Origin: Sorex araneus
Taxonomy: Eukaryota; Chordata; Mammalia; Eulipotyphla; Soricidae
Assembly: GCF_027595985.1 (NCBI RefSeq)
Contig: NC_073304.1
Span: 50,013,137-50,077,136 of the forward strand
Reading direction: 5' to 3'
DNA length: 64,000 nt
A program made the position numbers and the translations under genes. This document shows, piece after piece, positions 1 through 64,000 of this stretch. Each line of letters begins with the position of its first letter. The stretch's first letter is position 1. Under the pieces are notes generated by a model that saw only the letters and a list, made by a program, of their open reading frames with translations, ran no database searches and had not been told where the DNA came from.

Positions 1-518
1 TTTGACCTAAGGAAAGAAACAGGAAAAGTTGGCAGGCTCATGTGTAGATGGTGAGGGTGGGTCTGCCATTCAGTGGGCACCTGCTATGCTCCAGGCACAC
101 TGTACACGCTGGGACCTAAGGCCAAAAAGAAGATAAAAGAAGTTAACTCAAAAAGCTTTCAATCTTGTGGCTCGTGATGATGAGCACGTGGACAATTTTG
201 ATCAGGGCTCAAGGGCAGATGGGAGGGTTATTTTGTCTAACCCAGCTTTAGAGTATCAGAGGACTTCCTGCAGAAGGAAACCTAGAGGGATGAATAGGAA
301 TATTTGGGCAAAAGTGAAGAGGAAGGAAGACAGTACTTCAGAATGGGTAAGAGAATAGAATATACAAGAGATGAGAGGTGATAAGTAAGTCAATTTTGAG
401 TGCCTTAAGTGAAGAATGCTAAGAAGTAGTAAAAGATGAGGCCAGATGATACAAAATGATCACACAACATCACAATATAAAACTTTCATCTTGTTATTTT
501 CCTCTGACATGTTTTGTT
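1..518. other. unique non-coding sequence, nothing recognised
   Basis: AT-moderate single-copy-looking DNA upstream of the first retroposon. Two short open frames show no family resemblance, and I see no splice, promoter or repeat structure. Confidence 0.5.
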
Positions 519-532
519 TTATTTTGCTTTTT

Positions 533-1182
533 ATTTATTTATTTATTATTGAATCACCATGTGGAAAATAACAATGCTTTCAGGCTTAAGTCTCAGTTAT
601 ACAATGCTGAAACAACCATCCCTTCACCAGTGCACATATTCCACCACCAAAAAACCTCCCAGTATACCTCCCATCCCCCGCTCTATTCCCTCCCCTGCCT
701 GTATAACTGATAAATTTCACTTTACTTTCTCTTTACTTTGGTTACATTCAATATTTCAACAAAAAACTCACTATTATTGTTAGGAGTTCCCCACTAGAGT
801 CAGACCTGCTGTGAAGAGAAATGAGATCAAACGGCCACAATAGCGGCTGCGCGGTTTTGGATTTCTGTATTTTAGCAACTAAGTCCAGGGAAATTTCTTC
901 CAGAAATTGGATCATTGCAAGCTTGTAACTCTCATCTGTGGTCCTCATAATATGGAGGTCACCACGCCCTTCCCTCCCACCCCCCTCGGCAAGGAAAAGG
1001 CGAGAGAGATAAACCTTTCCCCTCTTGGGCAGGCATGGGGCCACGACCCAGTTCTCAGTCTGGAGACATTTTGCAAGGAGCTGCCGATATCAAAAGTAGG
1101 TTAGCTGGCTTCTGGAATCATGCTAGTGCAGCTGCAGTGAGGCCACACATGTGCGGTCCCTGGGATCACATCTCAGCAGAGC
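533..1182 (-). mobile_element. Poly-A retroposon, family Y, complete with TSD
   Basis: A 650-bp element inserted on the minus strand: its poly-A tail appears as T-rich (TTTA)n at the left end. A perfect 14-bp target-site duplication (TTATTTTGCTTTTT) flanks it at 519-532 and 1183-1196. The last 200 nt of the sense strand resemble the 3' ends of shrew L1s: a G-rich tract, then a 'TGATTCAATAAA' motif just before the tail. The body has no sustained reading frame. The same body recurs at 7602-8210 and 45911-46675. A non-autonomous, L1-mobilised element or an L1 deletion derivative are both possible; I cannot name the family. Confidence 0.7.
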
Positions 1183-1218
1183 TTATTTTGCTTTTTGTTA
1201 AAAAATTATTCTTACTAT

Positions 1219-1387
1219 TGTTATTTTTTGGAGGGTGCACTACTGGTGATGCTCAAGGGTTCCTCCTGGCTTTGCATTCAGGAATACTCCTGGCAGTGGT
1301 TGGGGGACCATACAAAATGCCAGGGATCAAACCTGGTTGGCCTTGTGCAAGGCAAATACCCTATCTGCTGTTCTAATGTTCTGGCCC
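1219..1387 (-). mobile_element. tRNA-derived shrew SINE
   Basis: Diverged copy. The sense strand of this family has a tRNA-like head (A-box-like 'TAGCACAGCGGGTAG', B box 'GGTTCGATCCC'), a body with 'CATCCCATATGGTCCCC' and 'GCCAGGAGTAA', and an A-rich tail. Here those blocks run on the minus strand, ending at 'TTCTGGCCCC'. This is the shrew (SOR-type) SINE as I know it. Open frames rich in 'LCTQE' and 'CKANALP' in this window are translations of it, not proteins. Confidence 0.85.
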
Positions 1388-1411
1388 CTTATTTTGCTTT
1401 AAAAATTTTTG

Positions 1412-1592
1412 GAGGACTTAAGTGACAATACAGCTAGTAGAGTATTTGCCTTACATATGGCTGACCTGGGTTTGATCTCTGGCATCCCATATGGTCCCCC
1501 AAACCTGTGATCAGGGATGATCCCTGAACACAGAGCCAGGACTATGCACTGAACACTGCCAGGTGTGGCTAATTCCCTACAACATTTTTTTT
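1412..1592 (+). mobile_element. tRNA-derived shrew SINE, diverged
   Basis: Head ('GTAGAGTATTTGCCTTACATATGGCTGACC'-like, about 1,436-1,466), B box 'GGTTTGATCTC' and 'GGCATCCCATATGGTCCCC' are all visible on the plus strand, followed by a T-run. It lies head to head with the SINE on its left. Confidence 0.8.
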
Positions 1593-1689
1593 TTTTTTGG
1601 CTATGTCTTGTGGTACTTGTGATGGGATGGAGTTGGAGGTAGGTGTGGGAGGAGGATGGACCTGGATTGGCCAGATACAAGGAAAGTGA

Positions 1690-1780
1690 TTGCAGTGTAC
1701 ATTTTTTCTTTGGCAGTGCTGGGAATCAGACTTAGCATTTCACAAATGCTAGACAAGTGCTCTACTGCTGAGCTGGTTTT
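1690..1780 (-). mobile_element. SINE fragment (tRNA-like head only)
   Basis: Contains 'GTGCTGGGAATCAGAC' and 'GACAAGTGCTCTACTGCTGAGC', the antisense of a tRNA-like head. It is too short and diverged to assign firmly to the main shrew SINE. Confidence 0.45.
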
Positions 1781-2136
1781 GTTTTATTTTGAGAAGCAGT
1801 TATGCTCTCTGAGATACCATCAAACCTGTTCCCCCCCTATACTTGGGTTTTTTTATTCTGTCAACAAGGGCATCAGAAATGAGTCAAGGATGAATTAGGG
1901 TTCACTACAGATTTATTCCTGATCTTAATAACCTTTGCTCTTAACAGCCTACTTCAAAGTTTGCTTCTATTGTTCATTTTCTATGAACATGTAAAAATAT
2001 CACAGAAAAAAAAGGCTTTGTCATTGCAGCCCTCACTGGCAGCAGATAACATGAAAATCAGATGACTTTACATGTGTTAGTGGTGAGCCCAGTTTCCTTC
2101 TGGTTGTTTAGTGTCTACCATGCTTTCTTTCTATTT

Positions 2137-2312
2137 ATTATTTTTTTTAGAAATAAGTTTATTTGAGAAATAAAGGGAGAGGAGGAGAGAGATAGAGATC
2201 CCTGCTCCAGAGAGAACATGGGCTTCTCTAGCGTGTCAACAAGCAAAATACACACCCCAAGCAGGGATGTCTCCAGAATGGGGAAATGTGCCCTAAAATA
2301 TGACATTCACTC
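2137..2312 (-). mobile_element. Retroposon fragment, family Z
   Basis: Starts with a T-run, then 'AAGTTTATTTGAGAAATAAAGGGAGAGGAGGAGAGAGA' in pieces, then 'GAGAACATGGGCTTCTC', matching the better-preserved copies at 5432-5721 and 44804-45090. In sense it ends with an AATAAA-like signal before the tail. Older and shorter than the other two. Confidence 0.5.
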
Positions 2313-2564
2313 CTCAGGCTGCCGCAGGCCAAAGAGGCAAGCCCCCTTTTATTCTTATTTTATTGGAATCTTCCTCCTCTGATGACTAAGGCATGTATAG
2401 TGCCTCATGCTGGTTCTAGAATCACAGTCTATTTATGGACCTGAGAAAGAAAGAGGGATGCCCAGGCAAGGGGGAAACCTAACGTTCAGTCCACTGAAAA
2501 TCTGTGTGCAGAGGGATACTATTTTATTTTATTTTTTGAGGTTGTAATGAACAAATAAATTATT

Positions 2565-2645
2565 TGTTTGTTTGTTTTTGGGCCATACTTGGTGTGCTCA
2601 GGTCTTACTCCTGACTCTGTGCTCAGGGATCACTCCAGGCAGGAA
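2565..2645 (-). mobile_element. tRNA-derived shrew SINE, 3' half
   Basis: 'TTTTTGGGCCATACTTGG' to 'CAGGGATCACTCC' is the antisense tail half. The tRNA-like head is missing, replaced by an AT-rich (AATA)n stretch. Confidence 0.7.
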
Positions 2646-2999
2646 ATAAATAAATATTTTTATTAGTTAAATAATAATAACAATAATAAAAATTTTTTTG
2701 GAGCCACAACCAATAGTGCGGGGCTCAGTACTTGGGAAACCATGTGATGATGGGCTTTGGACATGGATTCTAATATGCTATGCTTATTCCTAATTCTCAA
2801 GACTTTTAGAGGAGATTATAAGGTAGCATATGCAAATGTCTATAATAAATATATACCTGAAATCCATATAATGTTATTATACAAAGTTATTTTAATACGT
2901 CTTTCTTTTTTCCCCCCTGCATTCAAATTCAACCTTTTCCCCCAATAGTGCTCATCTGAAGAGTGACACTTTGGAGCTGCAACAAAAATATATTCTTTG

Positions 3000-5070
3000 T
3001 CCCTTCTCCCCACAAATCCTCCAACTAATACTGAGTCAGCCTTTTTGTCCTTCCAATCTACTTTCTTACCACCCAGTGAGAAGTGGTGAGGTTGAATTAC
3101 TTATTTATTCCTTAGCAGATTTTACATCACTGTGATGTCAGAGATTATCTGGATTCTTCTTCTCCTCTCTCCAAACCTCCAAACCTCCAAAGTGCAATAA
3201 GGGAGCAACTTCAGAGAGGTAAAAAATTTTCCAAAGGGCATGTGCCTCGTCAGAAAGTCCAGATGAGCCCTAGTCCGGAAGTCAGGTTTCTGACTAGGAG
3301 TTGAGGGTTTATTCCCTTTGTCTGTTGGCTCTACCTGGAGGCAGAAATCAAACAAATGAGGGAAAAAAATAACAGTTTGAAGATCCTGTGGGGTTTTGCT
3401 TGATGTGATTTTTTTCACCACCCTGAGGTCATTGGATGTTTTCCTTAAATCTTTGTGTAAAGTTATAAAATAGGGTGAATGGTATGAATGCTGCGATTAA
3501 TACAGATATACTGGAAAATGGTTAGTCATCGTGTGAAGTATTTTACTAAAGGTAATATGCTGGTAATAATATGCTATAAAACTAATATATATATTAAGGG
3601 ATGTAAATAAATCCATCTGTATTATCTATAGAGTGAATTGTATCTATTATCTATCATTTATCTATCTAAGAGTTACAAGGGGCCTTTTTTCAGGAACCGA
3701 TTGCGTGAAGTGAAGCCTGTTCATAGACCAGCATTTTATAACTCACTCTTGCTGTGTTAAAAGACTCAGTGAAAGTTTTTGATTTTCATGCTGAACTCTG
3801 AAGCAATTTGTAGTGGGTCAATTATGGTTTATCCTATAGAGCTCCAGCTGAGCGTGTGACTGAGCCAGCAAACAGGACTTCGTAGGAAATAGGAGGTAGG
3901 AAACAGGAGATGCTTCTGTTTTGCGGGGTGAGAGTAGATATGACTTATCCTGTCTTTATAGCACTCTGGTGAGCTCTTATGTAAGGTTACTTTGAATCTT
4001 TAGGCAGGGACCTATTTTCTGATCATTACAGCTTTTCAAGTCCTGATAAGTACTTATCTCTTTAGTAGCTTCTATATATTTTAGAATGTTAACTCTTTAT
4101 GATGCTGTGATAAGTAGGTACACTGCGGGGAGCCACCATAATTATTTCTTCCTGGAGAGTCAAAAAGATAAAGGTTCTTACTCTAGCTAGACAACTTGGT
4201 CCTATGATAATAGGAATGAATAATCTTAGTGTCTGACTAACACCACCTATTTATAACAGAAAGTTTATTAAATATGCCTGGCAATTTCTCAAACTGATAA
4301 AAGGCTAATGGTGTTTTAAAAAGAGGATTTGCTGTTTACCATCAAAGAAACATAAATCCTTTAAAACTGAAATAGTAAAGACAAGCTACTCAGTGAAGAG
4401 GAAGATTATAGTGATACAATCAACTGTATTTGTGTATTCTGATGGCTAGTAATTGAAGTGATTAATTTCAATTCTGTAAAATCAGTAAGATGAGTCTCTG
4501 TAGCATTTTTCTTTGAGTTTTATCCCATTGTTTTGTAAATTAGGGTAGCACAGGTAAATATATGGTGCCAAATAGCCCTTATATTAGTGGCTTAATATAA
4601 CATTTTTTTTTTGCCTATGCCACATGACTAATAGAATTGGCAGGAGAGCTCTACTTGCCATAATTACTTAGAAATTTAGTGGGTGGTGACTTCAAACCGA
4701 TATGAGCTTCCAGTAATGCCCACAAAGTGTGGGACTTCTGAAACATCTCACCGTGGTTATTAAGGGCTCTACTAAAAGAAACACATACCACTTCCACTCA
4801 CAGTTCACTGGACAAAGTGAATCATATATCTGTACTGCATGAGTGACCCAGAGAAACACAGTTTTGATGAAGGAACTGGAAGAAAAGGATCACTGAGTCA
4901 ATTACACTATTAGAGCACTTTGAGCTGTTAAGGTATCTGTAATACTTTTCTTTCCTCTTTACATTTAATAAATGAAATGAGAATGACATTTCCAGTAATA
5001 AATGGTTGATTTTTAATTATGATGTAAGTTAGATTTTAAGAAATATTATTTAATATTTTATTATATTTTT
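3000..5070. other. unique non-coding sequence
   Basis: About 2 kb with no recognisable gene or young repeat. It contains a weak TCTA/ATCT-rich patch (3,640-3,665). The 99-residue minus-strand open frame at 3,122-3,421 has low complexity, no homologous motif and no supporting splice signals. Confidence 0.45.
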
Positions 5071-5079
5071 AAATATAAA

Positions 5080-5222
5080 CCACCTCTTGTGGTATTGGGG
5101 AGATTGGGGCCACTCCCTATTTTGGTGTTTGGGGACCACCAGGGTTATGCATGGTGGTGCAGAAATTCAGACCCTCACATATGCTCTGTGTTCTGTGAGT
5201 TGAACTATCTCCCTGGTCCATA
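5080..5222 (-). mobile_element. old SINE copy
   Basis: Weak antisense SINE pattern: 'CACCAGGGTTATGCATGG', 'CCTCACATATGCTC' and 'TATCTCCCTGGTCCA'. Diverged enough that the assignment is tentative. Confidence 0.45.
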
Positions 5223-5431
5223 GGCTTAAAAAAAATTTTTTTTAGATGCCCTCCATTACTGGTTCTGTATAATGAAAGGGTATAGCCTTTGAGCTCATAG
5301 CAATTTCTTTATGTCATACCCAGAATCTTACTTAAGTATTGAATTATCAGTTTTATAATTTATGGAATTTGTATTTCTTTTTCTGTCTAGTAGATTTTTC
5401 TTTTATTTTTTTCAGGTGCTAGTGTGTGTCT

Positions 5432-5721
5432 TTTTTTTTTTTTTAAGTAAAACAGATTTATTTGGAGAGTTTTGTAAGGGAGAAGGGAGAAAAGTAGTGA
5501 GAGAGTAGAGAGTAAGGCATCCAGGAGAGACTGTAGAGACTGTGGGGCTTTTCCAAGGGTGGAGAGAGCCCCTACACACACCTCAGCTTTAGACATGAAA
5601 GCACGACAGTACACATCTCAAGAGGGAAGATGTGGGCAACACATGTGCTCAGGCGCCACATGTGCTTAGCCATGTGGGTGCAAGCAGCACAAGGGCTCAG
5701 GCAGCATGTGGGCACCAACTT
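5432..5721 (-). mobile_element. Retroposon, family Z, with TSD
   Basis: Begins with T17 and 'AAGTAAAACAGATTTATTTGG', then purine-rich GAGA, then 'GGGCTTTTCCAAGG', 'CCCCTACACACA' and a CACATGTGCTCAGG-type repeat motif. A 10-bp duplication (GTGTGTGTCT) at 5,422-5,431 and 5,722-5,731 supports insertion. The sense strand ends in 'CTGTTTTACTT' plus poly-A. Same family as 44804-45090. No coding capacity; unnamed by me. Confidence 0.65.
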
Positions 5722-5814
5722 GTGTGTGTCTAATAACACACACACACACACTCACACTTGTACACAATAAGACAATTAAACTTAAACCAAAGGCTACAGC
5801 TTATTAAACAGACT

Positions 5815-6025
5815 ATATGAGAGGCACATTACTGGGTACTTAACCTACATTGTCTCATTTAATCTCTGCAGGAATTTGTGCAATAGGTTTCATGATCTCT
5901 ATTTTGTCTGTGTAAATAGACTCATATTAGTCAACTAGCCCAGTGACGCATAATTTATGGAGCTGGGATTTGATCCAAGTCAATTTGACTCCACATTCAT
6001 GCCTCTATTCACTATAATTTGTAGC
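5815..6025 (-). mobile_element. MIR element
   Basis: Antisense MIR core: 'TTAACCTACATTGTCTCATTTAATC', then a 'GCAGGAATTTGTGCAATAGG' segment, then the 'GGAGCTGGGATTTGATCCAAGTC' end. This is the classic ancient tRNA-derived mammalian SINE. Confidence 0.7.
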
Positions 6026-6205
6026 TCCCTTGAACTCATATTAATTCTATAGTAAAACGACAGTTATCATCTATATGGACCTATAGACTTGGTGATGTTG
6101 TTGGTGACATATGTACCAGAAAGAGTCTCTAGACCATCAAACTCTGATTAGAGCTCTTGAGCTTTGGAAGGGAGCAGTTGATCTGGTAGTTAAGACCAGG
6201 GACTT

Positions 6206-6375
6206 GGGCTAGAGAAATAGTACAGTGGATAGGGTGCTTGCCTTGCATGTGGCAAATAAGGGCCTGATACTCGGGGTCCCATATGGTCCCCTGAGCACTG
6301 CTAGGAGTAATTCTGAGTGCAGAGCCAGGAGTAATTCCTTAACATCATTGGGTATGGGCTCACCCTCCCATCCCA
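6206..6375 (+). mobile_element. tRNA-derived shrew SINE inside a MIR
   Basis: 'GGGCTAGAGAAATAGTACAG', 'GCTTGCCTTGCATG', 'GGGTCCCATATGGTCCCC' and 'GAGCCAGGAGTAATTCC' run in sense order. Tail degraded. Confidence 0.8.
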
Positions 6376-6490
6376 CTAAAGAAAAGATCAGAGATTTTGA
6401 ATCTAGCCTATCAAACAGGATAGTTACTAAACTTTTCTCCCAGTCTCAGTTTTCTCCTATGTAAAATGGAGCTATGAAAATACCATCCCT

Positions 6491-6587
6491 GTATTCGAGC
6501 ATTGTATAACTGAGATTTAAACCTGAAAACTTTGTAACTTTCCACATGGTGACTCAATAAAAAATTAAAAAAAAAAAAGAAAAAAAA
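6491..6587 (+). mobile_element. short L1-type 3' end with poly-A and TSD
   Basis: A 97-bp insertion: 'CGAGCATTGTATAACTGAG' to 'CACATGGTGACTCAATAAA' plus an A-rich tail. A perfect 15-bp duplication (GAAAATACCATCCCT) lies at 6,476-6,490 and 6,588-6,602. It is a severely 5'-truncated member of the L1/Y 3'-end group. Confidence 0.75.
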
Positions 6588-6737
6588 GAAAATACCATCC
6601 CTAACTAATTAATTTACAAGGATCAAATGCATTGTTATTTGTAAAATGCTCACAGCAGTGCCTAGAAGACAAGGTATTGTATGATTGTTTTACTTGAATT
6701 AAAGCTATGGTTTTTGGTGATAAGGGCACAAAGTTCT

Positions 6738-6875
6738 CAGTGATTTTTTTTGGGATGGTGGGCACACTCAGAAATGTTTGTGGGGTACTCACAACACAGT
6801 TCTTGGGGACCAGTGAAGTGTTAGGGGTTGAACCTGGGCCTTCCACATGCAGAGTATGTGCTCCAGCCCTTTAAG
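6738..6875 (-). mobile_element. old tRNA-derived SINE
   Basis: Antisense pattern 'GGTTGAACCTGGGCC', 'CCACATGCAGAGTATGTGCTCCAGCCC'. Moderately diverged. Confidence 0.6.
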
Positions 6876-7249
6876 CTTCTCCAGGACCTGCTGCTCTGGT
6901 TCTCTTGGTACTGGTGAGGTTCAATGTGGCTACCAATGCTTGTGCTCATGTCTGCCTGAGGTTGGAGAAATCAGATCTTTGGGCCTACGGACTGGAGTGA
7001 CAGTGATCAAAGTCATGTCTACTGAAAAGGTGAGATTTGGTTTGGGAGCTTCTCTTTGTCTATTTTTTTTTTGTTAGAAAATATGCAGAATTTCAGGGAT
7101 GGGCAGCGAGTCCTTCTTTTACTGGACATCCTTCAATGTAGATGCTGCCAGAACAGGGTACTGCTGTAGCAGAGTTCTTTTATAAGTTCTTGCTATAGCT
7201 GTTCGACTGTTAAACCTTAGAGGGTAACTTACATGAAGTTAAGAATATT

Positions 7250-7250
<1 letters not shown>

Positions 7251-7280
<30 letters not shown>
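7251..7280. repeat. (GT)15 microsatellite
   Basis: Uninterrupted GT dinucleotides for 30 bp. Confidence 0.98.
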
Positions 7281-7283
<3 letters not shown>

Positions 7284-7534
7284 GTTGTCAAACCACATCC
7301 TTCACATGAATGAGTCACTCATGAATTCACATGAAGAACTTATGAGGAGGAGAAACTGGGCCTTCCATATGAATCCGCTGAGCCATATCCCTGACCTGGA
7401 CTTCTCTTATGCTAGCCTCTAACTCTAAAACCAGTGAATTCTGGGATGTTTTCTATCTAGGACATGGGACTGGGCTTTTTGGCTTGTTTAATCTATTACT
7501 TATTAACCTTTCTTTGGGATGGATTTGTGATAGT

Positions 7535-8300
7535 ATATTCTTACCATACACACAACAGCTGTGTTCAGAGCTTACTCCTCACTCTGAGCTCAGGGGTCAC
7601 TGTTTTTTTTTTTTTTTAATTTATTTATTTTATTGAATCACCATGTGGAAAGTTACAAAGTTCTCAGGCTTATGTCTCAGTTATACAATGCTTGAACACC
7701 CGTCCCTTCACCAGTGCCCATATTCCACCACTAAAAACGCCAGTATACCTCCCACCCCCCACCCCCCACCCCCGCCTGTGTAGCTGATAAATTTCACTTC
7801 ATTTTCTCTTTACCTTGATTATATTCCATATTTCAACACAAAACTCACTATTGTTGTTGGAGTTCCCCACCCCCCCCCAAAAAAAGCAGCCCTACTGACA
7901 AGAAAGCATTTGATAATTAGTTTTCTACTGCTGAGAATGAAGAGATATGAAGTCGCACTGCCGTGGTAGTGGCCGTGCAGTTTAGGATTTCTGTATTTTA
8001 GTATTTTAGTAACTAAGTCCAGGGAAATTTATGTTAGAAATTGCATCATTTCCCTTCCTGGGGCAGCATGGAGTAATGGCTTAGTTCACAGTCTAGAGAC
8101 ATGGCTGCAAGCAGTTGCTGGGACCAAAACTAGTCTAGCAGGCCTCCGGATCGTCGTCGATCAGCAGCACAAAAGTGTGGCCACCCGGGTCGAATCTTGG
8201 CGGAGCATGCCAGGGGTCACTTTGGGTGAGGGGATCATATGTAGTCAGGGAATTGAAACAGTCAGTCACATGCAAGGAAAGTCCCTAAATCCCTTAACGT
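7535..8300 (-). mobile_element. tRNA-derived SINE split by a retroposon
   Basis: The tail-side half (7,535-7,601, 'TTCAGAGCTTACTCC') and head-side half (8,211-8,300, 'CACATGCAAGGAAAGTCCC') are one SINE. It was separated by the element at 7,602-8,210, which duplicated 'CAGGGGTCACT'. Confidence 0.7.
7602..8210 (-). mobile_element. Poly-A retroposon, family Y, complete with TSD
   Basis: A 609-bp insertion. The T-rich left end is the poly-A tail, followed by the L1-like 3' end ('TTGAATCACCATGTGG', 'ACCAGTGCCCATATTCCACC'). The unique body ends with 'CACCCGGGTCGAATCTTGGC' at the right. The 11-bp TSD CAGGGGTCACT lies at 7,591-7,601 and 8,211-8,221 within an older SINE. The sense strand starts near 'CATGCTCCGCCAAGATTCG'. 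Non-coding throughout; same family as 533-1182. Confidence 0.75.
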
Positions 8301-8359
8301 CCATACTATCTCTATGAACATCCCTGCCATTACCCCTCCCCTGGCAATATTTTATTTAT

Positions 8360-8515
8360 TTTAACCATACCTGGTGATGAAAAGGGGCAATTCCCAGTGC
8401 AGGGCTTGTGGTCACTCTTGGTAGTGCTGAGGGAGCACATGCAGTGTTGGGGAGCAAACCCTGGATCCCCAAATGTAAAGCATTAACTCGGATCCCTTAA
8501 GTCCTTTTCCTGGCC
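8360..8515 (-). mobile_element. old tRNA-derived SINE
   Basis: Antisense blocks 'CATACCTGGTGATG', 'GTGTTGGGGAGCAAACCC', 'TTTTCCTGGCC'. Diverged. Confidence 0.6.
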
Positions 8516-8524
8516 TTTTAAGTT

Positions 8525-8690
8525 TGTTATTTATTTTTGTTAAGTAAAGGTCATATAAGTGGTGCTCTGAGGCTCTGGTGCTCTGAGAATCATCTGCCTG
8601 GTTATGCTGGGGTGCCCTGTGCTGCTGGGGATCAAACTTGGGACCTTGCTCATGTGAAGTACCATTGAGTAATATCCCAGGTCAGGTATT
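8525..8690 (-). mobile_element. old tRNA-derived SINE
   Basis: 'GTGCTGCTGGGGATCAAACTTGGG' in pieces and 'ATGTGAAGTACCATTGAG' mark an antisense tRNA-like head. Adjacent to, and in the same orientation as, the SINE on its left. Confidence 0.5.
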
Positions 8691-8794
8691 AATGAAGTGA
8701 CTTCTTTAAACTGAACATTATGGTAGATTTTTATACATTATTTTTTATTTTTCAAAGAAAAAATAATAGAAACAATTCCAAAGATAAATTTATT

Positions 8795-8905
8795 TATTCC
8801 TCATTTTTTATATAAGAAAATTGAGAATTGGGAATTTAGTGACACGCTCAAGGCCACCTAAGTAGCTAAGAGTATAAGTTGGAGCATCTGTTCACTCTGT
8901 TTACA
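8795..8905 (-). mobile_element. MIR fragment
   Basis: 'TTATATAAGAAAATTGAGAA' and 'GACACGCTCAAGGCCACCTA' match the antisense MIR core ('GATGAGGAAACTGAG', 'CCAAGGTCAC'). Confidence 0.6.
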
Positions 8906-9060
8906 TAGGAGTAAACAGAGGCATCTGCTTAGCCACTTCTGTGGGTGGATGAATTGTTTTTAAGTGGGGTTGAAACTAAGACAATGATGGTTGAAGGAAT
9001 CATTAGGGATGGGAGATTTGTGCTGAAAGTAGATAAAGGACCAAACATGATAATCTCTCA

Positions 9061-9492
9061 GTATTTGTATTGCAAACCATAACGCTCAGAAGTAGAGAGA
9101 GAGTGTTGGGGAAATTGTCTGCCATGGAGGTGGGAGGTGGATTGGAAAGGGGGGTATACTAGGGACATTGGTGTTGGAGAATGTGTATTGGTGGAGGGAT
9201 CGGTGTTTGATCATTTTGTTTTTGTTTCTTTTTTGATTTTTGGATCACACCCAGCGATGTACAGGCATTACTCCTGGCTCTGCACTCAGGAATTACTACT
9301 GGCGTTGCTCAGGGGACCATATGGGATGCTGGGAATCGAACGTGGGTTGGTGGCCACGTGCAAGGCAAACACTGCGTACAAGGCAAACGCCTACCTGCTG
9401 TGTTATCACTCCAGTCCCTGATCATTGTATTATTGAAACTCAAACATGAAAGCATTGTAGCTGTATCTCACGGTGATTGAATTAAAAAAAAA
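9061..9492 (+). mobile_element. L1-type 3' UTR with poly-A tail
   Basis: Sense G-rich 3' UTR ('GGTGGAGGGATCGGTGTTTGATCATT'-type), interrupted by a SINE, then 'AAACATGAAAGCATTG...CTCACGGTGATTGAATT' and A12. It is a 5'-truncated insertion whose 3' end matches those at 27,340-27,900 and, antisense, at 30,123-30,424. Confidence 0.7.
9216..9418 (-). mobile_element. tRNA-derived shrew SINE with TSD
   Basis: Inserted in the L1 3' UTR with the 8-bp duplication TGATCATT at 9,208-9,215 and 9,419-9,426. Well preserved ('GGGATGCTGGGAATCGAAC'). A small internal duplication of the 'CAAGGCAAACRC' block lengthens it. Confidence 0.85.
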
Positions 9493-9499
9493 AAAGAAA

Positions 9500-10050
9500 A
9501 AAGACAGGTGAAACCTGAGTGTTAATTTGAAAAGGTGGAGGGGGTTATTTCCTTGGAGGTGGTCACCAAACGGTTAGAAAAAGTAAATATAGTAACAATT
9601 CCCAAGAAAGTAGGGGTTGGAGGTGAATGCTATGCTTTCACATCAGCTTTTGATGAGAATGGAGTGTAGTGACAGCTCTCATTCTATTTTGTGGAGGAAT
9701 ACGTGTGGATGCTATCTGGGGTGTGCATCTGTCTGTCTTTTTAGGTGACTGACTTCACTTTACCACACTCATTTCCTTAGATGAACTCTACTCCAGAATA
9801 GGTTCTACTCAGTTCCTTAATTAAAGCAGAAAATCAGGACCCAATTAAAGACTAGGAGACGGCCTCATTACTTAGAAGGAGATTAGAAAGAGAGTTTTGT
9901 GAGTGCAGCAACCCTTCCAGGCTTACTCCACCAGCACAGACCTGGGATACTGCAGGTTCTTAGTGAGTGTTTGGAACCAGGGAGGCTGTACTAGCAATCC
10001 TTCTAAGTGAAAGAGAATGAAGGCTCTTGTTTTATTTTTTCATGTTTAAA
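9500..10050. other. unique non-coding sequence
   Basis: No repeat or coding pattern recognised. Confidence 0.4.
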
Positions 10051-10059
10051 TTTTAAATG

Positions 10060-10500
10060 TCCATGCCTCCTTCCTCAACTCCACCCTCTGGCCACTTTTT
10101 ATCTATTAATTGAACTATGCCAGATAACCTATAGTGAAACCATGTGATATTTACCCTTTTGTTATGGCATATTTCATGCAATAGAATATCTTCAAGCTTC
10201 ATATAGAAACAAGTATCAGAATTTCCTTCCTATTTGAGTCTGACTGATATTTCATTGCTGTATATATCACATTGTATTTATTCATTTATCCTTTGCTGGG
10301 CATTTGGTTTGCTTACACCTTTTGGCTATTGACAAATAATATTGCCAATGAAAATGGGTGCCCAAATATCTCTTTGAGAGCTTGCTTTCAGTTATTTTGG
10401 TTATTTATCTAGGAGTAGACTTTCTGGATCACATAGTAATTGTGTCTCAAAGTTTTTGAGGATGCATCATGATGCTTGTCATAGCTTTTTCTTGGTCACT
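10060..10500 (-). mobile_element. old L1 3' end
   Basis: Antisense of the conserved mammalian L1 3' region: 'TTCATTGCTGTATATATCAC', 'TTTGCTTACACCTTTTGGCTATTG' in pieces, and 'TTTGAGGATGCATCATGATGC'. Heavily mutated, probably an L1M-age insertion. Confidence 0.6.
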
Positions 10501-11200
10501 TAATTTTTAAACAGCTTTTCTCAAAGTTACATGTGCACACAATTAGTATAAAAGGAAGTAGCTAATTTGCAAGTTTCTATAAATTAGTTATGTCACAAAT
10601 TTTGTTCAAATAATGTTTACCTTCTCTGACTATTGTAAGTAATTATACTTAAAGTTGCTGAACCAGAGTGTAAGCCAAACATAATAGGATAGCTTTCCTT
10701 TCTTACATATTTTTTAGCTGACCATAGCATTTCAGGATAACCAATAAAATTTAAAGGCAATAATTAATTTATGAAGTGCCATCTACGTTTCAAAAATGTT
10801 CCTAGAATTATTAATATTTCATTTTTACTGGCTTTGACTTTGCTTGCACTGTTATACTCCCCAAATGTATCAGTAGAGCTACTAAATGCCCATGATTAGT
10901 TTTTCCAAGTACTAAAGTGCACTGTGCGTGCTCTCCTTCCCACTGTTGCCCTAGAAATTTTTGTGCCAAGTGCTGAGCTTCTGCTCCACCCTGCCTGTGT
11001 TGAGGTCTAGTCTTGAAGCGTAGATGATCTCCTGTGACTTTATTTTTCACCTCTCTCTTATCTAACCTTGTTTTATTATTTTTTTCTCTTCCTGGAAATG
11101 TTCAGAATCTTTATTTCTGGTGTGAGTCTTACTACTTGGAATTTAGTGAACCTTTGTATAATTTCTTTGATAGATTTTTCTCTTCTGTGTACTCTGTGTT
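10500..11200. other. unique non-coding sequence
   Basis: No convincing repeat. A 79-codon minus-strand open frame (10,811-11,050) lacks recognisable domains, so I do not call it a gene. Confidence 0.35.
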
Positions 11201-11206
11201 TTTCTT

Positions 11207-11510
11207 TCCCCTCCCTCCCTCCCTCCCTCCCTCCCTCCTTCCCCTCCTCCCTCCCTCCCTCCCTCCCTCCCTCCCTCCCTCCCTCCCTCCCTTCCTCCCT
11301 TCCTTCCTTCCTTCCTTCCTTCCTTCCTTCCTTCCTTCCTTCCTTCCTTCCTTCCTTCCTTCCTTCCTTCCTTCCTTCCTTCCTTCCTTCCTTCCTTCCT
11401 TCCTTCCTTCCTTCCTTCCTTCCTTCCTTCCTTCCTTCCTTCCTTCCTTCCTTCCTTCCTTCCTTCCTTCCTTCCTTCCTCTTTTCTTCCCTCCCTCCCT
11501 CTTTTCTTTC
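11207..11510. repeat. (CCCT)n/(CCTT)n microsatellite, about 300 bp
   Basis: CCCT units to about 11,295, then some 45 nearly perfect CCTT units to 11,480, then mixed pyrimidines. It abuts the poly-A end of the antisense L1 at 11,511. It probably grew from that tail, read here as its complement. It gives rise to artificial Pro/Ser/Leu or Glu/Gly/Arg-Lys open frames. Confidence 0.97.
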
Positions 11511-12780
11511 TTAAGTTACAAAGATATTTATGATTGAGTTTCAAGAGTGTATTGTTCCTAAACCAATCTCTTCACCAGTGTCCATTACCCTCCACTAGTG
11601 TCCTCGGTTTCCTTCCCATCCTCAGACTGCTTCTGTGACTAGCACTTTCCCTCTCCCCCAATGTACTAGTGTTCCCTTTCCTAACTTATCCCTGCACTCC
11701 TGCTCTAGAGCCAAGCTTCCTACTCAAGACCAGTTGTCCTGCTCTTTGTTTCTATTACTATGGGGACATTTTCTATTCCTCTATGAGGTTTCTCTATATC
11801 CCACATATGAAAGAGATCATTCTAAGTATGTTCCTGTCCTCTGACTGATTTAACTCAGCAAGATGCTTTTCAGATCCTTTCAGTTATAAGCAATTTTCAT
11901 GACTTCAGTTTTCCTAAGAGCTGCATAGTGTTCCATTGACCATATGTGCCATAGTTTCTTTACCCAGTCATCTGTTCTCAAGCACTTGGGTTGTTTCCAG
12001 ATTCTGGCTAGTGCAAATAGTGCTGCAATGAGCATAGGAAGGTAGATATCTTTTCTGCTTAGTGCTTTTCTGCTCTCGGGGCATATTCCCAGGAGTGGAC
12101 TTGATAGGTCATATGGAAGCTCAATTTTTAGTTTTTTTGAAAAAAGCATCCATATTGTCTTCAAAAAAACTGGACCAATCAATATTCCCACCATTAGTGA
12201 ATGAGGGTCCCTTCTCCCCATATTCTTGCCAATACTGGCTGTTGCTGTTCTTTTTGATGTGTGCCAGTTTCTGCGGTGTGAGATGATATCTCCTTGTTGC
12301 TTTGATTTACATTTTCCTGGTGATTAGTGATACAGAGCATTTTGTTCATATGATTTTTTGCCATTTATATTTCTTCTCTGAAGAAATTCCTATTCATCTC
12401 TTTTTCCCATCTTTAAGACAGTATTGGGTATTTATTTTTCTTGTAGAGTTCTACCAGTGCTTTACATGTCTTGGATATTAACCCTTTGTTAGATAAGTGA
12501 TGAGCAAATTCTTTGTTCTTTCTTAACAGAACCTGTATTATCTCAGTGTTGTAGCTCGTGAACTCATTTCCATTTTTTTTTCATGCCTGCTGTTTTTATT
12601 TATTTTTTTGTCTTCTTGTCCCTCTTTGGGAAATTTTCTTGACCTGGCTTTCATGTATATTACAAAATTTCCAATAACTTTCCTGTCCTCTTTGATCTTT
12701 AAAAGCTTTTAGTTGTTTTTATGAGTGCACCACTGTATGTTTTCTTCCATTCCCGAGAACCTTAAATATGAATTACATAT
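11511..12780 (-). mobile_element. L1 3' portion, 5'-truncated
   Basis: The antisense carries the typical end of L1 ORF2 and 3' UTR. The minus-strand frame at 11,880-12,221 includes 'IWKQPKCLRTDDWVKKLW' and 'MEHYAALRKT', remnants of the region around 'WKQPKC...MEYYAA' found in mammalian L1s. Further right, pieces of the 'GAGATATCATCTCACACC' region (about 12,280) and the 'AACAAAGGGTTAATATCC' region (about 12,480) confirm this. The boundary beyond 12,560 is uncertain. Confidence 0.7.
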
Positions 12781-15115
12781 CTTCTCCTTTCTTTTCCCCC
12801 CTCTCCTTTCCTTTCTTTAGTTTATCCCCTTACTATAAGTTCTTATTATTTTTATGATTCCATACTTTAAATGGAAGTCTTTTCTCAGATTTCTAGATTG
12901 TTGGTTATCTATTCCAATTTAAATGTCAGGCACAAACATGCTGCTAAAAACAACAGGAATTGAAGGTGGGTTTCTGGGTAGGGTTATCAGGAGGTTATTC
13001 ATAGACCTTATGTTCAGAGAAATCTTAGTGTCCTATACAGTTAGGCTTTTTTTCTTTGAGAAACATGTAGGTTTTCCTTCAGAATGATTTCTCCAGTCTT
13101 CTGTGAAGAGTAATATGCCTGAGCTGCATGTGGGATGGAGTCTTACAAAAGCAGCTTTCACTTCAGGCCTGTTTTTAATGTGAAATACCACTTCTGCTCT
13201 CTACTAACAGGGCTTCTGAGTCTGTTGATCAGATGCCAGTTAAGTGGCCTTTCTAAAGCTTTTAAATTCATATTTCTTAGTTCCATTATAATTTGTCTTT
13301 CTCATAATATTTGAACTTCTATGACTGATAAGTTAATAGGATACAACTCCCAAGCTGCCCCCCAATGAAAAAATAATAGACCTATCCAGTACCCCAGATA
13401 TATTTAACATTCTGGAACAACAGGAAAAGATAAGACATAGAAAGAAAAAAAATGATCACAATTAAAAAGGAAGAGTTTTATTTATGCAAAGATATTTTCA
13501 GGAGATTGATTTTTGATCTGATAAATGAAATGGATGAAAAGAGGAAAGGCAAGTTACTAAACTGTTGTTACCTGTGATTTAGCAGTGATCTAAGGCATAG
13601 GACAAGTCACATATGAGCAGACACCACCAAGATAGAACTCGTAGTTCTAACTTGAAGCATAAATAGAAGTTAAACCACACATACATCCACAGACACTAGC
13701 CTCTATAACCTGGAGACCAGAAAAGGCTCACAGAAAAATCAAATTTATATAATGTAAATGTGTATTTATATATGATTATATATTACTGTTAGTTTAGGTA
13801 AGTGATTGCAATAGTGTAACAATTACGTTTTGATGTAAAACTTACTGAATGTCATCAACATGAAGTCCCCAAGACCATTCAAAGTACCAAAAGCCCTCAT
13901 CAGAGAGCAATTATTAACATAAGGGCACAGAGAAATTGTGTGAGACAAAACAGCTGTGGCATAGAGCCATCTATGATTAATGTAGAAGCCTTGGAGCTGA
14001 GACCAAGCGGTGCCCTGTGACCACAATGATATTGACCCATTATCAACTATCAATAGCAAGTCTCTGGTCCTTACTTAGCATTCTTTTTTCTCTTATTACC
14101 TAGGGTTTTTCCTCACCATTCTGTTTCATATCATACGAAATCATAACCACCCTGTCATTTTCTCTGGACCTTCTCATATTTGCAGTATTGGTGATTAAAT
14201 GACATGAACTCTCCCTGTGGAGTTGTTGGAAACCATTAAGAATTAAAGTTATTACAGAGTATTTTTTAGTCAGTAGAGAATAATAGGAAATAACATTAAT
14301 TAATTTTATGCTCATTTGGTTCTTTTCATTTGAACATACATATATATTTACATAGGAAATATGTATGAACTTGTATTTAATTGGTTTTGTCAAATGATGT
14401 TCTTGGCTTATACTCTTAAGCATAATATTTTAAAAATCAAAGCAGTTCATTAAGAAGTGGAGTTGTAAAAAAAAAGAAGTGGAATTGTTTGGATATTACT
14501 ATTAGAAGCGACTTGTGAAATGGTTGGACGTAGTTTGAAAATGTATGCATGTGTCAGAGGGATCATGATGGTTTTATTTGGCTAATGTGAGCTTTTAGAG
14601 AGTGGCTACTCTGCTTTATCAGAGGACAGGTTGGCTCAGACAAGCCTGAAATATTCAAGCTCTTCATTCCAATCTCCTGCCATCCCCCCAGCACTCTGTG
14701 GTCCAGTTGAACCATTTGCTTTTTCCTAAATAAACCCCTGATTTCTGATTTTACCTAAATATTCTTATATTTCTTCCTTCTTTGCACAGCAGGTGAAATC
14801 CCAGCTACCCTCAATGTAAGCTCTAACATTACTTTCCTGATGACATCTTTGACCTCAGGAAATGAGATGTCCACTAACTATGTGCTAGATTTGTCAGTTC
14901 TTTAACATAGATTGATTCTGGGTTGTTGTCTCTGTTCTCTGCTACCTGGGCACTCCAGGGAGAGTAGGGACCAGGCCATATTCATGGTGGTATTCCTGCC
15001 CTGGTCCAAGGGCAATAAATGTTTGTGTAAATGACTAGTGCATGTCCTGTTAAGTAGAACAGTGCACTCCAGATCATTTTGTTGGTAACCTACTCCAATC
15101 AGTTAGATAGGATAC
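12780..15115. other. unique non-coding sequence
   Basis: 2.3 kb with no young repeats. Open frames at 13,823-14,059 and 14,100-14,423 (minus) show no domain or compositional signal of coding sequence. Confidence 0.45.
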
Positions 15116-15119
15116 TTGG

Positions 15120-15505
15120 GGCAATAGTTAGGGTGTATGGGTTAGGATGCTGGTAGAAATCATGCATTTACTACTTACTAGCAAGGTGTTCTCTATCTCA
15201 ATTTCCTTATCTGTGAAATGGGGGAAATGATACTTATTTAGTTTTTGGTTTTGGACCACACTCAACCATACTCAGGGCTAACTCCTGGCTTTGCATCTAG
15301 GGATCACTCCTGGAAGGTTTAGGAGACCATATTCGAAGCCAGGGATCAAGCTCGGGTCAGCCATGTGCAAGGCAGATGTCCTGTGTGCTGCACAACTGCT
15401 CTGACTCTGGAAATGATGATATTTACCTCATAGAGTTGCTCTTAGGATAAAAATGTGTTAATAATTGTAATGTCCTTTGAATGGTGTCAGATTTATAATG
15501 AAGGT
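15120..15505 (+). mobile_element. MIR element interrupted by a SINE
   Basis: Left part: 'TTTACTACTTACTAGC' and 'CTCAATTTCCTTATCTGTGAAATGGGG'-type text in pieces. Right part from about 15,421: 'TTTACCTCATAGAGTTG'. The two parts join into one sense MIR once the SINE is removed. Confidence 0.75.
15241..15409 (-). mobile_element. tRNA-derived shrew SINE
   Basis: Inserted in a MIR. The flanks share an imperfect duplication 'GAAATGATACTTATTTA'/'GAAATGATGATATTTA' (about 15,224-15,240 and 15,410-15,425). Antisense body with 'CATGTGCAAGGCAGATGTCC'. Confidence 0.8.
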
Positions 15506-15835
15506 ATATTTTATGTAAAGTACTTTTGGGGAAATCTGAATTAGCACTACGGACAACTGTTGGTCCTCAAGTCAGATTGTACATCTGCCCATAGATATCC
15601 TTCAAGTTTGCATCCTATATGAAGGTGGTTAGAGGTGACTGAATTCAGGAACAAAAAATGTCTCATTACCAGTAAAAAACCATGACATACATTCTGCTTA
15701 GGAAATCAAAATGTAAGATTAATAGCTCTCTTTCTTCACTTTTTATTTTCTTTCTTTCTTTTTTTAAATGTAGGAGTACTGCTATTTGTTCAGCCAGTGA
15801 TTAAGCTGATTATATTGGGCAAGAATTTCACATTA

Positions 15836-17215
15836 CCTTTTTTTTGAACCACCATAAGATACAGTTACAAAGTTTTCATGTTTGAGATTTAGCCATACAA
15901 TGATTGAACACCCATCCCTCCATCAGTGCTCACTTTTCACTACCAGTGTCCCCAGTATATCTCTACCGACCCATCCTAGTCCTCACCTGCCTCCATGGCA
16001 GGCAATTTCTTCAGTACTCTCTATTTGGGGGAATTATGTTTTGCTTGAATTTTTCCACCACCATTCAAGCAGGGGCAGATGCTAGATCATTTATTGTCCA
16101 TTGCTCATTTTGAATATCTTGGGTGCTATGGCTACTTACTCTTGGAATCTTAGATTGTAAATGGTTGGGTTCCAGAGACATTTTTGTAGGGCACTAATCC
16201 ATTTTGGAATTCAGTTGGGTGTCTCTGGTCCAGGGTTGTTGGTGTGCTAAGATGGCATCCGGAGGCACACTGTGGGGCTGACAGCCAGGCTGATGAGTGG
16301 GAAGGGAACCAGGGAGGGATAGTCCAGCGCTTCTACTGCCATGTGGCATGCAGATTAATCCTGGAACCCGCATACCTGAGCCTTGCTTGTGGAAGCTCCT
16401 GGTCACCAGAATTCCATCTGGAGTAGGCGGGGAGACAGCATCTGCTCCATCTGGGGTGCCCTGGTGAAATTAGCTCCATATGGGACCCAAAGAGAGCTTA
16501 AGTTCTGTGGTGTCTTCTTGGACTCTCTGTTGTGTCTCTGGCTTTTGACTTCTTTCAAGATTTATTTATGGGTCTCTGAAGCAAGGTCAGTAATAGAGTT
16601 TACAGGGTGGCACTGGAGTTGGTTCATGGGGGTGACTGCCAGTGCTTTCATGTGTATTGGGAAGTGGGGGTAGTAGCCCACCTCAACTCTGTTAAAGCCT
16701 GGAGATTTCAGTCACAAAACCCGCATACCCAAATTTTCAGCAGACTATATCCCGGTGAGATCTGTCTCGAGACGGTGGAGTCAGGCTGGAGGCATGGCAG
16801 CCACCCTGGACTGTGGAAGCAAGTGACTGCTAAGGGCTCTGCCTGGGCAGGCAAAGGCCAACCTGCACCCCCTCTGATCCATCCTAGTCTGCTCAGTCAT
16901 GCATGGGTCTGAGGTTAACCTTGGCTTTTGGTTTCTTTTGAGACTTATCTACGGTTCTGTAAAATAAGACCAATAAATGAGCTTGTATAGCTGAACTGGA
17001 GGTGGTTTGTGGGCATGGTTCCCACATACCTAACTTTTGGCAGTTTAATTTCTTGGTAAATTTGGTCCCAAATTGTTGGGGTCCAGCCAAAGACACAGTT
17101 TTATTTATGGGTCTCTGTTTTGGCAATTTTGGGGTTTCAGGAAGCCTGAAGGCACCATCAGGCTGCTTATGCACTTGCCCCGCATATATATAGGTTTACC
17201 TGTTGGCGGCATTAT
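15836..17215 (-). mobile_element. long retroposon with L1-like tail and internal monomers
   Basis: Left end: T-run and antisense L1-type 3' end ('AACACCCATCCCTCC', 'CTCCATGGCAGGCAATTTC'). The rest is a non-coding body whose blocks recur elsewhere. 'GGGGCAGATGCTAGATCATT' (16,073) and 'TGGAAGCTCCTGGTC...CTGCTCCATCTGGG' (16,390-16,455) match 46,422-46,590. A 'TTTATTTATGGGTCTCTG' block with its following 70 bp occurs at about 16,560 and again, diverged, at about 16,940, suggesting tandem 5' monomers with a period near 380 bp. The right boundary is uncertain. Confidence 0.6.
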
Positions 17216-17645
17216 ATCCCCATATTTACTATTTTTTTAACGTAAAAAAATTTGCAACTCTCATTTGATCTTGAAATGTCCCTGTTTCACACATTAGTTA
17301 CTTTTCCATTGCCCTCGTTTCTTAATGTGGCTTCAGGACCTATTTAACCCTCCCCTCACCCCTTGAGCAGCGCCTCCCAGACTTCTATTCAGAAAAGTTT
17401 ACCACCTTCTTTTCAGAAAAAAACATTAGTCATCAACTCCTTGTAAATCTACCTTCTTCATGTTCAGGCTGATGTGGAAATTTGTGTTAATTAAACCACA
17501 TTCAAGCGTGATCCACTGTTGGGATAGAGCAGTGTTCAATAAACAAGCAGAAAACATCCTCCTCCCCTCCAGTTGCTCTGAGACAATTGTCATGTCCCTC
17601 ATCCTTCCAGTGGCCTTGGGACAGAGACTGTTATCACCCACTTTG
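17215..17645. other. unique non-coding sequence
   Basis: Nothing recognised. The long plus-strand open frame starting at 17,460 runs straight into the adjacent SINE and has no coding signature. Confidence 0.4.
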
Positions 17646-17647
17646 AT

Positions 17648-17818
17648 TTATTATTTTGTTGTCCTGAGCACCCCTGGCACACTCAGGGCTTACTCCTTAC
17701 TCTATGCATTGTTGTCACTCCTTGCAGGACTCACAGAACCTTATGTGGCATTGGGGAGTGAACTCAGGTTGACTGCATGCAAGCAAATGCCTTACTGCTG
17801 TACTAACTCTCTGGCCCC
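17648..17818 (-). mobile_element. tRNA-derived shrew SINE
   Basis: Antisense 'ACACTCAGGGCTTACTCC', 'GGGGAGTGAACTCAGG', ending at 'TCTCTGGCCCC'. Moderately diverged. Confidence 0.8.
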
Positions 17819-18287
17819 GGCATCACTCACCTTGGGGAAGATCGCTTTAGAGTTTCATCTTACACCACCACTCCCTCTTACTTTCCCTTTACCCAGTGTG
17901 AAGTTCCAGATTTGCTTTCCTCCCCATTTACAGGCAGGCAGGACTCTTTCCCGACCTGTTCTGGGGGATCCTCTTGCTTCTGTCTGTATGCACTTCCTTT
18001 CTCCCATTATTCTGGTTACCCATTCAATGTAAACACCATTGAGCATAGGGGCCCTTAGCTCTCTATCCTAGGAACCTGTAGACTTGTCTATTATACAGTT
18101 TGCCAGATTGTGATATTTTTGTCATGTAATTGTCAGCCTTCTCATTTGAATACAAGCCCCAGAAGGGTAGGGATTAAGTTGAAATTTTTCTGTTTTGCAT
18201 GCTGTAGTATCCCTATGTTGCAAACAATACCAGGCAGACAGTGAACATCTAATACTTATTGAATAATGCATTAATTTTAGAAACAAA

Positions 18288-18462
18288 TTTTTTCCTTTGC
18301 TTTTTGGGTCACACCTGGTGTTTGTCAGGGGTTATTCCTGGCTCTGCACTCAAGAATTGCTCCTGGCAGTGCTCAGTGGACCAAATGGGATGTGGGGGAT
18401 TGAACCTGGGTCTGCTGCATGCAAGGCAAATGCCCTACTTGCTGTACTTTCACTCTGGCCCC
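18288..18462 (-). mobile_element. tRNA-derived shrew SINE
   Basis: 'TTTTTGGGTCACACCTGG', 'GGATTGAACCTGGGTC', 'TGCATGCAAGGCAAATGCCC'. Full length and well preserved. Confidence 0.88.
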
Positions 18463-18469
18463 AGAAACC

Positions 18470-20285
18470 AGAAATTCTTAAGTTTCACTTAACTCAGATT
18501 TTAGCTGTTTTGGTGTTCCTAGATTCTCCAGTTTGTGGCACCAATTGTCTGTTAAGACGGAGTTAAATTGCTTGAGTTTCCGTCTCATTGATTGGGATAA
18601 TCTCATCTCTGAAGATTACTGGAGGTTGGTTCCATTTCTCCCAGGCATCTCTGCTGACATTTTTTAATTTACCTTGTGGGCTTGCTGGCTCTTTTCTAGA
18701 CTGCATTTCTGCCAGAAACTATCCCAACTCCATTAGTACCCAAGGTGCCCCTCTTAGAGCGTTCTCTGTCATGGATTGGGTACTTGGCCACATACATAGC
18801 TTACACACAGTATGAGACTTAAAAATATGATACAGCCTCTCTTTGAATAGTCCTATGTTAATTCCCACCTCAGGGATTTTTTTTTTCTTTTGGATTTGGT
18901 TTGCAGGTCTCCATAATGATTCTGGATTCCTCTTTGACTTCTGCCTTGTTCCTAAATCCTCAAATCCCTGTTAATTTATTTTATAGACCAAGCTTAGCTG
19001 TTTAATTGTTTGGCTTGTGCTCAACTGGGTTTTGTCCCTAGAATTTTATTTGCACAAGCCAATCTACATAATAACAAGAGGAAGGAGTATTGGAGTATTG
19101 GGATGTATTAAGAGTGTGAACCCTCGGGCCAAATAACCAGGTTCCAAATTGAATTTCCACTTAAACTGGTGGTGTAGTCTTCCCTATGTTATTCAACTTC
19201 TGCTGCTTCGGGTTCCCCACTTGCAAGACACCACTATATTTATATAAAAGGGTAATTTTAAGGAGGATAAAATAAATTAACACATGTAAAAATACTTAGA
19301 AAAGATGTGACACATCGTAAGAATGTGCTGAATCTTAGCTATATTTTTTTTTTATAAAAGTTCTTTATCAAGAAAAATTTCTTCCTGAGAGTCATTCTTC
19401 AGAAAGCAATTTAAGCAATGGTTCTTTTCATTTATTATACTAATTCCAAAACATCTGTTGATTTTTCTAAGATGTCTTTTGACTCTTGTCAGCATATAGG
19501 ACTGATTACGATGGCCAGCTCTGAATTAGACCAGGCCTGGAGCTTGTTTCCACCTGGTTTCTTTGTGGATATTTTGGAAAGCAATTGAATTCTTAGAGAC
19601 TCAATTTCCTCAAGTGTAAATTAGAAAAAAATACTATCCAAAGAATTTTCCTGCACATGAAGATGAAATTAGCTAATATACGTGAACCATTCAGCACAGT
19701 AAATAACTGGTGAAAAATCTTTAGAAGTTTACGTGACTATTCCTTTTATACTCCCTTTACCATCGCAAGTTTTAATAGTCAATAACAACATTTACTTCTA
19801 AAAGGCTGAAGGATTAAACAGCACCTTGCTTCATAGTACTCTGTGGTGTGAAATCTCTTGTTTATTTAGAAACGATTATTCTCCATGTTGAATGGAGCTC
19901 TTACAGAAGGGCGAGGGAAAAGATATTTTGTGAAGATATATGAAACTGTCGCATATGACATTTCCACCATTGGCAGCATCAGAAATTATTTAATAGATAG
20001 CTTCTTTTCTCAAGGGGACCACAGCTATACAAGAGCTGAGATTTCTTCTCTTCTTTGACCTGTTAGTGCAAGAATAATTATAAACTTGCTACCCAGCAGA
20101 GAGACTGAGTGATATCCTAATGGAGCCATTGGCAAAGGATAAACCAAGCTAGAAACAAAACTGCATTCCAAATAATGCTCAGTGCTTTCTTGATACTTTT
20201 TATTATAATTCATTCCCATTAGAGGCACTTTGGACCATTTTAAAGCCATTACATTGTAATTTCAGAGTTGACTGTAAATTGAAAA
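18470..20285. other. unique non-coding sequence
   Basis: About 1.8 kb of apparently single-copy DNA with no gene, young repeat or clear regulatory motif I can support. Confidence 0.45.
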
Positions 20286-20286
20286 G

Positions 20287-20287
<1 letters not shown>

Positions 20288-20317
<30 letters not shown>
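20288..20317. repeat. (CA)15 microsatellite
   Basis: Thirty bases of uninterrupted CA dinucleotides. Confidence 0.98.
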
Positions 20318-20319
<2 letters not shown>

Positions 20320-21195
20320 CTTAACAATTCAAAAAGAATAGAAGGAAATGTAAGATTTGTCATCCAGAATCCAAATTCTGAAAAATCAGTGCAATGTTGA
20401 AGTAATATTATGCATTTAATTTGAGCTCAATAAATAACATATTTCAGAAAAAAACCCACAAGCTTTAAATTATCATTTCCATGCTGATGATATAAACATG
20501 TCTCAAAGAAGGTTAAGTATTGAAGATACAAAGGAAGAATAGGCCTTTTAAGAATCAAATGATCCTGAATTTAGTTTGAATCACCAGCTCAAATATATTG
20601 AAAAATGTGAACAGTTGCTTCCTTGCTCAGGTGGCAGTTAAGTTATATGACAAAGCATTAGAAAAATACAAAGAAGAGTGTATCTGCTACAAAAAGCAAG
20701 TGCTTTATATGTTATTCAAAGGTACCAGTTCTTCTATATCTGGGCCCGCCAAGTAGGGAAAAGTCTGGGTTAATCAAACGAAGGTTCTTGCCAAGAGTTT
20801 TAAAACAAATTTTATTAGGCAATAAAGTTTATGTAGCTTTATCACATGGATGACTTTGCAGACAATCTGTAGTTCCTGGCACATTGCAGAATTTATTGTT
20901 TTCTTTCAACAAACATTCCACACATTAAGATTTGTTGATAGTTTTAATTGAAATTGCTTTGACTTCTACTCAGTAATTATTTTGGGTAACTTTGGATGAG
21001 CAGAGGGAGAAGCCTAAAAAAGGAATTAGAACTACCTTCGTTTTGTCTGCTCTCTGTCCTCCTCCCTAAGTTAGAGGAAACATCTTTCTTCTGCCAACCA
21101 TGAGGCAGAAGCACTGAAGGGACCTAGGATTAACTCAGGACCTGGAGTATAGCCAAAGTATCTTGACATTTGCTGTAATTCTGGAGGAAGTGCAG
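20320..21195. other. unique non-coding sequence
   Basis: AT-rich, no open frame of note, no recognised repeat. Confidence 0.4.
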
Positions 21196-21199
21196 AAGG

Positions 21200-21352
21200 G
21201 GTAGTATACCTGGTAATGCTCAGGTGTTACTCCTGGCTCTACACTCAGGAATTACTCCTGGTGATGCTCAAGGGACCATATAGGATTCCAGGGATAGAAC
21301 TCATCATGTGCAAGACAAGTGCCCTATCCACTGTACTATTGCTCTGGACTAC
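21200..21352 (-). mobile_element. tRNA-derived shrew SINE
   Basis: Starts within the body ('ACCTGGTAATGCTCAGG') and ends 'CTGTACTATTGCTCTGG'. No T-run remains at the left. Confidence 0.82.
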
Positions 21353-21434
21353 TAACTCCCTTTCTCACATAAATCACGAGACTCATTTAATAGATCTTCT
21401 AGTAAATATTATAATATATATTATATTACACTAA

Positions 21435-21535
21435 CTTAATATTCCTATGAGAGAGAACCTATTTTATCTCATTTTATAGACAAATTGAAGTTTAAATCAT
21501 GACTAGAAAGTGGCAGATATGGAATTGAACTATTC
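21435..21535 (-). mobile_element. MIR fragment
   Basis: 'TTTTATCTCATTTTATAGAC' and 'AGTGGCAGATATGGAATTGAAC' match antisense MIR. Confidence 0.6.
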
Positions 21536-21539
21536 TGTT

Positions 21540-21688
21540 GTTGTTGTTTTTGGGTCACACCTGACTATGCTCAGGGCTTACTCCTGGCTCTGAGTGAGCA
21601 GGTTTTGGGTGACTATTTGTGGTGCCAAAGATTGAACCTAGGTCAGCCATGTGCAAGGCAAGAGCCTTACCCACTATTTCCTGTAACA
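21540..21688 (-). mobile_element. tRNA-derived shrew SINE
   Basis: 'GTTTTTGGGTCACACCTGAC', 'GATTGAACCTAGGTC', 'ATGTGCAAGGCAAGAGCC'. It sits immediately 3' of the MIR fragment. Confidence 0.82.
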
Positions 21689-21689
21689 T

Positions 21690-22660
21690 TAGCATTAGTT
21701 TACTGAGACAATGCAGGCATCACTAATAGACTTCTTTATCTTAGCTAAATGGAGTAAGTATGCAGTCAAATATTACTGATTGAAATCTCCAGATGTGCAT
21801 ATGGTATGACTTTACTAGTGCTTTTCTGATTTTATTTAGTCAAAAATCCCCAGAAGGTGCCTTTGTGTTTTGCCCACATTTTATGAGAATGCTTGGCTGC
21901 ACTTGTTGAAGGGAGACATAGGGTAGGAATATATTAATTTACTTCAAATAGCAATTAGGGAGTTCTATCACTATTGTCATCATGGGCTCTGTCATCTGTC
22001 AATTTACCAAATATGAAAGAATAAAAATGTGATTGCTGCACAATCCCTAGTGGAAAAAATGGAATTCTCAACTTTGTAACATTTTAATATGTATCATGAA
22101 ATCTGTGGGGTGGGGAGAGACTGCAGCTTGCAATTCTGTAAATTGGTTTAGTTTTGAGGAGGACAAATGCAACTATGAATTTTCACATTACGTAGTCAAT
22201 TATGCAGAAACCTTATTGAAGCTGAAATCTAACGATGATTACTTCTGTTTACTCTTCTACCATTTCAACTCATTTTGGGAGTTTATAATTTACGTTGATA
22301 CCTTGGTTAAGGAATTTTCTGGAATGGAAGATTGATCACAACAAAAGTGTTTGATAAGGATAAACTTAGAACCTATATCAATTATACATGATTATAAATT
22401 ATGCCAGGCTCAATTTTTGTGCCATTTCTTAAAAATATGTAGCCCATACCAGTTCACAATTTCAACATGGGTTTATCTGGGCCATGATCAAGGAATTGGC
22501 TGGTTAAATTTCTTTTTCTTTAGTATAATACATTTTCTTGACCTTTATGCTTCTGGACTGTCTATATTTCTTTATTTATGTCCCTTTGTCCATTGACAGA
22601 GCCTGTTATATGGATCAAGTTCTTTTTATGTTATGTCTCTCTGACTCTGTGTCATTGCAT
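21690..22660. other. unique non-coding sequence
   Basis: No support for genes or repeats. Open frames (22,096-22,596) are AT-rich and without motifs. Confidence 0.4.
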
Positions 22661-22668
22661 TTACTTCT

Positions 22669-22735
22669 CCCTCCCTCCCTCCCTCCCTCCCTCCCTCCCT
22701 CCCTCCCTCCCTCCCTGCCTCCCTAACTCCCTCCT

Positions 22736-22810
<75 letters not shown>
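22669..22810. repeat. (CCCT)n followed by (CT)n microsatellite
   Basis: About 20 CCCT units with two interruptions, then about 32 CT units. It produces spurious Pro/Ser and Arg/Glu repeat open frames. Unlike the tracts at 11.2, 37.8 and 39.7 kb, no retroposon end is visible beside it. Confidence 0.97.
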
Positions 22811-22812
<2 letters not shown>

Positions 22813-23735
22813 CCCTTTCCCTCTCTAGGGCTAGGAAAGTTTTTCTACTTTTTAGAAGTTCTATGACTACACTGAACCCATTCAAATAATAAAGGGTAAT
22901 CTGATCTCAAGGTCCTTAACCTTAGTGACATCATGAAATAATATTTAAAATTTTGGACAATAAGATGTGGACATCTTTGGGGCTATTATTCTATTTAACA
23001 CAGTAGGGTATAGAGAGGTTATTCAATCCTTATATTCTTTTCAAGTATATTTTAGATAAAGAAAAGTATGATTTATGAAAGCATTCTCATTATTTAATAA
23101 ATAAAAGATAAAGCTACATTCTTTGCTAATTGACTGAAGGCCATGTTAACAGATCCTTTAGATGTATTATTTGGCTCTTAGAGGGCAAAAAGCTTTTCCA
23201 TAGCAATAATAGAAACATACTGAGAGGCTAAAATATTAATAACAAAAGAATCAGTAAATGGAGAGTAAAAAAAGATCCACAGGCATGCCAAATTCAGGGA
23301 AAATCTAGGCTAATGATCTGTATTATATTTTGCTTTTTAAAAGACAAAACCCAAACAGCTTAACTGAATGTAGAGAATTTCACATGAACAAGAATAAGTT
23401 TTAATTTTGTCACTATGCATATCTCTACTTTTTCTTTTTAAAAATAATTTACTTGTGGGGAGTGGTGAATTTCGGTCAAAATAGATCTGGAATGCTTCAT
23501 TATCTTTGAACAAATGGGATGAAACAATTTCTTATTACAGTTTCTTATTTGGTGCACTAGGAAAATCTGTTTTCTGAGACGTTATATTTTCCCGTGCAGA
23601 GAGGAAAGGGTGAAATGTGGGTGAAACAATGCCTTGACCATGAAAAAGGGAGAGGTGAGGGCAGAACTGGGTGGGAATGTTTAGTTGTCATCACCTCCTT
23701 TGGTTTCAAGTATAATTTCAGAATAAGCCCTTAAA
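22811..23735. other. unique non-coding sequence
   Basis: AT-rich single-copy-looking DNA with no recognised features. Confidence 0.4.
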
Positions 23736-23737
23736 AA

Positions 23738-23908
23738 AGAGGTTTTTGGAACATATCTGGTGATGCTCAGGGCTTACTTCTGGCTCTGATTAGGGATCAC
23801 TCCTGGTGGTGCTTGGGGCACCACACGCGGTGCTGGGGATGGAGTCCAGGTCACCAGGTCATGTGCAACATAAACATCTTCCCCTGTATACTAGCTTTCT
23901 GTCCCCAG
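23738..23908 (-). mobile_element. tRNA-derived shrew SINE
   Basis: 'TGGTGATGCTCAGGGCTTAC', 'GTGCTGGGGATGGAGTCC', 'TTTCTGTCCCC'. CpG-decayed, moderately old. Confidence 0.78.
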
Positions 23909-24117
23909 AATAAGCTCTTGTGTGTTTCTGGGTGTAGGTCAGAAGAAATGCTTAAGGAAGGGGAAAAAAAGAGAAAACCTAAGGATGAAGATGGACAATC
24001 AGGAAGGAAAAAATGGCAGAATTCTGGTGAAACAGGATGTGAGGCCTGTTTTGAAAAAGAGAGAAGTCCAGTTTTAGATTTCATTGTTAATAGTCAGTCC
24101 TAAAAATCATGATCCAT

Positions 24118-24265
24118 TATGGAATAACAGACACTGTGTTAAGCATAGTCCTTGTTTCAAGTGTTCCGTACTCTGGCCAGAAAAGTAGATGTGAATATTA
24201 TGATTCCCGTGTTCTAGATGAGAAATAGAGAGAGACCCTAAGCAACTTGCCTGAGGTCATACAGC
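24118..24265 (-). mobile_element. MIR element
   Basis: 'CACTGTGTTAAGCATAGTCC', 'GATGAGAAATAGAGAGAG' and 'CAACTTGCCTGAGGTCATAC' follow antisense MIR order. Confidence 0.75.
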
Positions 24266-24299
24266 TATTTTATTTATCTCAGGAATTTATTTACTTTTA

Positions 24300-24650
24300 T
24301 TTTTAAATTAATCTTATTTCTTTTATTTCAGAATTTTGTTGTTTTATTGTTATTGTGATGACATATTTGTAACTGTAAATGTTCATGACTTTGGTGTACA
24401 AAGTTATGCCTCTACCACCACTAATGTCCCTCTACTGTGTCCTTAGGTTGTGTCTAGTCCTCCTCTTCCGTCCCCACTCTTCTGCTCCTCCCCTCTGTGT
24501 GGTGACCTCAACTATGTTGTTAAATAAAGTACAAGGGTTTGTTTTCTTTGAATAATGTCTATTCCTTTGTTCTGTTTGTTTACATTAATGAGATCATTTG
24601 GCATTTGTTCTTCTGCCTCTGAATTATATTATATAACAAGATTATTGTTG
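24300..24650 (-). mobile_element. old L1 3' end
   Basis: 'TCATGACTTTGGTGTACAAAG', 'CTACCACCACTAATGTCCC' and 'AATGAGATCATTTGGCATTTG' parallel the antisense L1 end at 11,511 onward. Diverged. Confidence 0.5.
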
Positions 24651-24654
24651 GATA

Positions 24655-24737
24655 CTTTTTGACAGTGTCAGTAATGGAACCCAAGGCCTCACACATGCAA
24701 GGTTAAGTGCTCTTTGGCTGAGTCACATCCCCAGTTT
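24655..24737 (-). mobile_element. SINE head fragment
   Basis: 'GTAATGGAACCCAAGGCCTC' and 'CATGCAAGGTTAAGTGCTC' are an antisense tRNA-like head without the body. Confidence 0.5.
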
Positions 24738-24754
24738 CTATATCCAGAATTTTA

Positions 24755-25425
24755 TTTTTTACTTATTTTATTTTAAATTTTATTTTATGAAGTTCACACT
24801 ATTTGATAACATTTAATATTCAAACACCAGTATCACTACCCTTATACCTTTCCACCACCATATTTCCATCCCAAACCCCAAACCCTGCCCTCAAAACAGA
24901 ACAAAAATAATTTATTTTGTATTGTTTGCTATGAGTAATCCACTAAAAATGAGACGAAAAGGTTTCTTAGAGGAAAGTGTGTGAAGACTGTTGAATTTCA
25001 TCCAGGAGCCATTAAGCCCTTCTATAAGAGATTAGTAACATGTTGTTAAAGGCTGAGCCTTGTGTGATTATATTTATATCTGTACAAATATATTTTCCCC
25101 TAAGATTGGTTGCCTTCTACTTTAATCCCAACCAAATGTGGTGTGCTACTCTTGGTACTCCGTGGTGTAAAGTATGAGACATCCAGGAATAGATTGACTC
25201 ATGGATGTGGCTTGTCTGAGCATGTGGAGAGCAGTCATAAACCTGGTGGCAGTTGAGTTCTGGGGCTTTTTGGCTTCTGGGGCTGGCTCCGTTGAGGCAG
25301 GGAGGGGCCTCACCTGCCCCACTCAGGGTTGCCCCAAATGAAACAGCCTGCTGTGGGGTCTGGCGGCACAGCTATGGCATACTGTTCTGTGCTCTCTTCC
25401 AAGAGATTTATATCGAGTCTCTCTC
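24755..25425 (-). mobile_element. Poly-A retroposon, family X, complete with TSD
   Basis: A 671-bp element. The left end is T-rich tail complement, followed by 'GAAGTTCACACTATTTGATAAC' and 'CATTTAATATTCAAACACC'. The middle carries 'CCATTAAGCCCTTCTATAAGAG' and 'AACATGTTGTTAAAGG'. The right half is the GC-rich X head ('GGGGCCTCACCTGCCCC', 'AAATGAAACAGCCTG'). The 14-bp duplication TATCCAGAATTTTA/TATCCAGGATTTTA lies at 24,741-24,754 and 25,426-25,439. No coding frame. It preserves the uninterrupted form of the site where another element sits inside the sister copy at 31,675-32,885. Confidence 0.7.
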
Positions 25426-25439
25426 TATCCAGGATTTTA

Positions 25440-26705
25440 AATTCTGCTTGGTTTCCTTATTGATCCCAGAAGCCCCTTTGGCTGTTTTGGACTGGACAGG
25501 GGAGACAGCATCTTGGGGGAAATGTATGATGCTCACTTGCCTCCAGGAATGTCCAGGCAGGCTGATTTTCTCTTGGATTGTTTGGGGTCACCACCTTCAG
25601 GAATTCCTTATTTATGGAGTGTTGTTGGTGTGTTAGTGTTTGAAGATGAGCAAAGCACAGGCGGAGGGATGGGTGCAGGGGAGCGTTTGCCTTTGTCTGT
25701 GAGCCTGGGGATGATCACCCAGCTTCCTGCTATGCAGTTCCTGGGTATTTTAGGCAAAGGGGCACCTGCACAGGCTGAGTGCATCAATGCTGCTTTCATG
25801 CCAGATTCCCAAACTGACTCTACTTCCTGCCCGGTGCTGAGGGCATGTCCTGAGAGAAGGTCTGAAGCTCATCCCTTCACACAGTGGGATGTTTTATTGC
25901 AGAAGACTGATCTACTCTTCTGCCATGCTGGGGGAATATCTGTCTCCTGCTTCAAATAATGCTGTCCCTGCTCATGTAGGTTAGTATCCTCTATGCCAAA
26001 ATTATACCGGTTGTACCTGTACAGATTGATTAGGACCTTTTTTCCCCATAAGAGAAAAAGAACTCTGGAAATCAAATGGGCTAGTCAGGTTCATAGTACA
26101 GTAAATAAATAAATTATTCATTCATTTTTTGGTGACAGGCAAATGAGGCCCATTGTTCTTGTTTTTGGCATATCAATACACCACGGGTAACTTCATTTAT
26201 TTTTGGGTGTGAGTATGGCAGTAATCCCTATAAGCACCACAGCCATAAATGGGGCCTCACTAAGAGAATGAACCCATGAGCAAGGGGGATGCTCAGAAAC
26301 CAAAGGAGTGAAGAGCTTGGTAAGCACCGTGCTGAAGGTGGTGGCACCAAGGCCTGATATGTGACCCCACTGAGTACCAACAGTTAGAATGACAATGTGT
26401 AAGCACCATTGTCAGCGGTGGGTGCAACCACTGGCTGCAGGGCTGACTAATAACCTGGAGCTAACAAGGATGATCTTCCAGGAAGAGGGAAGCTGATAAA
26501 GAACAGGTGAAAATCAGGGCTGGCTCACTGACAGCTTCCACCAGAAGGAAGGCTTACTTCCTCACTAGTGTTTTTAAAAAGCAGTAAATTTGTTTATTGC
26601 AAATATAATTTTTAATGTATATAAAACGATTATAGTCGTAAAGCATTATAATCCCCTTAAGATGTTACTTATTTTGAGAATAGACTTTGGCTTCTTTTGT
26701 TTGTT
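25440..26705. other. mostly unrecognised sequence
   Basis: 25,440-25,960 resembles the GC-richer bodies of the retroposons at 16 and 46 kb in places ('GGGGAGACAGCATCTTGGGG'), but I could not align it with confidence. The 127- and 148-codon open frames here carry no domain. The rest shows no feature. Confidence 0.35.
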
Positions 26706-26709
26706 TTAG

Positions 26710-26905
26710 TTTTGGGCTCACACCCCAGGTGCTCCGGATATCATGTGATGTTTCAAACCAGAGTCTTCAACATGAACCTCAGTCCATTGATATCTGGTCC
26801 TAAGTTTTGATTTTTTAAAAAAATCTCTCTTCTACCAGAGCTCGACCGAGGATCTCACATGCAAGGCATGTGCTCTGCTGCTAAACCCCACCTCTGGCCC
26901 AAATA
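26710..26905 (-). mobile_element. two old SINE fragments
   Basis: 26,710-26,805 has 'TTTTGGGCTCACACCCCAGG'. 26,830-26,902 has 'GAGGATCTCACATGCAAGGC' and ends 'CACCTCTGGCCC'. Possibly one old copy split by a small insertion. Confidence 0.45.
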
Positions 26906-26913
26906 TGTAGTTA

Positions 26914-26946
26914 TTATTATTATTATCATTATTATTATTATTATTT
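26914..26946. repeat. (TTA)n microsatellite
   Basis: Eleven near-perfect TTA/TTATCA units. Confidence 0.85.
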
Positions 26947-26947
26947 G

Positions 26948-27112
26948 GTCAATTTTTGGCCACATGCAGAGGTGCTCAGGGCTTACTCCTGGCTCTGTGC
27001 TCAGAGATCACTTCTGATGGTATTTGGGGAGACCACGTATGACCTTACATGGAAGTCATACCAGTTGTGGGCAAGGTAGACACCTTAGCTGCTGTATGAT
27101 CTCTAGACCTGT
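26948..27112 (-). mobile_element. tRNA-derived shrew SINE
   Basis: 'GAGGTGCTCAGGGCTTACTC', 'GTTGTGGGCAAGGTAGACACC', 'GATCTCTAGACC'. Diverged head. Confidence 0.75.
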
Positions 27113-27145
27113 AGTTATTATTTAAAAATATAACTCAGAAATTGA

Positions 27146-27325
27146 GGTTGGAGTGGTAGTACAGTGGGTAGCATGCTTGTCTTGCACGAGACTGACCTGG
27201 GTTCAATCCTTAGCACCCCGTATGGTCCCCTGAGCACCATCAAGAATAATTCCTGAGTGCAGATCCAGGAGTAACCCCTGAACATTGCTGGATATGGCCC
27301 CTGAACAGAACAAAACAACATATAA
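27146..27325 (+). mobile_element. tRNA-derived shrew SINE
   Basis: Sense copy: 'GGTTGGAGTGGTAGTACAG', 'GGGTTCAATCC', 'CCGTATGGTCCCC', 'GTAACCCCTGAACATTGC'. Followed by a short A/C-rich tail. Confidence 0.85.
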
Positions 27326-27339
27326 TTCAGATTTGTAGT

Positions 27340-27898
27340 CAAGTGGATGGGCATGAAAAGTTTCATGCTGAGTGAAATGAGTCAGAAAGAGAGAGACAGA
27401 CATAGAAAGATTGCACTCATCTATGGTATATAGAATAACAGAGTGGGAGACTAACACTCAAGAACTGTAGAAATAAGTACCAGGAGGTTGACTCCATGGC
27501 TTCGAGGCTGGCCTCACGTTCCGGGGAAAGGTCAACTCAGAGAAGCGATCACCAACTACATTGTAGTCGAAGGCCATGTGGGGGAAGGGAGTTGCAGGCT
27601 GAATGAGGGCTAGATACTGAGCACAGCGGCCACTCAACACCTTTATTGCAAACCACAACAGCTAATTAGAGAGAGAAAACAGAAGGGAATGCCTTGCCAC
27701 AGTGGCAGGGTGGGGTGGGGGGGAGATGGGATTGGGGAGGGTGGGAGGGACACTGGGTTTACGGGTGGTGGAGAATGGGCACTGGTGAAGGGATGGGTTC
27801 CAAACTTTGTATGAGGGAAGTATGGGCACAAAAGTGTATAAATCTGTAACTGTACCCTCACGGTGATTCTCTAATTAAAAATAAATAAATTAAAAAAA
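27340..27898 (+). mobile_element. L1 3' UTR with poly-A tail
   Basis: The 5' part 'ATGCTGAGTGAAATGAGTCAG' followed by a GAGAGACAGACATAGAAAG-type segment is the conserved start of mammalian L1 3' sequence. It is followed by a non-coding middle, a G-rich tract (27,700-27,770) and 'CCTCACGGTGATTC...AATAAATAAATT' with A10. It is the longest clear sense L1 3' UTR here and anchors the identification of the other L1-type tails. Confidence 0.78.
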
Positions 27899-27999
27899 AA
27901 AACAAACAACATATAATTCAGATTATTATAAAGAATCAAAATCAGTTGTATCTTTTTATGGGACTGGATTAGCTATAGGAATAGTTATTATATTAAGAA

Positions 28000-29450
28000 C
28001 TAATTTTTAAAAAGGGATCTATTGCAATGTTTTTTCATGGGGATAGAGAAGCAAGGTGACAGTCAGAAACTATTGCTTTGGGGGTTCTTGAGTTCTCTGG
28101 CTCCACCATGGGCCTGTGGAGAGGCCACATGGGTGGTTTTCATAAGTGTTTTGTTAGCCTCATGGAATAAGGGGGTGAAGAGACAGCCTGTGGGAACCAG
28201 CCCAAGATGAGGGCAGGGCCTGTACATCTCTAGTGTGGAGAAGCTTTTGTTCCCCCAAGAGCAGTGCACCCTGCATCAACTTCATCTGGTATGCCCCTAA
28301 GCCCATCTATTACAGATGCCCCGCGAGGAAGCCACTCTAAAGACCTGTGTGGGGCCCATTAGCGCCTCAGCAGCGGCTCCCAGTGTGCCCAGGAACAGCA
28401 AGACATCATTTCAGTGACTCCAGTCTGTATCCACAGCGTGAGAGCCACTTTAATCTTGACTTCGCCACCTCACGCTTCATTGTATTTAGAACTGGGTGTT
28501 TTTCTGCCATTATTTGGCGATTTTCTTGCGAGGAAGCCATTTTATGAAAAATGCCTGATTATTGCTGCCAGAAAAATAATATCCAGCAATTTGCTTCAAA
28601 TGACATAGTCTTAAAAGTTAGTGTTATTCAGACAAATGCAAATAATTTCAACAAATTACTCTGCATTTAATCACCACAAATCCGGCTCCTCCCCATGCCC
28701 CTTCTCTCACTCAGTGTGCAGTAATGGAGTGTTTTAGTGAAGTAAGCACTGAACAGAATCTTAGAGGGAAGGCATTCATCCCTTTCCAGCATGTCTTGTA
28801 AGCAGCCCGATCTGTTTCAGCAGAAACGAGTTGACAATTAGAGTGACCCTAGGTGAGTGTTTATGCTGTTAGGTACCAACAGCCAACCCAGGGATAGCTC
28901 ACATTTCTTCCACTGGTGCCGCTGAAAATCCAACTTCAGGGGGGCTGAGCAAGAGATAGCTCCATTGGGGGTTGCTGGCACTAGGAAGCAAATTCTTTCT
29001 TTGTGAAGATAAAAAGTTTGCCTTTTGGAAGCCTTTGGAACAGAAGCAAGAATCAGAGTGCAGAAGGTGGTCACGTGTTGCTCACTCAGAAGAGATCTGG
29101 AGCTTCTGATCATGGATCCTGTGCTCGCCAGGGTATGGGGCAGAAAGGTTCTTAGTAGCTCCCTGAAAGGGCTAAATGAATGCTTCCAACGCACCAATGC
29201 CCAGGAGAGTCAATCTAAACCTCAGGTGCTCAGCTGACTCTCACTAATGTTTGCAGGCAGAGTAATCACAGCTAAGTGCAAAGATCAGGCAGTGTCTTCC
29301 CCACTCCACCAGCAGCAGCTGAAACTCTTTGTTGTGTATCTAGAGAGACTGCTATTATAGAACCCTCACGAAAGGATTCACCTTACAGACACTCTTTGTA
29401 AGACAAGCGTGAACAACCTTATTACAAGGGCTCCTCTTTCACTGCTCTCT
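28000..29450. other. unique sequence, possibly conserved non-coding
   Basis: No repeat recognised. 28,330-28,610 has balanced composition, retains several CpGs and lacks repeats, so it could be a conserved non-coding element, but sequence alone cannot show this. Confidence 0.35.

Positions 29451-29453
<3 letters not shown>

Positions 29454-29503
<50 letters not shown>
29454..29503. repeat. (TG)25 microsatellite
   Basis: Fifty bases of perfect TG, preceded by a short CT run. Confidence 0.98.
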
Positions 29504-29506
<3 letters not shown>

Positions 29507-29751
29507 TTTTATTCTGGCAAAAATGCCAGCTGAGTGTTGATTACCATGAGTTTTCTGAATTGCTGAAATGAGGAGCTTAGATTTTTCTCTGGCTTCTGGA
29601 AGGGAGATCCTGTTTCAAACCTTTACCTTCTAAGACCAGGCATTGTGACGGGCACCTTCCTTGGATTAAATCTTCCCAGATAAGAGCCATCACAGTGTAA
29701 CACCCAGGAATCATTAATGGGTGTGACCAAATGGCATTTTAAGCTATGATG

Positions 29752-29912
29752 ATTTTTTTGTTTTTGGGCCACACCCAGTGGCTTTCAGGACTTTTTCCTT
29801 ATTCCTGCTTGGGTTTGATCCCCAGACCATATGGATGCTGTTGATCAAACCCAGGTTGACCATGTGCAAGGCAAGCATCCTGCTTGCTGCACTATTGCTC
29901 CAGCCCCCAAAC
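29752..29912 (-). mobile_element. tRNA-derived shrew SINE
   Basis: 'TTTTTGGGCCACACCCAG', 'GATCAAACCCAGGTTGACC', 'GCACTATTGCTCCAGCCCC'. Middle of body rearranged. Confidence 0.82.
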
Positions 29913-30122
29913 AGTGTTCTAGTCTCCTGTGTATCTATGAGTTTCTGTGCAGTGGGTATAAAGGCAGGTCCTCATTCAGCAAACCATTTACTTTGTAAGT
30001 AGTGTGTCCCTTGCTTTCAGCAGACCCCTTGCATTAGGATAACCTGCTTGTGGAATATGTGCCTATTGATTCAGAAGATTTTAGGAGCAGGTCTGAGGAT
30101 TTGCACTTTGAACAAATATTTT

Positions 30123-30424
30123 TTTTTCTTATTTATTTATTTATTTTTTATTTAAAAAATTGTATTTATTTTTTAAAGTGAGTCACAGTGAGGGTACAGT
30201 TACAGATTCACACCTTTTCGTGCTTGTTTTTCCCTCATGCAATGTTCGAGAGCCCATCCCTCCACCAGTGTCCATTCTCCACCACCAATGAACCCAGTAT
30301 CCCTCCCACCCCCCAATCCCATCCCCCCCCACCCCGCCTCTGTGGTAGGGCATTCCAATTTGTTTTCTCTCTCTCCTTCTGGGTGTTGTGGTTTGCAACA
30401 GGGGCATTGAGTGACCATCGTGTT
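30123..30424 (-). mobile_element. L1 3' end with TSD
   Basis: The T/A-rich left end is the tail. Antisense 3' UTR follows: 'GAGTCACAGTGAGGGTAC', 'CATCCCTCCACCAGTGTCC', then a C-rich tract. A 13-bp duplication GAACAAATATTTT/GAGCAAATATTTT lies at 30,110-30,122 and 30,425-30,437. Confidence 0.75.
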
Positions 30425-31010
30425 GAGCAAATATTTTAAGTAACTTTTATGGACACTATTGTTTGGGAACCAGTGGCTCAAAAGAGTCACACTTCTAAAG
30501 TTCTAAGTTCTTGGCTCAAAGTATGTGTCCCTTCTCAGGGTAGCCCCTACCATCTGTCTGGACTCCCCAGAGCTTGTAATATCTCATGAGTTCTTCCCTC
30601 AACTAAATGCCCTATCTCCCCTCTTTCTTGGCCATTCTTGTATATCCTCAAGGACATTGCTCAGATGTCTAGGTCCTTGGGAGGGCTTTCCTGAGTTTGA
30701 TAGTTTCACAATTTATTCTGTGTTTATTCCTTCATGGTGCTCCTTGGGTTCAAGCACGTTGGGGCAGTGCCTGAATTTTGGCATATTGGGACATCACCCT
30801 CAAATTCCATCAGAGAGTAATGGCTGCCCTACTTATTTGAGCATTCTGGATGTATAGCAAGTTGTCAAAATAATTTTTTTTGGTCAATTTTTTTTTGGTC
30901 AATATATCCAAACAACCCTCCAGACTCATTTTACTAATTTGATGTGTATCCCCTCTGGAACTTCTGAAGAATAATGTTTTTGAGAAAAAGGAGGCTATGA
31001 TGAGACAGAG

Positions 31011-31238
31011 CAGTAGTTTTCAACTTTGTCTCATCCCTGGATCAATGAAAATAGGAATATTTCATGGACTGTGAATGCAGAAGTTAGCAGCATTGTTTAT
31101 AATAGTATTTTGTGTTTTTGTTTTAAAATCTAGTACTATTAAAGGTCTTTGGTTATTTATATTTAAAGTAACTCAATTTTCAGGAAATCTTTGTGAATTA
31201 GCACCTGTCCACAAGTCTAAAAAGGTTGAAAACCATTG
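31011..31238. mobile_element. hAT-type MITE
   Basis: A 228-bp non-coding element with terminal inverted repeats of about 17 bp: 'CAGTAGTTTTCAACTTT' at the left and the complement of 'AAGGTTGAAAACCATTG' at the right. These ends match the hAT-Charlie/MER group of mammalian DNA transposons. The 8-bp duplication is no longer recognisable, as expected for an ancient copy. Confidence 0.6.
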
Positions 31239-31387
31239 GGTTTGAGAATGGAGGGAATGGAGGGGTTCTGAAGTAGGGCCATATAAAGGGAACCAACTCC
31301 TTAAACCCTCTTCCTTTTGGAAGCAGTAATAATAACTGTGCTTGAGAAGCAATGGTGTGGAGGATCCCCTTGAAATAAGTGCTGATT

Positions 31388-31527
31388 GGGGGGACCATTA
31401 TGGGAGCTCAGCCGGCTGAGCACATGCTTTGCATGCAGGAGGACTGGCTTTGATCTCTGGCACTGTGTAGTCCCTTGAGCACTGCTGGGAGTGATCCCAA
31501 AGCCAACCCTTCCCCCCAAAAAAAAGT
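31388..31527 (+). mobile_element. tRNA-derived SINE, diverged
   Basis: 'GAGCACATGCTTTGCATGC', 'GGCTTTGATCTCTGGC', 'CTTGAGCACTGCTGGGAG', then C/A-rich tail. Confidence 0.7.
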
Positions 31528-31674
31528 GCTAGTATAACAAATCAGAATGATAAGGACAACATATAATTGTAAATGCAAGCTCTTAGTACTGGGTCAGAGA
31601 CTTTAAGACAGGGCCATAATCTCAAATTCTCTTGAGAAGGAGGGTGAGAGGCTGGAATGATAGTACAGTATTGT

Positions 31675-32885
31675 TCTTGTTTTTTTTTTATTTTATAAAG
31701 TAGTTCACAATATTGGATTACATTTAATATTCAAACACCAACCCCACCACCATTACACCCTCCCACCACCATATTTCGAATGTTTCCATCCTGAACCCCA
31801 ATTCCTGTCCCAAAGCAGAACTGAAATAATATATTTTGCATTGTTTGTTATGAAAAACTGCTGAAAATGCTACAAAAAAGTATTCGTAGAGGAAAGAGTG
31901 TGAAGATTATTGTATTTCACCCAGGGGCCATTAAGCCCTTCTATAAGAGATCACTAACATGTTGTTGGGACTCTGCACCAGGCTGTTTTCACTTGGAGCA
32001 CCCCAGAGGGGGGCGGGTGAGAACGCTACCCACCCCAAGGGACCCAGTCCCGGCAGCAGATCTCCACTACCCAATCACTGCCACTCTCCAGGCTGCTTTT
32101 TATAAGACACTTCCTACCCATTTTCCATAATTACACACCATATTTGATGGAGTTCAGACAGTAGGCAACAAATCATAGAGAGTAATATATATATGTATAC
32201 ACACACACCACACACATCTCTTGGAGAGCCCAGCAAGCTACCGAGAGTATCCTGCCTGCATGGGCAGAACCTGGCAAGCTACCCATGGCATATTCTATAT
32301 GCCAAAAATAGTAATGATAGGTCTCATTCCCCTGACCATGAAAGAGCCTCAAATCATTGGGAAAGACCAATAAGGAGAGGCTGCTAAAATCTCAGGACTG
32401 GGAGGAATAGAGATGTTACTGATGCCCACTTTTGTAAATCGATGAACAATGGGATGACAGTGATACAGTGAACATGTTGTTAAAGGTTGAGCCTTGTGTG
32501 CTTTTATATATATACATATGTGTATATATATATATCTGTAAAAAAATTTCCCTCTAAGATTGGTTGCCTCCTACTTTGAACTCCATCAAATATGGTGCGA
32601 AATGCTTGGAGTATGGGTGATGTGTGAAGTGTCAAGGAATAGGTTCACTAGTGGGTGAGGCTTGGCCTGAGCATGTGGGGAGCTTCTGTGAGCATGGCAA
32701 CAGTTGAGTTCTGGAAGTTTTCAACTGCCAGGGCTGGGTCCCTTGGGGAAAAGAGAGGCCTCACCCGCCCCCCCCCCCCCCACTCTGGGGCACCCTGAGT
32801 GAAACAGCCTGGCACAGGGTCCTGTGGTATGGTCACGGCGAATGTCATGTTAAGCACCCTTCTGGGAGAGAAGGACATTTGATCT
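31675..32885 (-). mobile_element. Poly-A retroposon, family X, with nested element
   Basis: Minus-strand X copy. The tail and 3' part (31,680-31,966) read 'GTAGTTCACAATATTGG', 'CATTTAATATTCAAACACC', 'CCATTAAGCCCTTCTATAAG'. After a nested composite (31,967-32,470) the element resumes at 'AACATGTTGTTAAAGGTTGAG' and continues through a (TA)n patch to the GC-rich X head (32,700-32,880). Without the insertion it aligns with 24,755-25,425. Its 5' end ('CTTCTCTCCCAGAAGGGTGC' in sense) is shared with the composite at 48-49.6 kb. I found no outer TSD. Confidence 0.65.
31967..32470 (+). mobile_element. X-RTE composite element with TSD
   Basis: A 504-bp insertion, order 5' to 3': X head ('CCAGGCTGTTTTCACTTGG', 'CCCCAGAGGGGGGCGGGTGAG', 31,977-32,110). 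Then an X body piece ending in (TA)/(CA) runs. Then a module resembling the RTE 5' region ('GGTCTCATTCCCCTGACC', 'AAAATCTCAGGAC'). Then the RTE-like 3' end ('GAGATGTTACTGATGCCC', 'TCGATGAACAATGGGATGAC', 'AGTGATACAGTG'). A perfect 11-bp TSD AACATGTTGTT lies at 31,956-31,966 and 32,471-32,481. The paralogue near 25,028 shows the empty site. There is no poly-A; the end is a short TGATACAG-type repeat, as in RTE elements. Confidence 0.8.
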
Positions 32886-32924
32886 CTCTTTTATTTTGGC
32901 TACTTGGAAGTTCCAAACTGAATT

Positions 32925-33126
32925 ATAATTTTCTTTGTTTCTTTTTTTTTTTGTGGGGTGGGGCAGTGGGATTACGACATATGGCCTTGCTCAGGGTTTA
33001 CTCCTGGCTCTGCACTCAGGGATGACTCCTTGTGAGCTTGGGGATTATTAAGGGTGCTGGGGATGGAACCTGGGTTAGCTGCACGCAAGACATGCACCCT
33101 ACCCACTGTATCATCTCTCTGGACCC
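32925..33126 (-). mobile_element. tRNA-derived shrew SINE with TSD
   Basis: Antisense SINE ('GCTCAGGGTTTACTCC', 'GGGGATGGAACCTGGG') flanked by TCCAAACTGAATT at 32,912-32,924 and 33,127-33,139. The T-run at the left is the tail. Confidence 0.85.
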
Positions 33127-33139
33127 TCCAAACTGAATT

Positions 33140-33300
33140 TTTAAAAACGATTTTTATTGAGGTACCGGAATTTACAATATTGTTAATCATCTTTCATGCA
33201 CACATCATTTCAGCACCACACCCATCACCAGATGCCTGCATACATGCACCAGTGACACAGCAGCCCCTCCCAGCCACTCTTCTCCCATGAAAGCTCATTG
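33140..33300 (-). mobile_element. old L1-type 3' end
   Basis: 'CGATTTTTATTGAGGTACCGG' (approximate), 'CACCACACCCATCACCAG' and 'TGCACCAGTGACAC' resemble an antisense L1/X-type tail region. Diverged. Confidence 0.4.
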
Positions 33301-33414
33301 GTTTGATACAGAACCCGAGAATTTACAAGTATGATCTCAGAAATCTGCAACAATGGAGCTCTGTTTTCTAGTCATGAAAAGGGCTTCGACACAGGCTGCT
33401 GGGTTCAAAATTGT

Positions 33415-33625
33415 CTTTGCTCATTTTTATTCACTGTGTGATCTTGTGCAAGTTACCTATCTTTTCCAAGCCTTAGTTTTTTCAACCTTAGTTTTTTCAA
33501 CTGTAAAGTGAGTTGATAACTTTACCAGCTTGTAAACCTATGAATATTTAATGAGGATTAAATGCATCAATACATATGAGGTATTTAGAACAATGCTTGT
33601 AATAGAAATTATTAACTGTTTTCAT
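33415..33625 (+). mobile_element. MIR element
   Basis: 'TGTGTGATCTTGTGCAAG', 'CCAAGCCTTAGTTTTTTC' (with a small tandem repeat), 'AACTGTAAAGTGAG', 'GAGGATTAAATGC' and 'AGAACAATGCTTG' follow the sense MIR core. Confidence 0.8.
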
Positions 33626-33629
33626 GCTG

Positions 33630-34790
33630 TAGTTGTTTTTATTATTTTATTAGTATCTTCTATTGAACTTTGAGCCTCTGAAAAGCCTTTGTACACCAAC
33701 TCTCTTTGCAAATTTGTCTATACTTCTAGTTCAGAGTCTTTTCAGCTTAAGGAAGAGAGTAACTCCTGCCTTTTTATTCAAGCATCCATAGTGTTCTTGT
33801 ATTAACAGGATTCTTTAGTAGACAACAATATTCAGATCTATTCCTACTTTCTCACTGCTGATCAATGATGCCCTGAATTCTTCAGGGATGTGCTCTGCAT
33901 AAGTAATATTTTGCATAATTTTGCATTTTCTGCATAATTCTGTTTTGCTGCATAACAATGTGTCAGTTCATTTTCCCTCTTTCTGTGCCCTGGAAAGAAA
34001 GAAAGTCATCTGAAATGGCTGGCAATCTCACAACTGTTTGCTTGTTAACATTACATCTTTGAAACATTCCCCAGAGGTATGCTAATAGGCAACAAGCAAA
34101 ACAACAATAAAGAAAATCAAGGGAGAAAAAAAATATACACTACTGCAAAACAGATTTGTAGCTTTCAGTGCTTACCAGTCACTCTGCTGCTCAGCCTCCA
34201 AGCTGTTAATTGTATGTAATTATGGAGTGCTGAACTATGAATGGTCCTGACTTGAAGCTGGGAACACAGAATGAGGCTATATTCAAGTGAGGCATTGATC
34301 TGTGAAGAGTGATATGCTGTTTACAATCTCAATGAGTTGCTTTCCCCCTAGCTTTATGATTCTTCTGATAATATTTTTTGGTTGTGGAGAAAGTTAAAGA
34401 CTGTGCAGATGAGAGCATCTTCCACATCAGGAGTTTGGGGAATTAAAAACGTGAAAGTTCTGTTTTCATTAGCTTATACTTAGGATGGAGGATTTCATTT
34501 TGAGAAATTGGAGTTAAATCTTACCCTGAGTATTATGCAAGCTGCTCCTTAAAGCAAATAAAGAGGGTGCTTGCAAGTGAAAGAAGAACCAGAAAAGAAT
34601 CAACAGTGCTAGTGTGAGAAGCTGTGAGATCTCAGAGGTGCGGAGAGCATTTTGGGTTGACCTTTATACCTGTATTGACTAGAACTTATATTTATGCAAG
34701 TTTTGAAAATAGCCATGATGGTTTCCCTTGAACTGTATGTAACCTTGAAAGTAATTTGGAGCAAGCTTGGATTCTGGAAAAATGATAAAT
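33630..34790. other. unique non-coding sequence
   Basis: About 1.2 kb of apparently single-copy DNA, no gene recognised. Confidence 0.45.
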
Positions 34791-34804
34791 GCTTTCAGTC
34801 TTAT

Positions 34805-34980
34805 GTAATTTTTTTTTTTAAATTTTGTTTTGGTCCACACCTGGCAGTACTCAGGGATTACTCCTGGCTCTGAGCTTAGGATCACTCCTTGTGTGGCTCA
34901 GAGACCATAGGGGTGCTAGGAATTGAACCCAGGTCAGCAAAGCAAGCATCCTACACATTGTACTATCAGTCCAGCCCCTC
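34805..34980 (-). mobile_element. tRNA-derived shrew SINE with TSD
   Basis: Flanked by TCAGTCTTAT at 34,795-34,804 and 34,981-34,990. 'GAATTGAACCCAGGTC' and 'CAGTCCAGCCCC' mark the head. A T-run marks the tail. Confidence 0.87.
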
Positions 34981-35229
34981 TCAGTCTTATCTACCTTGTA
35001 CTTTTAAACTCTGAAAAAAAGTATTCTTTAAGATGAATACACTAGAGAATGTTTCCTATTGCAATGACTGTGGGGATTACAGGGTGTCTATGCTTTCCTA
35101 ACAAGCGTTCTTAACAGGTGTTGAAACGTTAAACTGGTTTCTTGAGGAAGACATTCAAAGAATATTACTTACTATTCATATAGTTTATAGATTTGATTAG
35201 CCTTAAGTTGTCTCAGTCAGGGAAATTAT

Positions 35230-35571
35230 CACTTGTATCACTCCGTTGATCTTTGATTTGCTTAAATGGGCGCCAATAACATCTCCATTTTCCCCTGTCA
35301 TGTGCTAGTGTAGCCCAACAATATCTGCTCTCTTCAGGAACAGGAAAAGCCTTAAACCGTTCATTCAGAGTTTTGATGAAGAAGTCTGACCATCTCATTG
35401 GTGGGCGACCATGCAGTCTTTTGACATCCTGTGGAATGCAGTTGGTAACAGCCCTAGTCCAGTGGTCATCTCTGAATCGCATTATGTGTCCGGCCCATCT
35501 GATTCTTGATGCCTTGGCAGAAAAACAAAACATATTGATATAATTCCACCCCCCCCATTTCCCTCATTTGC
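35230..35571 (-). mobile_element. RTE retrotransposon, 3' fragment with TSD
   Basis: A 5'-truncated RTE copy. The minus-strand frame to about 35,533 encodes the C-terminus of an RTE polyprotein: 'SRIRWAGHIMRFRDDHW', 'GRPPMRWSDFF', 'CWATLAHDRGKW'. This is the region after the reverse transcriptase in nematode-type RTE-1 elements. The 3' end lies at 35,230 with a short 'GTGATACAAGTGAT' repeat and no poly-A. The 12-bp TSD CAGGGAAATTAT lies at 35,218-35,229 and 35,572-35,583. About 40 bp of non-RTE sequence sits at the 5' junction (35,535-35,571). The frame is open for about 100 codons, so this copy is relatively young. Confidence 0.85.
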
Positions 35572-35867
35572 CAGGGAAATTATAACAATGATTTGTTTTT
35601 CTGTCATGGATACTGTCTGTAAAGGGGGTCTATAAACTTGTGTGATATAATTTTTAGCTATTGCTATAGGGTAATTTCTCCTTTTCCTTCTCAGTTGTAT
35701 AAATCATTCATATCTCACAGTATAACAACTGCCATTTTGGGGGTATCAGAAATTGTATTAAATATTATATATACATATATCAATAGATACAATGTGTATA
35801 TGAAATCTAACTTGATTCTTGGAATGATTCTATGAGACAAACACCATTATTTCCCCTATTTCTTTTC

Positions 35868-36048
35868 TTTTTTCTTTTTTTTTTTGCTTTTTGGGTCACA
35901 CCTGGCGATGCACAGGGAATACTCCTGGCTCTGCACTCAGGAATCACCCCGGCCGTGCTCAGGGGACCATATGGGATGCTGGGATTTGAACCCGGGTCGG
36001 CCGCGTGCAAGGCAAACGCCCTACCCGCTGTGCTATCTCTCCAGCCCC
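35868..36048 (-). mobile_element. young tRNA-derived shrew SINE with TSD
   Basis: Nearly consensus, with intact CpGs ('GAACCCGGGTCGGCCGCGTG'). Flanked by ATTTCCCCTATTTCT/ATTTCCCCTGTTTCT (35,849-35,863 and 36,050-36,064). The T/C-rich tail is at the left. Confidence 0.93.
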
Positions 36049-36350
36049 AATTTCCCCTGTTTCTAAATGAGAAAATTAAGGTGATGTGGGTCAGTTTGTT
36101 TTTGAAAAGAGGAGGGAAAATCTGCACAAGTTCTTCATAGTCTGGACATTAAGTTCCCCCCATCTCACCAGAGGCAGCCAGCAAACTGTACCTGAGACCC
36201 ACTTGATTTCCCCAGAGGGAGAACTGATCTCTGCCACTAGATTTTCAACAAACTGGTTCTCAAGCAGAGGCAAGATTCTGCTCTTCACAGGAAAAGGAGA
36301 AGTTGGCACCAACCTCCATTTGTAGTCCTATTTTTTCTCTTTCTAAAAAA

Positions 36351-36430
36351 GAATGGAGACAGATGAAGATGTTACTAGTGCCTGCTCGAGCAAATCAACG
36401 AACAACAATGGGATGACAAGTGATTACAAC
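36351..36430 (+). mobile_element. RTE-type 3' end fragment
   Basis: About 80 bp: 'GAAGATGTTACTAGTGCC', 'TGCTCGAGCAAATCAACG', 'CAATGGGATGACAAGTGAT'. Severely 5'-truncated member of the RTE-tailed group. Confidence 0.7.
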
Positions 36431-36576
36431 AAAAAAGGATTTCAGAACAAGATTGTGAAGCAAAATCATTTTATCAAGGGAAGATGCTAATTATAAAAAT
36501 AGCATGGGTTTCTTCAGAGAGAGGAGAGAGCCCTGAAAGTAAAGGAAATGCCACACCCTTCAAGAAACAAAAGTGT

Positions 36577-36748
36577 AGGACCAGAGAGATGGGACAGGAA
36601 TAAAAGCACTTGACTTGCATGCCACCAACCCTGATTTGAATCCCTGGTGCCACATACAGTTCCCCAGTCACAGCCAGGGCTAGTTCCTGAGCATAAAGTT
36701 AGAAATGTCCCCGAGAGGTAGAAACAAACAAACAAACAAACAAACAAA
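36577..36748 (+). mobile_element. tRNA-derived shrew SINE with (AAAC)n tail
   Basis: Sense SINE ('GGACCAGAGAGATGGGAC', 'GACTTGCATGCCACCAACCC', 'CAGTTCCCCAGTCACAGCC') ending in six CAAA units, so its tail has become a small microsatellite. Confidence 0.8.
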
Positions 36749-37089
36749 TGTAAACCCAGAACGGAGTACCATGTAGTAAAAAGGAGAAATTATGCCTTTA
36801 GGGCTCAGAGTAGGAGAGCAAATGACACAAAAAATGGGGTTTCCTAAACTGCATTGAGATGCCTGCAGCCCCCGCCTATGACTTGCAGCACCCATCCCCT
36901 AAGCTGCCTCTGCTTGGCTAAGGTTCACTGCTAGGAAGTCACTAAGGAGAAAGACTTTGAGTTCTGATGGTCTCTTCATCCTTTCAGTCATATCAGAGCT
37001 TCAGGTGAGTTTTTCCCAGACAGGGTGACCCTAGTCCTCAAATGATAGTAGGAAGACTCCTTTTCAGAATATATCTCATCTCTGCAGAA

Positions 37090-37725
37090 TCTCCTGCCCT
37101 CGTGCTAGGGGAGACCCCACTTGGAGGGGGCAGGTTGAGTTTCCCTCCCCACCCCAAGCAGAGATCTGGCAGCCAAAAACCTCCAGAACCCAGCCACAGT
37201 CATGCTCAAGGCCACTCTTCACACACTTGGATGAGCCTCACCCATGAAGGAACTGGCAGAGGAACCCAGGTATGCGAGACCCGTGTCTGAGATCTCTATG
37301 CCTGGTTGGATTAGGACTAGGCCTCCTCCACCCGGATCCCCAGTTTTCCAGTAGCTTGGCAGTCACACCCACAAATTTTCCCTGGCGGCATGTAATCTCA
37401 TCAATGTCCAAAATCCAGAGACTATAAAACAAAGCTCCCAGAAGAAAGCGATATAATTTTTCCTGCAGTGTGCAGCCACATTCACGGCTGTGTGACCTTT
37501 TATTTTTTAAAATTTAATTAATTAATTAATTAATTTTCTTCACATGGCAGAGCCTGGCTAGCTATCTGTGTCGTATTTGATATGCCAAAAACAGTTAACA
37601 ACAACATGTTCTTCATGTTCCTGGAGTGAACAGATGCCACTGGGACGCGACAAGGACAAATGAAAACATTACTGGTGCCTGCTCGAGCAAATCGATGAAC
37701 AATGGGATGACAGTGATACAGTGAT
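37090..37725 (+). mobile_element. X-RTE composite element (diverged head)
   Basis: The head (37,090-37,260: 'GGAGGGGGCAGGTTGAG', 'CCCACCCCAAGCAGAGATC', 'CAGCCACAGTCATGCTC') is a diverged X head. A segment with 'CCAGTTTTCCAGTAGCTTGG' and 'CAGAGACTATAAAACAAAGC' is shared with 52,620-52,750. It ends with an RTE module ('GGCAGAGCCTGGC', 'TATTTGATATGCCAAAAAC', 'GACAAGGACAAATG') and RTE-like 3' end ('CTGCTCGAGCAAATCGATG', 'GATGACAGTGATACAGTGAT'). An A/T-only patch (37,501-37,536) interrupts it. No TSD found. Confidence 0.65.
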
Positions 37726-37779
37726 CGCATCTTTCCAAAAATTTCTTTATATTGTGAACTTTTGCCTCACCAAACTTTT

Positions 37780-38371
<592 letters not shown>

Positions 38372-38474
38372 CCTCACCAAACTTTTCTTGGTATTTGACT
38401 CCCCAAAATTTACTGTCAATGGGCGCAGACCTGACTGCCTACCTTAAAGGCTCAGCAAATTAAATAATCTATTA

Positions 38475-39225
38475 TACTCACGTGACTAGAAATAAGGGTA
38501 CAGGCAAATAGAAATAGAGGTACAGAAAAATCTCTTGGGCTGTTTACTTGTACTGATCAGTCACCAGCTTACTGGGAGAGTCATGTTAAATAGAAGTGGT
38601 AATGCTCAGATTTCATGGATACTGTGGTTTGGACAAAGGCCTTTTACCTTTTGAGTTATTTGAAAACTATAATCTAATTCTTGTAAACCACATGCTTTGG
38701 AAAATGTGATGTACTTTAGTATAGTGATTCTCGGATATCTTAAGCCTGTGAAGCAGGGTCTAGTAATCTGAGATTTTAAGTTTGGAGGTCTTCTGAGGGA
38801 TGATACAGGACATTTGCCTTTGAGTAAGTTCTCCTAGAGTATCTGGGATGATTGTGGACCACAACTAAGTAACTGAGAATCTGTCCAAGAGTTTTGGGAG
38901 CAGATTTTTTTCCTTCACACAATGATTTTTACTCTTGCCATCTGTTTTTTTTTTTTTAGTTAATAACAGATGATGAGCCTTCTTATGATGTCATAGGTTG
39001 ATTCAAGTATGGCTAATACTGAGGCATTAAAAAAAAGCCCAAACCTCTACTAATTCTTTTTTCCCTATCAACATTTCAAGAAAGTTGGCAATAATTGCTG
39101 TAAAATAAAAGTCTAGTAATAAAATTTAGGGACTATTTGAATTTCAGCCTCAAAGACACATTAAAAATCTTCAGCAAGAATCATTGACTAGGATGTATTA
39201 TAAAAGATATAATTAGGGAGATTTC
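38475..39225. other. unique non-coding sequence
   Basis: No recognised feature apart from a short T-run at 38,946. Confidence 0.4.
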
Positions 39226-39227
39226 CT

Positions 39228-39292
39228 TTTGGTGCTATCAAGAATTGAACTCAGGTTCACATGGAGCAGTTTCTGAAGTATATCCCCAGTCC
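39228..39292 (-). mobile_element. SINE head fragment
   Basis: 'CAAGAATTGAACTCAGGTTC' and 'ATATCCCCAGTCC' suggest an old antisense tRNA-like head. Confidence 0.4.
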
Positions 39293-39354
39293 TGAGAATT
39301 TATTTTTTATGAGCAAAGAACATAAACATATATTTACATAAAATAAAAATATTA

Positions 39355-39534
39355 AAAAAATTTTTTTTTGCTTTTTTTGGATCACACCTGGTGATGCACA
39401 GGGGTTACTCCTGGCTCTGCACTCAGGAATTACCCCTGGCAGTGCTCAGAGGACCATATGGGATGCTGGGAATCGAACCCGGGTCGGCCGCGTGCAAGGC
39501 AAACGCCCTACCAGCTGTGCTATTGCTCCAGCCC
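39355..39534 (-). mobile_element. young tRNA-derived shrew SINE
   Basis: Near consensus ('GGAATCGAACCCGGGTCGG', 'CCGCGTGCAAGGCAAACGCC'). Flanking AT-rich duplication TAAAAATATT/TAAAATATT is suggestive only. Confidence 0.92.
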
Positions 39535-39652
39535 CTAAAATATTTTTTAATATGACAAAATGATAATATTTGAAAAATGGGTTTAAGGTGACAGGAGTAT
39601 AGGAATTTCTTTTTTTTGCATAGAGATAGGGGTAGTCATTATTGATCCCTTT

Positions 39653-39770
39653 TCTTTTCTTTTCTTTTCTTTTCTTTTCTTTTCTTTTCTTTTCTTTTCT
39701 TTTCTTTTCTTTTCTTTTCTTTTCTTTTCTTTTCTTTTCTCTTCTTTTCTTTTCTTTTCTCTTTTGGTTT
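39653..39770. repeat. (TTTTC)n microsatellite
   Basis: About 23 units, two imperfect. Confidence 0.97.
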
Positions 39771-39962
39771 TTCTTTTTTCTTTTTCTTTTTTTTTTTTTT
39801 TTTTGCTTTTTGGGTCATACCCAGCGATGCTCAGGGGTTACTCTTGCACTCAGGAATGACTCCTGGCGGTGCTTGAGGGACCATATGGGATGCCGCGGAT
39901 TGAACCTGGGTCGGCCTCGTGCGAAGCAAATGCCCTACCCGCTGTGCTATTGCTCCGGCCCC
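39653..39962 (-). mobile_element. tRNA-derived SINE with tail expanded to (TTTTC)n, with TSD
   Basis: Duplicated ATTGATCCCTTT at 39,641-39,652 and 39,963-39,974 encloses both a 120-bp (TTTTC)n tract and the SINE body (39,803-39,962, 'GATTGAACCTGGGTCGGCC'). The pentamer tract is therefore the grown SINE tail. A small deletion removes part of the 'CTCCTGGCTCTGCACTC' block. Confidence 0.9.
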
Positions 39963-40367
39963 ATTGATCCCTTTGAAACAAAGTAATCTAATACAGTGAC
40001 TTTATTAAATATATACCATTATCCTCATAAATGAAGAAATCAAAGCGCATATAGGCAATAAAAATATTACTGCTAGTGGGATTAAAAATTGGTATTATCT
40101 TTTCACTAGGTAATTTGACTCTGTTTAAGAACCTTGAAAACATTTATTACTTTAACTCTGTAATTTTAGTTCTAGTAATTATTCAACAGATGCAGAGATT
40201 CTCACAAAAATCAGTGCACAAGAATAGTCTTGTAGCTTTACATGTAACACAAAAAATAAAAGCACTGTAATGGTCAAGTAAGAGAGACATTACTGAATAG
40301 CTTACCCTTTTAATAGGCACAGCCACTTAAAATTGCAGTTAAAAAATAATCACGACAGAACTATCTG

Positions 40368-40552
40368 TTTCTTTTTGTTTGTTTGCTTTGGGACCATACC
40401 TGACTGTGCACAGGGTTTACTTCTTGCTCTGTGCTGAGGGATCACTCTTGGTAGGGCTCAAGGAACCATATGGGGTGCTGGGGATCCAGACCAGATCAGC
40501 TGCATGCAAGGCAAGCACCTTCCCAACTGTACTATTGCTCCAGTCCTTATGT
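40368..40552 (-). mobile_element. tRNA-derived shrew SINE
   Basis: 'GACTGTGCACAGGGTTTAC', 'GGGTGCTGGGGATCC', 'TACTATTGCTCCAGTCC', with a (TTTG)n tail at the left. Confidence 0.83.
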
Positions 40553-40554
40553 TT

Positions 40555-42725
40555 CCATTTTCTTTTAAAGGACTCAAAATCACAGGCCCAGAATGACTCC
40601 AGTGTTACTAAAAGTTAATAAAAAAGAATGCCTTGAAGGCCATATGATTTTGTAGGCTCTACAGTTCTGCTCCCAATTCCAGTGAGTGTTTTGTTTTCTC
40701 CACCTTGAGCAATCCTTAAAATAGCACTTGGGTCTCCTACTGTTCAGCTCAGTTCTTGCCCTTTTCACCTGGAGATAGTATCAGATTCTATAGTTGAGGG
40801 CTCAATCCTGCAAGACTACTCCATTTCAATCAATGTTAAGTCTAGGTTGTAACCTGTGCTTCTGACTGGTTATAAATCAGAGGTTCTTGGAACTTCGCAA
40901 GTTCATCTAGTTTTCTAGAGTGACTTGAAAGACTCAGTAAAATTTACTTGCTAAATTTCTAGTTTATTTAAAAGTACATAATACAGGAAGTGTCAAATAG
41001 AAGAGAAACACAGGGCAAGGTACTGTGAAAGAGGGGTGGAGCTTCTATACTCTCTCCAGATATGCTGTTTCCCCTAAATCTTTTCCTGTCTGTCAGCCTG
41101 GGAGCACTCTATACTCCATCCTTTTGGGTTTTTATGTGTGCTTCGTTTCATAGGGAAAATTGATTAAATCACTGGTCTTTGGTGTTTGAAATCAATTTCC
41201 AGTCCCTCAGCTCTAGGAGATTTGTGGTAGTGGGAAGGAAAAGTGAAAGCTCTAGTTCGCATCTGTAGGTGACCTAGGGGATTTCCAAAAATCACTGCAT
41301 TAACAGACACCTTTATTCCTCTTATCACTTAGGAAATTCTAAAGATTTTAGGAGATTTGTGCCAGAAATGGGGAGGGAGACGTAATAGGTATTTCTTATT
41401 AAAAATCACAATTTCACAACCATGCTCATTCTTTGTATGAATATACATAAAATCATCATTTTGGTAATATCTAAAAATATTTCCTAGCTGTATCTCATTC
41501 TTCTCGAGTTGAGGAGGTGTCCTATCTGTTAGAGAACTATTTTGAACTTCTTTTATTCACCTCTCCTCCTCTGCTGGTGGATCAGGGTGCTCCTGTGGTT
41601 TAGATGATCTGGCAGAAAGAGTTGAAAGACCCAGAGATAAAGCCCTAGCTTCTTGTAACTAGGCTAGAGGACTGTGATTGCCCATTTGAGCCAAGTAGAG
41701 GTGGGTAGAATATGGACTCAGATGGTCTGTCATGACTCCCACTTCTCATGTTGGCTTCGCAGTCCCAGAACTGTGGAACTGGTGCAGCTGACTCATTTTA
41801 AAGGACACCCGAAGAAACACGTGAGGACCTGAGAAGAAAATGTTGCAGGCTGGCAGAAAGCTAAGGCCCTGGTGATGCAAGTTAGAAAAAGTCACAGCAT
41901 CTCAAAGCCAAGGCAGCCAGTCCTAAAGCATGGAGGCACGGGAATCTTTCATGAAACCTATTGAGATGTAGAAGTTCCAGGCCCAGAGAAGGCTGGGTCC
42001 CTGGAACCCTGAGCGGAGTGGCTCTGTCAAAGAACAAAGGCTGTGATAATATCAAAGACCATCAACAGTTTCCAAGCTCTCCCCCTTGACAACACCCTAG
42101 CAACAGACTTTTGAGGGCAGTTTGGAAAATCTTACAAAAACCAGTTTTCTGGAGGAAAAGGCATGGCATTCTCCACCTAGGGAAGATCAAATGAACCCAG
42201 GTGTAGTCTGACAGCTGCCCAACGGGACTGATGGGAATCAAGTGTTCTGGTGCATAGATGCTTCAGACAGACAGTACCAGTTCTGAATATCTGTTCATTT
42301 CCCATTTCCCACTCTAAGTCTCTTACACACTTCCCTAGGTGATCAAGGTAGGTAAAGCAAGGAAGGTGGTAAAAATCTACCTCTTGAAACTTTTAACTCC
42401 CTCATTCTGTACTTCACCTAAGTCATCTGCAACATTTTTTGGAAAGTCAATTTTTTTTTTGGATACCCAGGAGTCAATGAATACCCTGTGGTATTTCACA
42501 GCTTACTCTGGTGACCTACTTCTTTTGGTTCTCTCTTTTCCCACTGCAATAAAAGTGATGGGCTAAAGACCAAAGTCTAGAAGATTTAGCTGATTTAGAA
42601 TATCAGCTTCTTGATTCATAGATGAGGATACTTTGCAGGACACCAAATGATGCTACATCTCAAAGGTGAGAGGAAGGAACTCAGTACCCCTCATGAGGGA
42701 AGAACATTGTCCAGAACGCTGTTCT
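40555..42725. other. unique non-coding sequence
   Basis: 2.2 kb without recognisable repeats or exons. Open frames are short and unsupported. Confidence 0.45.
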
Positions 42726-42727
42726 TT

Positions 42728-43080
42728 GGTTTAAATGTTTGTATCCCTCCAAATTACATGTTGAAATCCTAAAGCTCCATGTGGTATGGTATTTATAGGT
42801 GGGGCCTTTGAGAGGTAGTTAAGACATGAGGGTGGAACTCTCAAGGATGGGACTAGCATACTTTAAGAGGAAACTCCACAGAGATCCTTTATCCTTTTTC
42901 ACCATATAAGTATATAGCAAGAGATTGACTTTCTGCTACCAGAAAGAGGGTCTTCACCAGAACCCATCTCTGTTGAACCTTAGACTTCCCAACCTTAAGA
43001 ACTGTGATAAATAAAGTTCTGTTGTTTAGAAACCATCTAATCTATGTTATTTTGTTACAGTTGCCTGAGCTAAGATGCCT
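42728..43080 (+). mobile_element. MLT1-type LTR (ERVL-MaLR), ancient solo copy
   Basis: Ordered blocks of the MaLR LTR consensus: 'TTACATGTTGAAATCCTAA', 'GGTGGGGCCTTTGAGAGG', 'GACATGAGGGTGGAACTC', 'CTTCACCAGAACC', 'TTAGACTTCCCAACC', 'AACTGTGATAAATAAAG', 'TTATTTTGTTACAG'. About 350 bp, no internal retroviral sequence beside it. This is a pan-mammalian, long-inactive family and only the non-coding LTR is present. Confidence 0.75.
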
Positions 43081-43084
43081 TGTC

Positions 43085-43835
43085 TCAGTATTTGAAGGAA
43101 TGATGTATATGTTCTAGAGTTGAAAGCTGGAAAGTTTTTCTATCAGAGTATTCTATGTTCTAATATTCAATGAGAAGGCTTGATTAGAGTTAACTAAGAA
43201 CTTCATTTGTAAGATTCCTGATGTAATGGAATCATATAGAAAAAAACGCATATTTTGGCGTCTTAAAATTTTGGGTCTTGTGACCTGAGAGGCTGCCCTG
43301 GTACTCCATGCTTGCCCTTCTTGTCTGTCTGCACCTGCTGGCAATTGTGTCTCCTGGTAAGGGACTTGGTATTCTTATGAGGGGAGAGGTTGCCCCTTCT
43401 ACACAGTGCCAAGGTTTGATCTCCCAGGGGACAATTTCTTAGGGTCTGGGGTCCCTGGTGGCAATTCTAATGGACCAGCCCCATGACAGCCTCCTGGAAC
43501 AGTAGGTCCTGGACATGGAGGTCTCTATTTCTGTATTTGCCCATAGTTATGACCTTGGTCTATTGTTTTATTTTTTAAAAAATATTTCCTCTTTGTTAAA
43601 ACAGTATTTATAATATTTGTAGTACATTATAGTTGTCATGAATTTGTTATAAAAATACTATCCATTTGCATATGGCTCCCAATATGCTAATGAGCATCTA
43701 TTAATTTATTTTAAAAAATCTAACCTTTTTTATTAAGGAAACTATAGTATGTAAGTTTTAGGAGTATGGCTTCTTATATTGACAAAAGAATATACCAGAC
43801 CACATCCAATACAAATAGTTCAGTTACCACTCATC
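43085..43835. other. unique non-coding sequence
   Basis: Nothing recognised. Confidence 0.4.
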
Positions 43836-43839
43836 ACCA

Positions 43840-44803
43840 TCTACTTTATTTCCTCTAGCTATTCCCCCCACCTCTATCCTTCTTCTCCTCTGACAACTGC
43901 AATTTTGTTGTCACAACCTAAGGATTGTTTTTTATTTGCTCTTTTTTCATTTGTATTCTACATAGAAGCATAGTCATCCAGTATTTGTGTTTATTTTTCA
44001 GGTTTGTTTATCACTTGAAAGCCTATCCATGCATATGGCAAGCTTTCATCTTTTTTTCAGAGGGGGGCACTTCTCAGGGCTTACTCCAGGTTCTGTGTTC
44101 AGGGTTCATTTCTGGCAGTGGTGGGGAGACCATATACAGTGCTGGAGCAGCCTTACCTCTCTGGCCTACCTTATTTTTTAATAGCTAAGTAGCATTCCAT
44201 CATGTGTGTTTACCATACCTTCTTTGTCCAGTTATGGGCATTTAGATTGTTCACATGTCTTGGATATTATAAATAGTAGTGCAGTAAACACTGGGATACT
44301 TGAATCTTTTCAAATTATGTTTCTTATTCTTTGGATAGATACCATGAATCAGAATTGCTGGATCATACAGTAACTCTAAGTTACAGTTTTTTGAGGTACT
44401 GTCATTTTGTTTTCCACATACAGTGCACCAATCTACATTTCTACTGACAGTATTTAAGGATTCTGTTTTTTCCTCACCCTTTCTTTTTTTGTATAGGGCA
44501 TTTTCACAGATGCGAGTTGATAGCTTGTTCTGGTCTGTATTTCTCTAATAGCAAGTAATAATGTGTATTGTTTTCATGTGCCAGTTGGCTGTCTATTTGT
44601 CTTCTTGGGGAAGTATCTTGAATGTAGATATCTGAATTATTAGCCCAGTCTTTGACTCAGTTGTTTGTTTTTTTTTTGGTTGTTGAGTTACATGATACAT
44701 ATTTTTATAAAAGGGATATTATATACTGGATATATATGCATTATATGCTGGATATTAACCCATTATTAGATGTGTGCATTGTGAATATCTTATCCCAGTA
44801 TCT
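43840..44803 (-). mobile_element. old L1 3' portion, interrupted
   Basis: Antisense L1 3' region: 'TAGCATTCCATCATGTGTG', 'ATGGGCATTTAGATTGTTC', 'AATTGCTGGATCATACAG', 'GGATATTAACCCATTATTAG'. Interrupted by a SINE (44,050-44,165) and followed by the family Z insertion. L1 sequence may continue past 45,100. Confidence 0.68.
44050..44165 (-). mobile_element. tRNA-derived SINE, partial
   Basis: 'TTCTCAGGGCTTACTCC', 'GGTGGGGAGACCATATAC', 'ACCTCTCTGGCC'. A central deletion removed the B-box side. Confidence 0.72.
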
Positions 44804-45090
44804 TTTTTTTTAAGTAAAACAGATTTTATTTGGAGGTTTTGAAGGTGTGGAGGGGAAGAGATAGGGAAGGGGGTGAGAGAAAGACAGAGAGAGAGAGAGA
44901 GAGTAACATGCTCAAGAGAGAACGTGGGCTTCTCCAAGGATAGAGAGAGCCCCTATACACATCCCAGCATTAGACACGAAAGCATGAAAGTACACATCTC
45001 AAAAGGGGAGATGCGGGCAACACATGTGCTCAGGCACATGTGCTCGGCCACATGGGTACAAGCAGCATATGGGCTCTGGCAGCATATGTG
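44804..45090 (-). mobile_element. Retroposon, family Z, with TSD
   Basis: Inserted in the L1 with duplication CCAGTATCT at 44,795-44,803 and 45,091-45,099. T-run, 'AAGTAAAACAGATTTTATTTGG', a GAGA purine block, 'GAACGTGGGCTTCTCCAAGG' and a 'CACATGTGCTCAGG' block. The 5' part in sense contains repeated 'GCACATGTG' motifs. It aligns along its whole length with 5,432-5,721. Confidence 0.72.
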
Positions 45091-45149
45091 CCAGTATCTA
45101 TTTTTGTGTGTGTGTGTGGTGATTTCCCTCCCACCCGCCACCACACACA

Positions 45150-45800
45150 GACTTTATTTAAGCACCAAGGTTAGGAAAGTTTTTTGTGATGATTTCTTTC
45201 AATAGTCCAACACCAATTTCTCCACTATCGTCTTTATTTTCCCAACCAACCCTCAACCTGCCCCCATAGCAGGCCCATAATTATTTTTATGGCTTGCTAC
45301 CGTTAAATGACTAATAGAAAGATCAAAAAATTATTTCCATAGAAGAAAATTTGTGAAAATTATATCTTACTATGGGGACATTAAGCCCTTGTCTGAGGTT
45401 TTACTGAACTGTTGTTGCAAGTTAAGCCTTCTGTGTTACTGCTATTGTTAGTTGACATCAGTTGGCATCTGCATTATATCCCATCTAGTCTGGTGTGCTA
45501 CTACTGAGATGTCAGTGTTTTAGAGTTTGAACATGTTGCATGGCCACATTTATGCATTCCAGAAAATCCAGAATATATTTAACTGGGCAGTTAACTGGAC
45601 AGCTAGCTGGCTTGCCTACCTCTGAGATTGCTCTGGAGGTCTCAGATAGGAATGGGTATACAAGAAATTTTTGTGGCTAGTTGATATCCTCCAAGATTTA
45701 CTTATGAGTCTCTGGAATAAGGCTGGTAGGTGAACTTATGATGGTGGTGGTAGTGGTTCATGGGCCCATGTTGATTATTTTTATACTTGCAGAACTTTTG
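45150..45800 (-). mobile_element. old family X-like retroposon
   Basis: 'CAATAGTCCAACACCAATTTC', 'CCATAGAAGAAAATTTGTG', 'GGACATTAAGCCCTTGTC' and 'TTGCAAGTTAAGCCTTCTG' follow the 3' half of the X elements at 24.8 and 31.7 kb. The 5' half instead shares 'TTTACTTATGAGTCTCTGG' with the element near 16.6 kb. Boundaries approximate. Confidence 0.5.
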
Positions 45801-45910
45801 AGTTTGATGTTTTCTCTTTTATTTCTTTTTTGATTTTGTCTTGGAATTTATCTTTTGTTTACCTTGATGTCAATATCTTAGTCTGATATCAAGGAATGTA
45901 TAACTAGGTT

Positions 45911-46675
45911 TTTTTTTTAATTGAATCACCATGAGAACAGTTACAAAGCTTTTCAGTCTAAGTCTCAGTCACTTAATTATCCAACACCTATCCCCTCACC
46001 AGTGCACACCCTCCACCACCAAGAACCCCAGTATACCTCCCAACCCACCCCTTCCCCTACCTATGTGGCAGATGATTTTCACCTTACTCTCTTTCCACTT
46101 TGATCACATTCAATATTTAGACAAAAGACCCACCATTATTATTTGGAATTTTCCCCAACAATCAGACCTGCCGAAAAGACATCATTAGATAATTTATTTT
46201 CTATTGCTGATATGAAGAGCATTTTGGATTTCTGATATTTTAGTAATAAGTCTGGAGGGATTTCTGCCAATAGCTGCTGGGTTTTGAGATTGGTTTGTGT
46301 GCCTCTGAGATCATGGCCATTCAGGAGCCAGGAGTTGTTCATGGGCGGGGAGAGGGGCTGGTTCCACCCCCATCATTCAAGGCCCCGCGTGTCACCACTC
46401 TCTCTCTAGTTTTGGGCAGGGGCAGACACTAGATCATTTTTTTTCCATTGCTCACTTTGCATATCAAGAAAGGTCGAAGGAAGAGTCCTGATAGCCACAT
46501 ACCGGAGACATGCTTGTAGAAGCTCATGGTCGCTGGGATTCCATCTGGCAAAGGTGTGGAGACTGCACCTGCTCCATCTGGGATGTCCTGGGGATATCGG
46601 CTCGGTATGGGGCCCAGAGAATTCTCCGATGTTGTGGTGCCCTCCAAGTTTCTTCACTGCTGAGTGCAGCAAGAT
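45911..46675 (-). mobile_element. Poly-A retroposon, family Y-like
   Basis: T10 tail, L1-type 3' end ('TTGAATCACCATGAGAAC', 'CACCAGTGCACACCC'), then Y body ('CAATATTTAGACAAAAGACC'), then a 5' part shared with 16.07-16.46 kb. The short duplication CTAGGTT at 45,904-45,910 and 46,676-46,682 is a weak TSD candidate. The open frames here are non-coding. Confidence 0.6.
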
Positions 46676-46689
46676 CTAGGTTGTGTTTT

Positions 46690-47100
46690 AAATACATATT
46701 TAACCAATTTAATTTATAGAGTAATATTATTAGATATATATTAACCCCACTTTAAAGATGAGTAAAATAAAGCACAGTGAGGTTATTTTTCCATGTTTAT
46801 ACCTTTAGAAAATGGTATCAATTTGTATTTGAATCCTAAAAGTCTGTTATCTGGTTACCACCTTGATTTGAGGAATCAAGCTGACTTAAATAAAATTAAA
46901 TGAATACTGTAGATTCTAGAGCACTTAGTATATGCATTCTCAGTAGTGAAAACTGGTTCTTGGGATGGAGGTGGTGGAAGAAAGTATTATACTTCTTGTG
47001 TGTAAGTCCACTTAATCCATACAGTATGCAAAAGGGTGGAAAGGGGAAAGATGTGATTAAAAAAATTGACTGAAAATTTCTTTCAGTCAATAAAGAAAAA
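46690..47100. other. unique non-coding sequence
   Basis: Nothing recognised beyond a possible MIR remnant near 46,755-46,800. Confidence 0.35.
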
Positions 47101-47103
47101 GTG

Positions 47104-47240
47104 GAGGGGCTGGAGAGATAGTACAGATTGAGGTGCTTGCCATGCATGCAGCCGAATTGGTTTGATCTTCAGTACTATGTATGGTTTCCTGAGCTCTGCC
47201 AGGAGTGACCCTTGAGTACAAAAACAGGTTTGCTCCATCC
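47104..47240 (+). mobile_element. tRNA-derived shrew SINE
   Basis: 'GGGGCTGGAGAGATAGTACAG', truncated 'GCCGAATTGGTTTGATC', 'TGAGCTCTGCCAGGAGTG'. Tail lost. Confidence 0.8.
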
Positions 47241-47244
47241 TTCC

Positions 47245-48034
47245 TGCCATCTGCAGGGAGTGAGTTGAGGTGGGTAGGGAGAACAAAAGAGGAAGAGAAA
47301 AATAGGACAGGACTGATCTCATGCAATCACTGCAATCAATTTGAGGCATAAGAACTCATAGTTGTTTTAAACTTCTTTCCTCTTCTCTTGCCTTTTGTTT
47401 TAGGGTGGCCAGGTAGGTGTGACTGAACTGTTTCTCTAGCCTTGGAGAAGTTTTCATCTGTATTTAGCATAAACAGGTTATTGGGATAGGAGTCAGAGAA
47501 TTAATCCAGCCCTGAATAACTTGGGAGAAGGTTTCAAGTTGGAGAGAGAATGGGCTATTACTGTTCAGATGCTGTTTTGAATGTAGATTAATCTTAGTTA
47601 TTAGGTGGAATCTTTAAAAAATTATGCAAAAATTCCAGTGTCACAATCAGCCTGCTATTCAAGAATAGATGAATATTCAAACCTAACAAATATATGGGAT
47701 AAATAATTTCTGCAGTGAGTGTAACATATCTCTTAGTTCCCAGGAGTAAATGCAAAACAAATATAGCTCTACAAATATAGTATGGAAAAATTACCCTAGG
47801 CAAGTTTCTATGTATATTTGAATAAATTATTTTATTTACATATAATATCTGCTCTTATGAATATATTCTTACCTTTAAAGAAAATTAATATTAAATCAGC
47901 ACACTTAAGTATCTTCCACTTTGCTTGGGATAATAGTATTTCAGTTAGTAAACACTAGGTAGTTGCTTTTTACCTATCTGGGTATACCTTTGAATATTCT
48001 GTATGAACTAGATAAATTTATGACTATATTTCAC
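47245..48034. other. unique non-coding sequence
   Basis: AT-rich; no gene or repeat recognised. Confidence 0.4.
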
Positions 48035-48358
48035 ATTATATTTATTATCACTGCATCACTATATCACTGTCATCCTGTTGTTCATCGATTTGCTCGAGCA
48101 GGTGCCAGTAACATCTCCATTTGTCCCTGTGCGTGCTAGTGTAGCCCGATGGCATGCTGGGGCTCTTTCAGGATCAGGGGAATGAGGACTGTCATTGTTA
48201 TTGTTTTTGGCATATTGAGTATGCCACAGGTAGCTTGCCAGGCTCTGCCATGTGGGTGGGATACTCTTGGTAGCTTGCCAGGCTCTCCGAGAGAGACAGA
48301 AGCTTTTGGGGTGGTCTCTACTTGCCTTTACAGGTGTCCTCAGTCTACCGAATGTCAG

Positions 48359-48743
48359 CATTTGGTTGACTGGCGTGTTGTAACAATCTGCATGCTGACA
48401 AACACTCACCTGCCTGCATCTCTGGGCAGCCCTGGGACATCTGCGGCCTGAGGTTGATCTCCTTGAGGTTGATGGAGTGCGCCTGGAGATTGTTGAGCAG
48501 CTGGCAGACCAGGACCCTACCATGGAGGGTCTGTGCCAGGTTGAACACTTGCGCCGAGTCCCAGGTCACCTGGTGGTTGGCTGACAGCACCCCACAGTGG
48601 ATGAGGCACTGCGCACACTGCCACCACGGTTCTATGTCTGATGGTGCTGCGCCTCAGCTCGGCCAGGGCAGGTGGTGACGCTGCAGCCACCACCGTGGTT
48701 TCTCCATGCCCCACTAATGCCATTCTGTCCAGATCTTGCAAAA
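48359..48743 (-). other. segment unique to this composite copy
   Basis: The composite at 61,388-62,067 reads straight from 'GATGGACATCACCGGCTGC' to 'TTACATTCGGTAGACTGAG'. Here the same two blocks are 385 bp apart. This defines the edges of the extra segment, which contains the 204-bp VAV3 match, about 108 bp upstream of it and about 73 bp downstream. Confidence 0.75.
48432..48635 (-). pseudogene. VAV3: VAV3 exon 1-like captured exon
   Basis: The minus strand reads 68 codons without a stop, matching the N-terminus of VAV family Rho-GEFs (start of the calponin-homology domain). Visible motifs: 'VTWDSAQVF', 'LVCQLLNNL', '[15 protein letters not shown]'. The 'DSAQVF' and '[11 protein letters not shown]' wording fits VAV3 better than VAV1 or VAV2. 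The match begins exactly at the initiator codon position (ATA instead of ATG) and stops after MSQ, where I place the exon 1 boundary in VAV genes. The next bases are not the usual exon 2 sequence; a GTGAGT donor-like motif appears 22 bp further on. There are about ten codon differences and no frameshift. It lies inside a mobile element, so it is a transduced copy with no start codon and cannot be the functional gene. Confidence 0.85.
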
Positions 48744-49654
48744 CAACCATCGATATCCATCAGGAATCATGCAGAGTTTCAGCAGGGATCACGCATAGAG
48801 TTCTATGCCTGGTGTGCTGAGCTGTGCGTTGTCTAAGGCGAGATGGTGAGCTGGGTTTGGGAGAGCACAAGGGGTTTGGGAGGTATTGGCGCCATCTTGC
48901 CTCCAATAAAATTATGGAAAATTAGTAGGGAGTGTCTTATGATGTGTCGCATGGCTGCAAAAGTGGGCCCACAGTTTAGTAATATGTTCACTCATGCATG
49001 AGGCTCAGCCCAAGCAGGTGGAAAGCTGCCTGGAGTGTGGCAGTGGTTAGGCTGTGGAGGTCAGCTGTCGGGGCTGGGTCCCTTGGGGTGAGGAGGGCTC
49101 TCACCTGCCCCCTCTGGGACACCCCCAGTGAAAACAGCCTGGCACAGGGTCCGGTGGCATGGTTATGGGGGCCTCATCTTATGCTCCTTTCTAGGAGAAG
49201 CAGCTGTGAGTTCTGGAGGGTGGCTGATGAGGAGATTATCTGGTGCTGGCAGGAGGTGGGTTATGGGCATGACCCCTGGGCCGCTGGAGACTGGGGTTAG
49301 CAGGCAGAGGATCTCTGCTCCTGGTTCCTATTTAGCCTTCAGTCCAAGGTCACAAAGTTCTTCATTACCTGGGTTCTGTGGGACTTCACTGATGCATGAA
49401 GTCAGCCTTAGCGTGTGGAAAGTGGCCTGGAGCATGCCGGTGGTTGGGTTGTGGAGGTTGGCTGCTGGGGCTGGGTCCCTTGGGGAGAGGAGGGCTCTCA
49501 CCCGCCCCCTCGGGGGCACCCTGAGTGAAGTCCAGTGGCATGGCGTGGAGTCCAGTGGCATGGTTATTGGGGCTTCATTTTATGCTCCCTTCTGGGAGAA
49601 GCAGCCATGAGTTCTGCTTTATATATATATATGTATATATATTATATTTATTAT

Positions 49655-50170
49655 AGCACTATATATTTCATATTATAATTTGGAAACATTAAAGAACACT
49701 TGGAAAAATTTTTGAAGGGTGTTTTAAAATGAAATAAGAGACTTTCAGAGATGTTTTTTGTCAAAGCTTGTAGGACTCTCTACCTTTCTTTTTAATCTAT
49801 TAATGCAGCTCTTGAGTCAAGTACATCTCTTAATGGGTACTGTGGAGTCTCCTAATGGCAATTAGGGAACTAAAAAACAGTATTCCCAGTAGATAGCTTT
49901 CTTAGTAAACTTCATCCATGGATCCTGGGCTCTATTATCAATTCAAGGTCAAAAGGAGACAAAACCCTCTCCAACCCCCTTTGTCCCAAGAGACTGAGAA
50001 CACAGAGAAACACAGGATATTTACTACTGTTTGGAAACTGAAATTCAGGTACTGATCTTCATGAACGACTGTTGGGTAACAACCTGAACCTTGGGAACTT
50101 CCAAGGTGTAATGTGGCTATTATAGGTTGAAGGCAGAGAGTCCACAAAAGAGGCAGAGCACCCTAGATAG
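49655..50170. other. unique non-coding sequence
   Basis: No recognised feature. Confidence 0.4.
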
Positions 50171-50179
50171 TTAGATGGC

Positions 50180-50342
50180 AGTGTTTTTGGTTTTTTTGGG
50201 CAAGATCCAGTGGTGATCAAGACTTAATTCTGAATCTGTGCTCAGGGACTATTCTTGGAGGTGCTCAGGGGACTATATAGTATACTGGGGATTAAAATGG
50301 AATCAAGGTAAGCTGAATTCTTATACTATCTCTCCAACACCA
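50180..50342 (-). mobile_element. tRNA-derived SINE, diverged
   Basis: 'CCAGTGGTGATCAAGACTTA', 'GGAGGTGCTCAGGGGAC', 'CTATCTCTCCAACACC'. Confidence 0.75.
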
Positions 50343-50489
50343 ATGGCAATTTTTCTGAATGAGGGAAATTATAAGACTAATCTTGAGTGGCTATAAAAGT
50401 CATTTTCTGCACTCACCTGCCAAATCTCAAAATTTATATAAAAACTTTAGCAGGTGATCTATAGCATATCTCATATTCTGATGGTCTTT

Positions 50490-50675
50490 TATTTATTTAT
50501 TTATTTATTTATCTATTTTGTCATACCCGGCGATGCATAGGGGTTATTCCTGGCTCATGCACTCAGGAATTACTCCTGGTGCTGCTTTGGGGACCATATG
50601 GGATGCTGGGAATTGAACTCAGATCGGCTGTATGCAAGGCAATTGCTCTACCCTCTGTGCTATTGCCCAAGCCCC
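50490..50675 (-). mobile_element. tRNA-derived shrew SINE with (TTTA)n tail and TSD
   Basis: Starts with (TTTA)n and 'TTTTGTCATACCCGGCGATG'; ends 'CTATTGCCCAAGCCCC'. Imperfect duplication GATGGTCTTTTATTT/GATGGTCTTTATTT flanks it (about 50,480-50,494 and 50,679-50,692). Confidence 0.87.
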
Positions 50676-50694
50676 GGGATGGTCTTTATTTCAA

Positions 50695-50860
50695 GGATGG
50701 AGGTTTTGGGCCACACTGGCAGTGTTCCAGGGATACGCCCAGCTCTGTGCTTGGGAGTCACTTCTCGCAGTATACAGTGGTCAGGGGTAAAGGGATTGAA
50801 CTAGGATGTGTTCCTTGCAAGGCAAATGCTTAACCTCTGTATTATTTCTCTGGTTCTGTT
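50695..50860 (-). mobile_element. tRNA-derived SINE, diverged
   Basis: 'TTTTGGGCCACACTGGCAG', 'GGGATTGAACTAGGATG', 'CCTTGCAAGGCAAATGC'. Nearly adjacent to, and in the same orientation as, the previous SINE. Confidence 0.75.
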
Positions 50861-51032
50861 CTTTTGATGATGACATCACATTACTAGCTTAAGGCTGTGC
50901 CCTTGGGCAGCTTCTGGCAATAGGGAAGGCAAGTGAAATTCGTATTCCAAAGAAAGGGGAGAAGCTAAGATTTCCCCCCAGCCCTTGCCCAGCTCCAACT
51001 TGTGGGTCAATTGGTGGTAATGTTCTCTTGAG

Positions 51033-51454
51033 CAGAGCTTTTTAAATGGTGGATCATAATTCTGGATAGGGTCTTATAATTAAATGGGGCCAGGGGAGTG
51101 GTGGATCACTAAAAAACTTTAAAATTTGTTTTAAAATAAACTTGTTCATTGTTAGTAAATATTTTTATTTGTATGCCTATTTTTTAATACCTGTATGCCT
51201 GGGGTTATGTAAAAATTTCTCAGGAGAAAATGGGTCTTTTTTTTTTTCTATTTGGGTCACACCCAGCAATGCTCAGGGTTAGTCCTGGCTCTGTACTCAG
51301 GAATTACTCCTGGCAGTGCTCAGGGGGATTATATGGGATGCTGGAAATTGAACCCGGGTTGGCCACATGCAAGGCAAACGTCCTGCCTGCTGAACTATTG
51401 CTTCAGCCCGGAAAATGGGTCTTAAGTGGAAAAAGTTTATGAAGTCCTACTCTG
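51033..51454. mobile_element. possible hAT-type DNA transposon remnant
   Basis: Left end 'CAGAGCTTTTTAAATGG' and right end 'AAAAAGTTTATGAAGTCC' then 'TACTCTG' resemble decayed hAT-Charlie termini. The SINE at 51,239-51,411 interrupts it. Terminal repeats are poor, so this is tentative. Confidence 0.35.
51239..51411 (-). mobile_element. tRNA-derived shrew SINE with TSD
   Basis: Well preserved ('GGAAATTGAACCCGGGTTGG'). Flanked by GAAAATGGGTCTT at 51,226-51,238 and about 51,413-51,425. Confidence 0.9.
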
Positions 51455-51689
51455 AATGACCTTCAACAATGGTGTCTTTCCTATTTTACACATAGGTAGA
51501 TAAAAGGTAAAATTACAAAAAAAAAGAAAAAGAAAAACAATGTTATAAGCTACACAGATATCTCATTGTTTGCCAAACATACTCTGGACTTTCCTGGTTC
51601 AGTACTCTCTGAGTACTAATCCCTCTCTCTCTTCTCAGGAGTTGTTACTGCTCTTATAGAAGGGAGAGAATTAAAAATTTTCATATAAG

Positions 51690-51882
51690 CAAATATAAGA
51701 GAGAGATAGTACGTATAAGAAGAAAGATAGTAGAGTGGGTAAGGCTTTTGCCTTGCATGCTGCCAACCCAGGCTACATCCCTAACATCCAATACGGTCCA
51801 GAACTCCACAAGAAAGTGATTCCTGAGTGCTGAGCCAGGAGTAACTCCTGAGCATTCCTGGGTGTGGACCAAAAAGAAAATA
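51690..51882 (+). mobile_element. tRNA-derived shrew SINE
   Basis: Sense copy with 'TTTTGCCTTGCATGCTGCC', 'GCTGAGCCAGGAGTAACTCC', 'TGAGCATTCCTGGGTGTGG' and a short A-rich tail. The head is slightly expanded by a duplicated 'GATAGTA' block. Confidence 0.82.
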
Positions 51883-51999
51883 AAAGACCCATTTTCTCCT
51901 GAGAAATCTTTATAAGGTTATCTTAAATCTCTGTCACCTCACATAAATATAATTTGTGTGTAGTAACATTTTTTAAGATTTACTCTCTCCTTTTTAAAA

Positions 52000-52400
52000 A
52001 TTTAAAAAAAATTTTTATTGAATCAGCATGAGATAGTTACAAGCTTTCATGTTTGGGTTACAATCACACAATGATCAAACACCCATCCCTCCACCAGTGC
52101 ACATTACCCACCACCAATATCCTTGGTATTACCCCCCACCCCCCCGCCCTTTATCACCCTCTCACTGCTTTCATGGCAGACAATATTCCCTATACTCTCT
52201 TTCTACTTTTGGGCATTATGGTTTGCAATGCAGATACTGAGAGGTTATCATGTTTGGTCTATTATCTACTTTCAGCACACATCTCCCATCCCAACCGATT
52301 CCTCCAGCCATCATTTTCTTGGTGATCCCTTCTCTATTCTACCTGTCTTCTCCATTCCACTCGTGAGGCAGGCTTCCAGCTATGGAAGTATTCACTCTTA
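52000..52400 (-). mobile_element. L1 3' end
   Basis: T/A-rich left end, then 'TTGAATCAGCATGAGATAG', 'CCATCCCTCCACCAGTGC', a C-rich tract and 'CCTCCAGCCATCATTTTC'. Same 3' UTR subtype as 37,970-38,371. Confidence 0.72.
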
Positions 52401-52404
52401 TAAC

Positions 52405-52497
52405 AACAAGTACTTAATATAGTATTATAAAAACTTGGAGTATAGTTGAAATACAACATTATCTTAGTTTCAGGTGTACAGAATAATGAGTCAATAT
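52405..52497 (-). mobile_element. old L1-type fragment
   Basis: 'AGTATAGTTGAAATACAAC' and 'TAGTTTCAGGTGTACAGAATA' resemble an antisense end of older L1s shared by many placental mammals. Confidence 0.45.
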
Positions 52498-53232
52498 CCA
52501 GCCACAGCCATGCTCAAGGCCCCTCTCCACACATTCGGATGAGCCTCACACATGAAGGAACCGGCAGAGGAACCCAGGTGTGTGGGATCCAGGGATGAGA
52601 TCTCCAAGCCTGCTCGGATTGGGATTGGGTCTCCTCCACCCAGACCCCCCATTTTCCAGTAGCTTGGCAGCCACACCCACAAATTGCCCCTGGTGCCTTG
52701 TAATCCCATCTTTGGCCAAGATCCAGAGACTATAAAAACAATACTCCCAGAAGTGACCTCTTTTTTTTTTTTTTTTTGCTTTTTGGGTCACATCCAGCGA
52801 TGCTCAAGGGTTACTCCTGGCTTTGCACTCAGAAATCACTCCTGGTGGTGCTCAGGGGACCATATGGGATGCTGGGAATCAAACCCGGGTCGGCTGCGTG
52901 CAAGGCAAACGCCCTACCCACTGTGCTATCACTCCAACCCTGGAAGCGACCTCTTATAGCCTAGTTCTTTTTCTTAGGTAACCTGGTAAGGTACCAAGAG
53001 CACCCTTTCCACTCGGCAGAGCCTGGCAAGTTCTCCGTGGCATATTTGATATGTCAAATACAGTAACAATGATAGGTCTCATTCCCCTTATCCTGAAAGA
53101 GCCTCCAATGTGGCACCGCTGAGAAGAACGAGTAAAGAGAGGTTGCTGTAATCTCAGGGCTAGGACGAATGGAGATGTTACTGCACCTGCTCGAGAAAAT
53201 CAATGAACAATGGGATGACAGTGATACAATGA
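52498..53232 (+). mobile_element. X-RTE composite element, interrupted by a SINE
   Basis: The diverged X head and second block (52,498-52,762) align with 37,190-37,450. After the SINE comes the RTE-related module (52,985-53,160: 'GGCAGAGCCTGGCAAG', 'GGTCTCATTCCCC', 'GTAATCTCAGGGC') and 3' end ('GAGATGTTACTGCACC', 'CAATGAACAATGGGATGAC', 'AGTGATACAATGAT'). The 100 bp at 53,060-53,160 match the RTE 5' region at 58,681-58,780 at roughly three bases in four. No outer TSD recognised. Confidence 0.7.
52763..52942 (-). mobile_element. young tRNA-derived shrew SINE with TSD
   Basis: T17 tail, 'GGAATCAAACCCGGGTCGG', flanked by GAAGTGACCTCTT/GAAGCGACCTCTT (52,750-52,762 and 52,943-52,955). Confidence 0.92.
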
Positions 53233-53414
53233 TTTATATACTTTGGGAAATAATCATCAACGTAAGACTATTTACTACCTTTTCCTAGCAGCTTTCCAAA
53301 TTGCAGTGCATATTATTGATCATAATTCCTGCTCAGAACTTTACATATTCTTAACTTTATTATTTTGTAACTAGATTATTGTACTCTTTGTGTGCCTCCC
53401 AGGTAGTGTTTAGA

Positions 53415-53535
53415 AAAGTTTCAGGGGTCCCTACCAGGTGGTGATGTTCAAGGAATCATGAGGTGTAGGGATTGAACTGTGGTTGGCTGTATGCAAGGCA
53501 ATTGCTGTAAACCCTGTAAATATGTCCCCCACTTT
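53415..53535 (-). mobile_element. tRNA-derived SINE fragment
   Basis: 'GGTGGTGATGTTCAAGG', 'GGGATTGAACTGTGG', 'TGTATGCAAGGCAATTGC'. Confidence 0.65.
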
Positions 53536-53539
53536 CCCA

Positions 53540-53947
53540 CCCTCTCCTAGTATTATTAACTATTTCTGGTCAGGTTGCCCCTGGGCTGCTCCCAACCAAG
53601 GACTAAATAAAGCAGGGACACTAAAGCAGACCTCCTGAAGGACAACTTGGTTCAAGTAATCCTCATGGCCCTGTGGAATTCAGAGCTGCACTGTAGTCCA
53701 AGATACTTTAATACACTCCTTTCTTTACTGTTGCTGTCACCAGGCCTCAGACCTGCATTTTGTTCTGATGACAAGTCAAGGTTCTTTGCCTTATTCCCCA
53801 TTTTCTCTCACAGGAATTTTCCCTAAAAATGATCTTTCATGTGCATCTTACTTTGACTTCTGCTTCCTAGAGACTCTTCCTCATTCCTGCCTTCCCACCA
53901 GGCATTTCCTGCTTCCTGTCTTCTGCCCATCCCCCTTTCTGTCCTGT
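53540..53947. other. unique non-coding sequence
   Basis: Pyrimidine-rich, no gene recognised. Provides the left target site of the RTE insertion. Confidence 0.4.
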
Positions 53948-53959
53948 CCTTTAAAACTT

Positions 53960-54252
53960 CAATTGTACCACTTGTATCACTTGTCTTCCTGTTGATCTTT
54001 GATTTGTTCAAGCGAGTGTCAGTAACGTCTCCATCTGTCCCTGTCGTGTGCTAGTGTAGCCCAATGATATCTGCTTGCTCCAGGGACAGGAAGTGCCTCA
54101 AACCGTTCATTCAGGTTTTGAAGAAGAAGTCTGACAATTTTGTTGGTGGGCGGACACGCAGTCTTTTGACATCCTGTGGAATCCAGTCGGTAACAGCTCT
54201 AGTCCAGCAGTCATCTCTGAATCACATTACATATCTGGCCCATCTAATTTTT
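53960..54252 (-). pseudogene. RTE retrotransposon, ORF C-terminus and 3' end
   Basis: Translated on the minus strand with frameshifts and stops: 'IRWARYVM', 'DDCWTRAVTDWIPQDVKRL', 'KLSDFFFKT'. These are C-terminal residues of the RTE polyprotein, then the 3' UTR 'CAAATCAAAGATCAAC' and a 'GTGATACAAGTGGTACA' terminal repeat. Same region as 35,230-35,571. The L1 at 54,253 cuts it within the I-R-W codons. Confidence 0.85.
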
Positions 54253-55251
54253 TTTAATGTTTTAAAATTTTATTTCATTTTAGTCACTGTGGTTTATGAT
54301 CTTACAATACTCAATGATAGGGTTTCATGAATACAATATTCCAAAACTGCACTTCCCACACAAGTGTTCCTTATCTGCCCCCATCATTGCCTCAGAGTCC
54401 CCTGCAATCCTGTCTGCAATCTCAAACAATCACCCACCCTCACCACATACATACATATCTCAGTGTGGTACAATTCATATAGACTATTTGTTGTTCTCTT
54501 ACCTGCTTCTTTGTCTCACATGTGAGAGATATCATTATCTCTGGAATTATCTTTCTGACTGACTACACCCAGTTGAAACCCATCAGTTGCATCCGGGTAA
54601 GAGTAAATTGCACCATTTTGCACCACTGTTTTATAGTCAAGTAGTTTTCCATTGTGGATATATAACATAGTTTCTTTACCCAATCATCTGTTCTAGAATA
54701 TTTGGGTTGTTTCCAGATTTTAGCTATTGTGGCTAGCCTGGTAATAAACATAGAAGTGCAAATGTCTTTTTGGAATGGAGATTTGGCCCTTGGAGTAGAT
54801 ATCAAAGTGAAGTTGCTGGGGCATATGGAATATCAATTCTTCATTGTTTACAAAGTGTCTGTATTATTTTCCAAAAGATTTAAACCTCCCAATATTCTGA
54901 CTAGCAGTCAATAGGCATCCTACCCCCCACGCCAAAATTGGTTGCTTTCAGTATTTGCAATGACTGTTAGTCTCACTGGGGTCAGGTAGTATATCATTGT
55001 TTCAATTTGAGTTTCCCTAATTATCATTGACGCAAAGCATTTTTATATACCTATTGAATATCTGAATGTCTTGAGAAACATCTATTCATATCTTCTCTAC
55101 ATTGTTAATAGTGTCCATTACTTAAATTTTTGCTAAATTTTATCAGTGATATATGTATCTGGTAAATTAACCCTCTTTCACATGAATGGTGGGCAAATAT
55201 TTTCTCCCAGTATGTAGGTTGCCTTTTTTCTGGTAATTGTTTCTTCTTCAA
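54253..55251 (-). mobile_element. L1 3' portion
   Basis: Antisense 3' sequence with 'TTTGGGTTGTTTCCAGATT' (54,702), 'TTCCATTGTGGATATATAAC' (54,647), 'AATTATCATTGACGCAAAGC' (about 55,018) and 'TTTCTCCCAGTATGTAGG' (55,201). These are recurrent landmarks of mammalian L1 3' ends. Confidence 0.75.
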
Positions 55252-55452
55252 AGTGGGCGTGGCCTCAAAAAAGTGGCCGTGGCCTCCTCTTGAGCTGGTG
55301 GCTGCTCACGCGGCCACACATATTTTCCAAATACTAAGCAATTATGTGGTACGTCTCAGTGTTCATCACCTATGTCCCTGAGTATCATCTTAGCTGTCCC
55401 AAAAATAGTGAGCTAATAGGTTGCTAGCTAATTCCAATTTTCAAAAGTACCA
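55252..55452 (+). promoter_or_regulatory. L1 5' UTR remnant
   Basis: Sequence between the inversion point and ORF1. It opens with the tandem pair 'GTGGGCGTGGCC'/'GTGGCCGTGGCC', a GC-rich start as expected for an L1 5' UTR with an internal promoter. Promoter function is not demonstrable; only about 200 bp remain. Confidence 0.4.
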
Positions 55453-56642
55453 ATGAATATAAGCAGCTCTTCAAGCCAAAGGTAAAGGATCCCATTCTCA
55501 TAAAGCATCACTTGAAGCCTCACATAAAGAATAGAGGAACATCAGAGATGGACATGTTCTAGAGGAGGTACAGAAGAAATTGACCACCACTGACCAAGCC
55601 CATTCAGAATCCTTTTTTGCAACCAGAGGTGAACTTGAAGGTCCCTCTTTCATACCACCACAACAATATGAAGAAACAGCACAAATCCCCACCACAAGGA
55701 GGGATGATGAAAGGAATCCAGATGCCTCAGTAGATATTTCCTACAAACTTGAGCTCTCCGATAAAGAATTCAAAATTGAAATCATGAAGATGTTCAATGA
55801 ACTCACTGGAAAGATTGACAAGTTAAAGGAGGACCTGACAGAATGATACAACAGACAGCTGAGAAATTATGGGAAGAAATGAGAGCAGAAATAAAAAAAA
55901 TACAAAAGGAAATGTCACAAATAAAGGATTCGGTAGATGAATTAAAAAAGTCAGTGGGTGCCCTCAACAATAGAATGGGTGCCGCTGAAACAAGAATCAG
56001 TGGGCTTGAAGATGAGCTGCAGGAAGCCTAAAGGCAACAACAATCAATGGGAAGAGACCTCAAAATAGCTCTAGGGAGAATCAGAGTCCTAGGGGATGAT
56101 TTCAAGAGGAACAACATTAGAATCATCGGAGTACCAGAAAGCTAGGGAACCAACCCCAATGAAAAAGCCACAGTCAAAAAAATCATTGCTGAAAAGTTCC
56201 CAGAGCTGGAGAATGCAGACATCCAGATTCAAGGAGCGAGAAGGGTGCCAGTTAAAAGAGACCCTACCAGAAAAACTCCAAGACATATCATAGTTAGGAT
56301 AATGGATGTAACGGATAGAGACACAACGCTGTAAGCAGCAAGGTCGAAGAAAGAAATCACATTCAAAGGAGCAGCCCTTAGATTCACAGCAGACCTATCA
56401 GAGGGAACCCTCCAAGCCCAAAGACAGTGGTGGGATATAGTAAAAAGCTTAATGAAATGAAAGCTTTGCCAAGAATACTTTATCCGGCCAAACTCTCATT
56501 CAAAGTTGAGGAATGATACACTATTTTGCGGATAAACAACACAGGAACTTCATAGACTCAAAACCAAACTTAAAAGAAGGACTAAAGGGGCTACTGTAAG
56601 ACAAGAAATACCCCTACAAGCACAACAAACCCTTACAGAAAG
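55453..56642 (+). pseudogene. L1 ORF1p pseudogene
   Basis: Encodes the L1 RNA-binding chaperone in broken form. The N-terminal part includes 'SYKLELSDKEFKIEIMKMF'. A frameshift near 55,843 is followed by a coiled coil ('IKDSVDELKKSVGALNNRM', about 55,920-56,030). Then comes an RRM-like part ('NNIRIIGVPES', stop at about 56,144) and the C-terminal domain ('RRVPVKRDPTRKTPRHIIVR', 'EITFKGAALRFTADLS'). Several stops and at least two frameshifts. The order and spacing match full-length mammalian L1 ORF1 (about 340 codons), so the 5' part of this L1 is complete though dead. Confidence 0.8.
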
Positions 56643-57107
56643 ATGGCACAAAACCCCATGGCAATAATCTCTCTCAATGTCAATGGTCTTAATTCACCAA
56701 TTAAGAAGCACAGAGTGGCAAAGTAGATTCAGAGACTGAACCCAACATTCTGCTGCCTCCAAGAAACACATCTGAATAGCCAGAACAAACACAGACTCAA
56801 AGTCAAAGGATGGAAAACAATCCTGCCTGCAAACAACTCCCTTAAAAAAGCTGGAGTGGCCTTACTAGTATCGGACAACATAGACTTCAGGTTGAAAAAG
56901 ATTAGAAGGGATAGTGAAGGCCAATTTTTATTAATCAAGGGATATGTACAGCAGGAAGAAATCACACTCCTAAACGTGTATGCACCCAATGAGGGACCAG
57001 CTAAATACCTACAACAGCTGCTAACAGACCTTAAGAAGGACATTGCGAGCAATGCGATAGTAGTTGGAGACTTCAACACCACCCTATCACCTCTGGACAG
57101 ATCAAGA
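56643..57107 (+). pseudogene. L1 ORF2p endonuclease, first part
   Basis: Starts 'MAQNPMAIISLNVNGLNSP', a stop follows at about 56,726, then 'FCCLQETHL' (catalytic Glu motif), 'AGVALLVSD', 'LLNVYAPN' and 'IVVGDFNTTLSPLDRS' (catalytic Asp/Asn motif). The endonuclease frame is broken at 57,107 by a retroposon and resumes at 58,260. No reverse transcriptase domain is present in this L1. Confidence 0.85.
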
Positions 57108-58259
57108 TTTTTTTCCTTAAGAAATAGAACCTGGGGCCGGAGCGATAGCACAGCGGGTAGGGCGTTTGCCTTGCACGCTGCCGACCCGGGTTCGATCCCC
57201 GGCATCCCATATGGTCCCCCAAGCACCGCCAGGAGTAGTTCCTGAGTGCAAAGCCAGGAGTAACCCCTGAGCATTGCTGGGTGTGACCCAAAAAGCAAAA
57301 AAAAAAAAAAAAGAAATAGAACCTGTTTATTGTTGTTGGAGTTTCCCTCCAAGAAGGACAGCCCTACTACCAAGGAAGCATTTGATAATTAGTTTTCCAT
57401 TGCTTAGAATGAAGAGATATGTAGCCCCACTGCTCCAAGTACATAACTCTTTTTTATTTTTTTCCTTTTCCTTCCCCCCCCCCCCAGCCCTCTTCCCGTG
57501 CCTCATAGTATGGTGGACGCCACGCCGCGTTTCTCCCCAAAAATGGGAAACAACCGCGAAAGAGGGATATTTCCTCTTCTTGTCTGGCATGGGGCTGTTG
57601 CTTAGTTCAGTCTAGAGAAATGGCTGCTACTTTGACTACCTTCAATATTTCAACAAAAAACTCACTGTTATTATTTGGGGTTTCCCCCCAAAGTCAGACC
57701 TGCTAAAAAAGGAACCATTTCATATTGTTGACAATTAAGAGATGTTAAGGTTTTGGATTTCTGTATAAAGTCCAGGGAAAATTCTGCCAGAAACTGCATA
57801 GCCCATCTCACAGTCCCAGTGCATTGCTGTAAGAAGCTGCAGTGGATGCCAAAATGTGTTAGAAGGTCTCTGGAATCAAAGTCTTTAGGTGCAGAGGGTC
57901 CGTTTCACTCTCAGCAGCTCCCGATTTGTCTGGGCCTAGAGCGTGCTGTTAACACCCATTTCCCATGATCCCCTAGGAGCCCCAAGTGTAAAAAGCATAT
58001 ACCTCTGGGTTAGGAGTCTTAAAAAGATGGCTCTTGCCATGTGGATATTGCTGCCGCTGCCATTTTCCGTGCAGAAAAACAGGGTGGAGAGGAAAGATCC
58101 ATCCCCGGGCAGCGTGGGGTTGTAGCCCAGCTTACAGTCCCAGTGCATTGCTGTAAGAAGCTGCGCTGGATGCCAAAATGTGTTAGAAGGTCTCTGGAAT
58201 CAAAGTCTTTAGGCGCAGAGGGTCTGTTTCACTCTCAGCAGCTCCTGATTTATCTGGGC
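57108..58259 (-). mobile_element. Poly-A retroposon with tandem 5' monomers, inside the L1
   Basis: Flanked by CAGATCAAGA at 57,098-57,107 and 58,260-58,269, so it interrupts L1 ORF2. T8 at the left is the tail. The body shares Y-family text ('TTGTTGTTGGAGTTTCCC', 'CAATATTTCAACAAAAAACTC', 'AAAGTCAGACCTGC'). A 126-bp unit is present twice (57,811-57,936 and 58,135-58,260, period 324 bp), differing by few bases. 5' monomers of this type are known from some L1 promoters. The 3' end of the Y family is mostly deleted. A SINE sits at 57,134-57,310. Confidence 0.7.
57134..57310 (+). mobile_element. youngest-looking tRNA-derived shrew SINE, intact
   Basis: Full-length, essentially undamaged: 'GGGCCGGAGCGATAGCACAG', 'GGTAGGGCGTTTGCC', B box 'GGTTCGATCCC', 'GCATCCCATATGGTCCCC', 'GGTGTGACCCAAAAAGC' and A15. 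CpGs are intact. Perfect 15-bp TSD AAGAAATAGAACCTG at 57,119-57,133 and 57,311-57,325. The A and B boxes form a pol III internal promoter. Best representative of the family in this window. Confidence 0.96.
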
Positions 58260-58485
58260 CAGATCAAGAAGATTAAAACTCACCAAGGAAATACTGGCTT
58301 TGAAGGAAGAAATAGAAGAGAGAGGGCTAATAGATATATACAGGGCTTTATATCCCCCCAAAAAGGAATGCACATTCTTTTCCAGTGCACATGGAACATT
58401 TTCCAGAATAGACCATGTGCTGGGCCACACAACATACCTCAACAGAATCAGCAAGATAGACATTCTACCAGCTATCTTTTCAGAA
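58260..58485 (+). pseudogene. L1 ORF2p endonuclease, second part
   Basis: Continues the frame broken at 57,107: 'ALKEEIEERGLIDIYRALYP', 'CTFFSSAHGTFSRIDHVLG' (the conserved S-x-I-D-H of L1 endonucleases), 'SKIDILPAIFSEH'. Ends at the RTE junction. Confidence 0.85.
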
Positions 58486-58676
58486 CATCTGATTTTTGAT
58501 GTCTTGGCATCCCTGATTCTTGACCGTCAATGGAGGTCAGAATTCCGGATTCCTTCTCTCACTTGAGTGAGACATGATATTCCTAGCATAGCTCTTTTAA
58601 TTCCTCTTTGGGATACCCGAATAATGTTCTCATTCTGTTTGCGTAGGGTCCAGGTCTCTGAGGCATATGTTAGTGC
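58486..58676 (-). pseudogene. RTE ORF, segment after the reverse transcriptase
   Basis: Minus-strand translation gives 'ALTYASETWTLRKQNENI', then a segment equivalent to 'AMLGISCLTQVREGIRNS', then 'SRIRDAKTSKIRW'. It is the RTE region directly downstream of the plus-strand part ending at 61,188, and directly upstream of the fragment at 53,960-54,252. Confidence 0.85.
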
Positions 58677-61188
58677 ACGACAGTAACAACAATGGGCCTC
58701 ATTCACCTGACACCGAAAGAGCCCCCAGTACGGCAGCGTTAAGAAAGATGAGCAAGGAGAGGCTGAAAAAATCTCAGGGACAAACTAGACTGCCAAAACG
58801 AAGAAAGCCTAAAATGACTGTCTGTACTTTCAATGCACGTACGCTGGCATTAGAAGCATCCATCGAGGACCTGATGGTGCAAGCACAGAAGATCAAGTAC
58901 GACGTCATTGGTGTGACCGAAACGAGAAGACATTGATTACATTACACCATTTTCGACACTGGAGAAGAATTGTTTCTTGGAACATGTAACAACAGAGGTG
59001 TCGGTGACGTTGGTGTCCTTGTCAACACGAACTTGGCCATGAGCATTGATTCATTCGAATGCCTAACAGCCTGAATCAGATGATTATGCTTGAATAGATG
59101 TGGCTCACTGCCAGCAGTTTCTATCTTCATCGTCTACGCAACAACATCCAACTATGACGAAGAAGAAATTGAGAAGTTCTACATGGAACTGGAGAGGTTT
59201 TATAAAGAAGACCACATCTTCTACAAGATCATTATTGGTGATTTTAATGCCAAGATAGGACCGAGAAGGTTGCCCAAAGAACTCCACACTGGAACTCATG
59301 GCCTAGAATGGAACGATCAGGGTGAGAGACTGTCTGAGTTCATTATGTTGACCAAGACCATCCATGGTAACTCACAGTTCCAGAAGGTTGAATCTAAACT
59401 CTGGACATGGGAGTCTCCCAGTGGACAGTTCCACAATAAAATTGACCACATCATATTCAATCAAAGGTTTTGCCTGACCGATGTCGCTGTTGTCCCAAAA
59501 TTCCAAACAGGATCGGACCACCATCTCCTTCGTGCAAAATTCTACTTCAGAGAGCGGGGAGAAAGGTCTGCAAAGTTTAAGTTTAAGAAGGGAACTCCCA
59601 GAATGACCACCAACTGGGAGCTCTTTGACACTTGCAGCAATGTGGGATGATGCCGTCCTTGACAACATCGACAAGGAATACAATTGACTGGTTCAGCACC
59701 TTCATGACTGCACGAAGAATGCTGAGAATGAGAAAGTCACAAACAGACGCCTGTCTTTGGAAACTCTCGAGCTCATTCATCAACGTGGTTTGGCGTGAGC
59801 CTCAGGCAACCATAAGCTAATGTCCGAGCTCGCAAGCTGTGCAGAGAAGCGATGAAGGAAAACCTCAAAGAGAGAAGAGCAGTAGTGTTGGCTGATGCAG
59901 CAGAAGCCTGGAAAAGTATTCACAATGCTCGTCTGTCCTTCGCCAACTATAAGACCAAGATGACTGCTCTCTGATGTCCTGATGGATCTATCACATCTTC
60001 CAGAAAGGCAATGGAGAGGATTATTCACGACTTCTACTCAGATCTCTTTGACAGCCATGTCCACCTGCCCACATACCAAATTCCACAGGATGGATATGTC
60101 ATTCCCAATGTCCTCCCTTCCAAAATCCGACACGCCATTTCGTTGGTAAAAACGCATACAGCACCCGGTCCAGACAAGCTCTGACCCGAATACCTGAAGA
60201 ATCTGCCACCAGTACTCATCAATACACTGGCTTGGCTCTTCACATGCTACCTGTCTGAATACAAGGTTCTGTCCCAATGGAAAACCAGCAAGACCATACT
60301 CTTATACAAGAAGAGAGACATCCACGACATCAGCAACTATCGCCCAATCTGCCTGCTGTCTGTTGGCTATAAGTTGTTCACTCGTGTCATCCTGAATAGA
60401 ATAGGTAGAACACTAGATGAAGGACAACTGTACGAGCAAGCCAGGTTCTGAAAAGGATTCAGCATGATCTACCATATCCACATGATGACCAAACTCATTA
60501 AGTTTCGTGAGAGTTCAAGATGCCACTCTGTCTAACGTTCATTGACTTAAAGAAGGCCTTTGATTCTATTGAGATTGAAGTGGTCATCGAAGCCCTAGTC
60601 AAACAGAGTGCTCAAACTCAGTACATCAAGATCCTCCACGAGCTGTATTGCGGATTCACCACCAGGATCTCACCATTCTACAAGGAAGTGATCATTGATG
60701 TAAAGAGAGGGGTTAGGCAGGGCGATACCATTTCACCAAAACTCTTCAGTGCCACTCTCGAGAACGTCATGCAATGACTAGAATGGGAAGGAATGGGAGT
60801 GAAGATAGATGGTCAGCAACTACACCACCTCTGCTTCGCTGATGATATTGTTCTCATAACACCAAACATTAGCCAAGCGGCACAAATGCTGGCTGACTTT
60901 GACTGCGAGTGTGGAAAGGTCGGACTGCAGCTGAATCTCAACAAGATGATGCTCATGAAAAATGAACTAGTCCCTGACGCTCCATATGCTCTCAATGGAA
61001 CGAACATCTCTGAATGTAGCAGCGAAGTGTACCTGGGTCAAGAACTCAACATGAGGAACAACTTGGCGCCAGAACTGCACAGGAGTGAGAGAGCAACATG
61101 GAAAGTCTTCAAGAGCCTTGAAGAAGTGGTTAGGAGGATGAAGGATCTCTGGCTCCAGGCACATCTTTTTGATTCCACCGTTCTTCCT
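58677..61188 (+). pseudogene. RTE retrotransposon: endonuclease and reverse transcriptase
   Basis: Inverted 5' part of the RTE. A 5' non-coding stretch (58,681-58,800) precedes an apurinic-type endonuclease: 'TFNARTL' (58,826), 'TETRRH' (58,917), 'GDFNAK' (59,237), 'GSDHHLLR' (59,511). A linker follows, then a reverse transcriptase: 'YRPICLLS' (about 60,339), 'LTFIDLKKAFDS' (60,529), 'RQGDTISPKLF' (60,713) and the catalytic 'FADDIVLI' (60,835). In-frame stops occur at 58,935, 59,071, about 60,183 and 60,776, with additional frameshifts, so it is dead. The wording of these motifs is the nematode RTE-1 type (often misannotated as 'craniofacial development protein 2-like'), not BovB. It fits RTE1_Sar, reported in the common shrew and linked to horizontal transfer with parasitic nematodes. 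Confidence 0.88.
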
Positions 61189-61197
61189 TTAAAACTT

Positions 61198-61387
61198 ATC
61201 TTTAACAAAGTCAAACTGATGCCAACTATTTGAAGATGTTTCTTTCAGTTTTATTTACCTGTTGAATTTCTTCTATTTTATGGAATAAAGTCTTTGTCTC
61301 TGATTCTTAAGTTTAAGATTCCTAAAAGCCTTTAGGGTTCCCCAGAAGTGAGATCCTACAGGTGATTGATTAAGTTTCCTTTAAGTA
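61198..61387. other. unique non-coding sequence
   Basis: Short stretch between the RTE target site and the next composite. Confidence 0.4.
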
Positions 61388-62067
61388 AGGAGCATAAAAT
61401 GATGCCCCCTAACCATACCACCAGACTCCATGCCAGGCTGTTTCCACTCAGGGCGCCCCAGAGGAGGGTAGATGAGAGACGTCCCTACCCCAAGGGACCC
61501 AGCCCTGACAGCTGATCTCCACAACCCAACTGCCGCCACGCTCCAAGCTGCTTTTCACACGCTTGGGCTGAGCTTCATGTATGAGTGAACATATTCCTAA
61601 ACTGTGGGGCCACTTTTGCAACTGTGTGACACATCATAAGACACTCCCTACTAATTTTGCATAGTTATCACGCCATATTTGACTGGAGGCAAGATGGAGC
61701 CAACCCCTAGAGCTCTCCCGAACCCAGCCCACTATCTCTCCTTAGACAATGCGCGGCTCAGCATGCCAGGCATAGAACTATTGGAACTCTACGCGTGATT
61801 CCTGATGGACATCACCGGCTGCTTACATTCGGTAGACTGAGGACACCTGTAAAGTATCCCTGTAAATCACCTGTAAAGTGATTAGAGGCGCCCCAAAATC
61901 CTCTGTCCCTCTTGGAAAGCCCGACACGCTACTGAGAGTATCCCACCTGCAAGCTCCCCATAGTATACTCGATATGCAAAAACAGTAACAACAAGTCTCA
62001 CAATGGAGATGTTACTGGTGCCTTCTCGAGCAAACTGATGAACAATGGGACGATAGTGCTACAGTGC
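61388..62067 (+). mobile_element. X-RTE composite element without the VAV3 segment
   Basis: Starts at 'AAGGAGCATAAAATGATGCC', then the X head ('CCAGGCTGTTTCCACTCAGG', 'CCCCAAGGGACCCAGCCC'), then 'GGAGGCAAGATGGAGCC' and 'GACAATGCGCGGCTCAGC'. It then reads directly 'GGCTGCTTACATTCGG' where the 48-kb copy has 385 extra bases. It ends with a shortened RTE module and 3' end ('GATGTTACTGGTGCC', 'TGATGAACAATGGGACGATAG', 'TGCTACAGTG'). Apart from the missing insert it is collinear with 48,049-49,215. No TSD recognised. Confidence 0.75.
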
Positions 62068-62069
62068 TA

Positions 62070-62450
62070 TTTCTTGCAAGATATTTCTGGGATGAGAGAA
62101 TATTTGCTGTTTTTGTTCTGAACCTTACCTTCTTCAGAATCAGGGTTGAGGATGTTTATCTTATTTCTATCTCGGTGTCTGGATTCACCTGGTATAGTAC
62201 TGGTTAAGTACCAAAGCTGTAACCAAAGCTCTGCTCTGAATGTGATATGCTTAACCCAGACCCTGTTTGACTCCTGGATATTCAGCAAAGTGGTGTGATT
62301 GCTTCTCTCGATGATTACAGATGATTACAGAGCAGTATAAAGCAGAAAATCATGGAAAACAGGGCAGTCCGTACCCTACTTTTTGGATGGGTGTTCATTC
62401 TTTACCAGATAAGCAGGTCTTCTACTAGCCATGCCATCATGTACTTAGGA
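62070..62450. other. unique non-coding sequence
   Basis: No recognised feature. Confidence 0.4.
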
Positions 62451-62451
62451 T

Positions 62452-62658
62452 AAAAATAGCAGCAGCTACCATCTCTGGAACACAGACTGGATGCCAAGTC
62501 TTAATAGTTTGTCCACATAGCTTCAGAGAGATGGGAATAGGTTTGTCATCCTGCATTACATGTAGTTCAGAAACTGAAACTTATAGAGAATGAGAAACTT
62601 GCGAGTGTTACTAGCCTCAGAAAAGGCTGAACCAGGATCCAAAGCCAAGCTGCCTAAT
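62452..62658 (-). mobile_element. MIR element
   Basis: 'AACACAGACTGGATGCCAAG', 'GAATGAGAAACTTGCGAG', 'CTGAACCAGGATCCAAAGCC' follow the antisense MIR order. Confidence 0.65.
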
Positions 62659-62824
62659 GGCTGAACGAGATTGTTGCTACAAAGTATTCTCCTAAGTGTT
62701 GGGCACAGGTGGGAGTCACTTTACAAATGGCATTTAGATAATTAAGATCATCACCCAAGGCTAAGAGGACTTTCAATCTATTAACTATTTTTGCCAATCT
62801 CGTCTCCTTTCATTTTACTTTATT

Positions 62825-62995
62825 TATTTTTGTTTTTATTTTTTGGGCCACCTAGGGCTCAGGGCTTACTCCTGTCTCTATCCAAAACGATTACTTCTGG
62901 CATTGCTTGGGGATCACATATGGTGTGTGAGATTAAATCCATGTTGGCTGCATGCAAGGCAAGTGCTCTACCCACTGTACCACCTCTAACTTCTT
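62825..62995 (-). mobile_element. tRNA-derived SINE
   Basis: 'TTTTTTGGGCCACCTAGG', 'CTCAGGGCTTACTCCTG', 'TGCATGCAAGGCAAGTGC'. The end 'ACCTCTAACTTC' is degraded. Confidence 0.8.
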
Positions 62996-62999
62996 AAAA

Positions 63000-63955
63000 A
63001 AAATTTTTTTTAATCTTATATGCCAATATTCAGTCACAGGGAACACCTAGAGAACCCTTGGGATTTGCTACCTAGATTGGAGCCCCAATCTTAATTGATC
63101 TGGAGAGAGACTCTGGGTCATCAGCTTGTTGACAGTCCTTTGGAAGGAAAGGACATAGGCCTTTGTCTGAAGTCTTTCAGAGAATGAGTACAGGAGAATA
63201 AACATTTGCTGGGAAGCAGGCAGGAGTTTCTCAGGCCTTCTTAAAGTAAAATAGCCACAAAGCCTACACTAAATCAGATGAAAGAGGCTGCTCTGTTTGC
63301 TGCCTGAGAGTGAGTATCTGAGATGAGCTTTTCTCATTCGCTGCTGATCACTGAGCCATCCCCAGACACTGTCACTCTGTTGGCACTAGTGTCTCTTCCT
63401 TATTCGGAGTCTGGGGTGTTGATGTGTATTGTTAATGACAAGCCAGGGAGACATAACATTTGGAGTAAGTAGGCATCAGGGATATTTATGTGTGTCCTGT
63501 TAGCTAAAAACTCAGTTTTGTGCTGCCAATAAAACTGGTGACAGCTTTCTTCCAAGAATTTGTTTTCTTCGCCTGTTATTTGAAAATGTTGCTGTGTCTC
63601 AGCTGCAGTTGGAAGGCAACAAATAGGACAAAACATAAATATGGCATGGTGTCAGAGTATGAAGACATCCAAGATAACAGCATGGCTTGTTTTTAAATGA
63701 CAAACAAACCCCTTTCCAGAGTGAAGAAAAGAGTGGGTGGGGAAAACCTATTTCTCTCAATGAGCTTAGTTGATAGTCTGAATGTAGATTTCTGTTTCAA
63801 AACGTCCCCCTCCATCCAGGAAAGTCATTGATGTAGAATCATGCCTTTTTAGAAAGGATGCTGTATATGTGTACATTGACTATATGCATAGGTCTTGTTA
63901 GAGTGGGTGCACAATGCATTTTATTGATAATGGTTTCCTGTACTAGTTACCTCTT
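63000..63955. other. unique non-coding sequence
   Basis: About 950 bp without recognised repeats. The 78-codon minus-strand frame at 63,400-63,636 has no domain support. Confidence 0.4.
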
Positions 63956-63957
63956 GT

Positions 63958-64000
63958 TTTGATTTTTGTTTTTGGGCCACAGCTGGCAGTGCTTAGGGGT
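63958..64000 (-). mobile_element. tRNA-derived SINE, cut by window end
   Basis: 'GTTTTTGGGCCACAGCTGG' and 'CAGTGCTTAGGGGT' are the antisense tail half. The head lies beyond the window. Confidence 0.75.

Follow-up and report, generated by a model that had tools for sequence, protein, structure and literature searches.

A Composite Retroposon Family of Sorex araneus Carrying VAV3 Exon 1 Joined, Probably by Splicing, to an RTE-Derived Element

The VAV3 Segment in the Window and the Native Gene

The analyzed window, a stretch of 64,000 nucleotides of the Sorex araneus genome (C3:50.01-50.08 Mb), contains a minus-strand segment (48635-48432) that translates into 68 codons without a stop. Among PDB sequences, the peptide matched the VAV3 chain 2d86_A best (VAV3 residues 1-68, E 2.8e-32, 112.8 bits), whereas VAV1 chains scored only 79 and 77.1 bits. 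The end of the open stretch coincides exactly with that of native exon 1 (L019) at the GTAAGG donor, and its first residue is encoded by ATA, which is also the majority state of the family described below. Homology to native VAV3 (L009/L019) is limited to 48695-48431 (83%, blastn), and the insert of approximately 1.6 kb (48049-49640) is bordered by an exact 14-bp direct repeat (Table 1). The first-pass annotation, made from the nucleotide letters, had reported 68 uninterrupted codons of a VAV N-terminus beginning with ATA at the initiator position and stopping at the end of exon 1, in a 1.6-kb element with a perfect 14-bp target-site duplication. This observation is confirmed. The annotation had also assigned the exon to VAV3, to be tested against other calponin-homology genes, and the element to an RTE-tailed composite, and both assignments held.

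Table 1. Features of the VAV3-containing insert in the window (T3, I3, I5, M5, and UNIT are module names; L093 is an RTE LINE).
Feature	Position	Strand	Evidence
Target-site duplication, copy at the 3′ end of the element	48035..48048		exact 14-bp repeat ATTATATTTATTAT
T3 distal part, RTE LINE 3′ end (tail)	48050..48160	-	T3 199-295 vs L093 3277-3377, 83%
T3 proximal part, ~120 bp without L093 match, then RTE LINE 5′-region sequence	48159..48358	-	T3 121-200 vs L093 220-299, 82.5%
I3, RTE 5′-region sequence right after the acceptor; first base joined to VAV3 exon 1	48359..48431	-	GTGCTGCCC or mutated form in 40 copies; also behind AACAG in VAV3-free elements
Coding part of VAV3 exon 1 (68 codons; ATA replacing ATG)	48432..48635	-	translation, VAV3 match, exon-end junction
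VAV3 5′UTR remnant, ~60 bp, 5′ limit ± ~10 bp	48636..48695	-	blastn to native L009/L019 and alignment
I5, module so far known only with VAV3	48696..48749	-	VAV3 next in 20/20 sampled exact I5 loci
M5, module starting near GGAGGCAAGATGGCGCC	48750..48906	-	module map of 40 copies
UNIT, 3′-most tandem copy	48907..49230	-	module map; 32-mer count
UNIT, second copy, 81% to first, ~401 bp apart	49385..49616	-	module map, comparison
Target-site duplication, copy at the 5′ end of the element	49641..49654		exact 14-bp repeat

The flank of the window copy is A+T-rich, and an automatic search chose another, more distal A+T-rich match (15/16), so the repeat alone is not decisive here. Run on 40 copies and keeping only the best repeat of each, the same search found clear duplications in seven, 12-16 bp long and close to 5′ ends that vary between the copies, exact in L056 and L025 and with one mismatch in L036, L029, L037, L049, and L057. 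Only 15 of the 40 copies were above the local null, and some of these repeats were A+T-rich matches distant from the element ends.

The native VAV3 exon 1 was found at C8:57,892,325-57,892,528, with 96% amino-acid identity to human, no stop, and the donor GTAAGG. The peptide encoded from exon 2 onward gave four matches, at C8:57,974,146 (87%), at C8:58,064,673, and at single sites on C2 and on C1, of which the last two are taken to be VAV paralogs; intron 1 of the native gene thus spans 81.6 kb from exon 1 to exon 2. Since the window lies on C3 and native VAV3 on C8, the window is not the functional VAV3 locus, in line with what the first-pass annotation had presumed. For all its strong VAV3 match, there is practically no chance that the segment is a VAV paralog, a processed VAV3 pseudogene, or the real locus: exon 1 is present alone, its foreign flanks are common to 40 mapped copies, and the native gene with its introns is located on C8. 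Among the exons tested, amplification was restricted to exon 1. One of the 150 tblastn rows (C2:237341017, 74%) lies 21 kb before the exon of a VAV paralog and is probably exon 1 of that paralog and no retroposon copy.

Elsewhere in the window, tRNA-Ala-like stretches were detected at 35971-36043 and 52864-52936 (-) by ARAGORN, the second also by Rfam, for which this tRNA-like match was the only one in the window at the gathering threshold; both are probably heads of a tRNA-derived SINE. When the open reading frame from the window was searched against proteins, 114 matches carrying CH-type Pfam domains were obtained, many of them nameless, among which no element-encoded protein was recognized.

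Copy Number and Family Architecture

If the element had amplified after the capture, many copies of VAV3 exon 1 with the same flanks were to be expected, as the first-pass annotation pointed out, and this is what the genome contains. The 385-bp segment at 48,359-48,743 yielded 40 scored matches from 2,644 candidates, with the other 39 at 85-88% identity. Counted on both strands of the whole genome, the junction 32-mer gave 1,473 matches (≤2 mismatches), the exon 30-mer 1,764 (≤3 mismatches), and the I3 34-mer 2,275 (≤3 mismatches), and the reversed control of each pattern gave none; chance is thus ruled out as the source of the at least 1,473 junction matches.

A module map of 40 copies, a non-random sample selected by likeness to the segment or to VAV3, revealed a common order: UNIT (absent, single, or in tandem), M5, I5, VAV3 5′UTR, exon 1, I3, and T3. 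In some of these copies, 5′ modules are inverted or absent, and L041 and L027 end in or just past I3. A second view of the family came from the 20 loci heading the list of I3 matches, which were picked blind to VAV3. VAV3 exon 1 was present, whole or in part, in 18 of them, while L073 was VAV3-free and L070 truncated inside I3; because the I3 pattern was derived from VAV3 copies and is unfit for the 88-bp form of the LINE (see below), this ratio of 18:1:1 applies only relative to the shortened parent and is perhaps tilted. The junction pattern was found in nine of the 20 loci, the exon pattern in 15. Scaling by 9/18 and 15/18 of the VAV3 loci leads to totals of roughly 2,900 and 2,100, rough values given that the 20 loci are exact I3 matches and probably younger than average. 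The family may perhaps comprise about 2,000-3,000 copies.

A further family copy in the window, at 61384-62066 (+), lacks I5, VAV3, and I3. It was considered as an ancestor and rejected, as the pattern of its own junction was unique to itself at ≤3 mismatches, in a search that could miss older, more decayed copies sharing that junction. It is probably a private deletion.

The Partner LINE

The 3′ half of the composite was traced to a LINE of the same genome, whose identity was followed in one locus (L089/L093). L093, the continuation of the 88-bp form L089, proved to be an RTE LINE, in which two segments matched RVT_1 (3.1e-15 and 1.8e-8). T3 fuses the stretch L093 220-299 of the LINE 5′ region to L093 3277-3377 at the LINE 3′ end, and the 3′ half of the composite is therefore an internally deleted RTE. 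That the composite and an RTE LINE of the same genome have their 3′ end in common speaks for RTE over L1.

A 171-residue piece of the L093 reverse transcriptase is 80% identical, over 92%, to a protein of Necator americanus. Among the best 120 of 737 matches, every named one is from a nematode, with P0208 carrying no name, and the genera Necator, Angiostrongylus, Ancylostoma, Haemonchus, Heligmosomoides, and Nippostrongylus are represented; we take these to be strongylids. The stretch IVCTFNARTLAS upstream of RVT_1 in L093 is presumably the start of the RTE endonuclease, and the piece holding it had no match in Pfam.

A LINE of Sorex araneus, RTE1_Sar, was reported as worm-derived by Dunemann and Wasmuth (PMC6542046, available portion). 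Because the reverse transcriptase of our partner LINE is nearest to nematode genera which that paper names as RTE1_Sar carriers, we infer that the partner LINE belongs to the RTE1_Sar lineage. RTE1_Sar itself differs from the composite in being an autonomous-type LINE, and no host exon is mentioned in the available portion of that source.

The Exon-End Junction and Its Acceptor

In 40 of 40 copies, exon 1 stops at the last base of the native exon and is followed by GTGCTGCCCAGAGAYGCAGGCAG or a mutated form of it, which in the window copy starts with G-GCTGCCC, and never by the intron sequence GTAAGG. The start of I3 also occurs, as an exact match lacking C at -5 and -4, at 144 further sites, and of the 100 listed among them 80 read AACAG/GTGCTG (the slash marks the junction). 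Thirteen such AACAG loci (L080-L092) were compared. In eleven, the shared sequence reaches ~45-70 bp further upstream from AACAG, and in L084 and L090 just ~20-27 bp of it is retained (both by eye). An extra segment of ~88 bp follows GCAG/GTGC in ten of the thirteen and is absent in L080, L084, and L090, as it is in the VAV3 form. L121 and L122, judged from the first part of each only, share the 5′ start of the LINE copies and, like the VAV3 form, are devoid of the 88-bp segment. AACAG is a plausible splice acceptor close to the 5′ terminus of the RTE LINE and of its shortened derivatives.

VAV3 exon 1 thus occupies the place of the first ~70 nt of its VAV3-free relative, up to an AG, and the 3′ boundary of the host exon directly abuts, to the base, an acceptor that is also present in VAV3-free relatives. 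As the VAV3-free form shares the LINE's own 5′ end, we regard it as the parent. Nine odd-looking junctions were inspected, and no exon of another host gene was found at the same acceptor among them: two are altered VAV3 copies (L115, and L114 by eye), two are truncated or fused (L116, L117), and five are parental RTE (L118-L122, by eye). Among 85 acceptor-bearing matches lacking the 88 bp (≤1 mismatch), none lies in VAV3 intron 1 (C8:57,892,529-57,974,145) as a source RTE insertion; this set of parental-type matches is impure, with at least one (C1:336766123) adjoining a VAV3 exon match.

Capture by splicing, as proposed by the first-pass annotation, agrees with the exact junction of the 3′ exon end and the acceptor. 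The same junction might also have arisen by template switching of the reverse transcriptase or by DNA recombination, with all later steps being equal. The native donor CCCAG/GTAAGG and the LINE acceptor AACAG/GTGCTG share CAGGT, and a switch at this 5-nt microhomology would give the identical product; the LINE sequence ahead of the acceptor, as read from the alignment, has a poor pyrimidine tract, and non-LTR reverse transcriptases are able to jump templates (PMC8857657, available portion). However, a random switch would rarely fall exactly on the exon end within a segment of ~264 bp and opposite an AG, CAGG is shared by splice-site consensus, so that such microhomology is expected anyway, and two primate precedents have been attributed to splicing (PMC6139936, available portion). 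We consider switching or recombination quite unlikely.

The Upstream Modules

Splicing alone, following the SVA_F1 model, leaves the 5′ side unexplained, since approximately 210 bp and UNIT repeats stand upstream of the VAV3 5′UTR and the exon is internal in the element. In this part, the proposal of the first-pass annotation did not suffice. The UNIT 32-mer had 1,970 genome matches (≤3 mismatches). UNIT, M5, and I5 showed only 9-15 bp matches to the LINE L093, which is chance level. In a sample of 20 loci with an exact I5 match, VAV3 was next to I5 in every case, as shown by blastn for 19 and by eye for L097.

UNIT also occurs apart from VAV3. In the window, 31968-32471 (+) and 32635-32869 (-) carry UNIT without M5 or VAV3, the first being followed by an RTE tail, and together with the upstream part of L028 the former represents UNIT in VAV3-free RTE-tailed elements, which suggests, judging by these alignments, a second, VAV3-free composite family sharing UNIT. 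In L080, ~70-390 bases before the AACAG junction and upstream of a VAV3-free element, there is another RTE-type tail and, judged by eye, inverted UNIT-like sequence.

Candidate routes by which UNIT-M5-I5 may have been placed upstream of VAV3 are a second 5′ transduction, template jumping, and internal exon trapping. In the last case, a UNIT-M5-I5 transcript would have spliced to a cryptic acceptor in the 5′UTR, CCGCAG/CGTC, and the exon 1 donor to the RTE acceptor, so that one RNA would account for both sides of the VAV3 segment; the native 5′UTR indeed holds CCCGCAG/CGTC near the limit of homology. On the other hand, alignment homology may extend a few bases upstream of this CAG, blastn did not find M5-I5 within 4.8 kb of sequence preceding the native exon 1, and I5 was accompanied by VAV3 in all 20 loci, so no donor after I5 is available for comparison. 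Trapping as an internal exon is unlikely on this evidence.

Proposed Origin

The reading we prefer, at a probability of approximately 0.82, is that the window insert belongs to a family of non-autonomous composite retroposons, mobilized by an RTE LINE, whose founder arose when VAV3 exon 1 became spliced to an RTE-derived element and the product was retroposed, provided with upstream sequence, and amplified. The capture interpretation of the first-pass annotation is supported to this extent. An RTE-derived element would have resided on the 3′ side of VAV3 exon 1 and in sense orientation to it, with intron 1 as the simplest location. VAV3 transcripts would then have spliced from the exon 1 donor to the acceptor ~70 nt into this element, yielding the junction seen in the copies, and the LINE machinery would have reverse-transcribed the RNA into a founder in which the VAV3 5′UTR and exon 1 took the place of the element's initial 70 nt. 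The founder presumably gained M5-I5 and the UNIT repeats upstream of the VAV3 5′UTR, via a second 5′ transduction or template jumping, to give the arrangement found today. Subsequently, this form would have amplified to the recognizable junction copies described above, with their duplications and varied 5′ ends.

Age, Neutrality, and Promoter Potential

For 31 of 37 copies from the I3 and I5 samples, the median non-CpG difference of the exon from the majority sequence was 6.1% and the mean 10.5%; six copies with more than ten exon gaps were excluded, no exon row was obtained from L097 (I5 sample), L070, and L073 (I3 sample), and some misalignment inflates the mean. With substitution rates of 2.2-5e-9 per site per year, the median divergence corresponds to about 13-29 million years, in a sample that favors young copies. 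For comparison, the divergence of ten LINE 5′ regions from their majority sequence was 7.1%.

At residues 5 and 19, the majority exon agrees with the native exon (R5, A19) and differs from human, whereas at residue 53 it agrees with human (H53) and differs from the native exon (R53). Since the copies keep H53, the capture preceded the native H53R change, provided that human represents the ancestral state. Dead copies may in this way preserve an older state of a host exon.

The exon substitutions in the 37 copies amounted to 405 nonsynonymous, 201 synonymous, and 37 stop changes, against 411, 193, and 39 expected. A stricter test, which drops four copies with ≥15% divergence or too few sites, gave 234, 123, and 23 against 239, 117, and 24 expected for the 33 best-aligned copies (chi-square 0.44, 2 df). 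Exon evolution in the dispersed copies is neutral, with protein-coding selection not detected in these counts, and there was no sign that dispersed copies make protein.

The 77-copy majority sequence does contain an uninterrupted frame of 126 codons, which starts at the I5 ATG (near window position 48708, minus strand) and consists of 24 new, 68 VAV3, and 34 RTE-derived codons; counted from this ATG, the copy in the window does not keep the frame. One could imagine that the frame encodes a functional chimeric protein of 126 residues which aided the spread. However, the substitutions are neutral, a result that bears on dispersed copies and leaves a few master copies aside, only four of the 37 copies keep an open exon frame under a strict criterion that truncated or window-cut copies fail as well, and the majority sequence no longer has the start codon of VAV3. 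A contribution of such a protein is highly improbable.

The 5′UTR and exon 1 together have a GC content of 0.71 and a CpG observed/expected ratio of 0.93 in the native gene, 0.69 and 0.81 in the majority sequence, and 0.62 and 0.39 in the window copy. The captured MAST2 exon of SVA_F1 is cited as an experimentally proven internal promoter (PMC6139936, available portion). By analogy, the VAV3 5′UTR-exon 1 part might act as an internal promoter, and we tentatively propose, as a possibility below even odds, that a nematode-derived LINE lineage seeded a non-autonomous element in which this spliced-in CpG-rich sequence allowed it to out-amplify its VAV3-free parent. A transcription start site in the VAV3 5′UTR of the copies would support the internal promoter, while a start at GGAGGCAAGATGG would favor M5.

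Comparison with Known Composites and Significance

For better comparison, related systems were drawn from the available portions of PMC6139936 and PMC4432496. Among the closest is the human SVA_F1 with MAST2 exon 1 and 84 members (PMC6139936). Here, too, a GC-rich first exon of a host gene was joined to an acceptor in a non-autonomous composite non-LTR retroposon, the 5′ part was replaced, and the product amplified. SVA_F1 differs in its 84 copies compared to at least 1,473 in the shrew family, in being mobilized by L1 (PMC4432496) where the shrew family has an RTE-type 3′ end, in an exon that replaces the 5′ end and is not internal, and in its primate host. In pt_SVA_D6 of the chimpanzee (STK40 exon 1; PMC6139936), the fusion likewise lies at the exon 3′ end, and many of the 94 members have further upstream 5′ transductions; according to this source, however, its acceptor is not reconstructable from the SVA_D consensus, whereas the VAV3-free relatives in the shrew keep AACAG. 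The gibbon PVA (PTGR2-VNTR-Alu; PMC4432496) is also a composite family with a host-gene part, but this part consists of PTGR2 exon 4 and a portion of intron 4, has no exact exon-end junction in the available description, and is L1-mobilized.

Among the papers listed from open PubMed Central, none described a VAV3-RTE family by its title or the start of its abstract; the repeat may be catalogued under a name that does not reveal its VAV3 origin. Capture of a first exon followed by amplification was previously known, as far as these portions of the literature go, only in hominoids, where the composites are driven by L1 and number 84 and 94 members. The present family adds the same kind of event in another mammalian order, with a worm-like LINE and at least 1,473 recognizable copies. 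Gene prediction in genomes of this kind may yield spurious VAV3-like CH exons. Moreover, the shortened parent, the hybrid, and the source gene can be compared within one genome, and it becomes a testable question whether a captured CpG-rich first exon gives a retroposon an expression advantage.
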